A stretch of DNA of 64,000 bases, taken from contig NW_026570331.1 in the NCBI RefSeq assembly GCF_019649055.1, forward strand, positions 310,001-374,000, given 5' to 3'. The translations under genes and the position numbers were made by a program. Every line of letters starts with the position of its first letter. The first letter of the stretch is position 1. The notes under the pieces were generated by a model that made no database searches, was not told the origin of the DNA, and saw nothing but the letters and a program-made list of their open reading frames with translations. This document shows positions 1 through 64,000 of this stretch, one piece after another. Source of the DNA: Paramacrobiotus metropolitanus. Taxonomy: Eukaryota; Tardigrada; Eutardigrada; Parachela; Macrobiotidae.

Positions 1-333
1 AAAGTCGGTGATGCCGTGCGGATTGCGGTGCATAAAACAAAGGTGGAAAAAGGGTATACTTACCGTTTCAAAGAAGAAATCTTCTACATCCATCAGGTGA
101 TCCCGCATCGTATTCCGGTCTATCGTTTGAAGGATTACCAAGATGAAGTTATTAAAGGAAAGTTTTATGAGCATGAACTGTCACCAGTCTCGAATCCACA
201 GCATAAGGAACACGCAATTGATTTTATTGTTAAGCGGCGCGGAAAGAAAGCATTAGTCCGTTGGTTAGGTTACGGACCCGAACACGATTCTTGGGAACCA
301 CTATCATGTTTGAAGGAGCGCCTTTCTACATAA
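1..333 (+). CDS. Retroviral-type integrase, C-terminal part with chromodomain (partial)
   Basis: Open from the first base of the window to TAA at 331-333, so only the C-terminal 110 residues are seen. The first part (KVGDAVRIAVHK and following) looks like the SH3-like DNA-binding domain that follows the catalytic core in rve integrases. The last 40 residues are a chromodomain: AIDFIVKRRGKKALVRWLGY, then a DSWEP ending. Polinton integrases commonly end in a chromodomain, which is thought to bias insertion towards modified chromatin. The DDE catalytic residues lie to the left of the window. The penton-like gene starts 28 bases before this stop in another frame, which is typical of the tight packing here. 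Confidence 0.85.
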   Translation, partial: KVGDAVRIAVHKTKVEKGYTYRFKEEIFYIHQVIPHRIPVYRLKDYQDEVIKGKFYEHELSPVSNPQHKEHAIDFIVKRRGKKALVRWLGYGPEHDSWEPLSCLKERLST

Positions 334-1271
334 CCTTACCCAGTGATGTCGCCACAGAAGCGGCCAACACGCCCTCCAACTGGACTACCAAACTGAAGCA
401 TCCCATTACCTTGAACGGCAAATGGGAAATGGCCCTGGTGGAACTGCAGTATTTAAATTCTTTCTATACTCTACCTACCGAGCAAAAAATTCAACTGGAT
501 ATTGTCCGCGAATTTCGGGTTAAAAAAGAAGAAGACTTTATTGATAGCGTCAATTACGTTGTGCACCAAGAAATTTTGACGGTTCCTCCCGGAAATTATA
601 AGAATGCCGAGCTTTTACTGCAAACCGTCAACAACTTAGCTCCTACAATCGGACCGTACATGGTGGATGACGCTGTACATCAGGATAAAAGTGCTTTGCC
701 GGATAACAAAGCTTTCAACTTGCAATTTTTAACCTCAACAAACCACCGAGTGAAACTGCTTATTGGCAACGATCGAGTGTCAGTTACGTTTCCCCCTGGA
801 TCCGTTACCTTGCAAAAAATACTAGGGTTTGAACAAGCGGAATTTAAACCAGATGTACCCGCAGAAACTCACTCCAATGCACTGGGACCCTTTCCGTTTG
901 TTACCAAAACCAGTAGCATCAAGTACTTGTCATTCCTCAGTAAAGCTCCTCCACCTAAACTGACCACCTTCTTGTCGGAACGACCGGTGAACACCATGCT
1001 GGGGAACCAAAGCCTGTTTCTGTACAGTGATGTTGCAGACTACAGCCTGATTGGTGATACTGCCGCGCAGTTTTTGCGCGCTGTACCTATTAGAGGGGAG
1101 GTCAACCAAATTGTGGAAGCACGTTTCGACATTCCCCACTATGTTCCCGTATTACGCCAACATTTCGAAACTATTCATTTAACTATTGCCAACGACCTGG
1201 GTGACGACGCTAAATTTCAGACGGGAAAATCACTAGTAAAATTACATTTTCGACCACAACGCTTATACTGA
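306..1271 (+). CDS. Penton-like minor capsid protein
   Basis: 321 residues from ATG at 306; an upstream in-frame start at 261 is non-ATG and deep inside the integrase gene. The N-terminus, with FYITLPSD and then LKHPITLNGKWEMALVELQY, matches the pattern I associate with the single-jelly-roll penton protein of Polintons and adintoviruses, which forms the capsid vertices. The rest is beta-rich with no membrane segment and no zinc site. It sits between the integrase and a small basic protein, as in related elements. It overlaps the integrase by 28 bases and ends 2 bases before the next gene. The reading frame is intact. The assignment rests on position and the N-terminal motif; a structure prediction showing a single jelly roll would settle it. 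Confidence 0.7.
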   Translation: MFEGAPFYITLPSDVATEAANTPSNWTTKLKHPITLNGKWEMALVELQYLNSFYTLPTEQKIQLDIVREFRVKKEEDFIDSVNYVVHQEILTVPPGNYKNAELLLQTVNNLAPTIGPYMVDDAVHQDKSALPDNKAFNLQFLTSTNHRVKLLIGNDRVSVTFPPGSVTLQKILGFEQAEFKPDVPAETHSNALGPFPFVTKTSSIKYLSFLSKAPPPKLTTFLSERPVNTMLGNQSLFLYSDVADYSLIGDTAAQFLRAVPIRGEVNQIVEARFDIPHYVPVLRQHFETIHLTIANDLGDDAKFQTGKSLVKLHFRPQRLY

Positions 1272-1273
1272 AA

Positions 1274-1660
1274 ATGCCCCTCGTCGCCTATGTCCCAGAC
1301 CCGCGACGCTACGAAAACGTTTTCGTGAGCCAAACGGGAGGAAGTGCTCTCATTCGCTATCGTGGCACACTACAAAATGGATCCGGGTTCCCACAAATTT
1401 TGAAGAATTTATTTGCCAAAATTACCAACTTTGCCAAACCGATACTGCGTAGAGCAGCGCCGCATGCTAAAGCTGCTTTGGAAGCCGCCACCCCTCACTT
1501 GCAAGATGCGGCAACCGGGGTTATTAAAGAAGCAGGAGCGGCGATTGGTAAACGCCTAGTTTCGCAAGAAGGAGAAGGCGTTCGGAAGAAACAACGTGTT
1601 AAACGTAAAGTACATCGCATTAAACGTATTCCGCCAACCAGCATTCCGGACTTTTTCTAA
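1274..1660 (+). CDS. Small basic virion protein (adenovirus pX/pVI-like)
   Basis: 128 residues. The middle (about residues 38-95) is an alanine-rich amphipathic region containing glycine and proline breaks, and the C-terminus is strongly basic (VRKKQRVKRKVHRIKR, residues about 103-118) before a PDFF end. Adintoviruses and Polintons carry a protein like this, compared to adenovirus core protein pX or to the membrane-lytic pVI. It probably packages DNA or helps entry and is probably cut by the element's protease. There are 2 bases between the penton-like stop and this ATG, and 3 bases between its stop and the capsid ATG. The frame is intact. Sequence similarity in this family is weak, so size, composition and position carry the call. 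Confidence 0.65.
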   Translation: MPLVAYVPDPRRYENVFVSQTGGSALIRYRGTLQNGSGFPQILKNLFAKITNFAKPILRRAAPHAKAALEAATPHLQDAATGVIKEAGAAIGKRLVSQEGEGVRKKQRVKRKVHRIKRIPPTSIPDFF

Positions 1661-1663
1661 ACA

Positions 1664-3001
1664 ATGGCAATGCTCATGATGGAACATTCCGAACCGGCCA
1701 TGCAGCTGGAAAATCAGCTGTTTGCCTTGCCGGCTACATTGACCGACCGCTGGCGTACCGAACACGAGAAACTGAACCCTACAACTATTTTGACCGACAA
1801 TGGATCCGCTGGTGACATTAATTTCTTTATACCACCTAGTACGGCTGGTCTGCTCAGTTTGGCAGATATGATATTGGAGTTGGAAGTGGGCATCAAAGTG
1901 CGTAAAACTACCGGTGACTGGGAATTGGTAACCGCGGATGATGGGGTGGCACCGGTCAATAATTTCTTGCACTCGCTCTTCTCATCCTGTCATGTAACGG
2001 TAGCCAATCGACTGATCTCGGATGCCGCCACGTTCTATCCGTACCGAGCATACTTTGAGTCATTGCTATCGCATAGCAAAGAGGCTCAAAGTAGCCAGTT
2101 GACTTCGGCTGCATTCTATTTGGACACGCCCGCCAAACATAACGATGAGACGTCTAATCAAGGAGAAAAGAGCCGTAAGGCTTTATTTCAAACCGGACAA
2201 TATGTTCAACTTTCTGGAAGACTGTTTTCGGACTTGTTTGACCAAAGCAAACCACTGTGCACAGGGGTTCCTGTGAACATCCGTCTGGTAGTCAGCCGCC
2301 CTGAATTTGCCCTGCGTGTGTGGGATAAAGATGCCACGAAAACGTTTAAGCCCTTCATTCGCAATGCTCGGTTGTCTATCCGACGCTACATTCCCTCACC
2401 GGATTTTCTGACAGCTGTTGCTGGTGAATTGTTAAAGAAAACCGTCAAATATCATGTTGAGCGGATAGTTATGCGCGTGTCGGACATTCCGCAAAAGACG
2501 CAAAGCACCGTGGTCAGCAATCTACAGATTGGGCAAATACCCAAAGTCGTGTTCGTTGGATTTGTCGATAGCGAAGATTTTCACGGATCCATCAAAAAGA
2601 ATCCGTTTAACTTTCAACATTTCAACATTACACAACTTAGTGTGGAAGTGGATGGTCAGAGCTTCCCTAGCAAACCCTATATAAGTGATTTTGAACACAA
2701 CTTATCCTTGGAGTGCTACGATGGTTTGCTCGATACTCTGGGATACCGACCGAGTTTGCAAGGCGGACTACCGTTCAACCGCACCGAATATAATCAAGGA
2801 TATACCATATTTGGTTTTGACCTTACACCAGGACATACTGGCCGCGGACCTTTGACCTTGATAAAACAAGGAAATCTGAGTGTATCAGTTTCCTTTGCTA
2901 AACCATTGACGACAACAATCATGATGGTGTGCATGCTGATTTATGACAGCATCATCGAAATTAATCAACATCGCCAGTTGATTGCGGATTTTTCAACATG
3001 A
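1664..3001 (+). CDS. Major capsid protein (double jelly-roll type)
   Basis: 445 residues from ATG at 1664. It resembles the widespread animal proteins of the F54H12.2 type, which are Polinton major capsid proteins. Visible landmarks are an N-terminal block of short hydrophobic stretches (LENQLFALPATLTDRW), INFFIPPS, then SHVTVANRLI-type and GRLFSDLF segments, and a hydrophobic C-terminus (TTTIMMVCMLIYD). The length fits hexon-like double-jelly-roll subunits of this group. Trimers would form the icosahedral shell. The frame is open throughout, in contrast to the polymerase. The stop codon overlaps the protease start (ATGA at 2998-3001), suggesting coupled or multicistronic expression or tight selection on length. 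Confidence 0.85.
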   Translation: MAMLMMEHSEPAMQLENQLFALPATLTDRWRTEHEKLNPTTILTDNGSAGDINFFIPPSTAGLLSLADMILELEVGIKVRKTTGDWELVTADDGVAPVNNFLHSLFSSCHVTVANRLISDAATFYPYRAYFESLLSHSKEAQSSQLTSAAFYLDTPAKHNDETSNQGEKSRKALFQTGQYVQLSGRLFSDLFDQSKPLCTGVPVNIRLVVSRPEFALRVWDKDATKTFKPFIRNARLSIRRYIPSPDFLTAVAGELLKKTVKYHVERIVMRVSDIPQKTQSTVVSNLQIGQIPKVVFVGFVDSEDFHGSIKKNPFNFQHFNITQLSVEVDGQSFPSKPYISDFEHNLSLECYDGLLDTLGYRPSLQGGLPFNRTEYNQGYTIFGFDLTPGHTGRGPLTLIKQGNLSVSVSFAKPLTTTIMMVCMLIYDSIIEINQHRQLIADFST

Positions 3002-3510
3002 ACACGGAGCAAATTCACCACTGTCTGCAGGGAAATCCTGTTACCACCCAGCTGTTCCGCGGTGTGTTTGCCAGTGACCGAGTTCCGCCATGTTTAGCCC
3101 CGTACCCTGGAGCATGTGTAGTTAACACGGACCCCTCTGACCAAAATGGTGCACACTGGATTGCTTTGCTACAAACCCAAGCGGGAATCTTGGAAGTGTT
3201 TGATTCGTATGGTAAAGCGTTGGAAACGTATTCTCAGCACTTCTCTATGCTTGCTCAGAATAATACTATTGTCTGTCAAGACGAACAGTTTCAGTCCGAA
3301 TATAGTACCGTGTGTGGTCAATATTGCTTATTTTTTGTTTTGAGACGCGCTAGCGGCGAATCTTTCACTAATATTGTACATTTATTTACCGATAATCGAA
3401 CAAGCAACGACAAGATGGTGTGTCAGTATGTAAATTCTTTTTTTGATATCAATACAGCACTAGTTGACGGATCTTTTCTCCGTCAGATATGTCAACGATT
3501 AATGAAATGA
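2998..3510 (+). CDS. Adenain-like cysteine protease (maturation protease)
   Basis: 170 residues. The adenain/Ulp1 catalytic set is visible: His53 in GAHWIALL, Asp69 in EVFDSYG, Gln99 for the oxyanion hole, and Cys106 in TVCGQYC, in the right order and spacing. In adenoviruses this C5-family enzyme cleaves capsid and core precursor proteins inside the immature virion; the same role is inferred here, with the small basic protein as a likely substrate. The start ATG overlaps the capsid stop by ATGA. The length is slightly below that of adenovirus protease. All catalytic residues are intact, so the morphogenesis block of the element looks undamaged. Confidence 0.85.
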   Translation: MNTEQIHHCLQGNPVTTQLFRGVFASDRVPPCLAPYPGACVVNTDPSDQNGAHWIALLQTQAGILEVFDSYGKALETYSQHFSMLAQNNTIVCQDEQFQSEYSTVCGQYCLFFVLRRASGESFTNIVHLFTDNRTSNDKMVCQYVNSFFDINTALVDGSFLRQICQRLMK

Positions 3511-3537
3511 ACCATGCAAAAACGATCTGTTCAAAGA

Positions 3538-3543
3538 AATAAA
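3538..3543 (+). terminator. Polyadenylation signal AATAAA after the protease gene
   Basis: An AATAAA hexamer begins 28 bases after the protease stop at 3510, in the 94-base gap before the convergent PC4-like gene ends. It is the natural 3' processing signal for the leftward block of virion genes. It fits nuclear transcription, as do the introns in the polymerase. Confidence 0.5.
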
Positions 3544-3604
3544 TAGAACAAATGCCGTGTTATACTGTAGTGACAACCATAAAATGCATTACAGAAATCC
3601 TAAG

Positions 3605-4444
3605 TTAAACTTGGTTCAGAGAGCAGTTTACTTGCATACGGATTTGATTTTCATGTGTATCCAAATACTTCACCACATCCAAACTTAAAGCTTGCTTAAA
3701 GCTCAGTTCTTCAAAACCAAACAAAATGCCATGCACAAAACGAGCATCCAACAGACGTTGCACAGCATCTTTCCATTCCGTATCCGTTAACACGTCCCGG
3801 AAATCAGGGCATCTTTCATGAACTAGTTTCACCATAGCATCAATAATAGCGTCGCACAACTTCTCATGACAAAGACCTTTTTTGTCCGCATCCACATCCT
3901 CAACGATTTCGTCCACACTGACAATATGTTTGAAGAGAGTGAAATCCCGTATGAGTTCTTTCAACGCTTCGTAGCACTTCTCGTTCAATGAAATCCCGTT
4001 TCTCGTGGGCATCAAATCACCTTCCTGAGACCGCTGATAGCGGCGAAAGCTGGCCACGTTAGGACGGCTCCAGCTGAAGTACACCCCTCGGTCCAGTAAG
4101 AATAAAGGAGGTAAATTTCCATTGGAATGATCCAGATCGGCTTTTCCCGTCAGCAGTAACGATACCAAGCGCATGAATCCTCTTTTGGTAAGGCTTATCG
4201 TTTTCGCCCACGTCTGCTTCCATTTCCCGGGCGGTCCTTCCTTCCATTCACCAATAAAAATTCGAGTTTCTTCCCACTGATAATCGACATGCACAAATTT
4301 CTCGTTGCCCAGACGATACACAGGACGACCGTTCTCTGTGAAGGCTAAACGAGGATGAGTCTTCTCGACACTGCACTTAGTCTTGTTGACTAGTGGCATT
4401 TTAGGCTTCGAGTCTGAACGGCGGCGTTTTAGAGATGGTTCCAT
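3605..4444 (-). CDS. Protein with two PC4 (transcription coactivator p15)-like units
   Basis: 279 residues from ATG at 4444; the frame is open further upstream, but that part reads across the palindromic intergenic region. The N-terminus has a basic nuclear-localisation-like stretch (LKRRRSDSKPK, residues 5-15). Residues about 41-100 and 114-170 each look like a PC4/SUB1 single-stranded-DNA-binding unit. The second ends GDLMPTRNGISLNEKCYEAL (142-161), the typical loop, glycine, isoleucine-serine-leucine and helix pattern. The first has GKWKQTWAKTISL (73-85) in the same place. PC4 assists RNA polymerase II initiation and binds melted DNA. The remaining 110 residues are helical and acidic, unknown to me. 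It is divergent from the nuclease/TBP pair. The family call is by eye; the tandem duplication is inferred. Confidence 0.65.
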   Translation of the reverse strand: MEPSLKRRRSDSKPKMPLVNKTKCSVEKTHPRLAFTENGRPVYRLGNEKFVHVDYQWEETRIFIGEWKEGPPGKWKQTWAKTISLTKRGFMRLVSLLLTGKADLDHSNGNLPPLFLLDRGVYFSWSRPNVASFRRYQRSQEGDLMPTRNGISLNEKCYEALKELIRDFTLFKHIVSVDEIVEDVDADKKGLCHEKLCDAIIDAMVKLVHERCPDFRDVLTDTEWKDAVQRLLDARFVHGILFGFEELSFKQALSLDVVKYLDTHENQIRMQVNCSLNQV

Positions 4445-4620
4445 TTTTGTCAGAACTGAACTCAAATGAAGTGTATGTTGAGCGCACGCAAGTTGTAAAA
4501 CAAATGTTTGAAGGTCAACTGTGGTACATGGTGCCAGGTAAAGTACCTGGCACCAGGTACCATAAACCAACGCTGTTGCCAAGTGATAAACGAGTTGTGT
4601 ATTTCAGTCTAGTCTTGACC
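4445..4620. promoter_or_regulatory. Bidirectional intergenic region with a perfect hairpin
   Basis: This 176-base stretch separates the divergent PC4-like and nuclease/TBP genes, so promoters for both must lie in or near it. It contains TGGTGCCAGGTA (4529-4540), the triplet AAG, and its exact reverse complement TACCTGGCACCA (4544-4555), followed by a further CAGGTACC. An operator, a transcription-factor site or an RNA hairpin in the leader of either gene are all possible. A 13-base piece, TGGCACCAGGTAC, recurs near 10090. No clear TATA box was picked out. Confidence 0.5.
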
Positions 4621-5124
4621 ATGGCTCTGCCATGTGTTTTAGATGCTGATTGGTTTATAATTGAAAAGGTACCATATATCAAACAGCTGGCCTTCTCGTG
4701 CCCAAAAAAACATGACAGTGGGCAGTACACCTTCAGCTTACCACGATCAGCCGGTAAACACGCTCGCGAGTTGCAGAAACAGGCCAAGCATTCCCATGGG
4801 CTTCTCTGGAGCACCTTTGGTGATTATCGACACAATCAAGTGACGGTTGCCTTGGAAGACATGTTTAACCGTATTGGCCGTCCTAGTAAGCTAACTTTCT
4901 ATGCTAAGGGTTTGGACAAGTGCCGTTTACTGGAGCGTTATGTGCCCCAAGTGGTCAATCTTGAGGAACTAGGTTGCCCCGTCTATCACCGTCTAACAGA
5001 TGTGCCCCAAACAACACTGCGCAAAGCTATTCGGTTCGGTTTGTGGTTCTACTGCCATGCCAAAAATCATGAATGTCGTTGCCGTTGCGGATTTAAACAC
5101 TATCCTCAATCTGAAGGAGATTGA
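4621..5124 (+). CDS. DEDD-exonuclease-like protein of the Polinton
   Basis: 167 residues from ATG at 4621; the frame is open back to 4435, but that part covers the palindromic intergenic region. The layout resembles small RNase H-fold 3'-5' exonuclease-like proteins found near mobile elements in arthropods: an N-terminal DADWFIIEK strand, HGLLWSTFGDY in the middle, FYAKGLDKCRLLE (a KG-x-x-K helix), then VVNLEELGCPVYHRL. The C-terminus is Cys/His-rich (CHAKNHECRCRC), possibly a metal site. Not all acidic DEDD residues are obvious, so activity is uncertain. The last 68 bases overlap the TBP-like gene in another frame. It could act in genome end processing or repair. It is an open, intact frame. 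Confidence 0.4.
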   Translation: MALPCVLDADWFIIEKVPYIKQLAFSCPKKHDSGQYTFSLPRSAGKHARELQKQAKHSHGLLWSTFGDYRHNQVTVALEDMFNRIGRPSKLTFYAKGLDKCRLLERYVPQVVNLEELGCPVYHRLTDVPQTTLRKAIRFGLWFYCHAKNHECRCRCGFKHYPQSEGD

Positions 5125-5584
5125 AAAGAAAGTACCGATGGCGCAGTATATTCCCCGCAAATTTTCCGGCTTACTCCTTCGTATTCTCTCTCCCTACAAA
5201 GCACATTGCCAACTATATTCCAATGGAAAAATCACGGTCAATGGAGCTCGTTCGGAATCTGCTGCCAGAGAATTGGTCGACAAGTTTACCAGCATTCTTC
5301 AATCAATTGGGTACCGTTGTATCGTTTCAGGATTTCGAATTGTTAATATTGTTGTCACTCATGATTTTGGTGCGCGTATACATATTGAGAAATTCAGCCA
5401 ACATTACAAGTTGGAATATACTCCTGAATTGTTTAGTGGTTTGCGTATAAAATTGCCTTGGTTTACGGCTGTGCTCTTCCCATCGGGGAAGTGCAATTTT
5501 TTGGGATTGAAAGAAATGCATGACATACAAATATCAGTAAATTTTGTTGGTCGAATGATACAGCAGTTTCCTGCTACTCAATAA
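5057..5584 (+). CDS. TATA-binding protein (TBP) homologue encoded by the Polinton
   Basis: 175 residues from ATG at 5057, almost exactly the length of the conserved TBP core. The two pseudo-repeats are clear. Repeat 1 runs from KIMNVVAVADLN (3-14) through YIPRKFSGLLLRI (31-43) and SNGKITVNGAR (55-65); repeat 2 from FRIVNIV (93-99) through YTPELFSGLRIKL (121-133) and PSGKCNFLGLK (142-152), about 90 residues apart as in TBP. Of the four DNA-intercalating phenylalanines of cellular TBP, three positions are Phe (F36, F126, F141) and one is Tyr (Y54). TBP bends promoter DNA and nucleates the pre-initiation complex. It starts inside the nuclease-like gene, suggesting a shared transcript. An ATG at 5000 is possible but would add residues before the first repeat. 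Confidence 0.88.
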   Translation: MPKIMNVVAVADLNTILNLKEIEKKVPMAQYIPRKFSGLLLRILSPYKAHCQLYSNGKITVNGARSESAARELVDKFTSILQSIGYRCIVSGFRIVNIVVTHDFGARIHIEKFSQHYKLEYTPELFSGLRIKLPWFTAVLFPSGKCNFLGLKEMHDIQISVNFVGRMIQQFPATQ

Positions 5585-5585
5585 A
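5580..5585 (+). terminator. AATAAA overlapping the TBP-like stop codon
   Basis: AATAAA at 5580-5585 contains the TAA stop of the TBP-like gene (5582-5584). The convergent polymerase gene ends at 5587, only 2 bases away, so the signal is embedded between two convergent coding ends. This is an example of how tightly the element is packed. Confidence 0.45.
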
Positions 5586-5586
5586 T

Positions 5587-8500
5587 CTATTCAACGGTAT
5601 ATCCGTATGGAACAGTATTCCAGTCTTGCGTAATGCGCCGCTTATCATACGTCACTTGCAGACGCTTAGTTACATCACTATTGCATAGAATAAGCTGAGA
5701 CTTGATGCGTTTAATAACATCATCATAGTGCACATCAATACAACCAGACTTGTGCAGAATATTCATCATGGACTCCATGTTAACTTTCTCTTTAACCCGA
5801 TTATTGATGGTGAATCCTTTGATTTTGACTACCGAATGTCCATCGTTTGTCGTGTAGGCATAGGTCTTGGCGCCCAAGCTGACGAATTGCGTAATGTGTT
5901 GTCCAGGTTTTAGTTCATCGGTTAAATCGCCCAAAAATCGGCCAGTAGGAGGGTCAGGCCATCCCGGTTTCGACACAAAGAAAATGGAATCTTCAGAGCA
6001 AATAAAATAAAAATAATTGCCGTTAAAACATTGTGTTACAGTTAAATACCTGTGTCGAAATACAAAAGGCGCTCTTGAGCCATATCCATAAACTGGTATA
6101 GATGCAGTCGTGCCCAACATGTGGTGAACCTAATGCAAAAAAAGTCTTAAATTCTGCATGCTGAATAAAGTTTTTACAAAACTTACGCGGCCAGGACAAC
6201 ATTGGTGTTCGGATTCTGCTCGATAAATCCATCTTCTTTGGTGTATGTGATCTGCACGACGTTGTCATCAAAAAGATCCCACGAATGCACATGGTGTTTG
6301 CCGGAAAATAACATTTCATAAAATGTTTTGGGGTCATGAATGTACATGGTATTCAGTTTGTTATCCTGCATTCCCAGTCGGCCCCAAAAACTGTTGAGGC
6401 ATAGTTTGGCTAAAGCACGTAGTCCGGGATTTTCTTTGACCTTATCATAATCCAACTTGACCCCTTCCCGTTCTTCAAAATCAGCAATGTATTTTCGTTT
6501 TTCATTTTCCGCGGTAACATCTGATGGCCATCCACTGGCTTCCGTCTTGATTTTTAAAAAGCGGTCGATATATTCCTTGAAAAGGTGATCATCAAACGTT
6601 TCGTAATGCCACACTTCGTACATCTTCGTGACGGTATATCCCCGATCCATAGCAGCATGTATCTCTGGTGTGCACCACGTTCCCGTCAGTTCCCTTTCCG
6701 AATCCGTGTGGTCACATTTCTTGCTGTTCTGTTCTTTGACACATGTTGCACATAACGGGAAAGTCAGCTTGCCGTTGCAACGGTAAGGTAAAATAGGTAG
6801 CCACAAATCTCCCGGTGGTAGCACTGTGCAGTGGACTAAACCAAAATATTCCCGAACGTTTTGGAAGCTCTTGGTTAAAATAATAGGATGCCCTAACGGA
6901 TACCGGCGGTTTTTGTTGACAAACGGGTATTCGCTGTTGACATCGAAATACTTGATCTTTTCATCGGCAGCCACCGTATGCAACAGTCGCACGGCATTTG
7001 TCCGGCCACCATAGAAAGCGTTCCGAGGGTTTAACGGTTCGGTAATCTTTATATCGTTAATGAACTTGCGCATTTCGGAATCAATGCGAAGGTCTGCGTC
7101 AAAGTCATGTTCCCAAACAGTGGTTACTGGGTGACCCAATGAGCGTAAGTACTGTTCACGGTCCATCGTCTCTTTGTAGATGTCACGCATCGGTAGGTTT
7201 CGAAACGGATGCACTGTCTCCGGGTCCATACATGTAGGGCAGCCATGGTACCAACATCCATAAAACTCGTAAATGTGACCAGTGTCCTCCTGGTATCCAT
7301 CCACGTAATAAGGACCGATTTTCTGTTCGGTGCCGGAGACCACAGATTGAATAACGCAATTTTCTTCGTTTTCCATCCATGAAATCCATTTCATAGCCTT
7401 GACCGATTGCAAGCGATTGCGGGCAAACCGTTGTTGCGGAACCAGACCGATCTGATTTGCTTTCAGAATGAAGGAGCGCCAGTACAAGTTGCACAGTCCA
7501 GCGATTGTTAGAGCAGAGGTGAAAGGACAAAGTCAGTTGCTGATTTCCATGAACAGTTTGCGAAACTGTTGGCAACAGGTCCGTAAGACAGTCACGTCAT
7601 TTTCGCAGTAGGCGACAAATTCCTTACGAAAATCAAAAAGACCGCTTTTGGCTTTGACATCGGCATCGTACCATTCTTTGAAAGAGGCTTGCGCTTTCTT
7701 GTCCATTGTTCGGAACCCATATTCATCCATGCTGGGATACGGCGCAACACGGTCCCAATTTTCGCGACGATTAAATTTATGAGGGAAAGTTCCTTTGCTG
7801 ATGTCCGGTAATCCGAATGTCGCGGGCCATTTGGCAAGGCTTTGTGGGTTGTAATTTATGCTGTCACGAAAGTGAATATCGTAACCCGGGACATCCAGTT
7901 GCAAAATCTTTCCACCGTTCATGATAACTTTAGGGGTCACACCATTTTTTAAAAGCCACTGTAGTATAAAATATCCATCAAACGCTTTAAAATTGTGCGC
8001 GATGATGTAATGCCCTTTGTGATGTTCGCTAATCAAAAATTCGCACAGTGGGTCCGTTATGCATTTTTCTAATGGTTCGTCAGTAGAAGGAAAAGTCCAC
8101 TGAGTTCCTGTATCATCTTGCACGACGGCTAAATTCGGAACCAACTGGCCATCATCTTGGATGTAGGTCTCGAAATCAAAGTAAAGAAACTTAGCATTTT
8201 CATTCTTTTCACGCTCTTCCGGGGTAACAGTGTGCGGTTTCATGAAACACTGATGGTTTTCCGGTAATACATGAATGTTGCAATTCTTACAGTATATTTC
8301 TCCGCACTGGTGGTTGTTTGATCCTTTCCGGTTCCGCATTGACACCACACACTGGCATTCCAAACAAACTTTGACTGTGCTGCACAACGATTTCCCTCGA
8401 CTTTTTCTAGGAACCGTTTTGTGGCGATCGAAACATCCTTGCCCATAAAATATACGATTACAGTCAGTGCAGTGTAGAGGATTTGTTGTATCCCGCTCGC

Positions 8501-9914
8501 AATTCGTTCGCAAGCATTGGTGACAAATATTGCTGCACCGATGAGTGCGACGATCCGAATAACCTTTGCCGCACTGGTAACACCAATACGATCTTTTAAA
8601 GAAAGCCGGTAGCGACAACAGTAAATCGTAATGGTGACCATAAAGCAACAATACTATATGACGCTCCTTGAACTTCCCATTGTAAACAATGCTGCTTCCT
8701 TGGTCTAAACTGACCACGATAATCTGATATTCTGGGAGCACAGCTTCAAACAACAGGATATCCATGAGATCGAAGGATTTCTCTGTCAGCTTCGCTCGTT
8801 TTATGAGCTTTTTGGCTTCATTAGTTAGCATTTTTTTGCCCCGATGAAGTCGGCGAATCAGCTTCTTGTCCTTGTCAGCATACGCTTTGCCAAACACTAA
8901 TGCTCTAGCCATACAGATATTATCGGTGTTCTTTATCTGCACTACAGACTTCATCTTTTTCAATTTCCGATATAACAATTGCGGAACCAACCGCCGACAC
9001 CCCCCATTTGGCAACTCCGTGTATTGTACAGATATTTCAAAAGTGTCGTCAAGAACAAAATTGTCGTTTGACTGCAGTACCTTTTCAACTTCGTCCATCC
9101 ATCGTCTGACATCCAGTTGCGAGCGTTGAATAGGTGGCGTCCAAATTGGTCGCTCTAACGAATGGGAATCAATCCGCAGGCGAACTAAATCTTTGTCCCC
9201 GACATCACGTAAAACTGACTGAAGGATATGTTCCAAAATAAAGGTAAGTACTACTGGAATTTCCACAAAGGGGACATGATCCAGTTGGGAAACCTACAAC
9301 GGTACCTCAAGTGATGAATGGAATCGGGCTACTGTAGTTGCAACATTATTAATCAAATCATTTCGTAAAGCCTTGTGGTCGTTCTTTTGTCTTCAAGATT
9401 GTAGGTCCCTGGTTACAATCAAGGCTGCGTAATAATTATGTTATAAAAGCAAACCAAAAAATTATGAAATTTTAAAATTGAAAATAACTTTCAAACAGCA
9501 TTTCGAAGTCTTTGTTATTAGCATCTGAAAACTGTAGTGGCTATAGTGGTAATATAATAATAAGCAATAATGATAATATTTATAAGAATAATAAGTTTGC
9601 AAAAAACTTACTTTTACGGTAAAACACTTGAAATGGAGCTTGTATTTTCTGGAAAACTTTTCGCCTTTGCTCTCGATAGTAACGTGATCATCGATGTCGA
9701 ACGGTTGGTTTTGAGTTTCAAGGTCTTGCTGCACCGGCTTCTGTCCACCTGTTTGATTGGTAACATTTTTGGTGTCGTCAATCCGGTCCGCCAATGCCGG
9801 TGAGGTGTTACAGTCCGATAATTCAGCTGAAGACAATGTGTCTTCACACACCCAATCGTCCAAACTTGCTAAAAGTGCACAATCATCTAGGTCGTGTTGG
9901 GATAACTGGTCCAT
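5587..9914 (-). pseudogene. Protein-primed family B DNA polymerase with three introns and one in-frame stop
   Basis: Exon 1 starts at ATG 9914 (acidic, disordered MDQLSQHDLDDCAL) and ends at 9612. GT/AG introns are inferred at 9611-9294, 6186-6130 (57 bases) and 6049-5991 (59 bases), all keeping frame. Motifs visible: Exo I DFET near 8175, Exo II AHNFKAFDGYF near 7990, Exo III YCENDV near 7600, a Cys/His cluster at about 8280-8600, polymerase motif A (DVNSEYP, near 6940), motif B (LCLNSFWGRLG, near 6390) and motif C, whose two aspartates are split by the last intron. The enzyme would replicate the element from a protein primer. A TGA at 7533-7535 interrupts the frame between the exonuclease and polymerase domains; the reading frame resumes directly after it. 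So this copy is probably dead unless the stop is an assembly error or is read through. Confidence 0.85.
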
Positions 9915-9950
9915 TTTGAAAAACAGATATCGAAAGGACGTACTCCGTAT

Positions 9951-10391
9951 GGCAAACAGTACATTAAAAAGCGTTAGAAATAGCGCTGTGTACGAAATCT
10001 ACCACAGCGTTTAATGAAAACGATAGGCTGGAACTAATAAGGTTTTCATAATCCAGAAGGTAACTGCATGGTTGTGAGCACGACCGGTACTTGGCACCAG
10101 GTACGCGTTACCATGGTAACGGTACCTGTACCATGTACCTCGGCCATGTACCATGGTACATGGTACATTCAATCACGGCATACTGTGTTGTGGTTAGTAT
10201 ACAAATCAAATTTACAAAATTATTTCCATTTATCCACATATCCGTGCAGATGCATATGCACAGGTGGTGCGTATACTTGTGCGCATGTGTGCAGATGCTC
10301 ATACACACTTGCGCATCCGTGTAAATGCAAATGCACATGCGCAGAATTGGCGTGAGTTAAACAAACGTACTACTGTGATGAATCCTTGCAG
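9951..10391. repeat. Palindromic GGTACC-rich and CA/TG-rich short repeats
   Basis: No gene seen. Positions 10084-10170 are a run of overlapping palindromes (GTTACCATGGTAAC, GTACCATGGTAC and repeated ACCATG/GGTAC pieces), including TGGCACCAGGTAC shared with the Polinton intergenic hairpin. Positions 10240-10375 are degenerate repeats of roughly TGCGCATGTGTGCAGATGC type. This block lies exactly where the missing 5' half of the neighbouring BTB domain should be and may include the right end of the Polinton. Confidence 0.5.
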
Positions 10392-13300
10392 GGGATTCCT
10401 TGTCATCGCAGCGTGCTCAGCATACACAGCCCTTACTTTCGCGCTGCCTTCACGCACAACTGGAAAGAATCCTCTGAACCTGTTTTCCGGCTGGCCAATA
10501 TCGACAACCTCACGTTGCAGGAGTAAGTCTCCGTATTTGGTAACAGCATGGCACGGTGTCCATTCAGCTGTGATGAACTTCAGAGCGTATGAATGAATGG
10601 GGAACCTGGAAGTGCAAGTTGTGATTGAATAGTTCTGTGTTTTACCCGGAGCCGGAGAGTGGAGACTGCTTTTTGCTTTCATGGTTTGTGAATTTGAGCA
10701 CCAGTCTTGTTATATCTTTCTGTTACACTGCAATAACATTTAGTGTTCCTTCACGATTAGACTTGATTCCTTGCAGGTTGGTGGCGTATGCGTATACGAT
10801 GAATCTGCGCTTGAGCGATGACACCGTTGTGCCAGTCTTGATTGCGGCGCAGTTCCTGCAGATGACTCCGGTGGCCCGAATGTGCTGGAAATACGTGAAA
10901 CAGCACCTGTCCAAGTCCAACTGCCTGGACGTCCACGCGCTGGCTTCGCAGCCCAGCAATCCCCGCCTGGCCAGCGCAGCTTTGCACTTTATCCAGCTGC
11001 ACTTCCAGATCTTGGCGCAAAGCCAGGAATTTCTGGAGCTGGACGCGCAACAGGTACTCGGTCTGCTTTTCTTTGATAATTGTGAATGCGTGATCGCAAA
11101 ATTCGTACGCTGTGTACAAATTCAATTACAAGTTGCGGTAGGATTAGAAATTTGAAATTACAGCATTCCAAAACCAAATTGGGCTTCGAATATTTGAAAC
11201 GGTTCGAAATAATAAAACTAATTCTTGTAATAATTACCATTTTATTATTTTAGATGGACAGATCATGTGAAATGCTGATTTGGTAAAATAAGTACTGTAC
11301 TACGAAACGATTGTTTTAAAGGGAAAATAAAGTTTTTTTTCGGTTTCGAGTTTTAATTTATTTGGACTCGGTTTTTCGAATAATTTCAAAACTGTTGTTC
11401 GAAGTTCAGCCTTAATAAGCGACTATAATTATGTCTACTTAGTACATTTGACATGTGAGTTTGTTTGCAGCTGGCTGCACTGATCGCATCGGATGCAGTG
11501 GACGTGTTCAGTGAGGACCAGGTGTGGGAGACGGTGATGCGCTGGTTGGACCACGACCGTCCCGGACGACTTGCGAACATGCCCGTCGTCCTGCACAACG
11601 TCCGTGCTCCCTTCCTCAGCGATCAGTATCGGGAGAACTGGAAGTCCGCGATGGCCGCCAACGGACTGCCTCTCGGGGAAGGGCAGGGCACTGCAGAACG
11701 GCATTCGTATGGTGAGGACTACGCAGTTGTCTGACTTGCTTTCCGCGTTTTGACTTCGGTGTAAAAATACGTGGGAGACATATGTGGCGCTGCCAAGTGT
11801 TGGTATTCACCTGAGTCATGAAGAACTCGTACTAGATACTGTTTGCCCTTACGTCGTACTGACTCGTACCTTGTTAATGAGTGTTCGTTAGCACTGTTAT
11901 TGGCTAATTGTGTGAAGGCTGTTGCCGATAAGAAATAGCGACAGCGTTTCTTACAAAATTAACAGAATTACCGAAGTGCTGTACGCACGTTTTTTGACAA
12001 ACAAAAAATTGACCGTTGTTTTATTTGGTTTGTTATATTCCAGGTGCGCAGGATGTGATCCTTTGTGTGGGTGGTTTCCTGGGCGACAACGACAAAACTG
12101 CCGTGTACGCTTTCAGCCCATCAATCCCAACCGTGTGGCGCTTGGAGGATCTGCCCGCTGACGCCGATGACTGCCGCACGGTGCTGCTGGACGCCGCTTC
12201 CTTTCTGATTTTCCACCATAATGGTATGCACATCGTGCAACGCGACAGCCACTACACGGGTCTCCCGTGACAAGTGGCGCGAGGTGGACCCCGACGCCGC
12301 GCTGGAATACGACGGCTGCCGCGCTGGATGGTCGCATCTACGTCTCCGGTGGCAATGCCTGTGACGATGATAGACGGAACGTGGAGGCCTTTGACCCTAA
12401 ACGCAATTCCTGGAGACCAGTCGCCCCGCTGCCCGTCTACCTGACCTGCTTTGAAATGGTGGCTTCCTGCGGTCGACTGTTTGTGTTGGGCGGGGAAGGC
12501 GACGAAGGCGGCGATGAAGAGTATGGCCGATGGGTTTTTCCGTACGACCCTGATACAGATAAATGGACTCGACTGCGCGATAAGCCGACCGCAGACATCG
12601 GCAGACATGTCTGCGTGGGTGCAGAAGGGTTGGTTTTCGTTATCGGTAAGCGAGTTGAAGTTAAAGATAACATGGCATGGCATCCTTCAGTATTCACTTC
12701 GTACAGTCGATTCGATTATTTTTAACTCTGGCTTATTCAAGTGAATCAGAATGTGGTTGTATGCGGTTGTGTATGAGAATGCACAGCCGAAGCATAGGTC
12801 TGTAGAAAAACTGTAGTATATTGTATAGGTCAAGAGGATGCGAAACGGTTTGTGCGCGTGGATGCTTACGACCCCGCCACCGGCCAGTGGGTGAGAAAAG
12901 GTGGGTTCTATTTCGTTGTTAATCTTTATAGCGTGTGGAGCGATAGAATCTGATATGTTCTTCAACTTTTCTCATATATTTTTGCCGCTTCACGTTTTTA
13001 TATTCTGAAGTTGGGAATCCAAGCACTTTTATATCACCACAAAACGGTGTTTTTAGAAATTAACCCAATAATCGTAAAATCCTTCTGCTTACGAAATTAA
13101 AAAAATTAATTTAATTTTTAAATTTGGTTTTACTCAGAAATTGCATAGATATCCATCATATTTTTTTATACAATCAAACTGAAATTTAAAACTCCAGCGT
13201 AGATGCAGAAAGTTAAGCGATCATTGGGAAATCGTGTAGTTCCCTTTGTGTGTTTTCCTGTACACAGAGTACAATTCAGAAATCGCAACTCAAAAGTGAC

Positions 13301-13562
13301 CGAAATACGCAAGATATCGCAGTATTGTTGGTATTTGCGATTTGTTATTGCAGCGGATCTGATCAGGGAGCGCGTTAACCCCGGATGCGCGTACCTGAAT
13401 GGGAAGCTGTACGTTATTGGAAGGGACCGATGGGTAGAGGATGGATACTCCAGCATCGAAGTGTACGATCATGAGACGGAGAGCTGGACGCTGCACGAAT
13501 GTCAAATACCGGAGAGCGAGTACGGCTTCGATTGTGTGGTCATGAAAATGAAACCCGGCTGA
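10392..13562 (+). pseudogene. BTB-BACK-Kelch protein gene, 5' truncated and frame-broken
   Basis: Six exons with good splice borders: 10392-10522 (BTB: HRSVLSIHSPYFRAAFTHNW), 10777-11053 (end of BTB and start of BACK: QFLQMTPVARMCWKYVK), 11471-11711 (BACK: EDQVWETVMRWLDHDR), 12044-12645 (first Kelch repeats: DVILCVGG, LDGRIYVSGG, RLFVLGG), about 12835-12900, and 13354-13562 (last Kelch repeat, stop). Such proteins are usually Cullin-3 ubiquitin ligase adaptors. The start codon and first half of BTB are missing, replaced by palindromic repeats beside the Polinton. A single-base frame break lies near 12275-12295, between the conserved KWREV part and the next Kelch strand. A paralogous BTB exon at 45475-45747 shows what the missing half looked like. 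It is possibly a recent pseudogene; expression data would decide. Confidence 0.8.
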
Positions 13563-14342
13563 CGCACGATCCGACCAACGGCTAACCATGTGTGGTTTAT
13601 TTTCCGGTTGTGTCTTGATTGCATTTTGAATTGTCAGATCCGTTTTTTGCCGTATGTTTCAAGCCCTTTTAATGACGTTGTGATGTTTTTGCCGGAATTC
13701 CTATGTGGACGGCGAAGCGATATTGGGTTTCTTCGAGAATTATTAGAATTACGGAATATAACTTATTTCACCTATTAGTGCACCTCGCTGTATACTTTTT
13801 TAGCACGTTCTTAGTTTTATCACCGTTTAACGAACACAAGAAAAAATAAAAGTCGGAAGAAATTCAGGTGCATTGCCTTGAACAGACTGCGCTTTGGCTC
13901 GCCTGGTTTGAGTAACCACTATTAAATGCCGGCAGCTACGGTTTGTTTCTCTACTGAGTCATTGATGTACTGTAACTGACGTACTGTATTTGAAATCATT
14001 GACGTACCGCTTCAATTATTTAAAAGGTCTCAAAAATAAAAGAATTTGTTTTTTCAGCAATTAGCATTTTATAATTTTAAATGGAGAAAGTATATATGTA
14101 AAATGCGGATTTAATAAAATAAGTTCTGTACTATAAAATTTAAAACTGTTTTAAGTCGCTTTCTTTGGATTTCGAACACTTTCCATATTTCAACAGGCTT
14201 CCTTTTCGTATTGTTTGATAACTGCTGTTGGAAGTTCAGCCTTACTCAGCGACTATAACTATTTGAAAGTAACCAAAATCTTCATGATGACTACACTCTA
14301 CTGTGTCTCAACATATAACATTCGGCATGCGCTTAGTGGCAG
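13563..14342. other. Spacer, no gene seen
   Basis: AT-rich. Some stretches (about 14040-14260) resemble the intron at 11160-11460 of the Kelch gene upstream (TTTGGTAAAATAAGT-like and GTTCAGCCTTA pieces). The duplication that made the BACK relic therefore included intron sequence. Confidence 0.4.
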
Positions 14343-14756
14343 TTGACGGCGCTGATCGCATAGGACACAGTGGAGGTGTGCATTGAAGACCAAGTCTGGG
14401 AGGCGGTGATGCGCTGGTTGAACCAGGACCGTGCCGGACGAATGGCGCACGTGGCCGCTGTCCTGCAGAATGTCCGCGCTGCCTTCCTCGGCGACCAGTA
14501 TCGCGAGAAGTGGCAGTCTGCAATCTCCGCCTATGGAGTGCCTCTCGGGAATGGGCAGACTTCACCACGCCATTCCTACGGTAAGGACCTTGCAGTTGCT
14601 TTAATAACCTTGCACGATTTAAATTCATAACAAAATAATTCGTAATCCATTGTTGTCGTGTGATATGTAGGTCTTGTGTTTGCATTCCACTTTGTTTTAT
14701 TGACTTGCTGGTTTCAGGGGTGCAGGACGTGATCCTCTGCGTGGGCGATTGCGACT
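14343..14756 (+). pseudogene. Relic copy of BACK and first Kelch exon
   Basis: Positions 14343-14580 are clearly a second copy of the BACK exon at 11471-11711 (EDQVWEAVMRWLNQDRAGR, then NVRAAFLGDQYREKW). The splice acceptor is lost and a TAG at 14361-14363 stops the frame near the start. After a shorter intron, 14718-14756 copies the start of the next exon (GVQDVILCVG) and then homology ends abruptly. So this is a partial tandem duplication, now dead, with the rest replaced by unrelated sequence. Confidence 0.75.
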
Positions 14757-14819
14757 TATTTGCGAGTGCGTGCGTAAATTGTTTAAAAAAGGCCGTACAG
14801 GTAAAGCGTGCAGATGGTG

Positions 14820-15745
14820 CGGGTGGCGGGCGTGACGTCCTTGACGAAGGAAATATGCGATAAGTAACTGCAACTCCTTGTCAAGCTGCTTTGATCTAGG
14901 GATACAACAACATCTGTGCGTATTTCGGCCGACTTGATGATAGCTTTCCACAGATGACAGACGCGGCGGCAGTGCGGTCGATTCACGCACCGTTTCCAGG
15001 GAGAGGAAGGCTTCCTTCCGCACTTCAAAAAGCCAACGCCAAACCGCTTTCACCGACACTCAATGGCCTCATAATCATATTCCGACTCTTCCGGCTTCTC
15101 CAGTAACCGACGGTAAAATCGGGGTACTGTTTGTGACGCTCGAACGCCTCCGCCTATAGTTAGCAGAAGCAAAAGGTTACAGTTCAGTTATGTACTTCTA
15201 AAATCAAAATTTTTGAAATGCCATTGCTAACAGGGACTTACCATATCGTCGGCAGGATCTGGAGGCGTTGCAGACAGTGCATCTCCGACTGTGAATCTTG
15301 ACAAACTGCAGCTCGGGCTCCAGTTCGACTTCGCGGATCAGCAGCGAGAAGAAGACACAGACGGCATCGTCCAGTACCTGTTAGGCACGCTGCATGCGGC
15401 CATGACGAATGGAAATGGCATCCCGCGAAAACGCTGATTTTATCGTTCACGGAGCTGGATTTCTGTTCAGTGGCGTTGATGGAGGACGGAAACTGTCGTC
15501 GCGAACTGCTTCCCTACGACCACATTTGCGATCCCGTGGGAAATCCACCCCAGCCCGTATCCCATCGGACGAACGGTCGCTCGTTTTCCCAATCGACGAT
15601 CAGGCGCGGCGGAGTGTTGTCAGTTCAGATTTCTCTTCCAGGTTGAAAACGTAGCCGTGGGGCAGCACACCGCCCAACTCTACATCTTTTGCGTTCCATG
15701 CGTACACTGATCCTCCATGTTCTTCGTACAGGCCCTGAAAGCAGT
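14820..15745 (-). pseudogene. Broken multi-exon gene remnant, family not recognised
   Basis: Reading leftward there are protein-like pieces with plausible splice sites. One lies at about 15740-15500 (VYAWNAKDVELGGVLPHGY, then after a shift LIVDWENERPFVRWDTGWGG). An exon at 15385-15244 follows an AACAG acceptor and precedes a GTAAGT donor (VLDDAVCVFFSLLIREVELE, ending in a Cys-rich KIHSRRCTVCNASRSCRR). A piece at 15166-15063 reads AEAFERHKQYP, then in another frame LLEKPEESEYDYEAIEC. Positions 15059-14820 read VWRWLFEVRKEAFLSLETV. At least three frame changes are needed to join them, so I call it a pseudogene. A competing + reading at 15430-15520 contains CRRELLPYDH, faintly like the local F-box family's RRRELIPF motif. 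Function unknown. Confidence 0.35.
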
Positions 15746-16388
15746 TATCGGTCTAGAACAGCCCGGCCTTTGATCCTTGCAGTTGATAAGGCTTTTAATC
15801 TTTAAAGTTTTGATGCTTAGGTTAGTTAAAGTTCTGCATGTTATTAACGCAAGGTTTCGGTTGTTTCATGGCAGCAGTCTTGCGGGCGAAACGAAGAAAT
15901 TAACACGTGGTATACATACTGCAGCTGGTACATGGTACCGAATGCCCAAGCACGGCTAGGTTTCTTTCGCTTTCGCACTTGTTTTTCGTTGCTGTAAGAC
16001 AAGAAATAATTTTTGGGGCCGAATAGTTTGTATACACTGGCGTACAAAAACCCGTCGGTGCGCGCGACATCCGGATGTGAAGTTATGGAGGAAGTACTTA
16101 CCAAATTAAAGATAAGTACTTACCAAATTACAGCGGAAACGAAAACATTTATTTTTCCAAGCAACAGCATTTATTTTCCCCCTACCAAATGGAAACATAT
16201 CACCAGCCAACTCGTAATTTCGTTAGTTATTATCACGATGTTTTCATAAAAGAAAGAACAGAAGCAGGAAGCTGCAGAACGCCAAAGACGAGAAAACAAC
16301 GTCCACAACCAACACAAAAACCGCGCTACAAGATGGCTGCAGTGCAAGACATCGCTTTGAAGGAATTGCATCATCTTATTAAACTAAT

Positions 16389-18384
16389 CCGAGTCATCCG
16401 ACCACTCGCAGGAGCCTTCAAGGTCACACAGGTTCATCAGAACGCTCAAGGCAGTGCGAGACAGTCGCTCCCAGCGCAGATCTTGCAGCCCATCCGCGCA
16501 CCACATCTTCCCTCGGTAATGCAAAGACGAACGCGGATCCGCGGTCTGGGTTCGGCATAACAGCTACCAAACAGAATGCGCTTGATCAGAAACTGAATCA
16601 GTCCCTAACTATTCACGACTGATTTTCATAACATTCATGAGATTCGCTTACTATACAAACTACCATGCGCAACAGCTCCTGGCTCTCGTCCGCCGCGATC
16701 GCCGTCAACCACTGCGAGATAGCCCGCACGCCGTCGTCGCTGGGTACCGGTAGTGCCATCTCCATCGCATTCTACACCGTCAGCGCCAGGTCCCCGTTCA
16801 GTGGCAGACGCGTCTTAACAATGCCGAAGTGCAGCTGCGGGCCAGCGTTCGCAGAACCGTCCCAAGAAGGCAGTAGACCATCCAGACAATAACGCAAAGA
16901 CAACCGGCAGCGTACCAGATAAATGGCAGTACACGGCAGATCGCAACACGATGCTATGAGGGCATCGAGGGGGCCCGGGAATGACACCCCAGGTGCCTTC
17001 TGGTCGTCGGGAACATCCACCTCGCAGTAATCATGGTTCATGGGGACAAATGACGACAAGTGCGACGCGCCGTCAAGCGGATTCCGTGGTCAGTCAGGGC
17101 CACGTAGTGAATAATATCCAGCACCATGGAGAAGTTTATCCTGTCGATGCATTGGTCGCCATCGTGCAGAATAGTGTGTTTGATGGACGAGCGCATGCAT
17201 TTGGGTGCCATGAGATTATATTGCAGATTATTCAAAGGGCCGCGTGCAGCGCTCGTGTCGATGACTACGAGGGCCTTAAAAGTAGGCAAGTCCAGAATAG
17301 CGTCCCATGCTGAACACACTGCGCGCAGCTTGGTCTGTGTCATCGTGTCCAAGTAGGCGAACACCTCCAGCCACTCATCCACGCCCAGTGAAAGCAATTC
17401 ATCCGTCGTCTCGCCGATATCCAAAGATTCGGACGGCGCCTTCATCCCACGCAGGATCTTCTAAACACGACCAACCAGCGCCTTATGCAACGCCCGAACA
17501 ATTTTCTGTAACAATGAACAACACCAATTCCACCAGACCGGAATAAAACAAACGGACACTAGAAACCACAATGAAATGTAGATATCCGACTACAGGGAGA
17601 CAGTGACGAATTAGCGTACCTGTGCCCTGTCTTCGGCCTGCCGCAGCGGAAAACAAACGTCACCGCGGAAAACAAACGTCACCGCGGAAAACAAACGTCA
17701 TCGGCGATATCGACGCAGACCACCAGCCCTTTGGTAGACCGCTGTTTATCCTGCAGCACTTGTGCTGGTGAAACCGCACGACACTCAGCGGGAAGCGGCA
17801 TACTGCGCTTAACAAAGCGCCCCGGTGCAACTGGCAGCAGCTTCGTCACAAACACCATCTCTGATCCCTTATCATCTTCCTTCGACCAGTCGTTTGGCAC
17901 GGGGTGGCGAAGACGGTCCCTGGGGACAAAGTCCGTCCAGGTGACGCCGCAGTTATCCCGTCCCTGGACGATGGCCACCGTGGCGTAATCTGGCCTAAAG
18001 GATGAGTGAGCATGTGACGACGGATTCAGCATGTTCCGGGCCCCGGGGCCACCAGCGCCACGCTCCACCGGGATACTGACGGCGCAGCACGTCCATGGGG
18101 ATCGTCTTCCAAGCCTCGTCACTCCATAAGAAATCATATAAATTCGGAAAAACGTCCGGAAATTCCCAGGGCTTAGATCGGAAGACTTGGTTGAATGGAA
18201 AGAGCTCGCGTCGACGACCTGGGCACAGCAGACCGATGTAAAGCCCGTTGTTCGCCTCGTCCACCACGCGGCCGTGCAGCAGGACGTTACCGTCGACCAG
18301 TACGTTGATGTCATGGGTCCGTGCCACAAACATGGCTGCCGATAAGACTCCGCGCAAAATCTGCCTACGCACAATGCAGGCCAA
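16389..18384 (-). pseudogene. F-box family copy A (decayed)
   Basis: N-terminal domain at 18384-17679: LLHGRVVDEANNGLYIGLLC, then RRRELFPFNQVF, PGGAWRWWP and VAIVQGRDN. It is followed by an intron and an F-box exon at about 17500-16650 (LGVDEWLEVFAYLDTMTQTK, then LRAVCSAWDAIL). A last piece at about 16522-16389 reads LQDLRWERLSRTALSVLMNL and ends in an acidic tail. F-box proteins recruit substrates to SCF ubiquitin ligases. The copy is dead: a frameshift near 18020, another near 17045, and a TAG at about 16771 where copy C has Trp. A 19-bp triplication sits at the end of the N-terminal part. Paralogues B and C share the same two-part layout. Confidence 0.65.
17647..17700. repeat. 19-bp tandem repeat, three units
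   Basis: CGGAAAACAAACGTCACCG is repeated with starts at 17647, 17666 and 17685, the third unit with one change. It lies at the 3' edge of the first coding block of F-box copy A and replaces sequence still present in copy C. It is probably a local slippage expansion. Confidence 0.8.
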
Positions 18385-18431
18385 TCTGCCATAAAAAAGA
18401 CTTATAAAACAAAATTAATTTTATATAATTA

Positions 18432-18550
18432 ACCTTTTACACCCTGCCCGTTTGGAAGGGTGTAAAAGGTGGCAGTGGCACCTTTTACACGTTGGCTTTT
18501 ACACACTTTTACACCTTTTACACTTTTACACCTTTTACACAGTGGCAAGT
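18432..18550. repeat. CCTTTTACAC array with alternating orientation (hairpins)
   Basis: The decamer CCTTTTACAC or its complement occurs about seven times in 119 bases. The first copies alternate in direction: ACCTTTTACACCCT (18432-18445) pairs exactly with AGGGTGTAAAAGGT (18457-18470), and GTGTAAAAGGTG (18460-18471) pairs with CACCTTTTACAC (18479-18490). The other copies are in direct orientation. It looks like the end array of another foldback-type element. I found no matching opposite array. Confidence 0.8.
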
Positions 18551-18589
18551 TATTTAAGTTTTCTTAGGATTTCAAAAAATATTCTGACA

Positions 18590-18830
18590 ATCAGAAAAGT
18601 AACCTAAGAATAACGTAAATAACCTAAGAGATCCAAAAACCTTAAGAAAAATTAGAATAGCTTAAGAAACTTAAGAATAACCTAAGAAGCCTAGCAAAAC
18701 TAAGAAACTTAAGACTAACCTAAGAAACTTAGGAAGTCTAAGAATAACCTAAGAAAACTGAAAGACCTAAGAATAACCAAAAAAAACCTGAGAACCTAAG
18801 AATAACGTAAGAAACCTAAAAATTTAAAAT
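18590..18830. repeat. Degenerate CCTAAGAAA minisatellite, block 1
   Basis: Repeats of roughly CCTAAGAA with inserted TAAC (AATAACCTAAGAAA and variants), period about 9 to 18. It lies between the CCTTTTACAC array and the left end of the large foldback element. The same core recurs at 19795-20060 and 43980-44070. Confidence 0.8.
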
Positions 18831-18950
18831 TTTGAGCAACTTTTGTGCTACATAAATATTAGCGCTCATTGCTTTGGTAGGCGGGTATAGAGCGTTGGCT
18901 GGCCGCAGAGTAGAAAATTATTATTTAATAGGAATGTGATAAACTTTTTC

Positions 18951-19128
18951 GGAGTGGCTATTTTGCCCCAGTGTGTGGGGGGAAAATAACTACTGGGCTA
19001 TTTTGCCCCAGTGTGGCCCGTCTAATAGCCAGTTGGCTATTTAGCCCCCTACTGGGGTTTCATAGTCCTTGGCTATTTAGCCCCATTGTGGGCGTCAGGG
19101 TAGCCTTCTGGCTATTTAGCCCCATAAC
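18951..19128 (+). repeat. Left terminal array, GGCTATTTTGCCCC units
   Basis: Four clear units of GGCTATTT(T/A)GCCCC, two followed closely by AGTGTG and another by ATTGTGGG, spaced about 35 to 60 bases, with intervening sequence partly conserved. It is the inverse of the array at 28944-29125. Confidence 0.85.
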
Positions 19129-19429
19129 ACTTTTCGAAGGTAACGGAAAAAAATGTTATAGGTTGGTACATTGCCGTGGCCATTCCTGGATTATTTTGGT
19201 ATGTCATGTGCAAATATTCAGTTATTAACTTCACCAGTGCGCCTATGAAACATTAAAAACTGCTCGTAGCGATCTTTCTCGCACTGTTTCCGTTGAGAAT
19301 GTCGTGTAATAAACTCAAAGGTTAGACGCAGGAAATGGCATAACTTGCATTACGATTGTTTTGAAGTCGCGGCAACCCATGTATAAGCTAATTAAAAAAT
19401 GCTAAAAAAATGCCATAAAATGCGGGCCC

Positions 19430-20187
19430 GGTTACAGATCACTTCGGCAGCGTCCATTTCGGCCAAAGTTATTCGGCCGCCATTCACTTCGGCCGTCGTT
19501 CATTTCGGCCGTAATTCAGTTCGGCCGACTATCACTTCAGCTACAGTACATTTCGGCCGACGCCCACTTTAGTTTGATTTACAAGAAAACGTTACTTCCG
19601 ATGAGCAGTTCTTGAAGTGTTATTGTCACCATCATGTCTCCCTTCCGATGACACGAAGTCACGAAGCCTCCCGGGAGATCACTGAAAACCATACCGTAAG
19701 ACAGTTAGCAAAACATAAAAAATTAAAGAAATCTTCATACCATTAATCACCCAAGGTTAACCAAAGAATACCTATGAAAACATAAAAAAAGTAAAGAAAA
19801 CCTAAACAGACCTAAGGAACCATAACAAATCTTAGAAAACCTAAGAAAACCTAAGAAACCTAAGAAACCTAAGAAACCTAAGAAACCTAAGAAACCTAAG
19901 AAACCTAAGAAACCTAAGAAACCTACGAAATCCAAGAAGCCTAAGAAACTACTATGAAAACCTACGAAAACAAAAGAAAATCAATGAAAACTAAAAAGAC
20001 CTAAGAAACGATAATAAATCTAAGAAAACCTAAGAAACCAAAGGAACCGTAACAAACCTAAAAATTCTAGAAAACGTTGGAAACCCGAGAAACCTATGAT
20101 GGCCGAAATGTGTAGTTGCCAAAATGACCGTTGGCCGAAGTGAACCTGTGCGGCCGAAATATAACGCGGCCAAAGTGATCGGACGCG
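19430..20187. mobile_element. Nested foldback element with TTCGGCC end arrays
   Basis: The left arm, about 19436-19570, has about eight units of roughly CACTTCGGCCGTNNTT. The right arm, about 20100-20180, has the reverse complement (CGGCCGAAGTG). Arms can be paired out to GATCACTT on both sides. The flanks are TGCGGGCCC (19421-19429) and TGCGGGCTT (20188-20196), agreeing at 7 of 9 positions, a candidate target duplication with decay. The core is the CCTAAGAAA minisatellite. No ORF apart from a low-complexity shadow of that repeat. It sits inside the 18951-29125 element. Confidence 0.65.
19795..20085. repeat. CCTAAGAAA minisatellite, block 2
   Basis: The central part (about 19840-19935) is a nearly perfect 9-bp tandem CCTAAGAAA; the flanks are degenerate. 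It reads as Phe-Leu-Gly repeats on the other strand, which is not a real protein. It forms the core of the TTCGGCC foldback element. Confidence 0.9.
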
Positions 20188-20850
20188 TGCGGGCTTGGTA
20201 TAAACCTCAACAGACAAACAAACTGTTTGCTCGGCTGGTCGGAAGTAGTTTTTGGCGCAGCGCTCACAATACAATTTTGGATGATTCATCTATTTCTGGC
20301 TCATTAGAGCAAGGGGTTCGGCTGCAGAAGACGGGAACTACGAGAACGAAACCTCTATTTCGAAATCACTGATCGGCATTTTTTGCACACAGTGGCTTTC
20401 GAAACTACGGGAAGTTGCAGCAATAGTTCCCGTCAGCCATCAGTGAAGCCGGCCGTGGTAGCGCGCGGAAGGCAGTGGAAGCGCGCGCTACTGAATATTT
20501 GTGGCAACGTATAATCGTAGAAAATCAGCACGGAAACGCGGCGTTTGTCTTGGGGACGGTCGGATGTTCTCAATAGCTAGAAAAAAAATCAGCTGGGACA
20601 AAACGATGGCAGCCTCGACCGATACAAGGAATTTGCTTCCCCAAAATACATACAAATGTGATGCCGTTGTAGTATTGCATGACCTTTTACCTAGCAACGA
20701 CTGCCATGCTGTGAAATATTGTTGATCGATTCAGTCAGTAGAGCAGCGCGCGCGTACCAAATAAATATTACTATTTATTCCCTACTTCGTGACAAACTGG
20801 CGTGAAGTATTTCGAACTCACGCACGGTCATACTCCCTTCTCCTTCATAA
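20188..20850. other. Possible 5' LTR/leader region of the gag element
   Basis: No gene. Just before the gag ATG is an AATAAA at 20760, a TATTTATTCCC stretch and TTCGTGACAAACTGGCGTGAAG. The TGGCG could be part of a primer-binding site after an LTR ending in CA. No second LTR copy was found, so this stays tentative. Confidence 0.25.
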
Positions 20851-22077
20851 ATGACGCCATCCTTGCCCTCAACCACCAACACCACCGCCGCCGCGAGTAC
20901 AGCGAAAGAAAAGGACGCCTCCGGCCTGATTAATTTTGAGCCTTCCAAAATGACCTGGCGCTGGTGGCAATTCCAGTATAGGAATTACGTCAAACTACAC
21001 AAAATCACGGATGGCGAAGAACAGAAATGTCTACTTTTCGATTCCCTCGGCGTCGAGGCTGGAGAAATGCTTTTCTCTATGTGTTTGCCGGCGAACCCGG
21101 ACGATTTCACCACAGCGCAAATTGTAGACAAACTTGAACACGCTTTCGTGAAGAAAACCAACGCTGCCACCGAGTGGGCCAATTATTTTAAGCTCAAACA
21201 AGAACAGGGTGAATCCCTGTTGGATTATTCCAATAAGCTCCGCCGCAAAGCCTTTCCGTGTGGTTTTCCAGCCGATGTTCTTGAAAAGAACATGTCGGCG
21301 ACCTTTCTTAATGGTCTCGCCAGCGACGCTGCACGGGAGCATCTCCAGTCAAAAACGTACTCCACGTTGGAGGAAGCGCTGGATATTGCGGAGAAGTACG
21401 AGCTCCGGCGTAGCACCAGAAAGTGTCAAACCACTGTCGATGTGGCGCGCGTGGAAAGCGGGAAGCGAAACCCAGCGGGTAATGGCTACAGAAGGCGTGA
21501 CGGCGCTCGTGGCGGACAACGAGGCCGTGACCTTGGTGGTGCACGCAAGCCTGCTGGCGCAGAAGGTGGCAAGGGTGCAGCCTGTGACGGCTGCGGATCC
21601 ACGCAGCACGCACGAAGCGACTGCTGGGCGAAAGATGCGGAGTGCAGGAAGTGCAAAAAGCGCGGCCCTATAGCGAAGGTCTGCCGGAGCGCACAGAGCT
21701 CCAGCGGCCGACAGGGACGCGATGGGCGCCGAACGTTTTTGGTGGAGGAAGAGTTCGACGTGCTCTCTGTCGATGCCACCAGCGGGCGCGCCATTCACGT
21801 ACCGGTGAAAATAAATGGTGTACCGGTGTCACCAGTGCTGGATACTGGCTCCGGCGTCACCATTGTCGCCTCGGAAACCTGGAGTTCGATCGGCTCTCCA
21901 AAATTATCACCGTACACCAATCCACTGAAGAGTTTTACTGGCCATACCTTAAAGGTCATCGGCACAGCGATGGTGGAAGTGGCCCACGCGAGAACGCGGA
22001 AGATGCTGCCGGTGATTGTGGTAGCAACGGGTGGAAATGTACTTGGACGAGATGAAGAAGAACCTGGTTTTATATAA
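20851..22077 (+). CDS. LTR-retrotransposon gag with zinc knuckle and retropepsin
   Basis: 408 residues. The N-terminal half is a gag capsid-like domain (WRWWQFQYRNYVKL, then YFKLKQEQGESLLDYSNKLR, typical of Gypsy-type gag). A zinc knuckle follows (CDGCGSTQHARSDC, C-x2-C-x4-H-x4-C), then a second one lacking its His (CRKCKKRGPIAKVC). The C-terminus is a retropepsin with the catalytic LDTGSG at about 21838-21855 and GNVLGRDE near the end. The frame is open from ATG at 20851. No LTR-type reverse transcriptase, RNase H or integrase follows. Instead an unrelated RT element begins at the end of the protease. So this is an orphan gag-pro, either domesticated, non-autonomous or cut by the downstream insertion. 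Confidence 0.8.
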   Translation: MTPSLPSTTNTTAAASTAKEKDASGLINFEPSKMTWRWWQFQYRNYVKLHKITDGEEQKCLLFDSLGVEAGEMLFSMCLPANPDDFTTAQIVDKLEHAFVKKTNAATEWANYFKLKQEQGESLLDYSNKLRRKAFPCGFPADVLEKNMSATFLNGLASDAAREHLQSKTYSTLEEALDIAEKYELRRSTRKCQTTVDVARVESGKRNPAGNGYRRRDGARGGQRGRDLGGARKPAGAEGGKGAACDGCGSTQHARSDCWAKDAECRKCKKRGPIAKVCRSAQSSSGRQGRDGRRTFLVEEEFDVLSVDATSGRAIHVPVKINGVPVSPVLDTGSGVTIVASETWSSIGSPKLSPYTNPLKSFTGHTLKVIGTAMVEVAHARTRKMLPVIVVATGGNVLGRDEEEPGFI

Positions 22078-22079
22078 TC

Positions 22080-24570
22080 GCGATGTGGAGCTCCCTTCTT
22101 CGCAGCCCCCGAGAGCCAAGAAGAAAAGAAGCTCCGACGAAGACATGGCCCGCCGCATAGGCCAGAAGATCGACGCCGGATCTGTCTCCGGTGTGATGCG
22201 TATCGTGATGTCCACGGACTCTATCGCGGATATCACTCCGGATACTCTGAAAGTGCTCAGAAACCCCGAATGCTCCCCTCCGCTCGTGACTCCTCCCAAG
22301 TTCGACACGCCTTCAGCGCCACCTGTAAATGCAGCGAATGTTTTTGCAGCTATCCACAGTTTCCCACGAGGATCTGCAGCAGGTCCGGATAGTTTGCGGT
22401 CACAGCACTTACTAGACATTGTTGGCGGAAAAATGGACGACCATAGCGGGTAGTTTTGCGAATCACTTGCGTCCGTCCTAAACCTCGTTCTAGACGGAAA
22501 AGTGCCTACCGATATTCGTCCTAAATTTTTCGGAGGAAAACTGCTGGCCCTTCGAAAAAAAGACGGTGGTCTGCGCCCGATAGCGGTAGGAATAACCTTA
22601 CACCGTGTGATAGCTAAAATCATATGCACTAAAGTTGCGGAGCGTGCGACCGCCCTACTATCGCCTGTGCACCTTGGTTTCAATGTGCGTGGTGGAGCTC
22701 AGGCCATAGTCCACGGTACCAGATGCTTTCTTGACGCGTCGCCGGACAGCATAAAAGCCGTTAGTTATCAAAGTGAATTTTAGGAATGCATTTAATACAG
22801 TTCCTCGCGAAGTGGTTCTTAATGCTGTGAAACTGCATTTCCAGGAATACTATTCCTTTTTCCTGTCAACTTACGGCCACCATTCGTCACTGTTTCTCGA
22901 CGACTACATTATGTCGTCAGAATCTGGAGTACAGCAGGGAGATCCACTGGGTCCATTACTGTTTTGTATAGCCCTGCAAGCTGTAATTGCCACCCTCACT
23001 ACCGAGCTAAATGCTTGGTATCTCGACGATGGGACTATGGGCGGCCTTCCTTGAGCGTTTCGGAAAATTTTACACGGGTCATCGAAGGCGCCAAAGCAAT
23101 CGGCCTGGATATAAACGTCGGAAAATGTGAACTGTATGTTACAGGCGGACCTGAAAGTATCCAGCAAGAAGCAGTGAACAGCTTTCTCATATGGCATCCG
23201 CAGCTGCGTGTCATGTCAAGCGTTAACCTGACACTTCTTGGAGCACCAGTGTTAGACGATGCAATTGCCCCGATGTTTACTGAAAAAGCAACGACACTTT
23301 TTTCGGTTTGTGAGCGAATGCAGCCTCTCCCGTGACACCAAGCTTGTACCTCCTGAGACATTTCCTCGGCGCGCCTAAAATTATTTACATGCTGAGATGC
23401 TGCAACGCGTGGAGGTATGCGCAACAGCTGTACCAGATAGACGAAACGGTACGCTCCTGTTTCCATCAGCTGTGCAACGTCCAAACCAATCATGATGATT
23501 ACTCTAGTTGGCGGCAAGCCAGTCTCCCGGTCAGCAGAGGAGGTACCGGAATACGTCGTTCGAAGGAACTAGCTCTTCCCGCCTTTTTGGCTTGGATTCA
23601 CTCCGTATCTGACTTGGCATCCCGTGTGTTACCCGCACGGCCGGCTGTGAACGTCACGGAGGCTCTAAACCTGTGGAAGCTAAACGCTCGTCAAGTAGAA
23701 CTGCCCGAATTTAACTACCTTGCTGGATGTGTACTGCGACGATGAAATTAATAAAGCGCGCTTACTTGCCAAGTCACGGCCGGAAGCAGGCATTTGGCTG
23801 AACGCACTGCCCTCTGCTCACATTGGGAATTTACTCGACGATGACACGCTGAAGATTTCGGTTGGCCTCCGTCTTGGCGCAGTTATCTGTAAGCCAAATG
23901 ACTGTGTGAAGTGTCACAAGCTACTTGACAAATATGCACACCACGGCCTATTCTGCACATTCTCAGCCGGCAGGCTCCCATGCCATGGTGGGCTCAATAA
24001 CATTGTATGCCGCGCCCTCGTTTCAGCCGGCTTCCCCTCTAAACTGGAACCGCGCGGCACCTCCCACACGAGCGAGACGGCTGTACTACGTTTGCTTGGC
24101 AGAGGGGCATGTGCCTGGCGTGGGATGTTACTTGTGTCGACACGGTCGCTGCTTCCCATATCACGTCCACATCCTTGACTGCCGGATCGGCCGCGTTACA
24201 AGCAGAAGAAAGGAAGACTAATTTGTACTCGTTTCTGATTGGGCGATACATTTTCGCAGATATTGCCTTCGAAACAATGGGCCCATGGGGACCGTCGGCA
24301 ACGGCCATTATCAAGGAAATCGGGAAACGTTTATATAATCAAACCTGAGAGGCTCGCTCCCATGAGTTTCTCCGGCAGCGACTGTCCTTGGAGATTCAGC
24401 GGGGAAACGTGGCTTCGGTTCCAGGAACAATGGATGGAGTTGAAAAGTTTATTGAACTCTTTCTGTTGTGATAATTAAGCTTTTTTCGTTGTTTGGTTAA
24501 CTTGTAAATGTTCATTGATTTCTACTCTGCCGTCGTTTATCAATAAAATGCGCACAATATAGCTAGAAGA
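22080..24570 (+). pseudogene. Decayed reverse-transcriptase element (non-LTR-like, YLDD type)
   Basis: Pieces in changing frames, in order: DEDMARRIGQKIDAGSVSGV; FPRGSAAGPDSLRSQHLLDI (RT motif 1 region); KKDGGLRPIAVG; RNAFNTVPREVVLNAV; GVQQGDPLGPLLF (near 22930); AWYLDDGTMGG (catalytic DD, near 23015); KCELYVTGG; a thumb-like region to 23745; and a C-terminal domain with CLAWDVTCVDTVAASH (near 24110), YIFADIAFETMGPWGPSA, and RLSLEIQRGNVASV. At least five frame breaks exist. The C-terminal domain may be a PD-(D/E)XK restriction-like endonuclease as in R2/NeSL elements; that is inference. The 3' end has AATAAA at 24542. A truncated sister copy lies at 28411. Confidence 0.75.
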
Positions 24571-25569
24571 GTTATTTTACATGTTCTTATTATTGGGTTT
24601 CTACAGTTTAAGTGTAAATAGCACTTGCTTGTACAAAGTGGTAATAACGGCATCATTTTGGATGACCGGTCATAATAGCATAATCAAGGTCAAAAGGGTA
24701 ACCTGATGCTGAGTGAAACTGGCGAAAAATTTGGTAGTTTTTTTGCCGTCACACCTCGTTAAAAATTCTCGAAAGAAAAAAGAAATACAATGGCCGAAAC
24801 GGCCATCAAGTTGTAAACATGTGGCAGTGATTTACGGACGATCCATAAAGGCTACGAAATTTTAACAGACAGAAAGCCATAGTGAAATTGTACGCTGATT
24901 TTGAATCTGCAATTTGTTTTCAAATTCCAAAAATCTGAGTCGAGTAAAGTAGTAGAAATGTGGCTTGAATCGGGCATGTATGCACAGAGGCCAGGCAGGC
25001 AGCGCGCTACGGACAGTCTGTCTGCGCCCTGCAACCGCACTTGCTTCGACTGCTGCTACGACTTACAAAAGGCTCATTCATCATAATTCGACCTATGCAA
25101 AAATCATAATGTCATATCCAATCGATAACTAGCATTGAGAGCATAAAAAACTAGTAAGAGAATGTGCAGTCCGTTTTGAAATGTTCCAAGCGGTTGAGGC
25201 TGTAGGTCGTGCCACACGTTTGTGCTCTTAATTACAACTTAATGCCTTTGACGAGAACATTCCGAAAAGTACTGAATTTTTATACAGCTTAACTTCAGTT
25301 TCACTCATCACCAGGTTACCTTATTCACCTTGCTATAATATTGTGGCTTTTTTACATAATCGTTTGTCGTATTATGATGGAGCTGCCTGCTGCCATTAGG
25401 GAAAAACAACGTAAGACGCGAACAATTTATGCGATATTATCGCATAAATTGTTATGGACGGTCGTTGCAGTCAAATTTAGTCATTACAACTACGGAACTG
25501 GAGCTCCGAAAAACAATACTGTAGCGCGGATGCAAACGCCGAAAATTTGTAAAAATTTTCGCGGCTCCG
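24571..25569. other. Spacer inside the large foldback element
   Basis: No gene seen. Contains a palindromic stretch (about 25422-25452, AATTTATGCGATATTATCGCATAAATT), a perfect hairpin with no loop. Otherwise AT-rich sequence without recognisable coding potential. Confidence 0.4.
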
Positions 25570-27300
25570 AATAGGAGCCTCTGTCCCGACCAGAAGGCAA
25601 AAATTCATCGGAGTCGGACCCAGATTCCGATCCAGAGGCTCAACCTCAGACACCGAGGTTACTCTCGTCCAACCTCGGAAGGCGGGTGATACCCCTTTCC
25701 AGGTTGCCCAATAGGCAACAGGAGACGAAATTAAGGGTTTCTGCCCGACAAAACACCGAGGATTCAGCTTAGCAAAAGGCCCAACCGAGGCTACCGCGGA
25801 CACGAACGGATTCCTTGGACTGACCCGGCAAATACGAGTGCTGCCGTCAGAATTTCAGTGCTCGCACCGTACCGGTATGCCTTCCTCGGTTTCCCCCGGA
25901 TAGCATCCGGCATCCTCCGGCATTAACAGCCTTTGCACCGCAGACAGCGGTCTCCAGCCACGATTCGCTACCATTTCGGCCCAGGACGGAGCCCTCACCC
26001 TAGAGAACGCAGATCGCGACTAACCACCATCTGAAGGCAGGGCTTCCTACGGACTTCAACTTGCCAGCCTTAGCTTCAGGGCTGCCAGTGGACATTAAGT
26101 CGGCAGCCGATTCTACAAGGTTGCATTTGGACTCTAACTCAGCAACCCCCTGGATACCGAGGCAGTTCTCGGGTTGGACCCTCGAAGCCCAGTCTTATCC
26201 GGTCTACGTTGCCCAATAGGCGGCTGGACATGAAATTGACGGGTTTGCCCGGACAAAAGACCTCGAAACTTAAAAGCTGACCGACTGCAGGGACTCGGAC
26301 TTGGACTCTTGCCCAGAGGCTCAACGTCGAACCCGTCAGACCCGGAAATAACCCTCTCCACGTTGCCCAAAAGGCGACATGAGACGAAGATAACGGGTCT
26401 TGTCCTGGCAGAACATCGAAGTTCGACGCAGCGAATCATTTAACCGAGGCTATCTTCGGACTTTGATTTGGATACCGGGACTTGGGAACCTCGGAAACTG
26501 AGGCTGACTCTAGACTTTAGCTCAGCAACCGAGGCTGGCAACTTTTGAACTTCGACCTCTTAAGCCCAGCAATCATCCTCTCCGAGTTACCCAATAGGTG
26601 ACAGGAGATGGATTTGGAAATTTTGACCGGACGGAATATCCAGCACAGCCCGGAACCACGATCTACGAGTGCAGCCGAGGGTCCAAATTTTACTTTAACT
26701 CGGATACCGAGGCTGCCAATGGACTTGAACTCAGCAACCGAAGCTGAGTAAGGACTTGGATTCTGCAACCGAGGTTACCCTCTGATACAACCCTTGAGAC
26801 CCGGCATCAACCGGTCCTTGTTACCCAATAGGTGACAGGACACGGAATCATGGTTTTTCTCCGAACGAAACTTCGGATCACCGGATTTCACCGGATGATT
26901 CCCTACCCAGGTGACCCAATAGATGCCGTTCTACATTCAGAGAGGATGCCTTATGGCTTTCGCCAAACGCGACAGCGCTTCTCTCATCAACTCCTTATGA
27001 ACCCTAAGAAAGTCGCCAGACCGCTGCACCGCAATCTGCCAGTGTAACCAAGGCTGACTCGGGACTCTGATTTTGCAATTGAGGTTATCCTCGGACACCG
27101 AGGCTACCTTCGGATTTAACCGTTCAGACTCCGACATTAACCGGTCCACGTTGCCCAGTAGGCGACAGTACGCGAAATTACGGTTTTTGTCGGGACGAAA
27201 TTTTGGAATTCCGGTATTTCACCAGACGATTCCCTACCAAGTGACCCAATAGGTCTTATTCATTACCCCGGGAGGATGCTTTACGGCTTACGCTAACAGC
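25570..27300. repeat. Degenerate array of roughly 150-500-bp spaced cores
   Basis: A core close to GTTGCCCAATAGGCGACAGG followed by AGACGAAATTA and GGGTTTTTG-like sequence occurs at 25703, 26208, 26362, 26586, 26820 and 27150, with half-cores GTGACCCAATAG near 26911 and 27240. Between cores, ACCGAGGCT and GGACTT(C/G)GA words recur many times. No long ORF on either strand. It may be an old satellite or a decayed repeat-containing element. Its composition (GC-rich, CCGAGG-rich) differs from the AT-rich flanks. Confidence 0.7.
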
Positions 27301-28384
27301 GACAGTGCCTCACCGATCAGCTTACCCTATGAACCACGGCTGGATGTAAGTCTAAGCCCGTCTTAACCGGCTATGGAGTTCAAGTCAACTTCAGCCGGAG
27401 GATCCCGGTCGTAAAGTGAGTTTGAAGCCCGTTTCCCACCCGACTATGAGATCCACATCTTACCCGAAGTCAACCGGTCGGACGTATGCTAAAGCTTGGC
27501 TTAGCCTACGATGAAGTTTGAACCGGTAACATCGGGTATCCCGAGAACCGATGCCTCGGACCTGAATAACCGGACATGTTGAGGACAGGAGATTCCGGGA
27601 ACGGACGTCGTCCTGTCGGAATGGCACTCGGACCAAAGACCCGGACCAACGACTTTGAGTTTTTTTATTATTATTGTTCTTTTCATCCCGAAATGTTGTT
27701 GTCATTAAATGTGTAATTAGAGAGAGCGAGAGATTGAAGTTTATTTTCACTTTCATTTTTTTACGGAGATTCATCAACAGAAGCCTACACCGGTCCAACA
27801 AGAAGCCCGACCGACCTTCGGATTTCGGTCGTGAGTTGTATTGCCACCACAGATCCGGAGGAAAACGCGGCACCGAGAGACCTTCGTCATCGGACAGTCC
27901 GAGGCGCAACCACCGACCCCAATAGGGTCGTGTGCGGAGCGGCACTGGAGCAGTCTGAGGCCGTTCCTTCGCAGGGGCTCGGACAACAGCCCAAACGCAT
28001 GTTGGGCCAGTCGCCATGGCAGCCTACGAGTAGGCAGCCAGCGACAGTCCCGCTTCAGGTGTGCTGACTCGCACATAGAGTCGCACTCGCAGTCGTACGC
28101 CGTATCAGTCTCGACTCTGGCTCGGCTACGCTTTGCCAAGCCTATGGCTTTACGTCTCGGCCAATCGGCGTTCGTTCGCTCGTGTTGGATCAGCCCAGTG
28201 CCGCAGATAGGCGTTTTCTCAGTTTCGGCTCATTCAGCCGCTCATTCTTGTCAGTCCTGGTTTTGCTCACGCACCGTGCAGTACTTTATTGCTATACATA
28301 ATAAAGCCTCATTTCCTCAAAATTGTGAGCCTCTGTGCCGTGCTGCTGATATTTTTCGGAAATTTCTAGAGTTCCACCTCCTCT
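27301..28384. other. Continuation of GC-rich repetitive sequence, no gene seen
   Basis: From 27300 to 27660 the sequence keeps the CCGG-rich style of the array but without clear cores. After a short AT-rich stretch (27660-27770) it becomes GC-rich again. Several short ORFs overlap on both strands, none convincing. Confidence 0.3.
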
Positions 28385-28410
28385 ATGAGCTTTCAGCAAA
28401 AACTTAGATT

Positions 28411-28850
28411 TTGCACTGTTGCTGCATCCCATGTCAAGTCCACTTCGACGAATGCGGGAGCGGCCGCTGTACAGGCCGAAGAGAAGAAATCCAGATTTTA
28501 CTCGTATTTGAACGGTCGATACATCTTCGCTCCAATAGCTTTCGAAACAATGGGGGCGTGGGGACCATCGGCTATCGCCCTTATCAAGGAGCAAGGAAAG
28601 CGTCTGCGGAACCACTCAGGAGAAAAACGCTCGCACGAATTTCTCCGACAGCGACTCTCATTGGAGATACAGCGAGGCAGTGCGGCGTCAGTAATGGGTA
28701 CAATTGGCGAAGCTGAAAAGCTAAATGAACTCTGGATGTTATAAGGTGTTGCTTTTTCGCTTGCTTGTAATGGTTGTCGTTCTTTGATACATGTGTACCT
28801 CGGTTTTCAAATAAAATTACTCATATAGCTAATTTGCAATCAAAGATTAG
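28411..28850 (+). pseudogene. 5'-truncated second copy of the YLDD-type RT element
   Basis: About 105 codons encode the same C-terminal domain as the copy at 22080-24570 (VAASHVKSTSTNAGAAAVQA, YIFAPIAFETMGAWGPSA, RLSLEIQRGSAASVMGT), in one open frame to TAA at 28742-28744. The 3' tails of both copies are related (GTTTATC/TTTTCAA then ATAAAAT and ATATAGCTA). Only the 3' end is present, as expected for target-primed reverse transcription that stopped early. Confidence 0.75.
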
Positions 28851-28943
28851 GTTACCTAGAATTGAGTTCTTTGTTTGAATACTTTTACCTCTACCCAACA
28901 CACTTTAAGGCATCTTGTTTTTGGCAACCAATCAGCCGGACTG

Positions 28944-29125
28944 GTATGGGGCAAAATAGCCGGAAGGATATCCACCCCCAGACAGGGGCAAAATAGCCGT
29001 CTGGCTGTTCATACGAAGAACTGGGGCAAAATAGCCAATAGGTTATCCAACCCCAGACTGGGGCAAAATAGCCAACCGGCTGTTCCGCCCCCATTAGGCA
29101 GTACTGGGGCTAAATAGCCTTAGCC
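28944..29125 (-). repeat. Right terminal array, GGGGCAAAATAGCC units
   Basis: Five units of GGGGC(A/T)AAATAGCC spaced about 35-50 bases, two followed by GGTTATCCA/GGATATCCA-like and CCCCCAGAC-like sequence. Reverse complement of the array at 18951-19128. Directly followed by the AAACTTTTTC direct repeat. Confidence 0.85.
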
Positions 29126-29135
29126 AAACTTTTTC

Positions 29136-30180
29136 TTTCACATGTATCTTTAGAGTTTAGTGTAATGGCGTTTTTTGAAATAACAAAACAACGCATAGAA
29201 ATCAATTCCGTTTTATCATTTACTTTTCTTGGTGGCAGGCAAATTTTTAGTTATTTCGGAACTTTGAAAAATTGCCATGTTTTACCGCTTGCCAGTCGCG
29301 AAATGCCACATGCCGCTGCCGGTGGCAACTGCTGCCGGCAAAACTGCCGGTGGCACGTTTACCCGGTAGGCGCTATAGCGAAGCTCACTGAAAACTGTCG
29401 CACATTAGCCACGCCCCAGCCTTTAGCCACGCCCCTACGCGGTAAACCAGAAAATTCATAATTATCGAAAGCGGCCCCAAAACCCAGCTACGCCAGGCGG
29501 GTAGCATGACGACGAGATGACGACGTGTAGAATGATGACTTGATCTCACACCACCACAACCGAGGGGTGGAGCGTGCGAGTTACTATAGAGTGGAGTCGT
29601 GTTGTGAGTTACAGGGAACGTGCGAGCTACGTAAGGATTCACGCTATTCGCTATCTCAGTACCTCAGTACAGCCAATCCGCATTGTCGAAGACTATCATT
29701 GCTAGACACATCGGTTGATGTCACGTCCGCCCACTGTTTGCAGTACGCCAGTACGTACTAACGTACATAATCAAAAAAGTAATTTTTAATATTAATTGGG
29801 TGCTGCCATCTCGTCTCAACCGATGGCTCTGCGCCTCTGCACAAACCCCGAATACACCTTCCGCGCACTTTAAAACGACCCGCGTCTCACCCATCTCGAT
29901 ATGTGGGCGGAGCGTAAGCTCAGAACAGATCCCCCATATTGGATCGCCATTTTCGTCCTCGATCTCACTGCCCATTGGCAGTCCAAACTAACCCGTGTGG
30001 CCATTTGAATTTTGATGTGGAAATTGCAGCTGTCCGCTATTATTTCAATTTTTGTCTTGGTTGCTCGCCAACAGTTTTCTGCTATTTTCCTTTTTTATCG
30101 CACGATAGTATTCCAGTCTCGACTACTGCGTTCTTGAAGCTGTCAGCGCTGGGATTCTGCTTTCCTTTTCGGTTTCACGC
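29136..30180. other. Spacer, no firm gene
   Basis: A minus-strand ORF from ATG at 29975 (MGSEIEDENGDPIWGICSEL) lies over GC-rich sequence and could be the first exon of something, but I recognise no family and no partner exons. Otherwise nothing. Confidence 0.25.
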
Positions 30181-30191
30181 TCCCGTGGTAA

Positions 30192-33100
30192 ATGGATTTG
30201 AAAAAGGTGAGCACAATGCAGCGCAGTCCGCGAACTGTAAGTTCTAGCTCTGCACAGCTGGTTTTAGCTGGCAGCCTTGCCCTTTCGCCCTCTCCCGTGA
30301 ATCCTCCATCACCGTGTAGTTCTTGTGCTTTCTGTGCAGGGAGATAACTGATTTTCGTAATAAGTTTACAAGGAGGCAGATTTTCTGAAGAATTCGGAAT
30401 TTCAGACTGTGGTAACACTGGTAAGAAATCAACTGCCAATGGTGAGGTTGCATGAATTTCTGACTGAATAAGCGAGCCTCTTGAGAAGATCGAAACTTCA
30501 GCCAGATGCTTTGTTTTTTGTTCGTTTTTGGATTTACTTATTTAGTTAAATTTACCGCATTGTTAAAATATTTTCAACGTGTTGATTAAATTTGTTCTTT
30601 GTAATTCCTTCAATGATAATTTGAAGTTAATGATTCAATTTTAATTTTTTGCCAGTTTATTTCTTGGCAAGTTTTGATTTGATTTATTTTGTTCAAATTG
30701 TAATGACCCGCCTTGCTACAGGTATTCAGTGTGGGGATTAGTTTGGGTATTTCGTAATTTAAATTCTTTGTTAAAGTTGAGTTCCTTGCATGCGGTTGCA
30801 GCGCATCAGCCTGGCGTCCCTGGAGCTGACAGTGCGGGAGGCTGCGCAGGAGCTGGGCGAGCGCTGCGACACCGTCGACGTCTGGGATGCGAGTGGGCGA
30901 CTGTTGTTCGGGCGTGTCGTGGATGTGGCGAAGAGCGGACTGTACATCGATCTGCTCTGCGTGGGTCGGCGCCGCGAGCTGATCCCCTTCGGACGCATCT
31001 TTCACCAGAAGTATGGCGTTGGCTACGATTTGGAGGAGAGCCACTCGGAGGGTGAACGCTTCCCAATGGAGGTGCTGCTGCGTACGCAGCCCTGTTCTCC
31101 CTGGACGTGGGTGAGTGCGGAGTTGGCGCTGTACTCGCGCACGCGGCTGCTCATCTGTTTAAGCGCTACTCCGCTGCGTTTGCTCAACGCGGCGGGCGTG
31201 GCTACCGGGCCTCTGCTCGTCCTCCCGAGCACCCGCATCCGCTACCCGCCTACGGATCTGGACGAGGCCAGCTGGAAGCGCATGCTGGCCGGAGCGAGCG
31301 GGCCCCCCGGGAAGGCGGCGTTGCGGGAGTACTATGGGGAGGATTACAAGCGCGCCCTGGTGCGCCGCTGGGACTACGCCGTCGGCCGGGTGCAGTTGCC
31401 GGCGTCTTGCGGCGCCGTGCCGGAGCCCGTGCAGCGCTGTCTCCTGGAGGCCTGGCGGGACCGCTGCCGCAGCATGGCCACTAACGTTTGAATTTCAACA
31501 CAAATCAAAGCATCCTTACCCAGCGCGTCCAGTCTCCCCAGTTTGGGTCCGTGCGTTCCACGTAAAACCAGCCGGCGTCAGTGTCCTCCACTCGGCGCAC
31601 AAACGCAAACCCGGGTCGCCGCTCGACAGCTATGCCGCATCGCAGCTTCTTCCGTCTTCGTCGAATCTTCCGTCTGATGTTAATTCTGTTACTGTATTTC
31701 TTCACGAAAAGTTCTTAGGTCAGGATTTAACATTCTTGAAAAATACAATTTTTCAAGAATAATTTCGAACGATCTCAAACTCGCTTAAGCCTGTTTAATT
31801 TTGAAATGAATTTGGTTTAATATTTGCAATTTGCGAGCTTGAAGATATAACTGCAAGTACAAGCCTAGCAGTTAGTCAGTGCGCCTATCTGCCTGGCCCG
31901 GCATGGACGCGCTGATGTGGAGCGAATTTCATTTCATTTAAGACTTGCCATGCTGGTGTTGCAGACTCTCTTCAAGAAGAATGCTGCACGCCTTCAACTG
32001 GCGTTGCCGCGGATGCTTCGGATGCTGGACCTATCCGTGGACGCTTGCGGCGGTGACGTGTTGCGCCTGTCTGTGCCGCTTCTGTCAGCAGTCTTCGCCC
32101 ACCTGGACACGATCCAGCAGACGCGAGTGCGCCCCGTCTGCGCCCTCTGGAATGACGTGCTGCAGTCCGGCGTGCTAGCTAACACCCTCGTCATCGGCCC
32201 CAACATCTACCCCTTCGCCGACTACGCCCTGATGGCCACCCTCCGCTACTGCCTCCGCACCACCACCTGGCGCCTCATCTTCCGCGGAGGCGATCTGGAT
32301 ACTGTGCTGAAGGTGGCCGGGATGGCCGCTCACTTCCCGGGGATCCGTGTGCCGGTGGTGCATCTCGTGCGTATGGAGTGGCAGCTGTCCGTTGACCCCT
32401 GTCCACACAACAAGGTGTACGAATCCTACCAGATCCGGGTAAGGGACGACTTTGCGGAGGCGCTGCGTCAGCTGCCGGGCGCAGATGTGGTGCTGCTGCA
32501 GTGCCGGGTGCGCCTGCTCAGCATCGACCCCGATCCGATCATGCAGGACCTCCCAAACCGGCACACGGTGGCCTTCATCATGGATATACCCGTCCACATT
32601 TCCCTGGCCCGTCTGCAGCCAGCCAGGGCGGATCTGGCCGGGACGGTGTGGACCCTGATCGAGGAGGGTTTCGAGTGGCGCGTGACCGGGGAGGAGGAGC
32701 GGCGCGCGGCCGAATGGTTGGCCTGGATCAAGGCCAACCGCGTGCTGCTGCAGTTCAGCTCGCTGAAATGGGAAAAGAGAATGGTGGAATTACTGTGCCA
32801 GGTACCGTAGCTTGATGCTGTCCTTTAATATTGGCAAGTACTCCCACCCGCCGTCATTTACCAGAGTTAGCTTACCGGGTTATGGCAGAATATCTTTGTT
32901 CAATTTACACAAATTTTTCCTCCGTTGTTGAATTATATTGCGGGAAACAGACAGCGGACGATAGTGTCAGTGGATGTTTCCTTTGCAGACGCTGTGTGGG
33001 CTGCAGGCGCTGGGCCTGGGTGGTCGGTCGGCGGCTGCCAGTGCGCGGATGCCGTCTTCCATCTGCCCGCGTCCTTCTCCCAGCTGTCGCCGTTGGCGCT

Positions 33101-33224
33101 TGGCTGCGTGGTACAGTGCGCCGAGGAGTGGGAGCTGCGCTGCGAGGGGCGCCTGTGGTATGGGGAAACGGACGAGCGGGCATTCTTCCGGACCCTAGTG
33201 GAGACGCGCGCCTGGCGACCCTGA
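30192..33224 (+). CDS. F-box family copy B (best preserved)
   Basis: A tiny first exon is possible at 30192-30206 (MDLKK, then GTGAGC). The main N-terminal exon runs from about 30800 to 31491 and includes GRVVDVAKSGLYIDLLC, RRRELIPFGRIF and a C-terminal AWRDRC. The F-box exon is about 31962-32801 (LSAVFAHLDTIQQTRVRPVC, then ALWNDVL), followed by a long alpha/beta region with repeated leucines, perhaps LRR-like. A last exon from 32988 ends at 33198 or 33224 depending on frame; the more protein-like frame (LPASFSQLSPLALGCVVQC) ends at 33224. The stop at 31491 lies before the F-box exon, so either a donor upstream of it is used or these are two genes. Paralogues A and C show the same order, favouring one gene. 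The likely role is substrate recruitment to an SCF ligase. Confidence 0.55.
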
Positions 33225-34708
33225 ACGGCTCCCCGACGAACCAGACGCCCGCTGAATGGCCGCACTCGTTTACTCACTGATCAACGTTTTTCAGTAGTAT
33301 TTAACCCGTCTCTGCTTGTCGTGGTGCAGCTTGTTTTCCTTCGCATATTCGGTGTTGGTCGTTCGATTGCCGGTGGTTTTATAGATTTTTAGAATAGTCG
33401 TTTATTTCGCGATTTTTGTCACGCATTATTTCTCTCTGTCGGTTTGTGATGATAATAATACAGATATGAATACAAGGGAGTAATGGCTAGCGCTCTTGTT
33501 GTCGCCAGTGAACGCTCGTGTCTGAAGGAATGCAAATGATTATTTCGGTTGCGTTCTCATTGACAGTGCTGCATATAAGAACGAAACGAAATTGACATTT
33601 CTTCATGAGCGATTTAGCCGGTTTGTTTGCCTTTTGCAGTTTATATCTTAAATTACCAGCAATTTGACTACGGGTCATGCGTTATCGAATACTCGTAGTA
33701 ATAATATTAACATTACTATTTATGTGGATCTGGAAGTTCAAAACTTTTTTGATAGTGATCGATGGAAGTGCACAAAACACACAAAACCCTTTAAAAATGT
33801 AAAGTCCCAAAAAAGCGGCCTACTGTATCGGTCATCATTTTGTGCTGATCACGCAACTGTAACTGTCTGCTAGTAACACAAAGCCTGCGCCGGTTTATAC
33901 AGCACAAATAGGTAAACCGAAGGGATATAACCCGGCGACCAGTTCCGGCCCCTAGAAGCCATCTATCTCCATGGAGCACCCTTTTCCTGAGCACCAGCAT
34001 CGACACCAATAAGTAGGCGGGTCGACAGGTAAAGCCTGCACATTCCGCCACCCACGAAAAGTAAAGCGTTTATTACACACGCTATATCCCTTTTATTTGG
34101 CAATGGCCACCTCTTAGATTAAAAAGCCAGCGCTGGTACACACTTATTAAAATGATAGAAATTTTAACGTTAAAAAACACGCTACATTACACGCTGTATT
34201 GTAACTGACAGATTTCTATCATTTTATTCGAACTATTTAATGACTGCGAGCCGCTAATACAGTTCAGTAACACATACCAGTACTGTTGAGCGAAGTGACT
34301 AAAGCCTATCGTAAAAATCCTGCCGCAGAGGATGTGTGTAGTTTTATGGGGGAATTTTATACGTGTTCTATCAGCGGCGCTCTCAGATAAATTTCAAATT
34401 ACATGTCTGGAATTTATTAACGGATAAGGTCGTACAAGATGCCGGTATAACGTTGAACTTTTCTCATCAACGGATTATCGTGAGAATTATTTTTAAAGCT
34501 TGCAATAATTATTAGGACAAACTTCTTGAACTAACCATTTACATAGTTATCATTGGTAACACTTTATGTTGAAGTCAAATAAATTCTTATAATTCCAGTA
34601 CAGTTGATACTCTGCAGTATCAAATTTATATTTTAGCGCATCAATAATTTTTCTTTAAAATTACTACAGTAGTAAGTATCTTAATCTTGTATTACTTGTT
34701 ATTTATTA
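33225..34708. other. Spacer, no gene seen
   Basis: AT-rich. One imperfect inverted repeat: AAAATGATAGAAAT at about 34150 and ATTTCTATCATTTT at about 34212, which could bound a tiny MITE-like fragment. Confidence 0.4.
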
Positions 34709-34862
34709 TTTTTAAAAATTACCTTTTTCATCCAGATTAACTTATGCTTTGCACTTGTTGAAATTTTACAGTTTTTGCATGCATATTTTTAAAAATTACT
34801 TTTTTCTTCTTGATTAACTTATGCTTTGTACTTGTTGAAATTTTACAGTTTTTGCATGAATA
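34709..34862. repeat. 77-bp tandem duplication
   Basis: Two adjacent copies with few differences; TTTTTAAAAATTAC marks each start and GTTTTTGCATG each end (34771 and 34848, period 77). Confidence 0.8.
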
Positions 34863-37006
34863 CCTCAGAAGTTAGAACTCGTATCCTGTAGTTTACTCTG
34901 GGAAAGAAAAAAATATTTCTTCCAATTCTTCAACATTTTCTCATTTTTGTACCGTTGTAAAAGTGCAACAAGAGCCGTATTGTCAACCATCCATACCAAA
35001 ATTCGATTTGCAGGATTTGAAAATTGTTTGTAAAATATTGACCATTGAAGTGCACTCCATGGTGGCCGGCGTAAAACGATTGCATGTTGACAATGGCCTT
35101 TGTATTACATCATAGACACTTACCGGCTAGTGTCTGTTGACACAAGCCACAAACAATTACCACGATTGAGCGGCATCTGTTGCACGTCCTCCCTGTGTGA
35201 TACATGCTGGCTATGCAGCATCCCGTGTTTAATTAAACCCATCCGATGCCCTTATCAATGCTAATCGAATTTCCTTCAATATAATATACTATACAGGGTG
35301 CATCATCAGGATAAATAAAAGACAAGGAAAATGCTGACACTTGCCATTGGATTTTGCAGATGTTGATGAACGCAATCAAGTGTCTCAAATATGGCGAATG
35401 GCCTTGCCGCATTAAAAGTGCCATTCCTTAGCAATTAATTCCGCAGTCAACGACTCTGTCGGCCGATTTATACAGAAAATATTCCAAAAATCCCCGGAAT
35501 TCATTTAATAATCCTGGGATTTTTTCTAAGTACACATTGTTTATTCTGACAATATAAAACTAACATAGCGACAACTGCCAACAAGCCTGCGTAAACAGAA
35601 GCGAATAAAAAAAACCTGGTTTTTAAGAGTGTCTGTAAGTAGAAATGTCCATATTTCTTTAGGAACGCTATTTGGTCGCTTGTGCAAAAACTCGTGACCG
35701 GCTGTGGCGAGAATAGACTGGAAAGAAGGAGATGATTCGGTGCTGTGCCTCGTTCAGCGGCTAATTGCGGAGAGAAGCAGGGACATGCAGTGGATCACAA
35801 ATGACCTGCAGACGGCCCATATACAAATGCACTACGACGTGCTCCATGCCCGGCCGTGTCGGAGAAGCCGCTGAAGGGCGCTACGATCGGAGGTACCGTA
35901 CAGCACCGAACCGGTGCGTGTTAGTTGACCAGGGTCTGCCGGCTAATAAGGTCACCCAGAGGAACAGTCTCGTCTAGTGCGGGTGCCGGTGACGAAGGTC
36001 ACCCTGGTACCTCGATGGACGGCCAGGGTGCAGGCAGAGAAGGTAGGCGCGCTTAGCCCGGCGAACTTTAGCAGGACAGTCGGTAGCGTATGGGACAGGC
36101 GACCCCTACCAGGTGGCACCACAACGGTCAGGAAGCCAGAATTATGGGAGGACGTGGTTAGCTGTATACGGAGGTTGCCGTGGTGCGGGTTGAGGAGGTA
36201 GGCGGCGCCGGCGGCGGAGATATGCGTGAGCAGGAAGACGGAGGGTGGCAATGCCGACGACTCTGGCGGCCGTGTTTTGATTCAGTTTCGTTTCGGAAAT
36301 TTATAGCGAATTATCTGTAAAATCTAAATGCGAGAATGAATGGGTCCGAATGAACAAAAACGATAAAGCGAATTTTAGAAAATGAGCGTAGTCCTCCCGT
36401 TTTGCAACATAAGATTTTACAAAGTATAAGACTGTAAATAAGATAAGACTGCAATATAAGACAAGACTGTAAATATGGCCAAAGAAATTATTCGAATAGC
36501 TCGGCCGTGGATCTCAAGAAACGCGGGGCGAAGCCGAAGCTGTTTCCTGTACTGTACAGTCTGTACAGATATATAAGGAGCGTTTAATGACAGACTGATG
36601 AGCGTTATCACCCCAACAAGTTCAATCTAAATAGGCTTTTGCAGCTGGATGTATCGCCGATTTGCATCGCGCTGGCGCCGCAACCGTAAAATTAAGTAAA
36701 CGTCGCTGTAAAACCAAAGAATCGTAGCACACAACAGGTTCAGCGCAGCTGCGCACGATGCAGAAGCATAAGAAAGTGCAGGGCAATACGGGACAATTTC
36801 TTGCAGTGCAGATTCTCTCCATTGATGCACCTTTTTTTCCCGCGGTATTGCAACGAGGGACGCGGATCAGCCATCTGCGTCAAACACAGCACCTACAAAA
36901 GAAGAAATGCGCTACAACAAAACATGAATCCACATTGCAGAGTACCCTGTATTTCCGAATGATACAAAGAGTTCTCATGTTTTCCAACATGAGAGGATTT
37001 CCTTAC
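34863..37006. other. Mostly empty spacer with a GC-rich island
   Basis: AT-rich at both ends. A GC-rich island at 35700-36260 has short + reading frames (LCLVQRLIAERSRDMQWITN; VRVPVTKVTLVPRWTARVQA) that may be retroelement debris, but no motif is decisive. Around 36420-36490 there is a short repeated AAGACTGTAAATA word. Nothing else supportable. Confidence 0.3.
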
Positions 37007-39112
37007 TTTACAAACTGCCACCCCCTGGTTTTCCTCCGCCACGAACGTCTTCAGCCACCTTGACAGCGCACGTACCTCGGCCTTGCTGGGAACCGACAGC
37101 GCCACCTCCACCACATTCCATAGCGTGGACGCGAAATCCCCGCTCAGCGGCAGACGCACCTTGTCCAAGTCGACATTCAGCTGGAGGGGGACGTCGCGGT
37201 TCTGCAGCAGCTGTGTCACACCGTCGTAGCGCAGATACAATCGGCAGCGGACCAGATGGATGGCAACACACGGAAGACCGCGGCACGCCACGATCGGATC
37301 ATCCAAGAACCATTTGGAAGAAGCCAGTTCCCCGAACCCGTCGACGAGACGGTGCACCCCGCACTCGTCCGGCTTCAAGAAGCCGCATTTCGGTTCGGCA
37401 GACAAGCTCGCGACACCCACCAGATACAACGCCGTCAGACGGATCCCGGGACGGGTTCGTCCCATGTAGTGAATCATTTCCAACAAGCGAAGGACATGCA
37501 GCATCTGTCTGGGGTGTTCGGAGGTCTGAAATCATACTGAAATACGTTTGATAAAAATAATAATACATTTCAAAATAAATGTACGTTTTTTGTACGATTT
37601 CAGTTTCAGTATGACGATTTTTGCATGGTCACGTGCTTGGTGGAGGAACGGAGACACTTGAAGATGGGTGCCGTGAGGATGTGCTGGACATCCGACAGAC
37701 GTTGACTGGCAGCGGTCGTCTCGATGGCAATGTTGGCCATCAGAGCCGGTGAGTCCAGAATAGCGTTCCACCTTGGGCACACCGCGCGCAGCATAGTCTG
37801 CGTCAGGACGTCCAGATGGGAGAGGACTTGCTGCCACTCATCCACGCCCAGAGCACAGGATCCCTCAGTCGTTCCACTGTTATGCAGAAATTCAGAAGAA
37901 GGTCTTGATGAACTCAGAGTGCCCGGGAGACGATCAAGAACCGCCTTGTACAGGGCCCGAACAATTTTCTGCATGAATTGTCTTTAAGATTACAATTAGA
38001 GGTGCCCGACTAATACCAGCAAAATAGGTAAAGTATAAAATGTGAGGAATAATTAAGACGGAAGAAAAACTACAGAGTACAGTCTGTACAGATACAGTAA
38101 CTTAGCCGAGCTGCGTCAGCATTTTCAATGCGAAAAGTGGAAAACACACTGATACTTTGATTGGCTGGACAAGATCTCTTCTTATCGATGTAAAATGTTT
38201 AAAAATTTCTGGAAGTGAACGCAAGTTTGATTCGCCTGATATAAGAAGTCCGGAGACACATGAAAGTTCGCTTCTCCATAAAAAGCCGATCTACTGCACT
38301 GATGCAATCATCGGCATCAAAATTCCTGGCATATTTTCTCATGCTACGCTACCATTTTGGCGTTCGTTGTACCTTTGCCTTGAGAACGCCGTCATCACTG
38401 TTCAGCTCCACAATGAAACACACGTGCTCATCCGCAACATCGATGCCGACCACCTGGTCAGGTCTGTCACGTCGCCAAACAATTCCTCGCATAGTTTCCA
38501 GTTTCCTTTTCATCCATTCCTGCCGCAGCTGCGCTGCAGATACCTCGCGCCACTCCAACGGTAGCGGAATACTGCGCCTGCCAAATCATCCTGGGCCAGT
38601 GCGCATCAGGTACGTCATCACCGCCTTTGGCAGCTCCCCGTCGCGGTCTTCTCGCCAGCTGGGAAAACGGACGCGGTGCTTGGGGAGAATGCCCGTCCAC
38701 ATGGCACCACTGTCCTCCCGTCCCTGTACGACCGCCACCGTGCATTCCCCATACCGCTCTGCTGATCCCGACTCTGCTGGATTAACCAGCTTTCCGGGCC
38801 ACCAACGCCACGCTCCACCGGGATGTTCCCGGCGCAACACTTCCACGGGGAGCGTCGTCCATGCATTCCCCCTCAAAACTTACCGTAGCTCCATTCGTTG
38901 AATTCTAAGTGATTGGATAGGAAGGCGCGGTTAAAGGGGATGAGTTCGCGGCGACGGTTGGGGCACAGCAGATCGATGTAGAGCCCGTCCTCCGCCACGT
39001 CCATTACGTGACCGTGCAGGAGGACATTGTTGTCGCCCATAACGTTAATGTAGTTTAAGCTTTCCGCAAACATGGCTGACAGCACTGATTTTTGATCGCA
39101 GCCTACAAGCAA
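37007..39112 (-). pseudogene. F-box family copy C (partly decayed)
   Basis: N-terminal domain at 39112-38350: VLLHGHVMDVAEDGLYIDLL, RRRELIPFNRAF, PGGAWRWWP and VAVVQGREDSGAMWTG. F-box exon at 37974 leftward: GVDEWQQVLSHLDVLTQTML, then RAVCPRWNAIL. C-terminal part at 37504-37007: LPCVAIHLVRCRLYLRYDG, ending at a GTAAGG donor. Decay: a frame break near 38880 and an in-frame TGA near 38583 where copy A has an arginine codon, consistent with a CGA to TGA change. The F-box half is open. It could still express a shorter protein from the ATG at 37974 (MQKIVRALYKAVLDRL). Confidence 0.6.
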
Positions 39113-39643
39113 AGCAAAACAATGCGCTGGCAGGCACTTTACGGTTTACAGTATCCACAAATCACGATTCACACGCAACGATGTTCATCAAAGATTTTCC
39201 ATACTCGATACCTGATTCTTAGGGTGCAAAAATGTACAACAATGATGGTACAGGGTATACTGCAATCTGGATGGTGCACAAATCGGAGTTAATATCTGTC
39301 ATGGATTCACTGTGAGCAGATTAATCAGAAAAGAGAAGCCCAAGTGAATCTGAACTAGAACGCCATCTTTTCTACTGCCTACACGTTGCAGTGGCCAAAG
39401 CAGGTAGTACGACTGCACCTGCAAAAATGACTTAACGCCCGGCCGATGTAGCCGCTGAAACCGGTCGGCTCAACTGGTCCCGTTCGACGTTCAGCCACTT
39501 TTGCATTCCATTGTCCGTCATCTCATTGGCTCCCTCCTTTTGGCTTTTCTCATTCAGCTTTTCTGGTCTTCTTTCTTTTTTCTAAATTTATCTATCTCAC
39601 GGTGAATTAGTGCTCGAGAATTATCATTCTGATTAGTTTGCGC
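39113..39643. other. Spacer up to the hAT target site
   Basis: No gene seen. Ends with GTTTGCGC (39636-39643), the left copy of the 8-bp target duplication of the hAT element. Confidence 0.6.
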
Positions 39644-42600
39644 CAGACTTGGGCCACCTCTTTGGCGGAGTGGGGAATTCTCCACCTTTTCCGCCCGCCT
39701 CCACCTTTTTGAGTGGGCGGAGGTGGGTGGAGATTTTCGGTTAGGTGGGGGCTGGCGGGAAAATGCAAACGGAAATGCAAACGTGGGCGGAGGTGGGGGT
39801 TATTTCAAGGCGGACGGAAAAAGGGAATAAAATGATAATAAAAGCGAATTATTAAAACTAAATTGTGCTGTATGCAAGTGAAACAACCGGTGGCTGATTG
39901 CGATTGCATTTGGCAAGGCTGCATCAAGAGCTTATGAACGAAGGAATGTCATGCCACTACCACTTCCGATTCCATTTCCATTTTGAATGAAATGGTGTAC
40001 TACAGGGTTATTTTGCTAACAAGGGACTGGAACTAGTTAGCACAATTATTGGTGTTGGCAACTTGGCATTGCTGGTTGCGTTCTTTATTTCGTTCCCGTG
40101 GGCAAACAAAATACTTATAAGAAAGAATTCGCACTTTCTGTAATTCTTAGTCCTTAGTCGCCTTACTTTTGGTAGCTGTTTTCCACGAATCCTATTACCT
40201 AGTTCTGCATGCTTCACATTTTGTGCGCAGTGCAAAGTTTTAATGAGTACTGTACATCTTCAACATTTTTCTAATGGCAACCGACAAGGCCACCGTCACC
40301 CTTGATTCTGATTCCGAAGAGGAGAAAAAGTCTACTGACGCATGGAGCGCTATTGCAGCCAAGCTGTTTTTTGATTCGAACCTACTGTATAAACAGCAAA
40401 AATCTACGTCTGAAATCAAGAGCCGCGCTGGAAAGAACCATAGTGCAGTTTGTCAGCTCTGTTCTCCGGAGATTTCCATCTCTCAGTTCGACAAGTTCGC
40501 CAGATTTAAAAGCCATGCGATTCAGAAGCACCAGAAACACGAAGTAAGTCGAATGCTTGCAAAACCTTATTGTGTATTTATTCATTATTTCTATTACTGT
40601 CTGTATCTGTAATATAATTTTCTCCGATCTTTCTCCTTGTAATTTCGTTTGCGATTACAGTATTCATTTGCGTGATTGTTAAATTAATAAATTAATCTAT
40701 AAAATACGGTACTTGATCTTCACTCAGCCATGTAGCATAATTCTATATTGTATTGTTTGTATTTCGTAGAGTTTTGTGAAATTTGTGAAAAACAATTCAT
40801 GTTCAATATCAAATCACAGCGCCTCTCAGCCGAAAATCGATTCCTTCGTCAAGAAACCAAGCTGTTATTCGGCCAACAATACCAAACAACGAGATTTCGA
40901 TAAGGCGATACTGGAAGCAATAATCGACACATCCGTTTCTTTCAACGCGATCACGCAGCCGGGATGGCAGAAAGCTCTTTCGATTGCTGATGAGCGGCTA
41001 AGGGTACGGTATCAATAAACATTAGTTAGAAATTTCCGGAATAAGTTAGAAGCTAGTTACCTACACGTTAATATTCTGCTTAGCACTGTTAAAATCGCTG
41101 GGCAACTATTACTAAGTATATGCTAGTTAATTAAGGATATTTTTGCTACTCGTACTACAGTAACATGAGATAAACAACTTACTAACATACTCGTTCTTGA
41201 TATACCTAGTGGCCAAGCAGGAGAAATATTACTCGTAAACTGCTACCAGAATACAATGCGGACATTGAAGCGAAACTCCGGGCTCAACTTGACGATGCTG
41301 AAGCGGCTGCAATCACATGTGACATCTGGTCGAGCAGAGATCAAAGAGGGTTTCTTGGTGTTTCGGCGCACTTCATTGATTCCGATTGGAAGCTGCGCAA
41401 TGTACTGCTGGCCTGTCCGAGGTTCAAAGGGACACACGATGCCGATTCAATATTTAAACTGGTGGTCGAGGTTATCGAAAAATACAACTTTGAAAGAAAG
41501 TGTTCTACGTGGGAACAGACAACGGAGCAAACATTATTAAAGCGTTCGACGATTGGTTTCCTGGATTTACTGAAAACATTATAGCCAGCGAGCTGGGAGA
41601 GGACGAAACCGGTCAAGTTGAATCTACATATGACGAAGACTTGGTTGGCGAATCTGACCTGATTTTTGACGAAGATTTGTGCGCATCAGTGAATCAGAAA
41701 CTGCAGTCTTACTGTCTACTGGAGGACAGAAAAATTCAGGTATTTTATGATGATAATAAATTGCTCGTGGATTTATTACAACGAAAACAAAAAATTAAAC
41801 TACTCGTATTTTCAGTTTGTACGATTGCCACCTTTCTTAAATGTATTGTATTATTATCGTTTTAGATGAGATGCGCTGCTCATACTCTTCAGCTTTGTTT
41901 GAAAGACCCGGCGCAAAAAAATAAGAATTTATTTGGGGTCATCGAGAAACTGGCTAAAGCCGTGAATTCAGCCAAGAAGTCTCCAAAAGCTGCTGAACTC
42001 CTAATGGACCGGTTTGGAAAACCCATGGTCAGCCGGTGCGTGACTCGATGGAACAGCAATCATGCTATGGTAGCGCGTGCCGTGGAGTTTGATTGGGAAA
42101 ATGCAAGCGACATTTTTAAAGAAAAACACCTTTTAACAAGTTCCGATATCGCAATACTGGAAGAGTTTCTTGCACTCTCCGGATCCTTTCAAGCGATGTT
42201 TCTGCAGCTTCAAAAAGCCACATACCCAACTGTATGCAGGGTCATTCCCGCAATCCTGTTGTTGCGCATGAAACTGCAGGTTAGTAAGACTAGCAGCTGC
42301 TGAAACGTAATAAGTAAGCTGCAACATAAAAATGTTATACGAGTACGCTCATCTGAAATTGTTTGGCGCTTTCATGTCAGAAGTAACAGGATCTGAAGAA
42401 CGTAGCAAAAAGTTTGGATATTGCGAAAATCAAAATAATAAAATGTTTATAAATAAATAAAATGACCAGATAATTCTTGCCACTTTTATTAGTAATTCCA
42501 AAAATATTTCTGCAGGAGTACATTGCTAACGGGAGGCCGCTTGAAAAGTATGCCAGGGACTTGCTGGACGAAATTAAGTCAAGATTTCGTAACATCGACA

Positions 42601-43344
42601 CTGACCCGTTGTATATTGTTGCCGTATTTCTGGATCCCAACATAAAGGCAAACTTGTGCGACACACAATATGGAAATCTTACGTTACCGTATGTGAAGAG
42701 TGTAGTTATCGGACTAATGGAGAAAGCAGACCACAGATCTCCTGCGCCTGTTCCGGCTAATCAGCTTCCGGCATCCGCTAGCCCCTTCTCTGCCCTTTTC
42801 AAGCCGAAAATTCAGCAAAATGTGACACCGGATGCGATCACCGTTGAAGCTGAATTCGAGAATTATTTATGTGACTCCTCTCTGCTTGGTAGTTAAACTG
42901 AGATTAACCCGCTGGATTACTGGAGAACAGCTCGCTCTAAGTTCAAGCGACTGGGGAAGTTAGCCAAGCAGACACTGTGCGCACCGGCTACTACGGCTGG
43001 TATTGAAAGAGTTTTTTCTATAGCTGGGTTTATTCTGTCTGATCGTCGCTCTCGGTTGAAAGACTCAAATTTTAAAATGGCTCTTTTCTGTAATCTCAAC
43101 CGTGATCTTCGCAAATGTGATTTTCCGCGTAAACGGAAAAATAATAAGATATAACGAAATAAAGTTAGCTTTGTAAAAAAATTATTTAGAAAATAGCGGG
43201 CGGGTGGATGGGCGGCGGGAATATTCCGGTGAGGTGGGCGGAGGTGGAACATTTTTTCGACTAGGTGGGGCGGAGTGGGGTGGAAATTTTTTAATATAAG
43301 TGGAGCGGGCGGAAGGTGGAAAAGTCGCTGGTGGCCCAAGTCTG
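39644..43344 (+). mobile_element. Complete hAT transposon with perfect target duplication
   Basis: Termini CAGACTTGGGCCACC (39644-39658) and GGTGGCCCAAGTCTG (43330-43344) are exact 15-bp inverted repeats. They are flanked by GTTTGCGC on both sides (39636-39643 and 43345-43352), the 8-bp duplication typical of hAT. Both subterminal regions carry many copies of GTGGGCGGAGGTGG-like words in both directions, probable transposase binding sites. Length 3701 bases. The intact ends and duplication indicate recent insertion even though the transposase has two lesions. Confidence 0.95.
40274..43154 (+). pseudogene. hAT transposase, five exons, one frameshift and one nonsense codon
   Basis: Exons 40274-40543, 40770-41003, 41210-41739, 41866-42279 and 42515-43154, with consensus borders. 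Exon 1 has a BED-type zinc finger (C-x2-C in CQLCSPE, H-x4-H in SHAIQKH). The RNase H-fold catalytic region shows AAAITCDIWSSRDQRGFLG (first Asp) and VGTDNGANIIKAF (second Asp). Then RCAAHTLQLC and SRCVTRWNS, and a hATC dimerisation domain (LAKQTLCAPATTAGIERVF, then SIAGFILSDRRSRL). Damage: a one-base loss at about 41498-41500, between the two catalytic blocks, and a TAA at 42894-42896 just before the hATC domain. Its cut-and-paste function is therefore lost in this copy, unless these are sequencing errors. Confidence 0.9.
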
Positions 43345-43979
43345 GTTTGCGCACGAATCAAGTGTGCTTACTCACGAGTTACGATAACCTAATTACTTTC
43401 CTGACGGCACACCGACAACTCGCTGACGGTCATCTTGCTGACGGTCATCTTGCTGACGACTATTTGCTGACCGACAAAATGTTGACTCGACAGTTTGTTG
43501 AAACAACAAATCGCTGAATAACATTTTGCTGAGCGACAGTTCGCCGACACCGACGATTTGCTGACGACGTTTTGCTGACTGACAGAATGTTTACCCGACA
43601 ATTTGCTTACTTACTAAATTGTTGACCGACATTTTACTGACAAACGTTTTATGAAAATACCGACAACTCGCTGACCACAAACTTATCCTGTTACCCATCA
43701 AATCCTTGTAAAACACAAATTTTTTTATCACGGGTTTATTTTCAAAACTTCACCTAATCACGTTTTGAAAAGAAAAGAAAAGAAAAGAAACAAAAGTTCA
43801 TTAAAACTTTCCGCTCTTTCAACGGAAGCCTCATTTTGGGTGATTATGATCGGCTAACACAACCACTTCTCCAGCTATTAACAGCTCCCGGCTTATGCCG
43901 CAATCTGATAATTTCAGTCGTCCATTTTTCCTTTTTCCTGCGAGCGCGTAAGAGTGAATTTCATAAAACATCTTTGAAA

Positions 43980-44070
43980 CTAAAGAAAACTAAGAAACCC
44001 AAGAAGCCTAAGAAAACTAAGAAACCCAAGAAACCTAAGAATAATTTAAAAAACCTAAAAACCTAAGAAA
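43980..44070. repeat. CCTAAGAAA minisatellite, block 3
   Basis: About ten degenerate units of ACTAAGAAACCCAAGAAGCC type. Core of the 43406-45354 foldback element, equivalent in position to block 2 in the TTCGGCC element. Confidence 0.85.
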
Positions 44071-44608
44071 CCGGTGTAATTTTCAAAAATTTTTAACAGT
44101 TATTATTAAATAATTACTGTGTGGTCGACTCAGGTTGGCACTATTTTTTACAGTACAGCAAATCTGTGCTGAAACTTACTCACAACATCCTGCCGTGTCA
44201 TTCCTGCTTGCGGGATATGTGTGTAGCCGCGCGATAGACGAGTTTATTCCACTTTTCGAAATCCACCAGCCATCCTTAAGACGCCTTGATCGCTGGATTA
44301 CAAGCTAACAACAGCGCATGTTCTTTAATCATGTCGTTAGTCACACACAGGCCTTTTCCGAACTGCTCGAGTATCCATTTCGTCAGAGGCGGATCGATGT
44401 GCTGGAAATCGCGGCCGCTGCTTCGCCTGCCCTTTATGCTTTTTCCCTTTACCGACAGGGATGCCTTTCGACAATTCTCTGAAACGTTTTCTTACATCAG
44501 TATAATTACTTACATCAGTATATAATGTGAAAAATGCAATGAAAACTCACGAAATAAACCGTCGAAGTGTTGTTTCCGAAACATGTGGTTGAGATTTGGC
44601 GAAGACCT

Positions 44609-44649
44609 GATGCCTGGAAACTACGCACGATGCTTAGTTTCCAGGCATC
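44609..44649. repeat. Perfect hairpin, 15-bp arms
   Basis: GATGCCTGGAAACTA (44609-44623), an 11-base loop, then TAGTTTCCAGGCATC (44635-44649). It lies inside the foldback element. It could form a cruciform or be the remnant of a tiny insertion. Confidence 0.9.
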
Positions 44650-44867
44650 GGGTCCCAGCAAAAAAAAAATCCCAGCAAAAAACAAACTATCTTTGCCAGT
44701 TATCAAATTTAAAATGCAAATTGTCGTTGTTAACGGACAAGAGGTTTTTGCCGGCAGTATGTTTCCCACTTTGCGGACAATTGAAGTGCATGCCTGCACG
44801 GCGCACACAGCTTTATAGCATAGATTTGCTGTGCTGTAAAAAATAGTGCGACTTGCAGTAATACTGG

Positions 44868-44950
44868 CTGAGACAATTGGCTTGAGTCGACGACACTTGA
44901 GTCATATTGGCTTGAGTCGACGACACAGTAATATTGGCTGAGTCAATAAC
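44868..44950. repeat. TTGGCTTGAGTCGACGACAC short repeat
   Basis: Two near-identical copies of ATTGGCTTGAGTCGACGACAC plus two partial copies (ATTGGCTGAGACA, ATTGGCTGAGTCA) within 83 bases. Confidence 0.8.
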
Positions 44951-45474
44951 ATACTCCTGAACTTAATGCGGGGTAATAAATGGCAAAAAGTTATATTTCA
45001 ATCATAACTGTCATAGTATTGCTTCCATTTTATGAAACCAACGAAGATTCTAGTTTTCGCGTAAATATCGCTAATGTGCGTTGAACTGGTCAGCAAATTG
45101 TCGGTCAGCAAGTTTTGGTCTTCTACAAGTGGTCGGTCAGCGAATTGTCGATTACCGACTTTTTGCTGACCGACAAGTAAGCTGTCGTTCAGCAAATTAG
45201 TTTCAGCTCAAGCAAAATGTCGGTCAGCCAAGTTTGTAAAAAAGCTAACTGTCGGTCAGCGATTTGTCGGTCAGCAAGTTGTAGTAGTCAGCAACAAGTC
45301 GGTCATCAAATTATCGGTCAGCGAAATGAAGGTCATTGAGTTGTCGTGCTACCCTTTCCTGACTGCCCGGTGAGCCATTCAATAGTTAATCGTACAGAAC
45401 TTACAGTTCCCTGACTATCAGTTTCTAGCCGTTGTAATGTATCCCTCTGTACTTTCCTTCTACAAGGCTAACCG

Positions 45475-45747
45475 AGCAGATCCGCGCATCACCGACCTCC
45501 GCAGGACTGCCTCGTTAGCGCTGTGGAGTTCCTGCGTGGAACGCTTGATCTGCAAGAAGCGGGCACTTTCTGCGACGTTGTACTGCAAGGCAGTGGTGAC
45601 GCGTTTTTGCAGGGGATTCCTTGTCATCGCAGCGTGCTGAGTGTGCAGAGTCCTTATTTTCGCGCTGCCTTCACCCACAACTGGAAAGAATCGTCTGCAC
45701 CAGTTTTTCGGCTGGCAAACATCGACAACAGCACGTTGAAGTTATAA
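45475..45747 (+). pseudogene. Isolated BTB exon, paralogue of the Kelch gene BTB
   Basis: Ninety open codons encode an almost full BTB domain: AVEFLRGTLDLQEAGTFCDV, then HRSVLSVQSPYFRAAFTHNW and FRLANIDNSTLKL. From TTGCAGGGGATTCC onward it is nearly identical to the exon at 10392-10522. The donor that follows that exon in the other copy (GGAGTAAGT) has become AGTTATAAGT here, destroying the splice site and giving a TAA. No ATG and no further exons. It is a relic, but it preserves the BTB half that is missing from the Kelch gene at 10.4 kb. Confidence 0.75.
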
Positions 45748-47188
45748 GTCTCGTGACAGCGTAGCACAGTGATAATTCAGCAAATCCACGTTCGCCTTCG
45801 GTTGTAGCGCTCCAGCGAATTTACAACCTGGCAGTGTTAATCGTAAATGTTAAAATCTGCATATTAACCGAAGAGCTGGAGATTTCACTTTTGCTCTTCC
45901 GCTATTGCATGAGTCAGCGTCACTGATAATTGTTTATCATTAAATCCGTGCAGTTGCGATTTTTTCTATATTATTGCGTTAATTTTGCCGACTCCGTGGT
46001 AACTCCGTTCTTTTGCGCGTATGAATGTAGTACCATTACCTCAAAAGCGCCACTGTATTCTCCATTTCCTGTTGTCAAGAAGACGTCGAAATGTCTTCTT
46101 TCCCAAGCATTCTAAAAAAGTTTAAATTCAGAAGGCATACCTATCTAAATTATTAGAAGGAATTTTCAAATCTAAATTTGATTTACACTGACCACGCGTT
46201 GATCAGTCCATAAAAACCCGGGAAATTGCGTTTTGAATTTGAATAATAAAATAGTGTGAATTTATAGATGTTAGCGACTTTAGTCACATCATTGCATGAG
46301 CGCGCCCACTGGTCGCCTGAAATATTTTGGAAATTGGTATCATTTCTGAATTCTGAGATGCGAGTCGAGGCGGTATTTACTCGCAAAGCTATCTTGTGAT
46401 TGTGAAATAAAATGTGTTGAAATGCCAGATAGGTTACGGCGGCACTAGCATTTTTGCATTTACGCTGTTGATTTCAATGTGCAGCTAAATAGGGAAGTTC
46501 ATTTTACAAGATCACTTATTAATTTGCGTTTCGACGATAACGTTAACAAAAATAAAGCTAAAAATTAAATTACTTGCAAAGCCGTTTGTGTTGTATCCAG
46601 TGTATTTCTGGTCACTGCGGCAAGAATAATTGTGTAGATTTGCTTTCTGCGAATAAATTTTCAGACAATACGAAGGCGCGTTCCAACGTCTGGTCAAACG
46701 TCAACGACCAAATTAAGGGGAAACAGCATATTTGCTATCGGATGGATGGCTATCGAATGCGGACGTATCCGCAAGCGCCATTCATTAGGTAGCCTACGGA
46801 ATGGCCATTTATAGGCCCCATTCACTTACCGGTATTCAGCGTAAAGCCAGCGATACAGCACACCTGAATTGAGCACGGTGCACCGGCGACTTTCGTGATG
46901 TGTTATCGCGCATTTTTGCCAGAACGTACAGTGCATTGCTAAATACAGTGAGGGTATTTTGTTGCCTTTTGTAGCTTCGAATTCAGTTTTGTGTGGTACG
47001 TGCTATACCATCATCCCTGACCTACTAAATATTCCGTTTTATTTGCACAATATCCCTGTCATGTTCGCTGGATTGGTTTATTACCGTTGTTCTCAGGTAT
47101 TGCCGTTGTTCTTACAGCAATTCCTTGTTGTAATAATCTGCGCGTACTGTTTCCCAAAGCCGTGTTCGTGTATCTGCAGAGATCAGTG
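45748..47188. other. Spacer, no gene seen
   Basis: AT-rich with only short random reading frames. The last 100 bases before 47189 contain CTGCAG, a possible splice acceptor for the acidic ORF that follows. Confidence 0.4.
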
Positions 47189-47611
47189 ATGGAAAAGCAC
47201 AGTGATGACATCAGCGCTTCCAAGAAGACCCGCGCCGACAACGCCAGTGGCACTAGTCATCATGACGTGAGCGAACCGGTTTCCCGCTTGCATCTCCCGG
47301 CGATCAGCGACGACGAACGGGACCTCTCCTACGACGATCTTTCCGAATCGCCAAGCGACACGCTGCTGAGCCATGACAGTACCGACACGGACAATGAGAA
47401 GCATCGCGAAATGCTCCAGGATCTCCGCGCAGAAGAACGCGAGCGATCCTATTTTAGCCTGGCGTCATCGTCCACCTCTCCTATGCAGATCATGGATGAG
47501 AATGAGAAGGAAACGATCTGCTCGAGTAAGTTGCCAGTAGATAGTTTGCGTGGATTTCGGGCGACCAAAGCAGTCGTTGTCACTGGCTATGATGGTGGCC
47601 GGCTTACGTAG
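47189..47611 (+). CDS. Acidic, serine-rich ORF of unknown function
   Basis: 140 residues from ATG at 47189, about 12 bases after a CTGCAG acceptor-like site. The composition is natural for a disordered protein: SHHDVSEPVSRLHLPAISDD, DLSYDDLSESPSDTLLSHDS, then a charged helical stretch EKHREMLQDLRAEERERSYF. No family recognised. Codon composition and GC content are higher than in the flanks. The ORF ends shortly before the LINE remnant, so it may be the N-terminal part of a gene disrupted by that insertion, or the N-terminus of the LINE itself. Confidence 0.4.
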   Translation: MEKHSDDISASKKTRADNASGTSHHDVSEPVSRLHLPAISDDERDLSYDDLSESPSDTLLSHDSTDTDNEKHREMLQDLRAEERERSYFSLASSSTSPMQIMDENEKETICSSKLPVDSLRGFRATKAVVVTGYDGGRLT

Positions 47612-47689
47612 TTCAGTTTATTCCTGGATGTTGAATTATTAAACCAGCATTAGTATTTTACGAACAGATTCACGATTGTCATTGTCATA

Positions 47690-50170
47690 TATTACCCGGC
47701 GATTCAGGAGCATAGAGGAGTGAAACAGGGCGATCCTCTCTCGACTGATTTATTTATCCTGGTGGTAGACGAGTCAGTAGAACAGTCTAACCAGGGTGCA
47801 CCTGCAGAACGTCCCAAGGCTCTTGCTTTTGCGGACGATCTAAGCTTTTTGGCGAATTTTCAGGTGGAGTTAAACCGATTAATGGGGAGTATGTTACCTT
47901 TCTGAAAGCTCGGGGGATGGCCGTGAACATTAAAAGGGGCGTCACCTTCCACATTCGGAAACCGGGAAAAGACCAAAAGTGGATTGTCGAGACGCAGACA
48001 GTGCTTAAAATTGATGGAGAGAGCTGCGATTGTTAGGTGCTAAAGAGGTGGAAAGGTATGTGGGAGTTGATATTGGTCTGGACAGGGGACCTTTCCGAGA
48101 TACAAAAGGACCCTTCACCGAACAGTTGGCAAAACTAAAATGCGCAGCACTGAAACCGCAACAAAAACTTCTTTTATTGAGGGAGTATCGGCTAGACAGA
48201 GAGCTACGGGTATTTTTGAAAAATATTTTACACTTGCCACACGACCTTTCGAGCCACTTCCTGTACATAAAGATCAAGGAAGGTTGGCTAGGCTTGCAAT
48301 GTTTGGCTCAAGACGTTACATTGGCCAAAATGGGTCGTTTATTGAGATACAGAAGAAGCGGTGATCCTGCCCTTCGATGGGCTGCACTCCTGAACTCATG
48401 GAACGCGAAGTTTACGAGAGTTAAGAGAAGGCTTAGAATAGAGATCCGTGATGACACGATTACGTGGAAGCTGATTCGCGAAGTTAAACCTGAAAGCATA
48501 CTTGAAACAAGAAACGAAAGCATACTTTCTTCGAAACAGTGCAGGGTAAAGCGGACGTCTACTTTATCAATAATAAGTCGAATAGGGTGTTCAGGGTGTT
48601 CAGGGGTTTGGGAATTCATTTAAATTTTTCGTATGCGGACCAACAACTTAGGCCTGCTAAACTACTATAAACGACGCGGTGCCAAGAATCTGGATGTGCA
48701 GTGCAAGGGGTACAAGGCGAAGAATGCTGTCAAGAGAGTTAACGAGCGCAAACAAATTGAGAGCCCAGCACATGTATTGGCTTGGTGTTCTTGTACGCAA
48801 AATGCGAGGACTGGTCGGCATAACGAAATCTGTGAGTTCATCTGTACGGAACTTAGTAAAAACGGCACCAAGTGTCGGGGGAAGTGCAGTTGCACACGGA
48901 GGTTGGTATGCTAAGGCCGGCCATCTTAGTGTGCAGGGATAAAGTAGCTTACGTGGTTGATGTGGCAGTCCGTTGGGACGACAGTAAGCATAAACTATGC
49001 GAAGTATAAACGCGAAGGTGGAGAGATACCAACGCCTAGCACAGAGAATCAGCGGCAGGTTTAAGGTGGTGGATGTGGAACATCATGCATTGATTAGATT
49101 GTAGTCGCACGCACAAAAAGGCTTACGATAGACGGTACGATATACGATAGGCTCTTGCACGTCATCACAGCGTACCCTTACCGGACCGTTTGACGATAGG
49201 ATTGACGGTAAAAGGCTCAGATATCGTCGAGCATACCGTTGTGCTCAGCGATATAGCAACCACTCGCGGTGGCGGTGGCCTCCATAACAACGGCTGCACT
49301 TGCCAAAACACGGAAGTTTTGAATTGGTAGAGTAAGCTCTAAGTATTCTTGATTAACCAGCAAAGTAAATCAAAAGAAGGATGAAATTATTTGAAGTTTT
49401 TTGATACCAAGTGGGAGCGGTTTATCCAAAAATTCACGATTCTACAGCCATTTGCGTTTACCATGCTAAGCTTACGGAGCAGTTGGAGTACTCTGCGCAA
49501 GCTGTTGACTCAGACTCCGTAGACTTCTGTGTTAATTAAAAATGCTCCTAGACACGTTCACTGGCGCTCAAATTTGGATGTTCTGATATCGAAAAATAAT
49601 CTGGAATTTTAGTTTTAATATGACGCGGTTTATCTCATACAAAAGTGCCAAGGCTGATTGAAACTTTTCACGTTTCTTTCACGAAAGCATGACTCGGCTG
49701 TATGTATCGTACACCGTTTGCGATGAGTGCGACAGCTCTGAAGTGCTAACGATACGGTGTCCCACCGTATCGTTTACCGGACCGTATACCGTGACTGTGT
49801 AGCGACTACAATCTATTATTGGCTGCAGGTAGTTGTGGTGCGCCCAGAATGAACGTTCGATGAAGGTCTTAGGGCTATCGCAGGGGAAACAGTTCGTCAT
49901 GCAGCTCAAAGCCATGCCAGGCAGTTTGAGATGGTAGAATTCACCAGGCAATTAGGGCGAGGACGCGTATTCAACGAAAAGAAACGCATACATCATTCGG
50001 TTAAGGGAACACAAACGGGAACAGTATGAAGATGGACTTCCTAAACCTCATCGAGGCGGAGGTTCGTGGATGCCGTTCTGAGAACGGTGGAGGGATTCGG
50101 CTTGATTCAACTTAACATCACGGCTTCGTGCCCGGCGTACGGTACGCGGGCGAGGAATCCTACTCCCTAG
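47690..50170 (+). pseudogene. R2/NeSL-like non-LTR retrotransposon, decayed
   Basis: RT pieces: RGVKQGDPLSTDLFILVVDE (about 47715-47775) and ALAFADDLSFL (catalytic DD, about 47820). Thumb: VERYVGVDIGLDRGPF, KPQQKLLLLREYRLDRELRV. C-terminal zinc-knuckle-like region: ESPAHVLAWCSCTQNARTGR followed by HNEICEFI (about 48755-48840). Then a restriction-like endonuclease core with VAYVVDVAVRWDDSKHKL (about 48950-49005) and, after a frame change, a Lys-x-x-x-Tyr helix (KVERYQRLAQ). Several stops and shifts. This arrangement of RT followed by CCHC and PD-(D/E)XK endonuclease is the R2/R4/NeSL layout. The element appears to be interrupted at 49097-49813. Confidence 0.75.
49097..49813. mobile_element. 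717-bp MITE with 12-bp inverted ends and TA duplication
   Basis: GATTGTAGTCGC (49097-49108) and GCGACTACAATC (49802-49813) are exact inverted repeats flanked by TA on both sides. Further inward both ends are rich in ACGGTA/GATACGGT words, including GATACGGTG TCC CACCGTATC (from about 49750). No ORF. Tc1/mariner or PIF-like TA target. Sits in the 3' part of the R2/NeSL-like LINE. Confidence 0.7.
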
Positions 50171-50836
50171 ATGCCTCCTCTTTTAACAGCTGAGGATAAA
50201 TGCTGAAAATGCTGGCTCCGGATGCTAGTTGGCCGTCCGGGGTATACTCACATGTGGATATATTTAAATTTTTTTATTTTGATGTTATATTTCAGCGTAA
50301 TTTTTATTTACATCTCGTGATTTATTTACTGTATATTTTTATTATGATGCGCTGTTTAAATACGAGTATTTTGTATTTGTTTACTTTCTTTCTAATTTTT
50401 TCTATTATTAATTTTTGAGTTATCGGTAAACGTTGAATCAGTTTCGTAATTGTTTCAAAAAATCAATTGTGAGCACAGTAATTATCTGATGTAAATTACG
50501 CGCCAGGAGAGAGCATATTTTTGCGATAGTAACCAATCATGCTGCAGTTGAATGTAAATTGCTAAATTCTTGTGGGTGGATTTTTGGCGTTCGCACGTAT
50601 TTTGTTGTTTGTGGACAGAAAAATTATTGTAATCATAAAAAGCATAATAATAACTAGTGACAATATATAATGCTTAATAACAGTAAGAAAAATTTTTGAC
50701 ATAATTTATGATATTAATACAAAATAATAACGGAGTCGTGCAGTATTAAGATTTGTTATTCATCCCAGGCTCTTTTCGCAGCAAACAGAAAATGAACGTA
50801 ACAAAAATATGTGATAAAGTTTATTTTCGTTCGCAG
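50171..50836. other. AT-rich spacer
   Basis: No gene seen. Strongly AT-rich, leading to the TCGCAG splice acceptor at 50831-50836. Confidence 0.4.
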
Positions 50837-52446
50837 AAGAGGGAGGTGCATTGATGGAGGAGTTGCATCATGTGATCCACCTCGCGCGCACTCCGATCCC
50901 ACGGACCGGGAGTTTACCGGCGCTGCTGAAAATGTATATCATGAAGACGACGGATATCGAAGCTCTCGATCCAGTGATCAGTCCACACAGCCGGAGTAAT
51001 GTTCTTGCCTTCGATCTTGAGGATTCACCGCCCGGCGGGCGTGGTACTGGCGACGAATCACTGGGAGGAATGGCCTTCGAGGACCACTTGCCGGTTCCGT
51101 TGGTCAATCAGCCTACCGGAGATAGTGTTCCCGCATCTCAACCGGGTCCCTCCGTTTGCGAACCGGCAGCCGGCGGAGAGCCACCCGGGGATCGTCTGGT
51201 TAACCGCCGCGTCCGAGGTCGGGCTCCTGCACCTAGGAAGCCGCAGGCATCGGGCGACGGCAGCGGAGATCGGTTCGGCGATCTCTTTACGGTGCCGGTC
51301 ATCGTTGTGTGAACGCAGCCTTCCGATTTAAAGGGCACTTTGTAGGCGGTCACCTAGCTGATGATGCCGAGGATGAAACGCTGGACGCACTGGGCGAGGC
51401 CATCAAAGTACGGTTCAGCGGTGAACGAACAGAAGCCTCCGCGCTAACCACCCGCGAAGGCGTGGAGTGGACCGTTGGGGCGGTAAGTGGGTGTGTCCGT
51501 GTGTGTAAAGCTTGGCAGCCAGTTTATTCACCTGGCGTTTGACCAGCTGATGATTCCTGTACCGCTGCTTCGGAATCAGTCGATCAGGTCGCTGGATGTA
51601 TACCGTATAATTGAATTTATTTTTACTTCGTTTATTTGAATTTATATCATTTTAAATTTCTTGTATATTTCGGCTGACGTTCGTTACTGATTTAGTTCGA
51701 TTGTGAAAGAGAACTGAGAATAAATATTCTGATAATTTCCTGATGCTACATACGTAATTACGTAATTACTTCGTACCAATATTATTAGGGATGATTCCTT
51801 AACGTTTGATTTTTGACGGTATAGTATTGTCCCGCGCATGCACTTTTGGTAATTAGAAATATTATGTATTGCAGAAGAAAGCGATGCATGGCGTGGTTGA
51901 GCGCGTTTGGCGAGATACATCCGAGAAGGGCTACTTCGGATATCTCGTCCGTCACCCGCGCGGTCCCCGCAAATTCTTCGTGGCACAGGCGGAGGATTCG
52001 GATAAGGTATGGGAAGCAGTCTGTCGTGGATCTCCAGTCATTTCATTTGCATTTTCACTTGACTTATATTTTCTGTGGATTTGATTTGCTTATTGATGCG
52101 TTCGCAGGCGGACGCCGTGGTGGCCGCGATTAACCATATCTTTCCACCGAAGTCGCCCAAACCATCCGCGGCGGTTCCGAATGTCGTGTTGCGCGGCCGT
52201 TACGCCCATCGCCAGGTGAACCCACATGACGAGGACTCGTCAAGCAACGAAACTCGCTCTGAGGGATTCGCCCTACTCAGCGCGACCAAGTTGGGCAAAC
52301 ACTATCGCCCCCCGGGTTTGGACGAGGCCCTGCAGCCCCCGACTGTCGGCAAGCTGATGGCGAAGAACTGGACCCCTAGGACCCATAAGAAAACCGTCGA
52401 TGGGCTTGCCCGCAAGACGGTCAAAATTCAAGGGGATCGCCGGTAG
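50837..52446 (+). CDS. Multi-exon gene resembling a phosphotyrosine-binding (PTB/PID) domain protein
   Basis: The last three exons fit perfectly in phase: to 51482, 51875-52006 and 52108-52446 (TAG). FRFKGHFVGGHL with DETLDALGEAIKVRF, then VEWTVGA, then KGYFGYLVRHPRGPRKFFVA and ADAVVAAINHIFPP follow the strand, helix, strand and C-terminal helix pattern of a PTB domain. The remaining C-terminus is basic and disordered. The first exon region (50837-51312) is open in one frame with a Pro/Gly-rich linker ending in a stop at 51310-51312, while the PTB frame starts there by a one-base shift. An assembly indel or an unseen intron is possible. The upstream part of that exon reads better in yet another frame (ENVYHEDDGYRSSRSSDQ). 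The PTB call is by eye. Confidence 0.5.
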
Positions 52447-52605
52447 AGCCCAACACGCTGGTTTGAGATTATTAAGACGCAACGCGAGTTAGAAGTACGC
52501 ACAAACACCGTATCAATGTTATCGTTACTGCTAAAACCATTTCTCTGCGCCCTGTGGTATAACCGCCGGTTGGTATTGCACTTAACATTATACGTGCATT
52601 TTCAG

Positions 52606-52948
52606 TTGAACTATCCGGGGATGGGAGAGCTGATTGGATGCCCTGGTGATACAGTGCGCAAGGAGTCCCGCACGTAAGTTTGTGTGTTACTCACGGCAGT
52701 AAGCGTGTACCAGCACTGATCGTACGTCTGTGTGTATTACCGTACTTAATGCAACTAAACCTTTTGTGTTTTGCTACACTACTGCATTCTGTAGCATGGG
52801 AGGCGGTCTTAAGTTGCGGGGCTACCTGGAACATCAGAAACCCCTGGGACGCAAACCAGCCGCCCGAAAGCAAGCTGCTCGCACGCAAGCCCCCCGCAAG
52901 CCAGCTGCCCGGAAGTCAGCTGCCCGCAATAGCTCGAAGAAGGTGTGA
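52606..52948 (+). CDS. Small gene piece with Lys/Ala/Arg-rich tail
   Basis: Exon 52606-52673 follows TTTTCAG and ends at GTAAGT (LNYPGMGELIGCPGDTVRKE). The next exon, 52795-52948, follows CTGTAG and, in phase, encodes MGGGLKLRGYLEHQ followed by repeated RKPAARKQAAR-type units and a KKV end. The basic repeat resembles linker-histone or chromatin-protein tails. Upstream exons are not identified; it could be the alternative 3' end of the PTB-like gene, whose stop lies 160 bases upstream. Function unknown. Confidence 0.4.
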
Positions 52949-54236
52949 GAGTGATGTGTCCCGCGCCGTGGTAACCAGCCACGACACTCATGTGGCGACG
53001 TGCAGTTCTCTTCGCTTTTCAGCGACTGGATATCGGTTTCTTTACTTACCGTGCCATGTTGGCCCGGGCTTTTCGTTTCTTTAACAGAGAGTATTTTCGT
53101 TTATAAAATGAGTATTTTTGCATGGTGTTTTTTTCCATTAGCCACGCGAGAGAGTCTGTGCTACGAGTTTTAAGGTGAAAATACGTTGTAACCAACGTGA
53201 TCTATAATTACCGAGTGTTCTTTTTACCTGCGTGCGGGATAAATCAGTTAGCCGGTACTGTGTGGTGTTTTTGCAACTTCTCAGGTGTTGTCCGCTTTAA
53301 CGAAGAATATATTACGTTACGACATGTTTAATAGTGTCTTTCTCATGTCGTTTTCTTCTAGAATGATGAAACAGTCATGTACTGCGCGGCGTAGCACTAA
53401 GCGCTCTGTATTATGTAGTAGACCGACATCACGCGGTAGTAATTACACTAACCGGCGTTTAGCCAGATTCGCGTTTAGCATTACAGCCGTCAATGATCAC
53501 TTCACATAACACACATAACATAACACAGCAGAAATCGTACGCTGCGGTGTGTTGTTTGGATCTGGGCAACAACTTGCAACATGCAAACCAATAATGTGTA
53601 CTCGTAGCGAAAATAGCTCGCTGTGCCATAATTTTTCGTTTGTGCTATCTTAAGCAAGCTGTGTACGTAGTATGTTTAAATTCCTAAGTTGCCCACACAT
53701 CTGCTGTACTACAAAACTGATTGATTATAACGCTGTGAATTTTTGAAGAAGTAAGGAACGATTACGGCGCCTCCGCAGCTTAAGATATCGAACGGATTGC
53801 CGGTAACTCAGCGACATTATGCCGGCAGCCCATCTCAACCTGGATTCTGGAAGTGCCGATCAAATGGGCACACGATGACGAAACAGTTAAGCGCAGCGAG
53901 AGCGGTCGCATATTATTTTAGTGCAATAGCGACAACCTGGTCACGTCCCATTCTCACGCGGTCGATTTTGGGTCCCATACTCACGCGGTCGATTCTGGGT
54001 ATGCAAATGGGTCGCGATAAACGTCAGAATGCATGATTGTTGATGTTAAACCCACGGACGCGTCACGCCTTTAACTGCGTGAAAGGCACGAGGTTGCTGG
54101 TGGTTCGTGATGTACCCAGTCAGCCAGTTAACGCCAAAGGTTGCTCATAGCGGCGCTGTCTCATGGGGAAACAGCGGAGATTAAATCGTCTGGTCCATCA
54201 CTGGGATACACAATCCGGTACAGTGCTCGACATAAG
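52949..54236. other. Spacer, no gene seen
   Basis: No supportable gene. One short direct repeat near 53945-54000 (CCATTCTCACGCGGTCGATT then CCATACTCACGCGGTCGATT, about 30 bases apart). Confidence 0.4.
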
Positions 54237-54238
54237 TA

Positions 54239-54750
54239 CAGTAAAACCTGTGACTTTGAGCACTCGTGTAAATTGAACACTGGTGTACATTGAACGGTCA
54301 TTACGGTACCGGCGCGTCTCGTAGACTATAACACAGGGGGGATCCCGCGTATATTGAACACCTCTCTAAAGTGAACATTGAACAAACGAGCTGGAACGGA
54401 TCTGATTATTTACTAATATTTAGCCCTTTTGAAAATGAACAAGTGGCCGGAAATCTAGTTTCGGGAGCGATGAAACACAAAAAATGCGCTTCACGGGCTA
54501 AAGTTCTCTAGCCATTCGCTTGTTACAACTTTAACAAACACGATTTTTGATTTGTTAGCGTATAAAATGCTCGATAACGGGGCTGTCCCCTTGAGGCGGC
54601 GTCTGTTCGCCCTCAGGAGCAGCTTTGCTGTGCAGAACCACTGCCCCCAGGGGCGGCCCACTGGGGCGAGCCGTTCTGTACATTGAACAGGCGTCTACAT
54701 TGAACGAAAAATTTGGAACCGCAGGTGTTCAATGTACGCAGGTTTTACTG
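54239..54750. mobile_element. pogo/Tigger-like MITE, complete
   Basis: Ends CAGTAAAACCTG (54239-54250) and CAGGTTTTACTG (54739-54750) are exact 12-bp inverted repeats, flanked by TA on both sides (54237-54238, 54751-54752). Just inside, ACATTGAAC words recur in both directions. CAG ends plus a TA target fit the Tigger/pogo group. No transposase inside. A related partial copy lies at 55648-55984. Confidence 0.8.
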
Positions 54751-54910
54751 TATTTACGTTACAAAAAGGACTTGTCAATAACAGGACAACAAAAATCACA
54801 GAGAAACTATTTTGTTCGTTCTCGCTACAAATCGGCAATCGCTTAAATTGGCAATTTATTAAAAATTCAATTTATTGCAATGTTTATTTAAAAGATTTTA
54901 GGTGGTAAAT

Positions 54911-57111
54911 TTATAGAACATAGCGTCGATAACAACCACTTTGAAGAACTTGATGTTGATGAGTAGAAGTGTCTTGTTCCAGTGCATACCATTGTATGCT
55001 TAATGCATGGAAGGAAGTTGACCCAAAATCTGGTGCCATTTGATACGGTTGGAAATTTTCGCGGGTGTTGAGTGCGGTCACTTTCCCGCCGACATTGTGA
55101 AACGGCAGCTGGGGGTGGGGTTTAGACACTCCCGCTCCCGGTAATGGCGGTGGAGGAAAAGGACACGCCCTTGGCATCGATAATCTTTTTGACAGACAGT
55201 TTAGCGCGCGCTCGTTCCGCTGATATTTTGCTGAGTGCCGCGCTCCAGTTCTTCTGGTTGACCGTCTGGCCCCTGATTACACTTTCCAGCCGGTTAATGG
55301 TAGCCATATCGAGGCGGTTGAGCAGCTTGTTTGGGGTGTGCGCTTCCGGTAGCCGCACGGGCATCGCTACACTGTGAAAACCCGTGACCGCAAAGTGGGG
55401 TGGGGGGGCGCTTGCTTTCCGGATTATGCGGCGGCGATGGAACAGGATCGGAGGCGGCCACCGTACATTAGAGATGCACACTGCTCTAGCGCGGCCGGCG
55501 ATTTGCTCGGCAAAGTTCTGCACACCTCGGCTGCGGTTTGGTTCCGATGAGATGGCAGATTTCAGAGGAACAGGAGGCGGTGGCGGAGGAGTGGGTGGTG
55601 GTCCGTGGAGGCGGAAGTGGAGCAGCGGATACACCTGCCAATTGACACCCATATTTAGTTCTTCTGAAAATGAACAAAGCGCCGGAATCCGGGAGCGAAA
55701 AAATACAAAAAATGCGCTTCACGGACCAAAGTTCATTTGTTACAAGTTACAACATTGACAGCACACGATTTTTGATTTGTTATGCGCGGGAATAGCATAC
55801 AAAAGGTCGCTAACGGGCTGTCCCCTCGAGGTGGCGCGCGTTCGACCTCAAGAGCTGCTTTAGTGCACAGAACCACTGCTGCGGCCCCCAGGGGGGGGGG
55901 GCAGCTGTTCTGTACGTTGAACAGCCGTCTACATTGATTGAAAAATTTGGAACCACTGGTGTTCAATGTACGCAGGTTTTACTGTATTATAAAATAATAA
56001 ATGTTATATAAATATAAGTTATATATTACATAACCCTGCGCTATATTTTATATATATAATAACAACAATTTCGATTTAGGGGAGAAATACGTAAATTTAT
56101 GTGCCCTGTATACTGTATGATAATAACAATTTGTAAACATGTGTGCCATATGAGCTTTATTCCTGTGAGTGTACATTACAACAAGATTTGAACGATTTTG
56201 TTAGAGTCGAATTTCACCAACGAACTGAAAAAACAAGAAACTTTGATTTTGGAAAAATTTTGCCTTTTCTGGTTTTTGAAAGAAGCATGCAACTCATTTA
56301 AAAATGTACGCACGCAACCAGACAATAATCTTATTTCCAGCAATATTTAAAATACCAGGCTAACCGGAAACGCGACATGCTAGCTGATCTGAAGTAAATT
56401 GAATTAAAATTAATTAATTATTTCAGGTGACCTTTGGAAAATATTACCTGAGCGACGTGCAAATCGTCTCACCAGATGGAGACTTTGCTTGGATAGGTTT
56501 CTCAGGGGCGGCTGGTACTGCCGAGGTGGTGAAGGTGGATGCGGATGTCCCCGGACCACAGATGTCGTCGGCATGGGTGTCGTCGTTCTCACTGGAACTC
56601 GTAAATATGCCGCATTAGGCTGAGCGGGATGACTGGTTTTACGTACGCCATTTCACGATTCCCCGTTACTTCCGGCAAGGAATCGGGGGATCCACAGGGA
56701 ATTGGGGGATCCACCGGAACTGCTAATCCCGTCGGACTGCTCATGCGCCTGCTGATGAATGGGCATCGTCGTCTGTTGCGTCTGCAGCAGCTTCTGTTGC
56801 AGTTCAATATTCTGCTGGAGCGCTTGGATTAGCTGATGCTGTGGTTGGACTTGCGTTTAGACTCTAAACGTACAGAGTGGCATAGTTGAAACTTGTCAGT
56901 CGTTGGTAGCGTGAATGAGATAGTGGCAATAAAGAATTCGAAATACCACGTGGCTTTGCAGCTGCAAGTAGTGCTGAAGAACTGCGCCTACGGCCGCGGG
57001 CGGACCGGCAGCTGGGATGGGAAATGGACTGTACTCTTCGAGCGAGCACGACAAATGGTCACACACACGGCGCAGCAAAGAGAGGAACGCGGGGTACAAG
57101 TGACGTATCAA
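54911..57111 (-). CDS. Proline/glutamine-rich protein gene, exons partly resolved
   Basis: Reading leftward: an exon near 57080-56950 (SLEEYSPFPIPAAGPPAAVG, then LQHYLQLQSHV with a GTATTT donor); a Q-rich exon at about 56870-56664 (LIQALQQNIELQQKLLQTQQ, a coiled-coil-like run); a further piece near 56590-56430 (MPTTSVVRGHPHPPSPPRQY); an exon starting after TTGGCAG at 55636 with a polyproline run and NKLLNRLDMATINRLESVIR; and, after a one-base shift near 55130, LPFHNVGGKVTALNTRENFQ to a stop at 54911. A low-complexity transcription-regulator type is plausible, but no domain was recognised. A Tigger-like fragment lies in the presumed intron. The exon joins are incomplete. Confidence 0.4.
55648..55984. 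mobile_element. pogo/Tigger-like MITE, truncated second copy
   Basis: Similar to the right two thirds of the element at 54239-54750, beginning at ATATTTAG and GAAAATGAACAA and ending in CAGGTTTTACTG (55973-55984) followed by TA. The left inverted end is absent. About 75-80 percent similar by eye, so the two copies are not recent sisters. Confidence 0.75.
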
Positions 57112-59365
57112 GAGAAAAAAACCGCCTGGTGGATACGGTACAAATGACAGCTGATCAACACGTTTAATTTACGAGCATCATCATTAACGCTAGAAAACGA
57201 CATGCAAAACCAGAAATTGCGCTAAAAGCTTACCGCATCGTGTAAATAGAGCCCGATATTGTATCGCCGTTATTGCAGCGATCATCGCTAGAAAACCGCC
57301 GGGATATCTCTCGCTCGTTAGCATCTCGCTTGTTTTCTGTACCAGGCTAATTTACGTGCGGACCGTTTCTTAATAATTGATCTCGAATCAACAGTAACCA
57401 GTCAATCGGTTAATTAACAATAATATGTAAATCTACACGGTGTACCAACTAGCTTTTCTAACTTCCGGCACATACAAGTAATACATGAAAGCTATGTACA
57501 TATTATGGTAATTTATCTGCCTAAATTCTTAGAAAACAAAGCAAGCTTCAATTTTCAAGCAACGTGAGTACTTCTATGGTTTTATATGCCCAATCATTGT
57601 GCATCGGCCCTTTATCGTTCTACAAAGGAACAAGAACACAGTACTAGTATGCGCAATGTATTAAGCGTAGCAAAAGGTCATCCGAAAAAAAAACGAATAG
57701 CGCAACCCATGTTGGAACAATGATCGTACCGTGATACGAATTGGAATCCGGCACAAAACTTCCCAGTCTGCTGGAAGTCAGTCTCTAATTACAGTTAAAA
57801 GGGCCCTTTTAAGTCAGTACATTGTTGCGGGCACCCACATGTTGCCTATAATTAAGCCATCTAAAATGCTTCTTTAATGTACAACTTCTGTAGCAAAACA
57901 AAGGTTTCGACATTGCAAATCTGTTAATTTTTTGGGTAGAAATGTACTGCTGACAAAACAAATCGTACATTACTTACAGAGTTTCCTCAGCTTTATAAAA
58001 ATTGTCAGCGCTAACAGAAAATAGTGAAGACAGGCTAGACAGCGTGTTACAGATAGGTATGACAGTTATATGTTCCGCGTAAACGCGCACAATTTCACTG
58101 GACGCACCAATGTCAGTGCTCTTAACGAAGAGGTCGGCATATCCCACCGGCGGGTATGACGCACAAGAATCCCAAAACGTTCAGAGCAGAAGAGTGGACC
58201 CGAATAATCTTACGGTAGGTATGCTGATATAGTACGTACCATAACAACGCCCGTGAAGTGCATTCTCCGTCTCGCAAGTACCTAGATGGCGACCAGGACT
58301 TGCTTGACAAACGAAGAGTCATAGGGTACGCAAAAGCTTTTTACAGAGAGCTGTTTTCCCCCGATGTCTAGGAATACAGAGGGACATATTATGCGACACC
58401 TAGCCATTGTTGTCGGGATAGGGAAGCAAGAATAAACACCTTGACAGTGGGCAGGCGAAATAGGATGCCCGAACGATGCCGCGGGTGTCCCAACTGCACA
58501 AAACGCCCACGAGTTGTAACCGCTTTACAGGATAACGATCCTAAGCATGTCGCATGAACATCATTTCTTTACCGCCAGCTTTTTCGAGACTGCTGCCAGA
58601 TGTACATACATAATTATATGATACATGCAACTTCGTACATTTACGCAAGCTTAACGAAGAGATTATTGTTTCCCAAAACAGTTTAACGAATAAATACTGT
58701 TCTGATGCTAAATAGGTATAAAAGTCTTTAAATAATAATTTTGTCGAAACAATGATATATGGACGATTTCGTACCACTCCAAAAATGCCACCACTTTTTC
58801 TGCTTTGTATTCTTGGTATTCATGCATATTTCACCGTTATGCTGGTTGTGTTTCAACCTTTATTTCACCATTTATGTCCAGTGTTTGACGCATTTCTCTT
58901 AAAAGAGCTCCTGTATTCATGTGCATTCAACTTGTATTTTACGAGTACGAGTGTTTTTGGTGCATTTTCCCTAATACAGTCTCGGGTGTACGGTATGACT
59001 ACGATATTTCTGTTAAGTAATGAGTATTCTCACGTACTCTTACCGTATTTTATCTGTATTCATCAATCTTCGCGTACTCTACATGTCTAGTTCAGGAACT
59101 TAGGAATAGCCAGGGAATACAGGCAGAATACGGGCGAAAACGGATGGAATCCTTGGGAAAACTGTTGTAGAGACCACAGCCAAATTCGCCATTCGCCATT
59201 CGCCATTCAAGCCAAGTTGAGATATCATTCGGATTACGAATAAATTGGGTGTTTCGGGTTTTTCGTTAAGGGCATACGAGGGAGTACTCATCCGTGCCGT
59301 GTGACAACCACATTATGCTTCATAGTCATACATGTTCCCGATTACCAGGGACGTATCCGTAACTA
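57112..59365. other. Spacer, no gene seen
   Basis: No coding signal that I can support. A TCGCCATTCGCCATTCGCCATTCA triplet-like repeat of CGCCATT lies near 59188-59210. Confidence 0.4.
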
Positions 59366-59593
59366 GGAGCCATCTTGGTCGAGCATGCCATACTTCGCCA
59401 TAGCGATCGCACTACTTTGGCCATGCCGTTTTGCTGGATCGACTTTCAGCTTCCGGCTTGGATCGTCCAGATGTCTTTCGAACCTACTCGAAAATTGCGC
59501 CACACCGACCGTATTCAAAGCGATCACGCGATACGGAATACATAACTGCAGGTATTCGTCCTCAAACACCATATCTTCGCAGTCCACAGATAA
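59366..59593 (-). CDS. Possible orphan exon or terminal coding exon
   Basis: About 74 open codons to TAG read like real protein: CEDMVFEDEYLQLCIPYRVI, ALNTVGVAQFSSRFERHLDD, ending AMAKYGMLDQDGS. No family recognised and no convincing acceptor or partner exon found. It may be a terminal exon or a pseudogene piece. Confidence 0.25.
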
Positions 59594-62500
59594 CGATTTC
59601 AGAAATACTTACATTGCTACATGATCGTATTTTGCTTAATTAAATACGATCAGAATAAATCACGAATTTGTCCTCGTTACATTACGCTTGGTTGTATTGC
59701 CTGTACATAAATACTCACTGCATTCCGGGGTATTCTTTTCAAACTATAACGCCGAAAACAAGTAGAACGATAACTAGCGATAGCTAGCGGATCGGTAGCT
59801 AGCGCAGCTGTGCTACAGACCCGCCTAAAACGGGTGAAATGTGTAGAAGAGAAAATACCAATGAAATGCAAATAGGTAAGTAGTCACGGAGTAGGCACCG
59901 GCATGAGCAACTCCGCCGTTACAGCCGATCAGCCGAAAAGTATTTTACGAGGTTTCTGTCTTTTTTTCTACAGAGTAGTTACATTAATATTTTGAGTATT
60001 TGAGATTGATGAATTAAGGGTAACCCCGGAGGGGTCACGCAATCGTACTGCACGGTTGTGTAAAGTTGTGAACTTTCTTTTTCTGCAGTTGGCGCTGCCG
60101 TGCACACATAAAATTAATAAAAATAAATTAATAAAGTTAATAAAGATCTCCAAATACGTACGTTTTCAAGTAAAGGATTACAATTACTGAAACTGAGAAA
60201 AATCTTGCGAAAATGCCACCATGTCTTGCGACTAAAGCTGAGGCAACCAGCGTATGGTTGTCTACAATTCCCTTTATGCTGCTGTTACGAGTAGGCGCTG
60301 GAAAGAACTTGCAGAGAGGCACCCGAGACCTTTCTCATTTGCGAATTAGAGTCTACGCCTTCTAAGATACGTTGCCTTGTTTCGTTGTAAGCTTGTGGTG
60401 CTTAATAGTTCCCTCAGTGCGTAAAATTTTAACTACAACGGAGTGTGTCCGCGTTCGCACTTTATAAAAAATTTTTTTTGGTAATTTGTAAGTATACAGT
60501 GCGACACCAACTGCAAAAAAGGTTTCTAATGTACGTAATACACACTCGCACTTATTCTGAGTTGGCTGACAAAGTAAGGGCAGACGACTGAACCCTTGAT
60601 CAGATTGAGGCACTGCATCCAGGACTGCGGTATGACAAAATAATAGGCGAATTTAAAAGAAGTGACCCGGTACAAGGTATTTACCTCGTCAGACATGCCT
60701 GGAAAATTTCGCTGACGCCGACGCACACACAAGAACTATAGAAGAGTACAGATATACGTTTGTATCGTATACTCTTGTGTTGTAGCGCGTACTGTTATTA
60801 ATATTGAGAATACCGCATGAAGTGCTTCGTAAAAATCTTAAACTAGATAGTGAACAACCATCTCGCAGGATTGTTTTCCGGTTTTTGCTTAGCAAAGATG
60901 GAGATGATTTCGTATGTTTTTCCTTTTTTAAGGGTCAATAAAGAAAGGCGCGGAGCAGTACTTGTGGGAGATGCCGTGCGTGAATGAGGTGAGTCGCCGA
61001 CAAATGAGGATTTTGTAGTGAAATGGGTTCTCGTCGTGTACCTGACGCGGCTTCAGGTTGACAGTGCGGCGTTATTCCTAGCAAGCACTCCCTCTAAATT
61101 CCTCATTTAAAACATAAGTATTCGAATATTTTTTTGCTTCGAATGTTCTGAACGTTGCCCGTTTGACGAAAACCTTCAAAATAAACGTTACTGCCCTGCC
61201 GGAAATAAAATCTTCCGTCAAAACGAAGAAGTTCCGCTAGTGAGTTACAAGAACATCGTTATGCACGGTTCGTTAGGGTCACACTAAGGGAATAATTCGT
61301 ACAGCGCCTGCTCGTACAAGTTCGGGCCACTGCACTCACACGCACTAAGTGACGTGCAGCGCAGCGCTGAGCTCACACGGAGTAATGAGTATAACACGTA
61401 AAGGCACGTCGCAGTTCCAACGTCTGCACCAGTACAGCTGATGTTCAGAGTAGGAGCGATAAAACTTACTCATCTCATGCAAACATTCCACAAGTGAAGA
61501 ACCTTCGCCTGGAATTCAACGTAGGAGCTCCTTTTATTCATGATGATTTCCATTATTATGAAAGGTAGATTTCAAGCTTTACATAGTAAGAACTGTGCGA
61601 TAGCGTCTTCTAAATGTCTGAATGGACAGATAACTGGGACCACAACGACTCAACATACAGGAGCTCCTTGTTGCTGCCTTTCTTCAAACAGCGATTCACA
61701 AAGGTACGTTGACTGCGTTTATCGCTGCAATTTTGCATTTTTTCTTTTAGAGACAACCACAGTGTAGACTGTTTATGAGTCGATGCTGGTTTTAGGTGCT
61801 ATTCCGTCAGCGGAGCTCCGCACTAACTTGTCCCATCTGCACCGTATTCCTTTACGGATAAAAAAATGAAAAAAACAGTCTAAATAAACCACCAACACCA
61901 AATGGACAATTAAGTTATAAAAGAAAACTAGGTCGCAACAAAAACTCCAACAAATTTTAATTGTTTTTACTATTAAACAATTTTGCAAGAACTGTTTGGC
62001 ATTTGCTGCTTTTAAAATGCTGTGCTGTTTGGCTATTTATTTCCCAATTGGATAATATTGTGCCAGTTAGCGTTGGTGTTTCAATCCCGCCTAGTGGTTT
62101 TGCGCAAATACGGTTGGGTGAAACCTGGCCACTCACAGAGCGGATAAATGCTCGACAGGCCAATGCGAGAGCGGACATACTAACGTGCTCCGTTGATATG
62201 TGGAGTCATATCAACGCAACACGCTACGATCTCACTTTTTCCGGGAGGGCTGGCTTTCCTGATAACGGAAACCACTATTTTTTTGGCATTAGTATTGCAT
62301 GCCGAGTGGTTTTTGCCGTTGCACCAAAACCCTTGTTATGGACCGATAATCTTTGAATTTTTGTTGAACAAGCACCAAAAGACAAAGGCGTTATGAAACA
62401 AAGTAATATTTAAGTTTTTCAACTATTTTGGTGAACAGTTTATAGTTTTTCGTTTTATTTCATTTGGATTTTACATTACTTCTCCACGTTGCATACACAC

Positions 62501-64000
62501 AACACTTTTAGATGGCTTTTGCGCGAATGGGGTACAATTACAAATAATTTCGTTACACAACGTCATTGCAAATTAACAGTGTTTCAGTGGGTTTTTTTGG
62601 GCATGTTTAGGAAAAATAAACACCATCATTATACCGGGTCATTTAGGCTAATAGCCTAATGTCAAATTAGTTCTCTATGATTTTTAACTTACTTTTCAGC
62701 AAGCTCTCAACAACATCGCCCTCAAACTTCGTGGACAACACAATGATATTATCAGGTTGTCAGTATCTTTCGTAAAATATATTATTCCTGTTTTCTAAAA
62801 TAAAAAATGTTGAACAAACTAGCAGTACCGTTTCTTAGACTGAACACTATGCGGAAAAATCATTATCACCACGCACCAAAACCATTGCCAGTACACTACG
62901 ATGGCACCGCTCTTCGTGTAGCGTAGTGCAGGTTACCGTGAAAACATGTGACAGTTTCTTTTTTTGCGGCCGGCTGCTTGACTTACACAATCCAAGGAAC
63001 AAAACGTACAGCCAAAGTACAGGTCTGCATTGCATATTTCTGAGGCTTTTCCTGAAATGGTTGCAGTTTATTGTTTAATTTGGGATTATAGCGCCTTTTG
63101 CTGCTTCCTTTGCTCGTCTTCCGGCCGCTCCTCCGTGCCGGCTTGGATATCCACAGCGATGATCAAGAAGACACTGAGTAAGCTAGGAAATGCACTCTTG
63201 GGTGCACTGGTAATACCGCAACGCAGCTTGGAGGTATTTTAGCGCGCATTCGACAAAATGTAGCATCTTCAGCAGCTAATTTTAACGAGGCGTGTCTGTA
63301 CAGATACAGTACACATATACAGAAACATATTTTAAGCGGTGGCAACTGAATGATCTTGTTCTTCGGTTCGTTAAAGGATGTTTTTTCGTCTTTGTGCCGG
63401 TAGCAGAAAAAGTAATTGCGCTCGAAAGTAGGGTTGTGGAATGCTGAGGCAAGCTTCTGAAAAAACATTGTTGAAAGTGACATTGCATAAAGGTTTTTTT
63501 AACTGGACCCCACAGAGCCTCTGTCACGTCCGCCTAATACTGGAGTCATCGCACCGGTCAGTCTCACTGGCTAGAAATATTCAGGCAGCTAACCAGCTAG
63601 CACCCTGACCATTTCGAATTTTTCCTTCAAATTTTCACCCTACTGTTGAAAGTTCATTAAATTTCGTACCAATACTTTTACAAATCGTTTTGCACCAATA
63701 TGAAAATGAAACAATAAATTTATGGTTTATACATGTAACTGCTTTCACCAGTGAAAGATAAAATTAACAAAACATTTGTGTGCTCACAAAACAAGCTGTT
63801 CTCTTGTGGCTTCATATCAAGAATTTTCAGACTAGACTGCAAACAAGCTCACAATTTGTGGAGAAAAATGTATTTATTTCCAATTTCATATTCTTAGTTT
63901 TTGTAGAATGTACTTAATTAAAGACCATCATTTTTAATTTTCTGTAACCATGCGTTGTTGCGGCGCCACCTGCAGAAAAGAAAGTTCATAACTTCAAATT
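59594..64000. other. Long stretch without a supportable gene
   Basis: Only short or low-quality reading frames. The frame at 61961-62356 (+) contains FAQIRLGETWPLTERINARQ and reads slightly better than background, but no start, family or splice context supports it. A short + frame at 63100-63200 (KKTLSKLGNALLGA) is likewise weak. No RNA gene was recognised. Confidence 0.35.

Follow-up and report, generated by a model that had tools for sequence, protein, structure and literature searches.

The window, a stretch of 64,000 nucleotides from a contig of the tardigrade Paramacrobiotus metropolitanus, opens inside a mobile element whose right end lies at window position 10374. The whole element spans G000:C111:305963-320374 (14.4 kb), and its left part lies in the adjoining piece L013. 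Local alignment showed that the element ends carry inverted repeats, 328 and 294 bases long, whose outer ends read AGTAGTACG. The features of the element within the window are as follows.

1..333, + strand: integrase with chromodomain, C-terminal end (Pfam Chromo 25.7 bits, cut-off 25.1)
309..1271, + strand: likely penton protein (gene order; no match to Pfam, searched with ORF 261-1271, or to NCBIfam)
1274..1660, + strand: small basic pX/core-like protein (between penton and MCP; same place in TBP-centred loci)
1664..3001, + strand: likely double jelly-roll major capsid protein, MCP (size and gene order)
2998..3510, + strand: adenovirus-type C5 protease (Pfam Peptidase_C5 22.2 bits, cut-off 21.3)
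3605..4444, - strand: PC4-like protein (p15 coactivator), divergently oriented to the ORF at 4621
4621..5124, + strand: conserved ORF, weakly nuclease-like, overlapping the TBP start by 68 bases
5057..5584, + strand: TBP homologue, 175 aa plus stop (Pfam TBP, AlphaFold2, Foldseek)
5587..6120, - strand: DNA polymerase B, last exon-like piece (adjoins the second large piece in 11/19 loci)
6183..7487, - strand: DNA polymerase B, second large piece (Pfam DNA_pol_B_2 98.9 bits)
7533..9266, - strand: DNA polymerase B, first large piece (Pfam DNA_pol_B_2 74.2 bits)
10081..10374, no strand: right terminal inverted repeat (TIR), outer end AGTAGTACG; partner at L013:4964-5291 (G000:C111:305963-306290)
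10375..10380, no strand: GTGATG target-site duplication, repeated immediately outside the left end

The integrase, polymerase, protease, packaging ATPase, TIRs and 6-bp target duplication identify the element as a Polinton. The ATPase gene lies in L013, left of the window (Pfam Pox_A32 24.8 bits, cut-off 22.8), as does the remainder of the integrase, whose open frame runs from L013:8207 onward. In the copy L031, the integrase matched both rve (56.5 bits) and Chromo (38.9 bits). With DNA_pol_B_2 matched by both large pieces, the polymerase is presumably of the protein-primed kind. Its pieces are probably exons, and the gap of 45-50 bases after the first large piece, which recurs in several copies, is likely an intron. 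A short ORF upstream of the polymerase (9462-9914, - strand), with a similar start seen by eye in L024, is probably the first exon.

The capsid gene labels are likely ones, drawn from order and size. The MCP was assigned in this way, and the pX/core label of the 1274..1660 product is likewise presumed. Searches with the MCP of Pfam, NCBIfam and the PDB gave no match. The Polinton gene order given in the available part of PMC4028283 matches the placement of the penton and MCP genes.

When the element is removed, the flanks of the insertion site continue as a frame that appeared BTB-like by eye. Beyond the element, kelch-like ORFs were seen by eye at about 12-13.6 kb, and positions 20851-24200 hold gag-like and reverse-transcriptase-like ORF pieces that look like a retroelement, also by eye.

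The TBP gene and its neighbours

A sequence-only reading had taken ORF 5057-5584 for a complete TBP core of two repeats, and this was confirmed. Pfam TBP (PF00352) matched the 175-residue product at 115.7 bits (8.4e-34; cut-off 22.9) in two stretches that correspond to both repeats; NCBIfam TBP models also matched, below their cut-offs. When the sequence was searched against the PDB, the top two chains were ECU04_1440 and TFIID-1, which we take to be from Encephalitozoon, followed by further TBPs down to archaeal ones. AlphaFold2 (alignment of 20 sequences) predicted a saddle with a mean pLDDT of 94.3 and a pTM of 0.84. Foldseek with this model returned 44 PDB chains at E < 0.001, all of them TBP or a TBP complex or fusion, including 3eik, named TATA-box-binding protein. 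The TM-score to solved TBPs and TBP-DNA complexes was about 0.9 (maximum 0.90). Three of the four intercalating Phe residues are kept and the second is Tyr (F197, Y214, F288 and F305), just as had been read from the letters.

The gene had been placed between a nuclease-like ORF and the polymerase, two bases from the latter. Two bases do separate the end of the TBP ORF from the last polymerase piece (5587-6120, - strand), and the placement stands with two additions: the first 68 bases of the TBP ORF are shared with the upstream ORF, and the polymerase frame is broken up. The model of the overlapping ORF (AlphaFold2, four sequences) had a pLDDT of 77. Its best Foldseek match was TREX1 (E 3e-3, TM 0.45), with nothing below 1e-3, so that the predicted structure may weakly resemble 3'-5' exonucleases of the RNase H fold. 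No Pfam family reached its cut-off with the longer ORF 4435-5124; a match to Rpb6 at E 0.1 was dismissed as chance.

For the PC4-like gene, we picked the start ATG at 4444 by eye inside ORF 3605-4582. The window copy scored 22.7 bits, below the Pfam cut-off of 25, while its orthologues in L022 and L023 scored 28.5 and 34.1 bits; the PC4-like protein matched PC4 in the PDB at E 0.0066. A type III secretion match of the same ORF (15.5 bits, cut-off 670) was dismissed as chance. The PC4 profile matched 10 places in the genome. Nine sit 1.2-1.8 kb from a TBP locus, all above 25 bits, and the tenth (81 bits), on a contig where no TBP had been found at that point, is likely the host gene. The PC4-like gene adjoins TBP in one clade, and PC4 was not found in the other Polinton architecture.

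No TFIIB gene was found near a Polinton TBP by Pfam, which would let a very divergent TFIIB escape; the three TFIIB loci of the genome are on contigs without a Polinton TBP.

TBP genes in other Polintons and their relatives

The genome was searched with three TBP queries and with the Pfam model. Leaving aside the host TBP and a TLP-like gene, this yielded at least 228 TBP loci, of which at least 137 are near full length without a stop; these figures are lower bounds. TBP lies within 12 kb of 80 of the 91 MCP loci, where about 2% would be expected by chance. Adding the divergent TBPs linked 5 more, which gave 85/91. The six MCP loci without a TBP nearby are C148, C149, C219, C342, C7:1642091 and C8:1306777. 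The 91 merged loci represent 103 matches from the 95 candidates scored out of 558, and their number is thus at least 91. Coordinates for all linkage counts (TBP, MCP, PC4 and TFIIB loci) were transcribed by hand.

Counted from the other side, an MCP match was within 12 kb for 79 of 151 TBP loci and for 55 of the 89 near-full-length ones. These fractions are low in part because the MCP search scored 95/558 candidates, and for most TBP loci without an MCP match the linkage was judged by that search alone. L026, L028, L029 and L030 were listed without an MCP, yet tblastn showed that they contain Polinton genes.

We examined 19 TBP-centred loci (L014-L032). When searched by tblastn with the window proteins, 18 of them had at least two further Polinton genes. 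In 12 loci (L014-L025) the genes detected follow the order of the window element, and the arrangement differs in L026-L031. Within about 10 kb of TBP, the polymerase was present in 11 loci, the overlapping ORF in 14 and the PC4-like gene in 12. L032 gave no gene by tblastn; its packaging ATPase shares 44% identity with the one in the window element, and an integrase match there fell below the cut-off. These results show that a TBP homologue linked to Polinton genes is carried by Polintons throughout the genome. The TBP thus recurs in place in other copies. The claim that the gene belongs to the element and is not a neighbouring host gene is borne out by the TIRs and GTGATG on both sides, by synteny across copies and by the tree described below.

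L022 and L023 hold TBP, PC4-like, protease and MCP genes with no PolB match in the 10 kb examined. The L023 TBP has equally scoring copies at C81, C110, C134 and C185.

To find relatives, we searched with the window protein, which gave 19 homologues, and with a TBP alignment, which gave 293; the sequences used for the trees and residue counts were chosen among the best 120 of these 293. A quick tree of 92 rows placed all 19 Polinton TBPs in one set of 60 together with 41 metagenome proteins (SH-aLRT 98). In a careful tree of 51 rows, one branch parted 29 Polinton-type rows from 22 others with a support of 99/94. The 22 others were 11 cellular TBPs including the host TBP, archaeal TBPs and further metagenome groups; the host TBP at C4 grouped with the cellular TBPs. 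The Polinton TBPs therefore stand apart from the host TBP. Because the tree is unrooted with long branches, the rows on one side of a branch do not necessarily make up a clade, and the tree does not fix how deep the split lies. The rows compared are Polinton, cellular, archaeal and metagenome sequences.

The near-duplicates L014 and L020 and the copy L029, with an internal stop, were left out of alignment A1 and the trees. The trees and residue counts exclude P0041, which equals L031 over 170 residues, and the partial sequences P0006, P0039 and P0040. HOST_TLP, a long branch, was included in the quick tree and absent from the careful tree.

P0070, a metagenome TBP on a 356-kb contig of giant-virus size, fell outside the Polinton set. 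Other metagenome members sit on contigs of 27.6 kb (P0002), 20 kb (P0011), 19 kb (P0019) and 16 kb (P0038). P0041 is a Paramacrobiotus metropolitanus protein named TATA-box-binding protein-like, and its first 170 residues are identical to the L031 TBP. Single Polinton TBP gene models are thus seen to be in databases already under a TBP-like name, with no Polinton origin noted. Scans of IMG/VR viral contigs with P0001, alignment A1, the window MCP and P0019 confirmed no locus. No match was obtained when P0001 was searched by tblastn against phage records, nor when three proteins were searched against PHROGs.

The host TBP lies at L036:2257-2739 (- strand, G000:C4). By eye, the first part of its core is in another frame, near an A run, which may reflect either a slip in sequencing or the edge of an intron. 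The genome has a second TBP gene of cellular appearance, highly divergent, at G000:C66:349292 (L035:960-1661, - strand; Pfam TBP 84.9 bits); we take it to be a likely TBP-like factor (TLP/TRF2).

Residues, selection and a candidate role

Residues were counted in 19 genome and 41 metagenome sequences with human numbering, and we assigned the roles of the positions (DNA-kinking Phe, TFIIB and TFIIA contacts) from known TBP. N167 was numbered on P0052, because the host TBP row consists of a single open frame that lacks the first part of the core. In the genome and metagenome sets respectively, F197 is kept in 18/19 and 41/41, and F288 and F305 in 19/19 and 41/41. Position 214, Phe in TBP, is Tyr in 15/19 and 34/41, including the window. 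N257 is present in 19/19 and 41/41 and N167 in 17/19 and 37/41. Four other groove positions differ: T222 is Asn in 18/19 and 38/41, T313 is Leu in 19/19 and 40/41, V220 is Thr in 15/19 and 35/41, and V311 is Asn in 15/19 and 35/41. As judged from the alignment, the DNA-kinking aromatics and core Asn are mostly kept, and the four other groove residues appear rewritten.

Among the TFIIB contacts, E286 is kept in 17/19 and 40/41 (57/60), L287 in 13/19 and 34/41, and E284 in only 7/19 and 25/41. The window TBP keeps E286 and L287 and has Thr in place of E284. On the TFIIA side, N189 was found in 0/60, E191 in 4/60 and R205 in 0/60. The TFIIA face thus seems lost and the TFIIB face partly kept. The TFIIA face is eukaryote-specific and does not define archaeal or viral TBPs, according to the available part of PMC7221094, so that membership of the wider TBP family still stands.

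To estimate selection, we calculated dN/dS for 11 pairs with our own Nei-Gojobori script. Six of the 8 pairs with finite dS gave 0.06-0.16, and two young pairs gave 0.29 and 0.64. dS was saturated in 3/11 pairs, and saturated or high in most pairs other than the two young ones. These values point to purifying selection on the Polinton TBP. The HMM match, predicted fold, element ends, synteny and substitution pattern support a Polinton-borne TBP homologue.

We consider it fairly probable that the Polinton TBP is the element's own promoter-recognition factor, which would recognise a non-standard TATA-like site and hand it to host TFIIB and RNA polymerase II. The retained kinking aromatics and core Asn suggest that it would bind DNA. 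Since T222N and T313L are nearly fixed and V220T and V311N occur in most copies, the sequence read may differ from the standard TATA. Use of host TFIIB, followed by RNA polymerase II, is the simplest guess, because E286 is kept and no TFIIB gene was found nearby. With N189, E191 and R205 changed, the protein would escape TFIIA and the other host factors of that face. In one clade, the PC4-like neighbour may help as a coactivator. The weakest step is the choice of targets, which by analogy with herpesviruses might be the late genes of the element (capsid and protease).

Promoter motifs were examined in the 150 bases before the TBP-overlapping ORF at 11 of 14 loci, the near-duplicates L014, L020 and L027 being left out. 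TATAWAW was found in 2 loci (P 0.21), TATAWA in 2 (P 0.48), a wider set in 4 (P 0.08) and TATT-type words in 4 (P 0.33). There was no clear enrichment of TATA-like words with these four patterns in the 11 stretches. The capsid genes overlap or stand a few bases apart, and this tight packing makes a late promoter motif unreadable there.

The sequence-only reading had left the choice between recruiting host polymerase and blocking host TBP. A decoy or inhibitor would sit on host TATA boxes or titrate TFIIB without serving the element's promoters, and loss of the TFIIA and regulator face is what a dead-end complex could show. However, a decoy for host TATA should retain the base-reading residues, and the replacements at T222 and T313 (nearly fixed) and at V220 and V311 (in most) suggest a site other than host TATA; the PC4-like coactivator gene adjoining TBP in one clade also speaks against it. 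We consider such a decoy unlikely, and from the residues we infer that recruitment via host TFIIB would be favoured over blocking.

Slightly less likely still is a DNA bender that serves replication or packaging at the terminal repeats or origin, outside transcription. The TBP saddle is an efficient DNA bender and the gene adjoins the polymerase and the weakly nuclease-like ORF, but the TFIIB contact E286, kept in 57/60, would be superfluous for replication, and TBP is retained in L022 and L023, where PolB was not found in the piece examined. We give little weight to the idea that TBP is kept to use the promoters of another virus, in the manner of virophages, which use the late promoter signals of their giant-virus host. 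Related TBPs do occur in metagenomes whose hosts are not known; a second virus turned up nowhere in the analysis, which included no dedicated search for one. TBP is a universal host gene and mobile elements often carry off host genes, but a host gene or recent host-TBP copy trapped beside the element has a negligible probability and was rejected, together with a chance neighbour, since the gene lies between the TIRs, TBP recurs by 85/91 capsid-gene loci, the window TBP shares just 32% of 133 aligned residues with the host TBP core, and the host TBP groups with cellular TBPs.

If the Polinton TBP does act as a promoter-recognition factor, it would likely let the elements switch on their own genes via borrowed host machinery. 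A broader reading, which we offer tentatively, is that an entire lineage of animal Polintons may have its own core-promoter code, with a rewritten minor-groove reader that is free of TFIIA-face regulators, works with host TFIIB and RNA polymerase II and, in one clade, uses the PC4 of the element. If this is true, no smaller element with a private means of promoter recognition of this sort is known to us, and metagenome members of the TBP family would mark relatives elsewhere.

Comparison with known systems

Few proteins of archaea and eukaryotes are as conserved as TBP. Compared with cellular TBP, the Polinton protein shares the two-repeat core, predicted saddle, kinking aromatics, core Asn and PELF stirrup. 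In contrast, it mostly has Tyr at 214, carries T222N, T313L, V220T and V311N, lacks N189, R205 and mostly E191, and falls on the other side of a supported branch. The window TBP has no N-terminal extension, unlike cellular TBP.

The literature examined places TBP in giant viruses, mirusviruses and, distantly, herpesviruses. The suggestion that TBP had not been described in Polintons agrees with it: we found no description of TBP or PC4 in Polintons there, most subscription journals and the adintovirus paper PMC8502044 lying outside its scope. None was present in the available parts of PMC10675990, PMC10132985, PMC11071308, PMC10120064, PMC4028283 and PMC7221094. PMC7786948 and PMC2612703 contain words for both Polinton/Maverick and TATA-binding protein; by title and the start of the abstract, neither reports a TBP in a Polinton. 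In the accessible part of PMC10675990, the TBP-carrying elements of Cymbomonas are assigned to a putative mirusvirus type.

Giant viruses and mirusviruses share with these Polintons a TBP borne by a dsDNA virus and a regulator face that is not conserved. From the parts of the sources at hand, almost all giant viruses with TBP also encode TFIIB and their N-lobe regulator face is not conserved (PMC7221094), and mirusviruses carry TBP in 59% of genomes, which reach 431.5 kb or slightly more (PMC10132985). The giant-virus TBP thus mostly comes with a viral TFIIB, whereas the Polintons have no recognisable TFIIB nearby. The TBP-like proteins of beta/gamma-herpesviruses (BcRF1, ORF24) read the TATT box of late promoters, according to the available part of PMC4893493. 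They resemble the Polinton protein as a viral TBP-like factor at a non-canonical box, a parallel that would hold by analogy. They are distant from TBP and act in a viral complex, whereas the Polinton protein is a compact and clear TBP homologue.

With an animal element of 14 kb that has a TBP of its own, the size boundary for non-cellular TBP moves far down from large DNA viruses. The timing of capsid-gene expression in Polintons, long regarded as transposons, becomes a testable question. More than a hundred intact-looking TBP genes in one genome could reveal an alternative to the TATA code that occurs in nature, and members of the Polinton TBP family can flag related elements in metagenomes.

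In common with the Polinton/Maverick (adintovirus) elements, those described here have the chromodomain integrase, PolB, C5 protease, A32-type ATPase, likely capsid genes, TIRs and the 6-bp duplication. They differ in the TBP and PC4-like genes, and in BIR-domain genes in two loci. BIR in Polintons was looked for in one preprint and is not described in the part of it at hand. The two BIR-domain ORFs lie within Polintons at L023:4007-4609 (- strand, 76.6 bits) and L031:3145-3681 (+ strand, 31.7 bits), and the L023 frame overlaps the end of the TBP gene.
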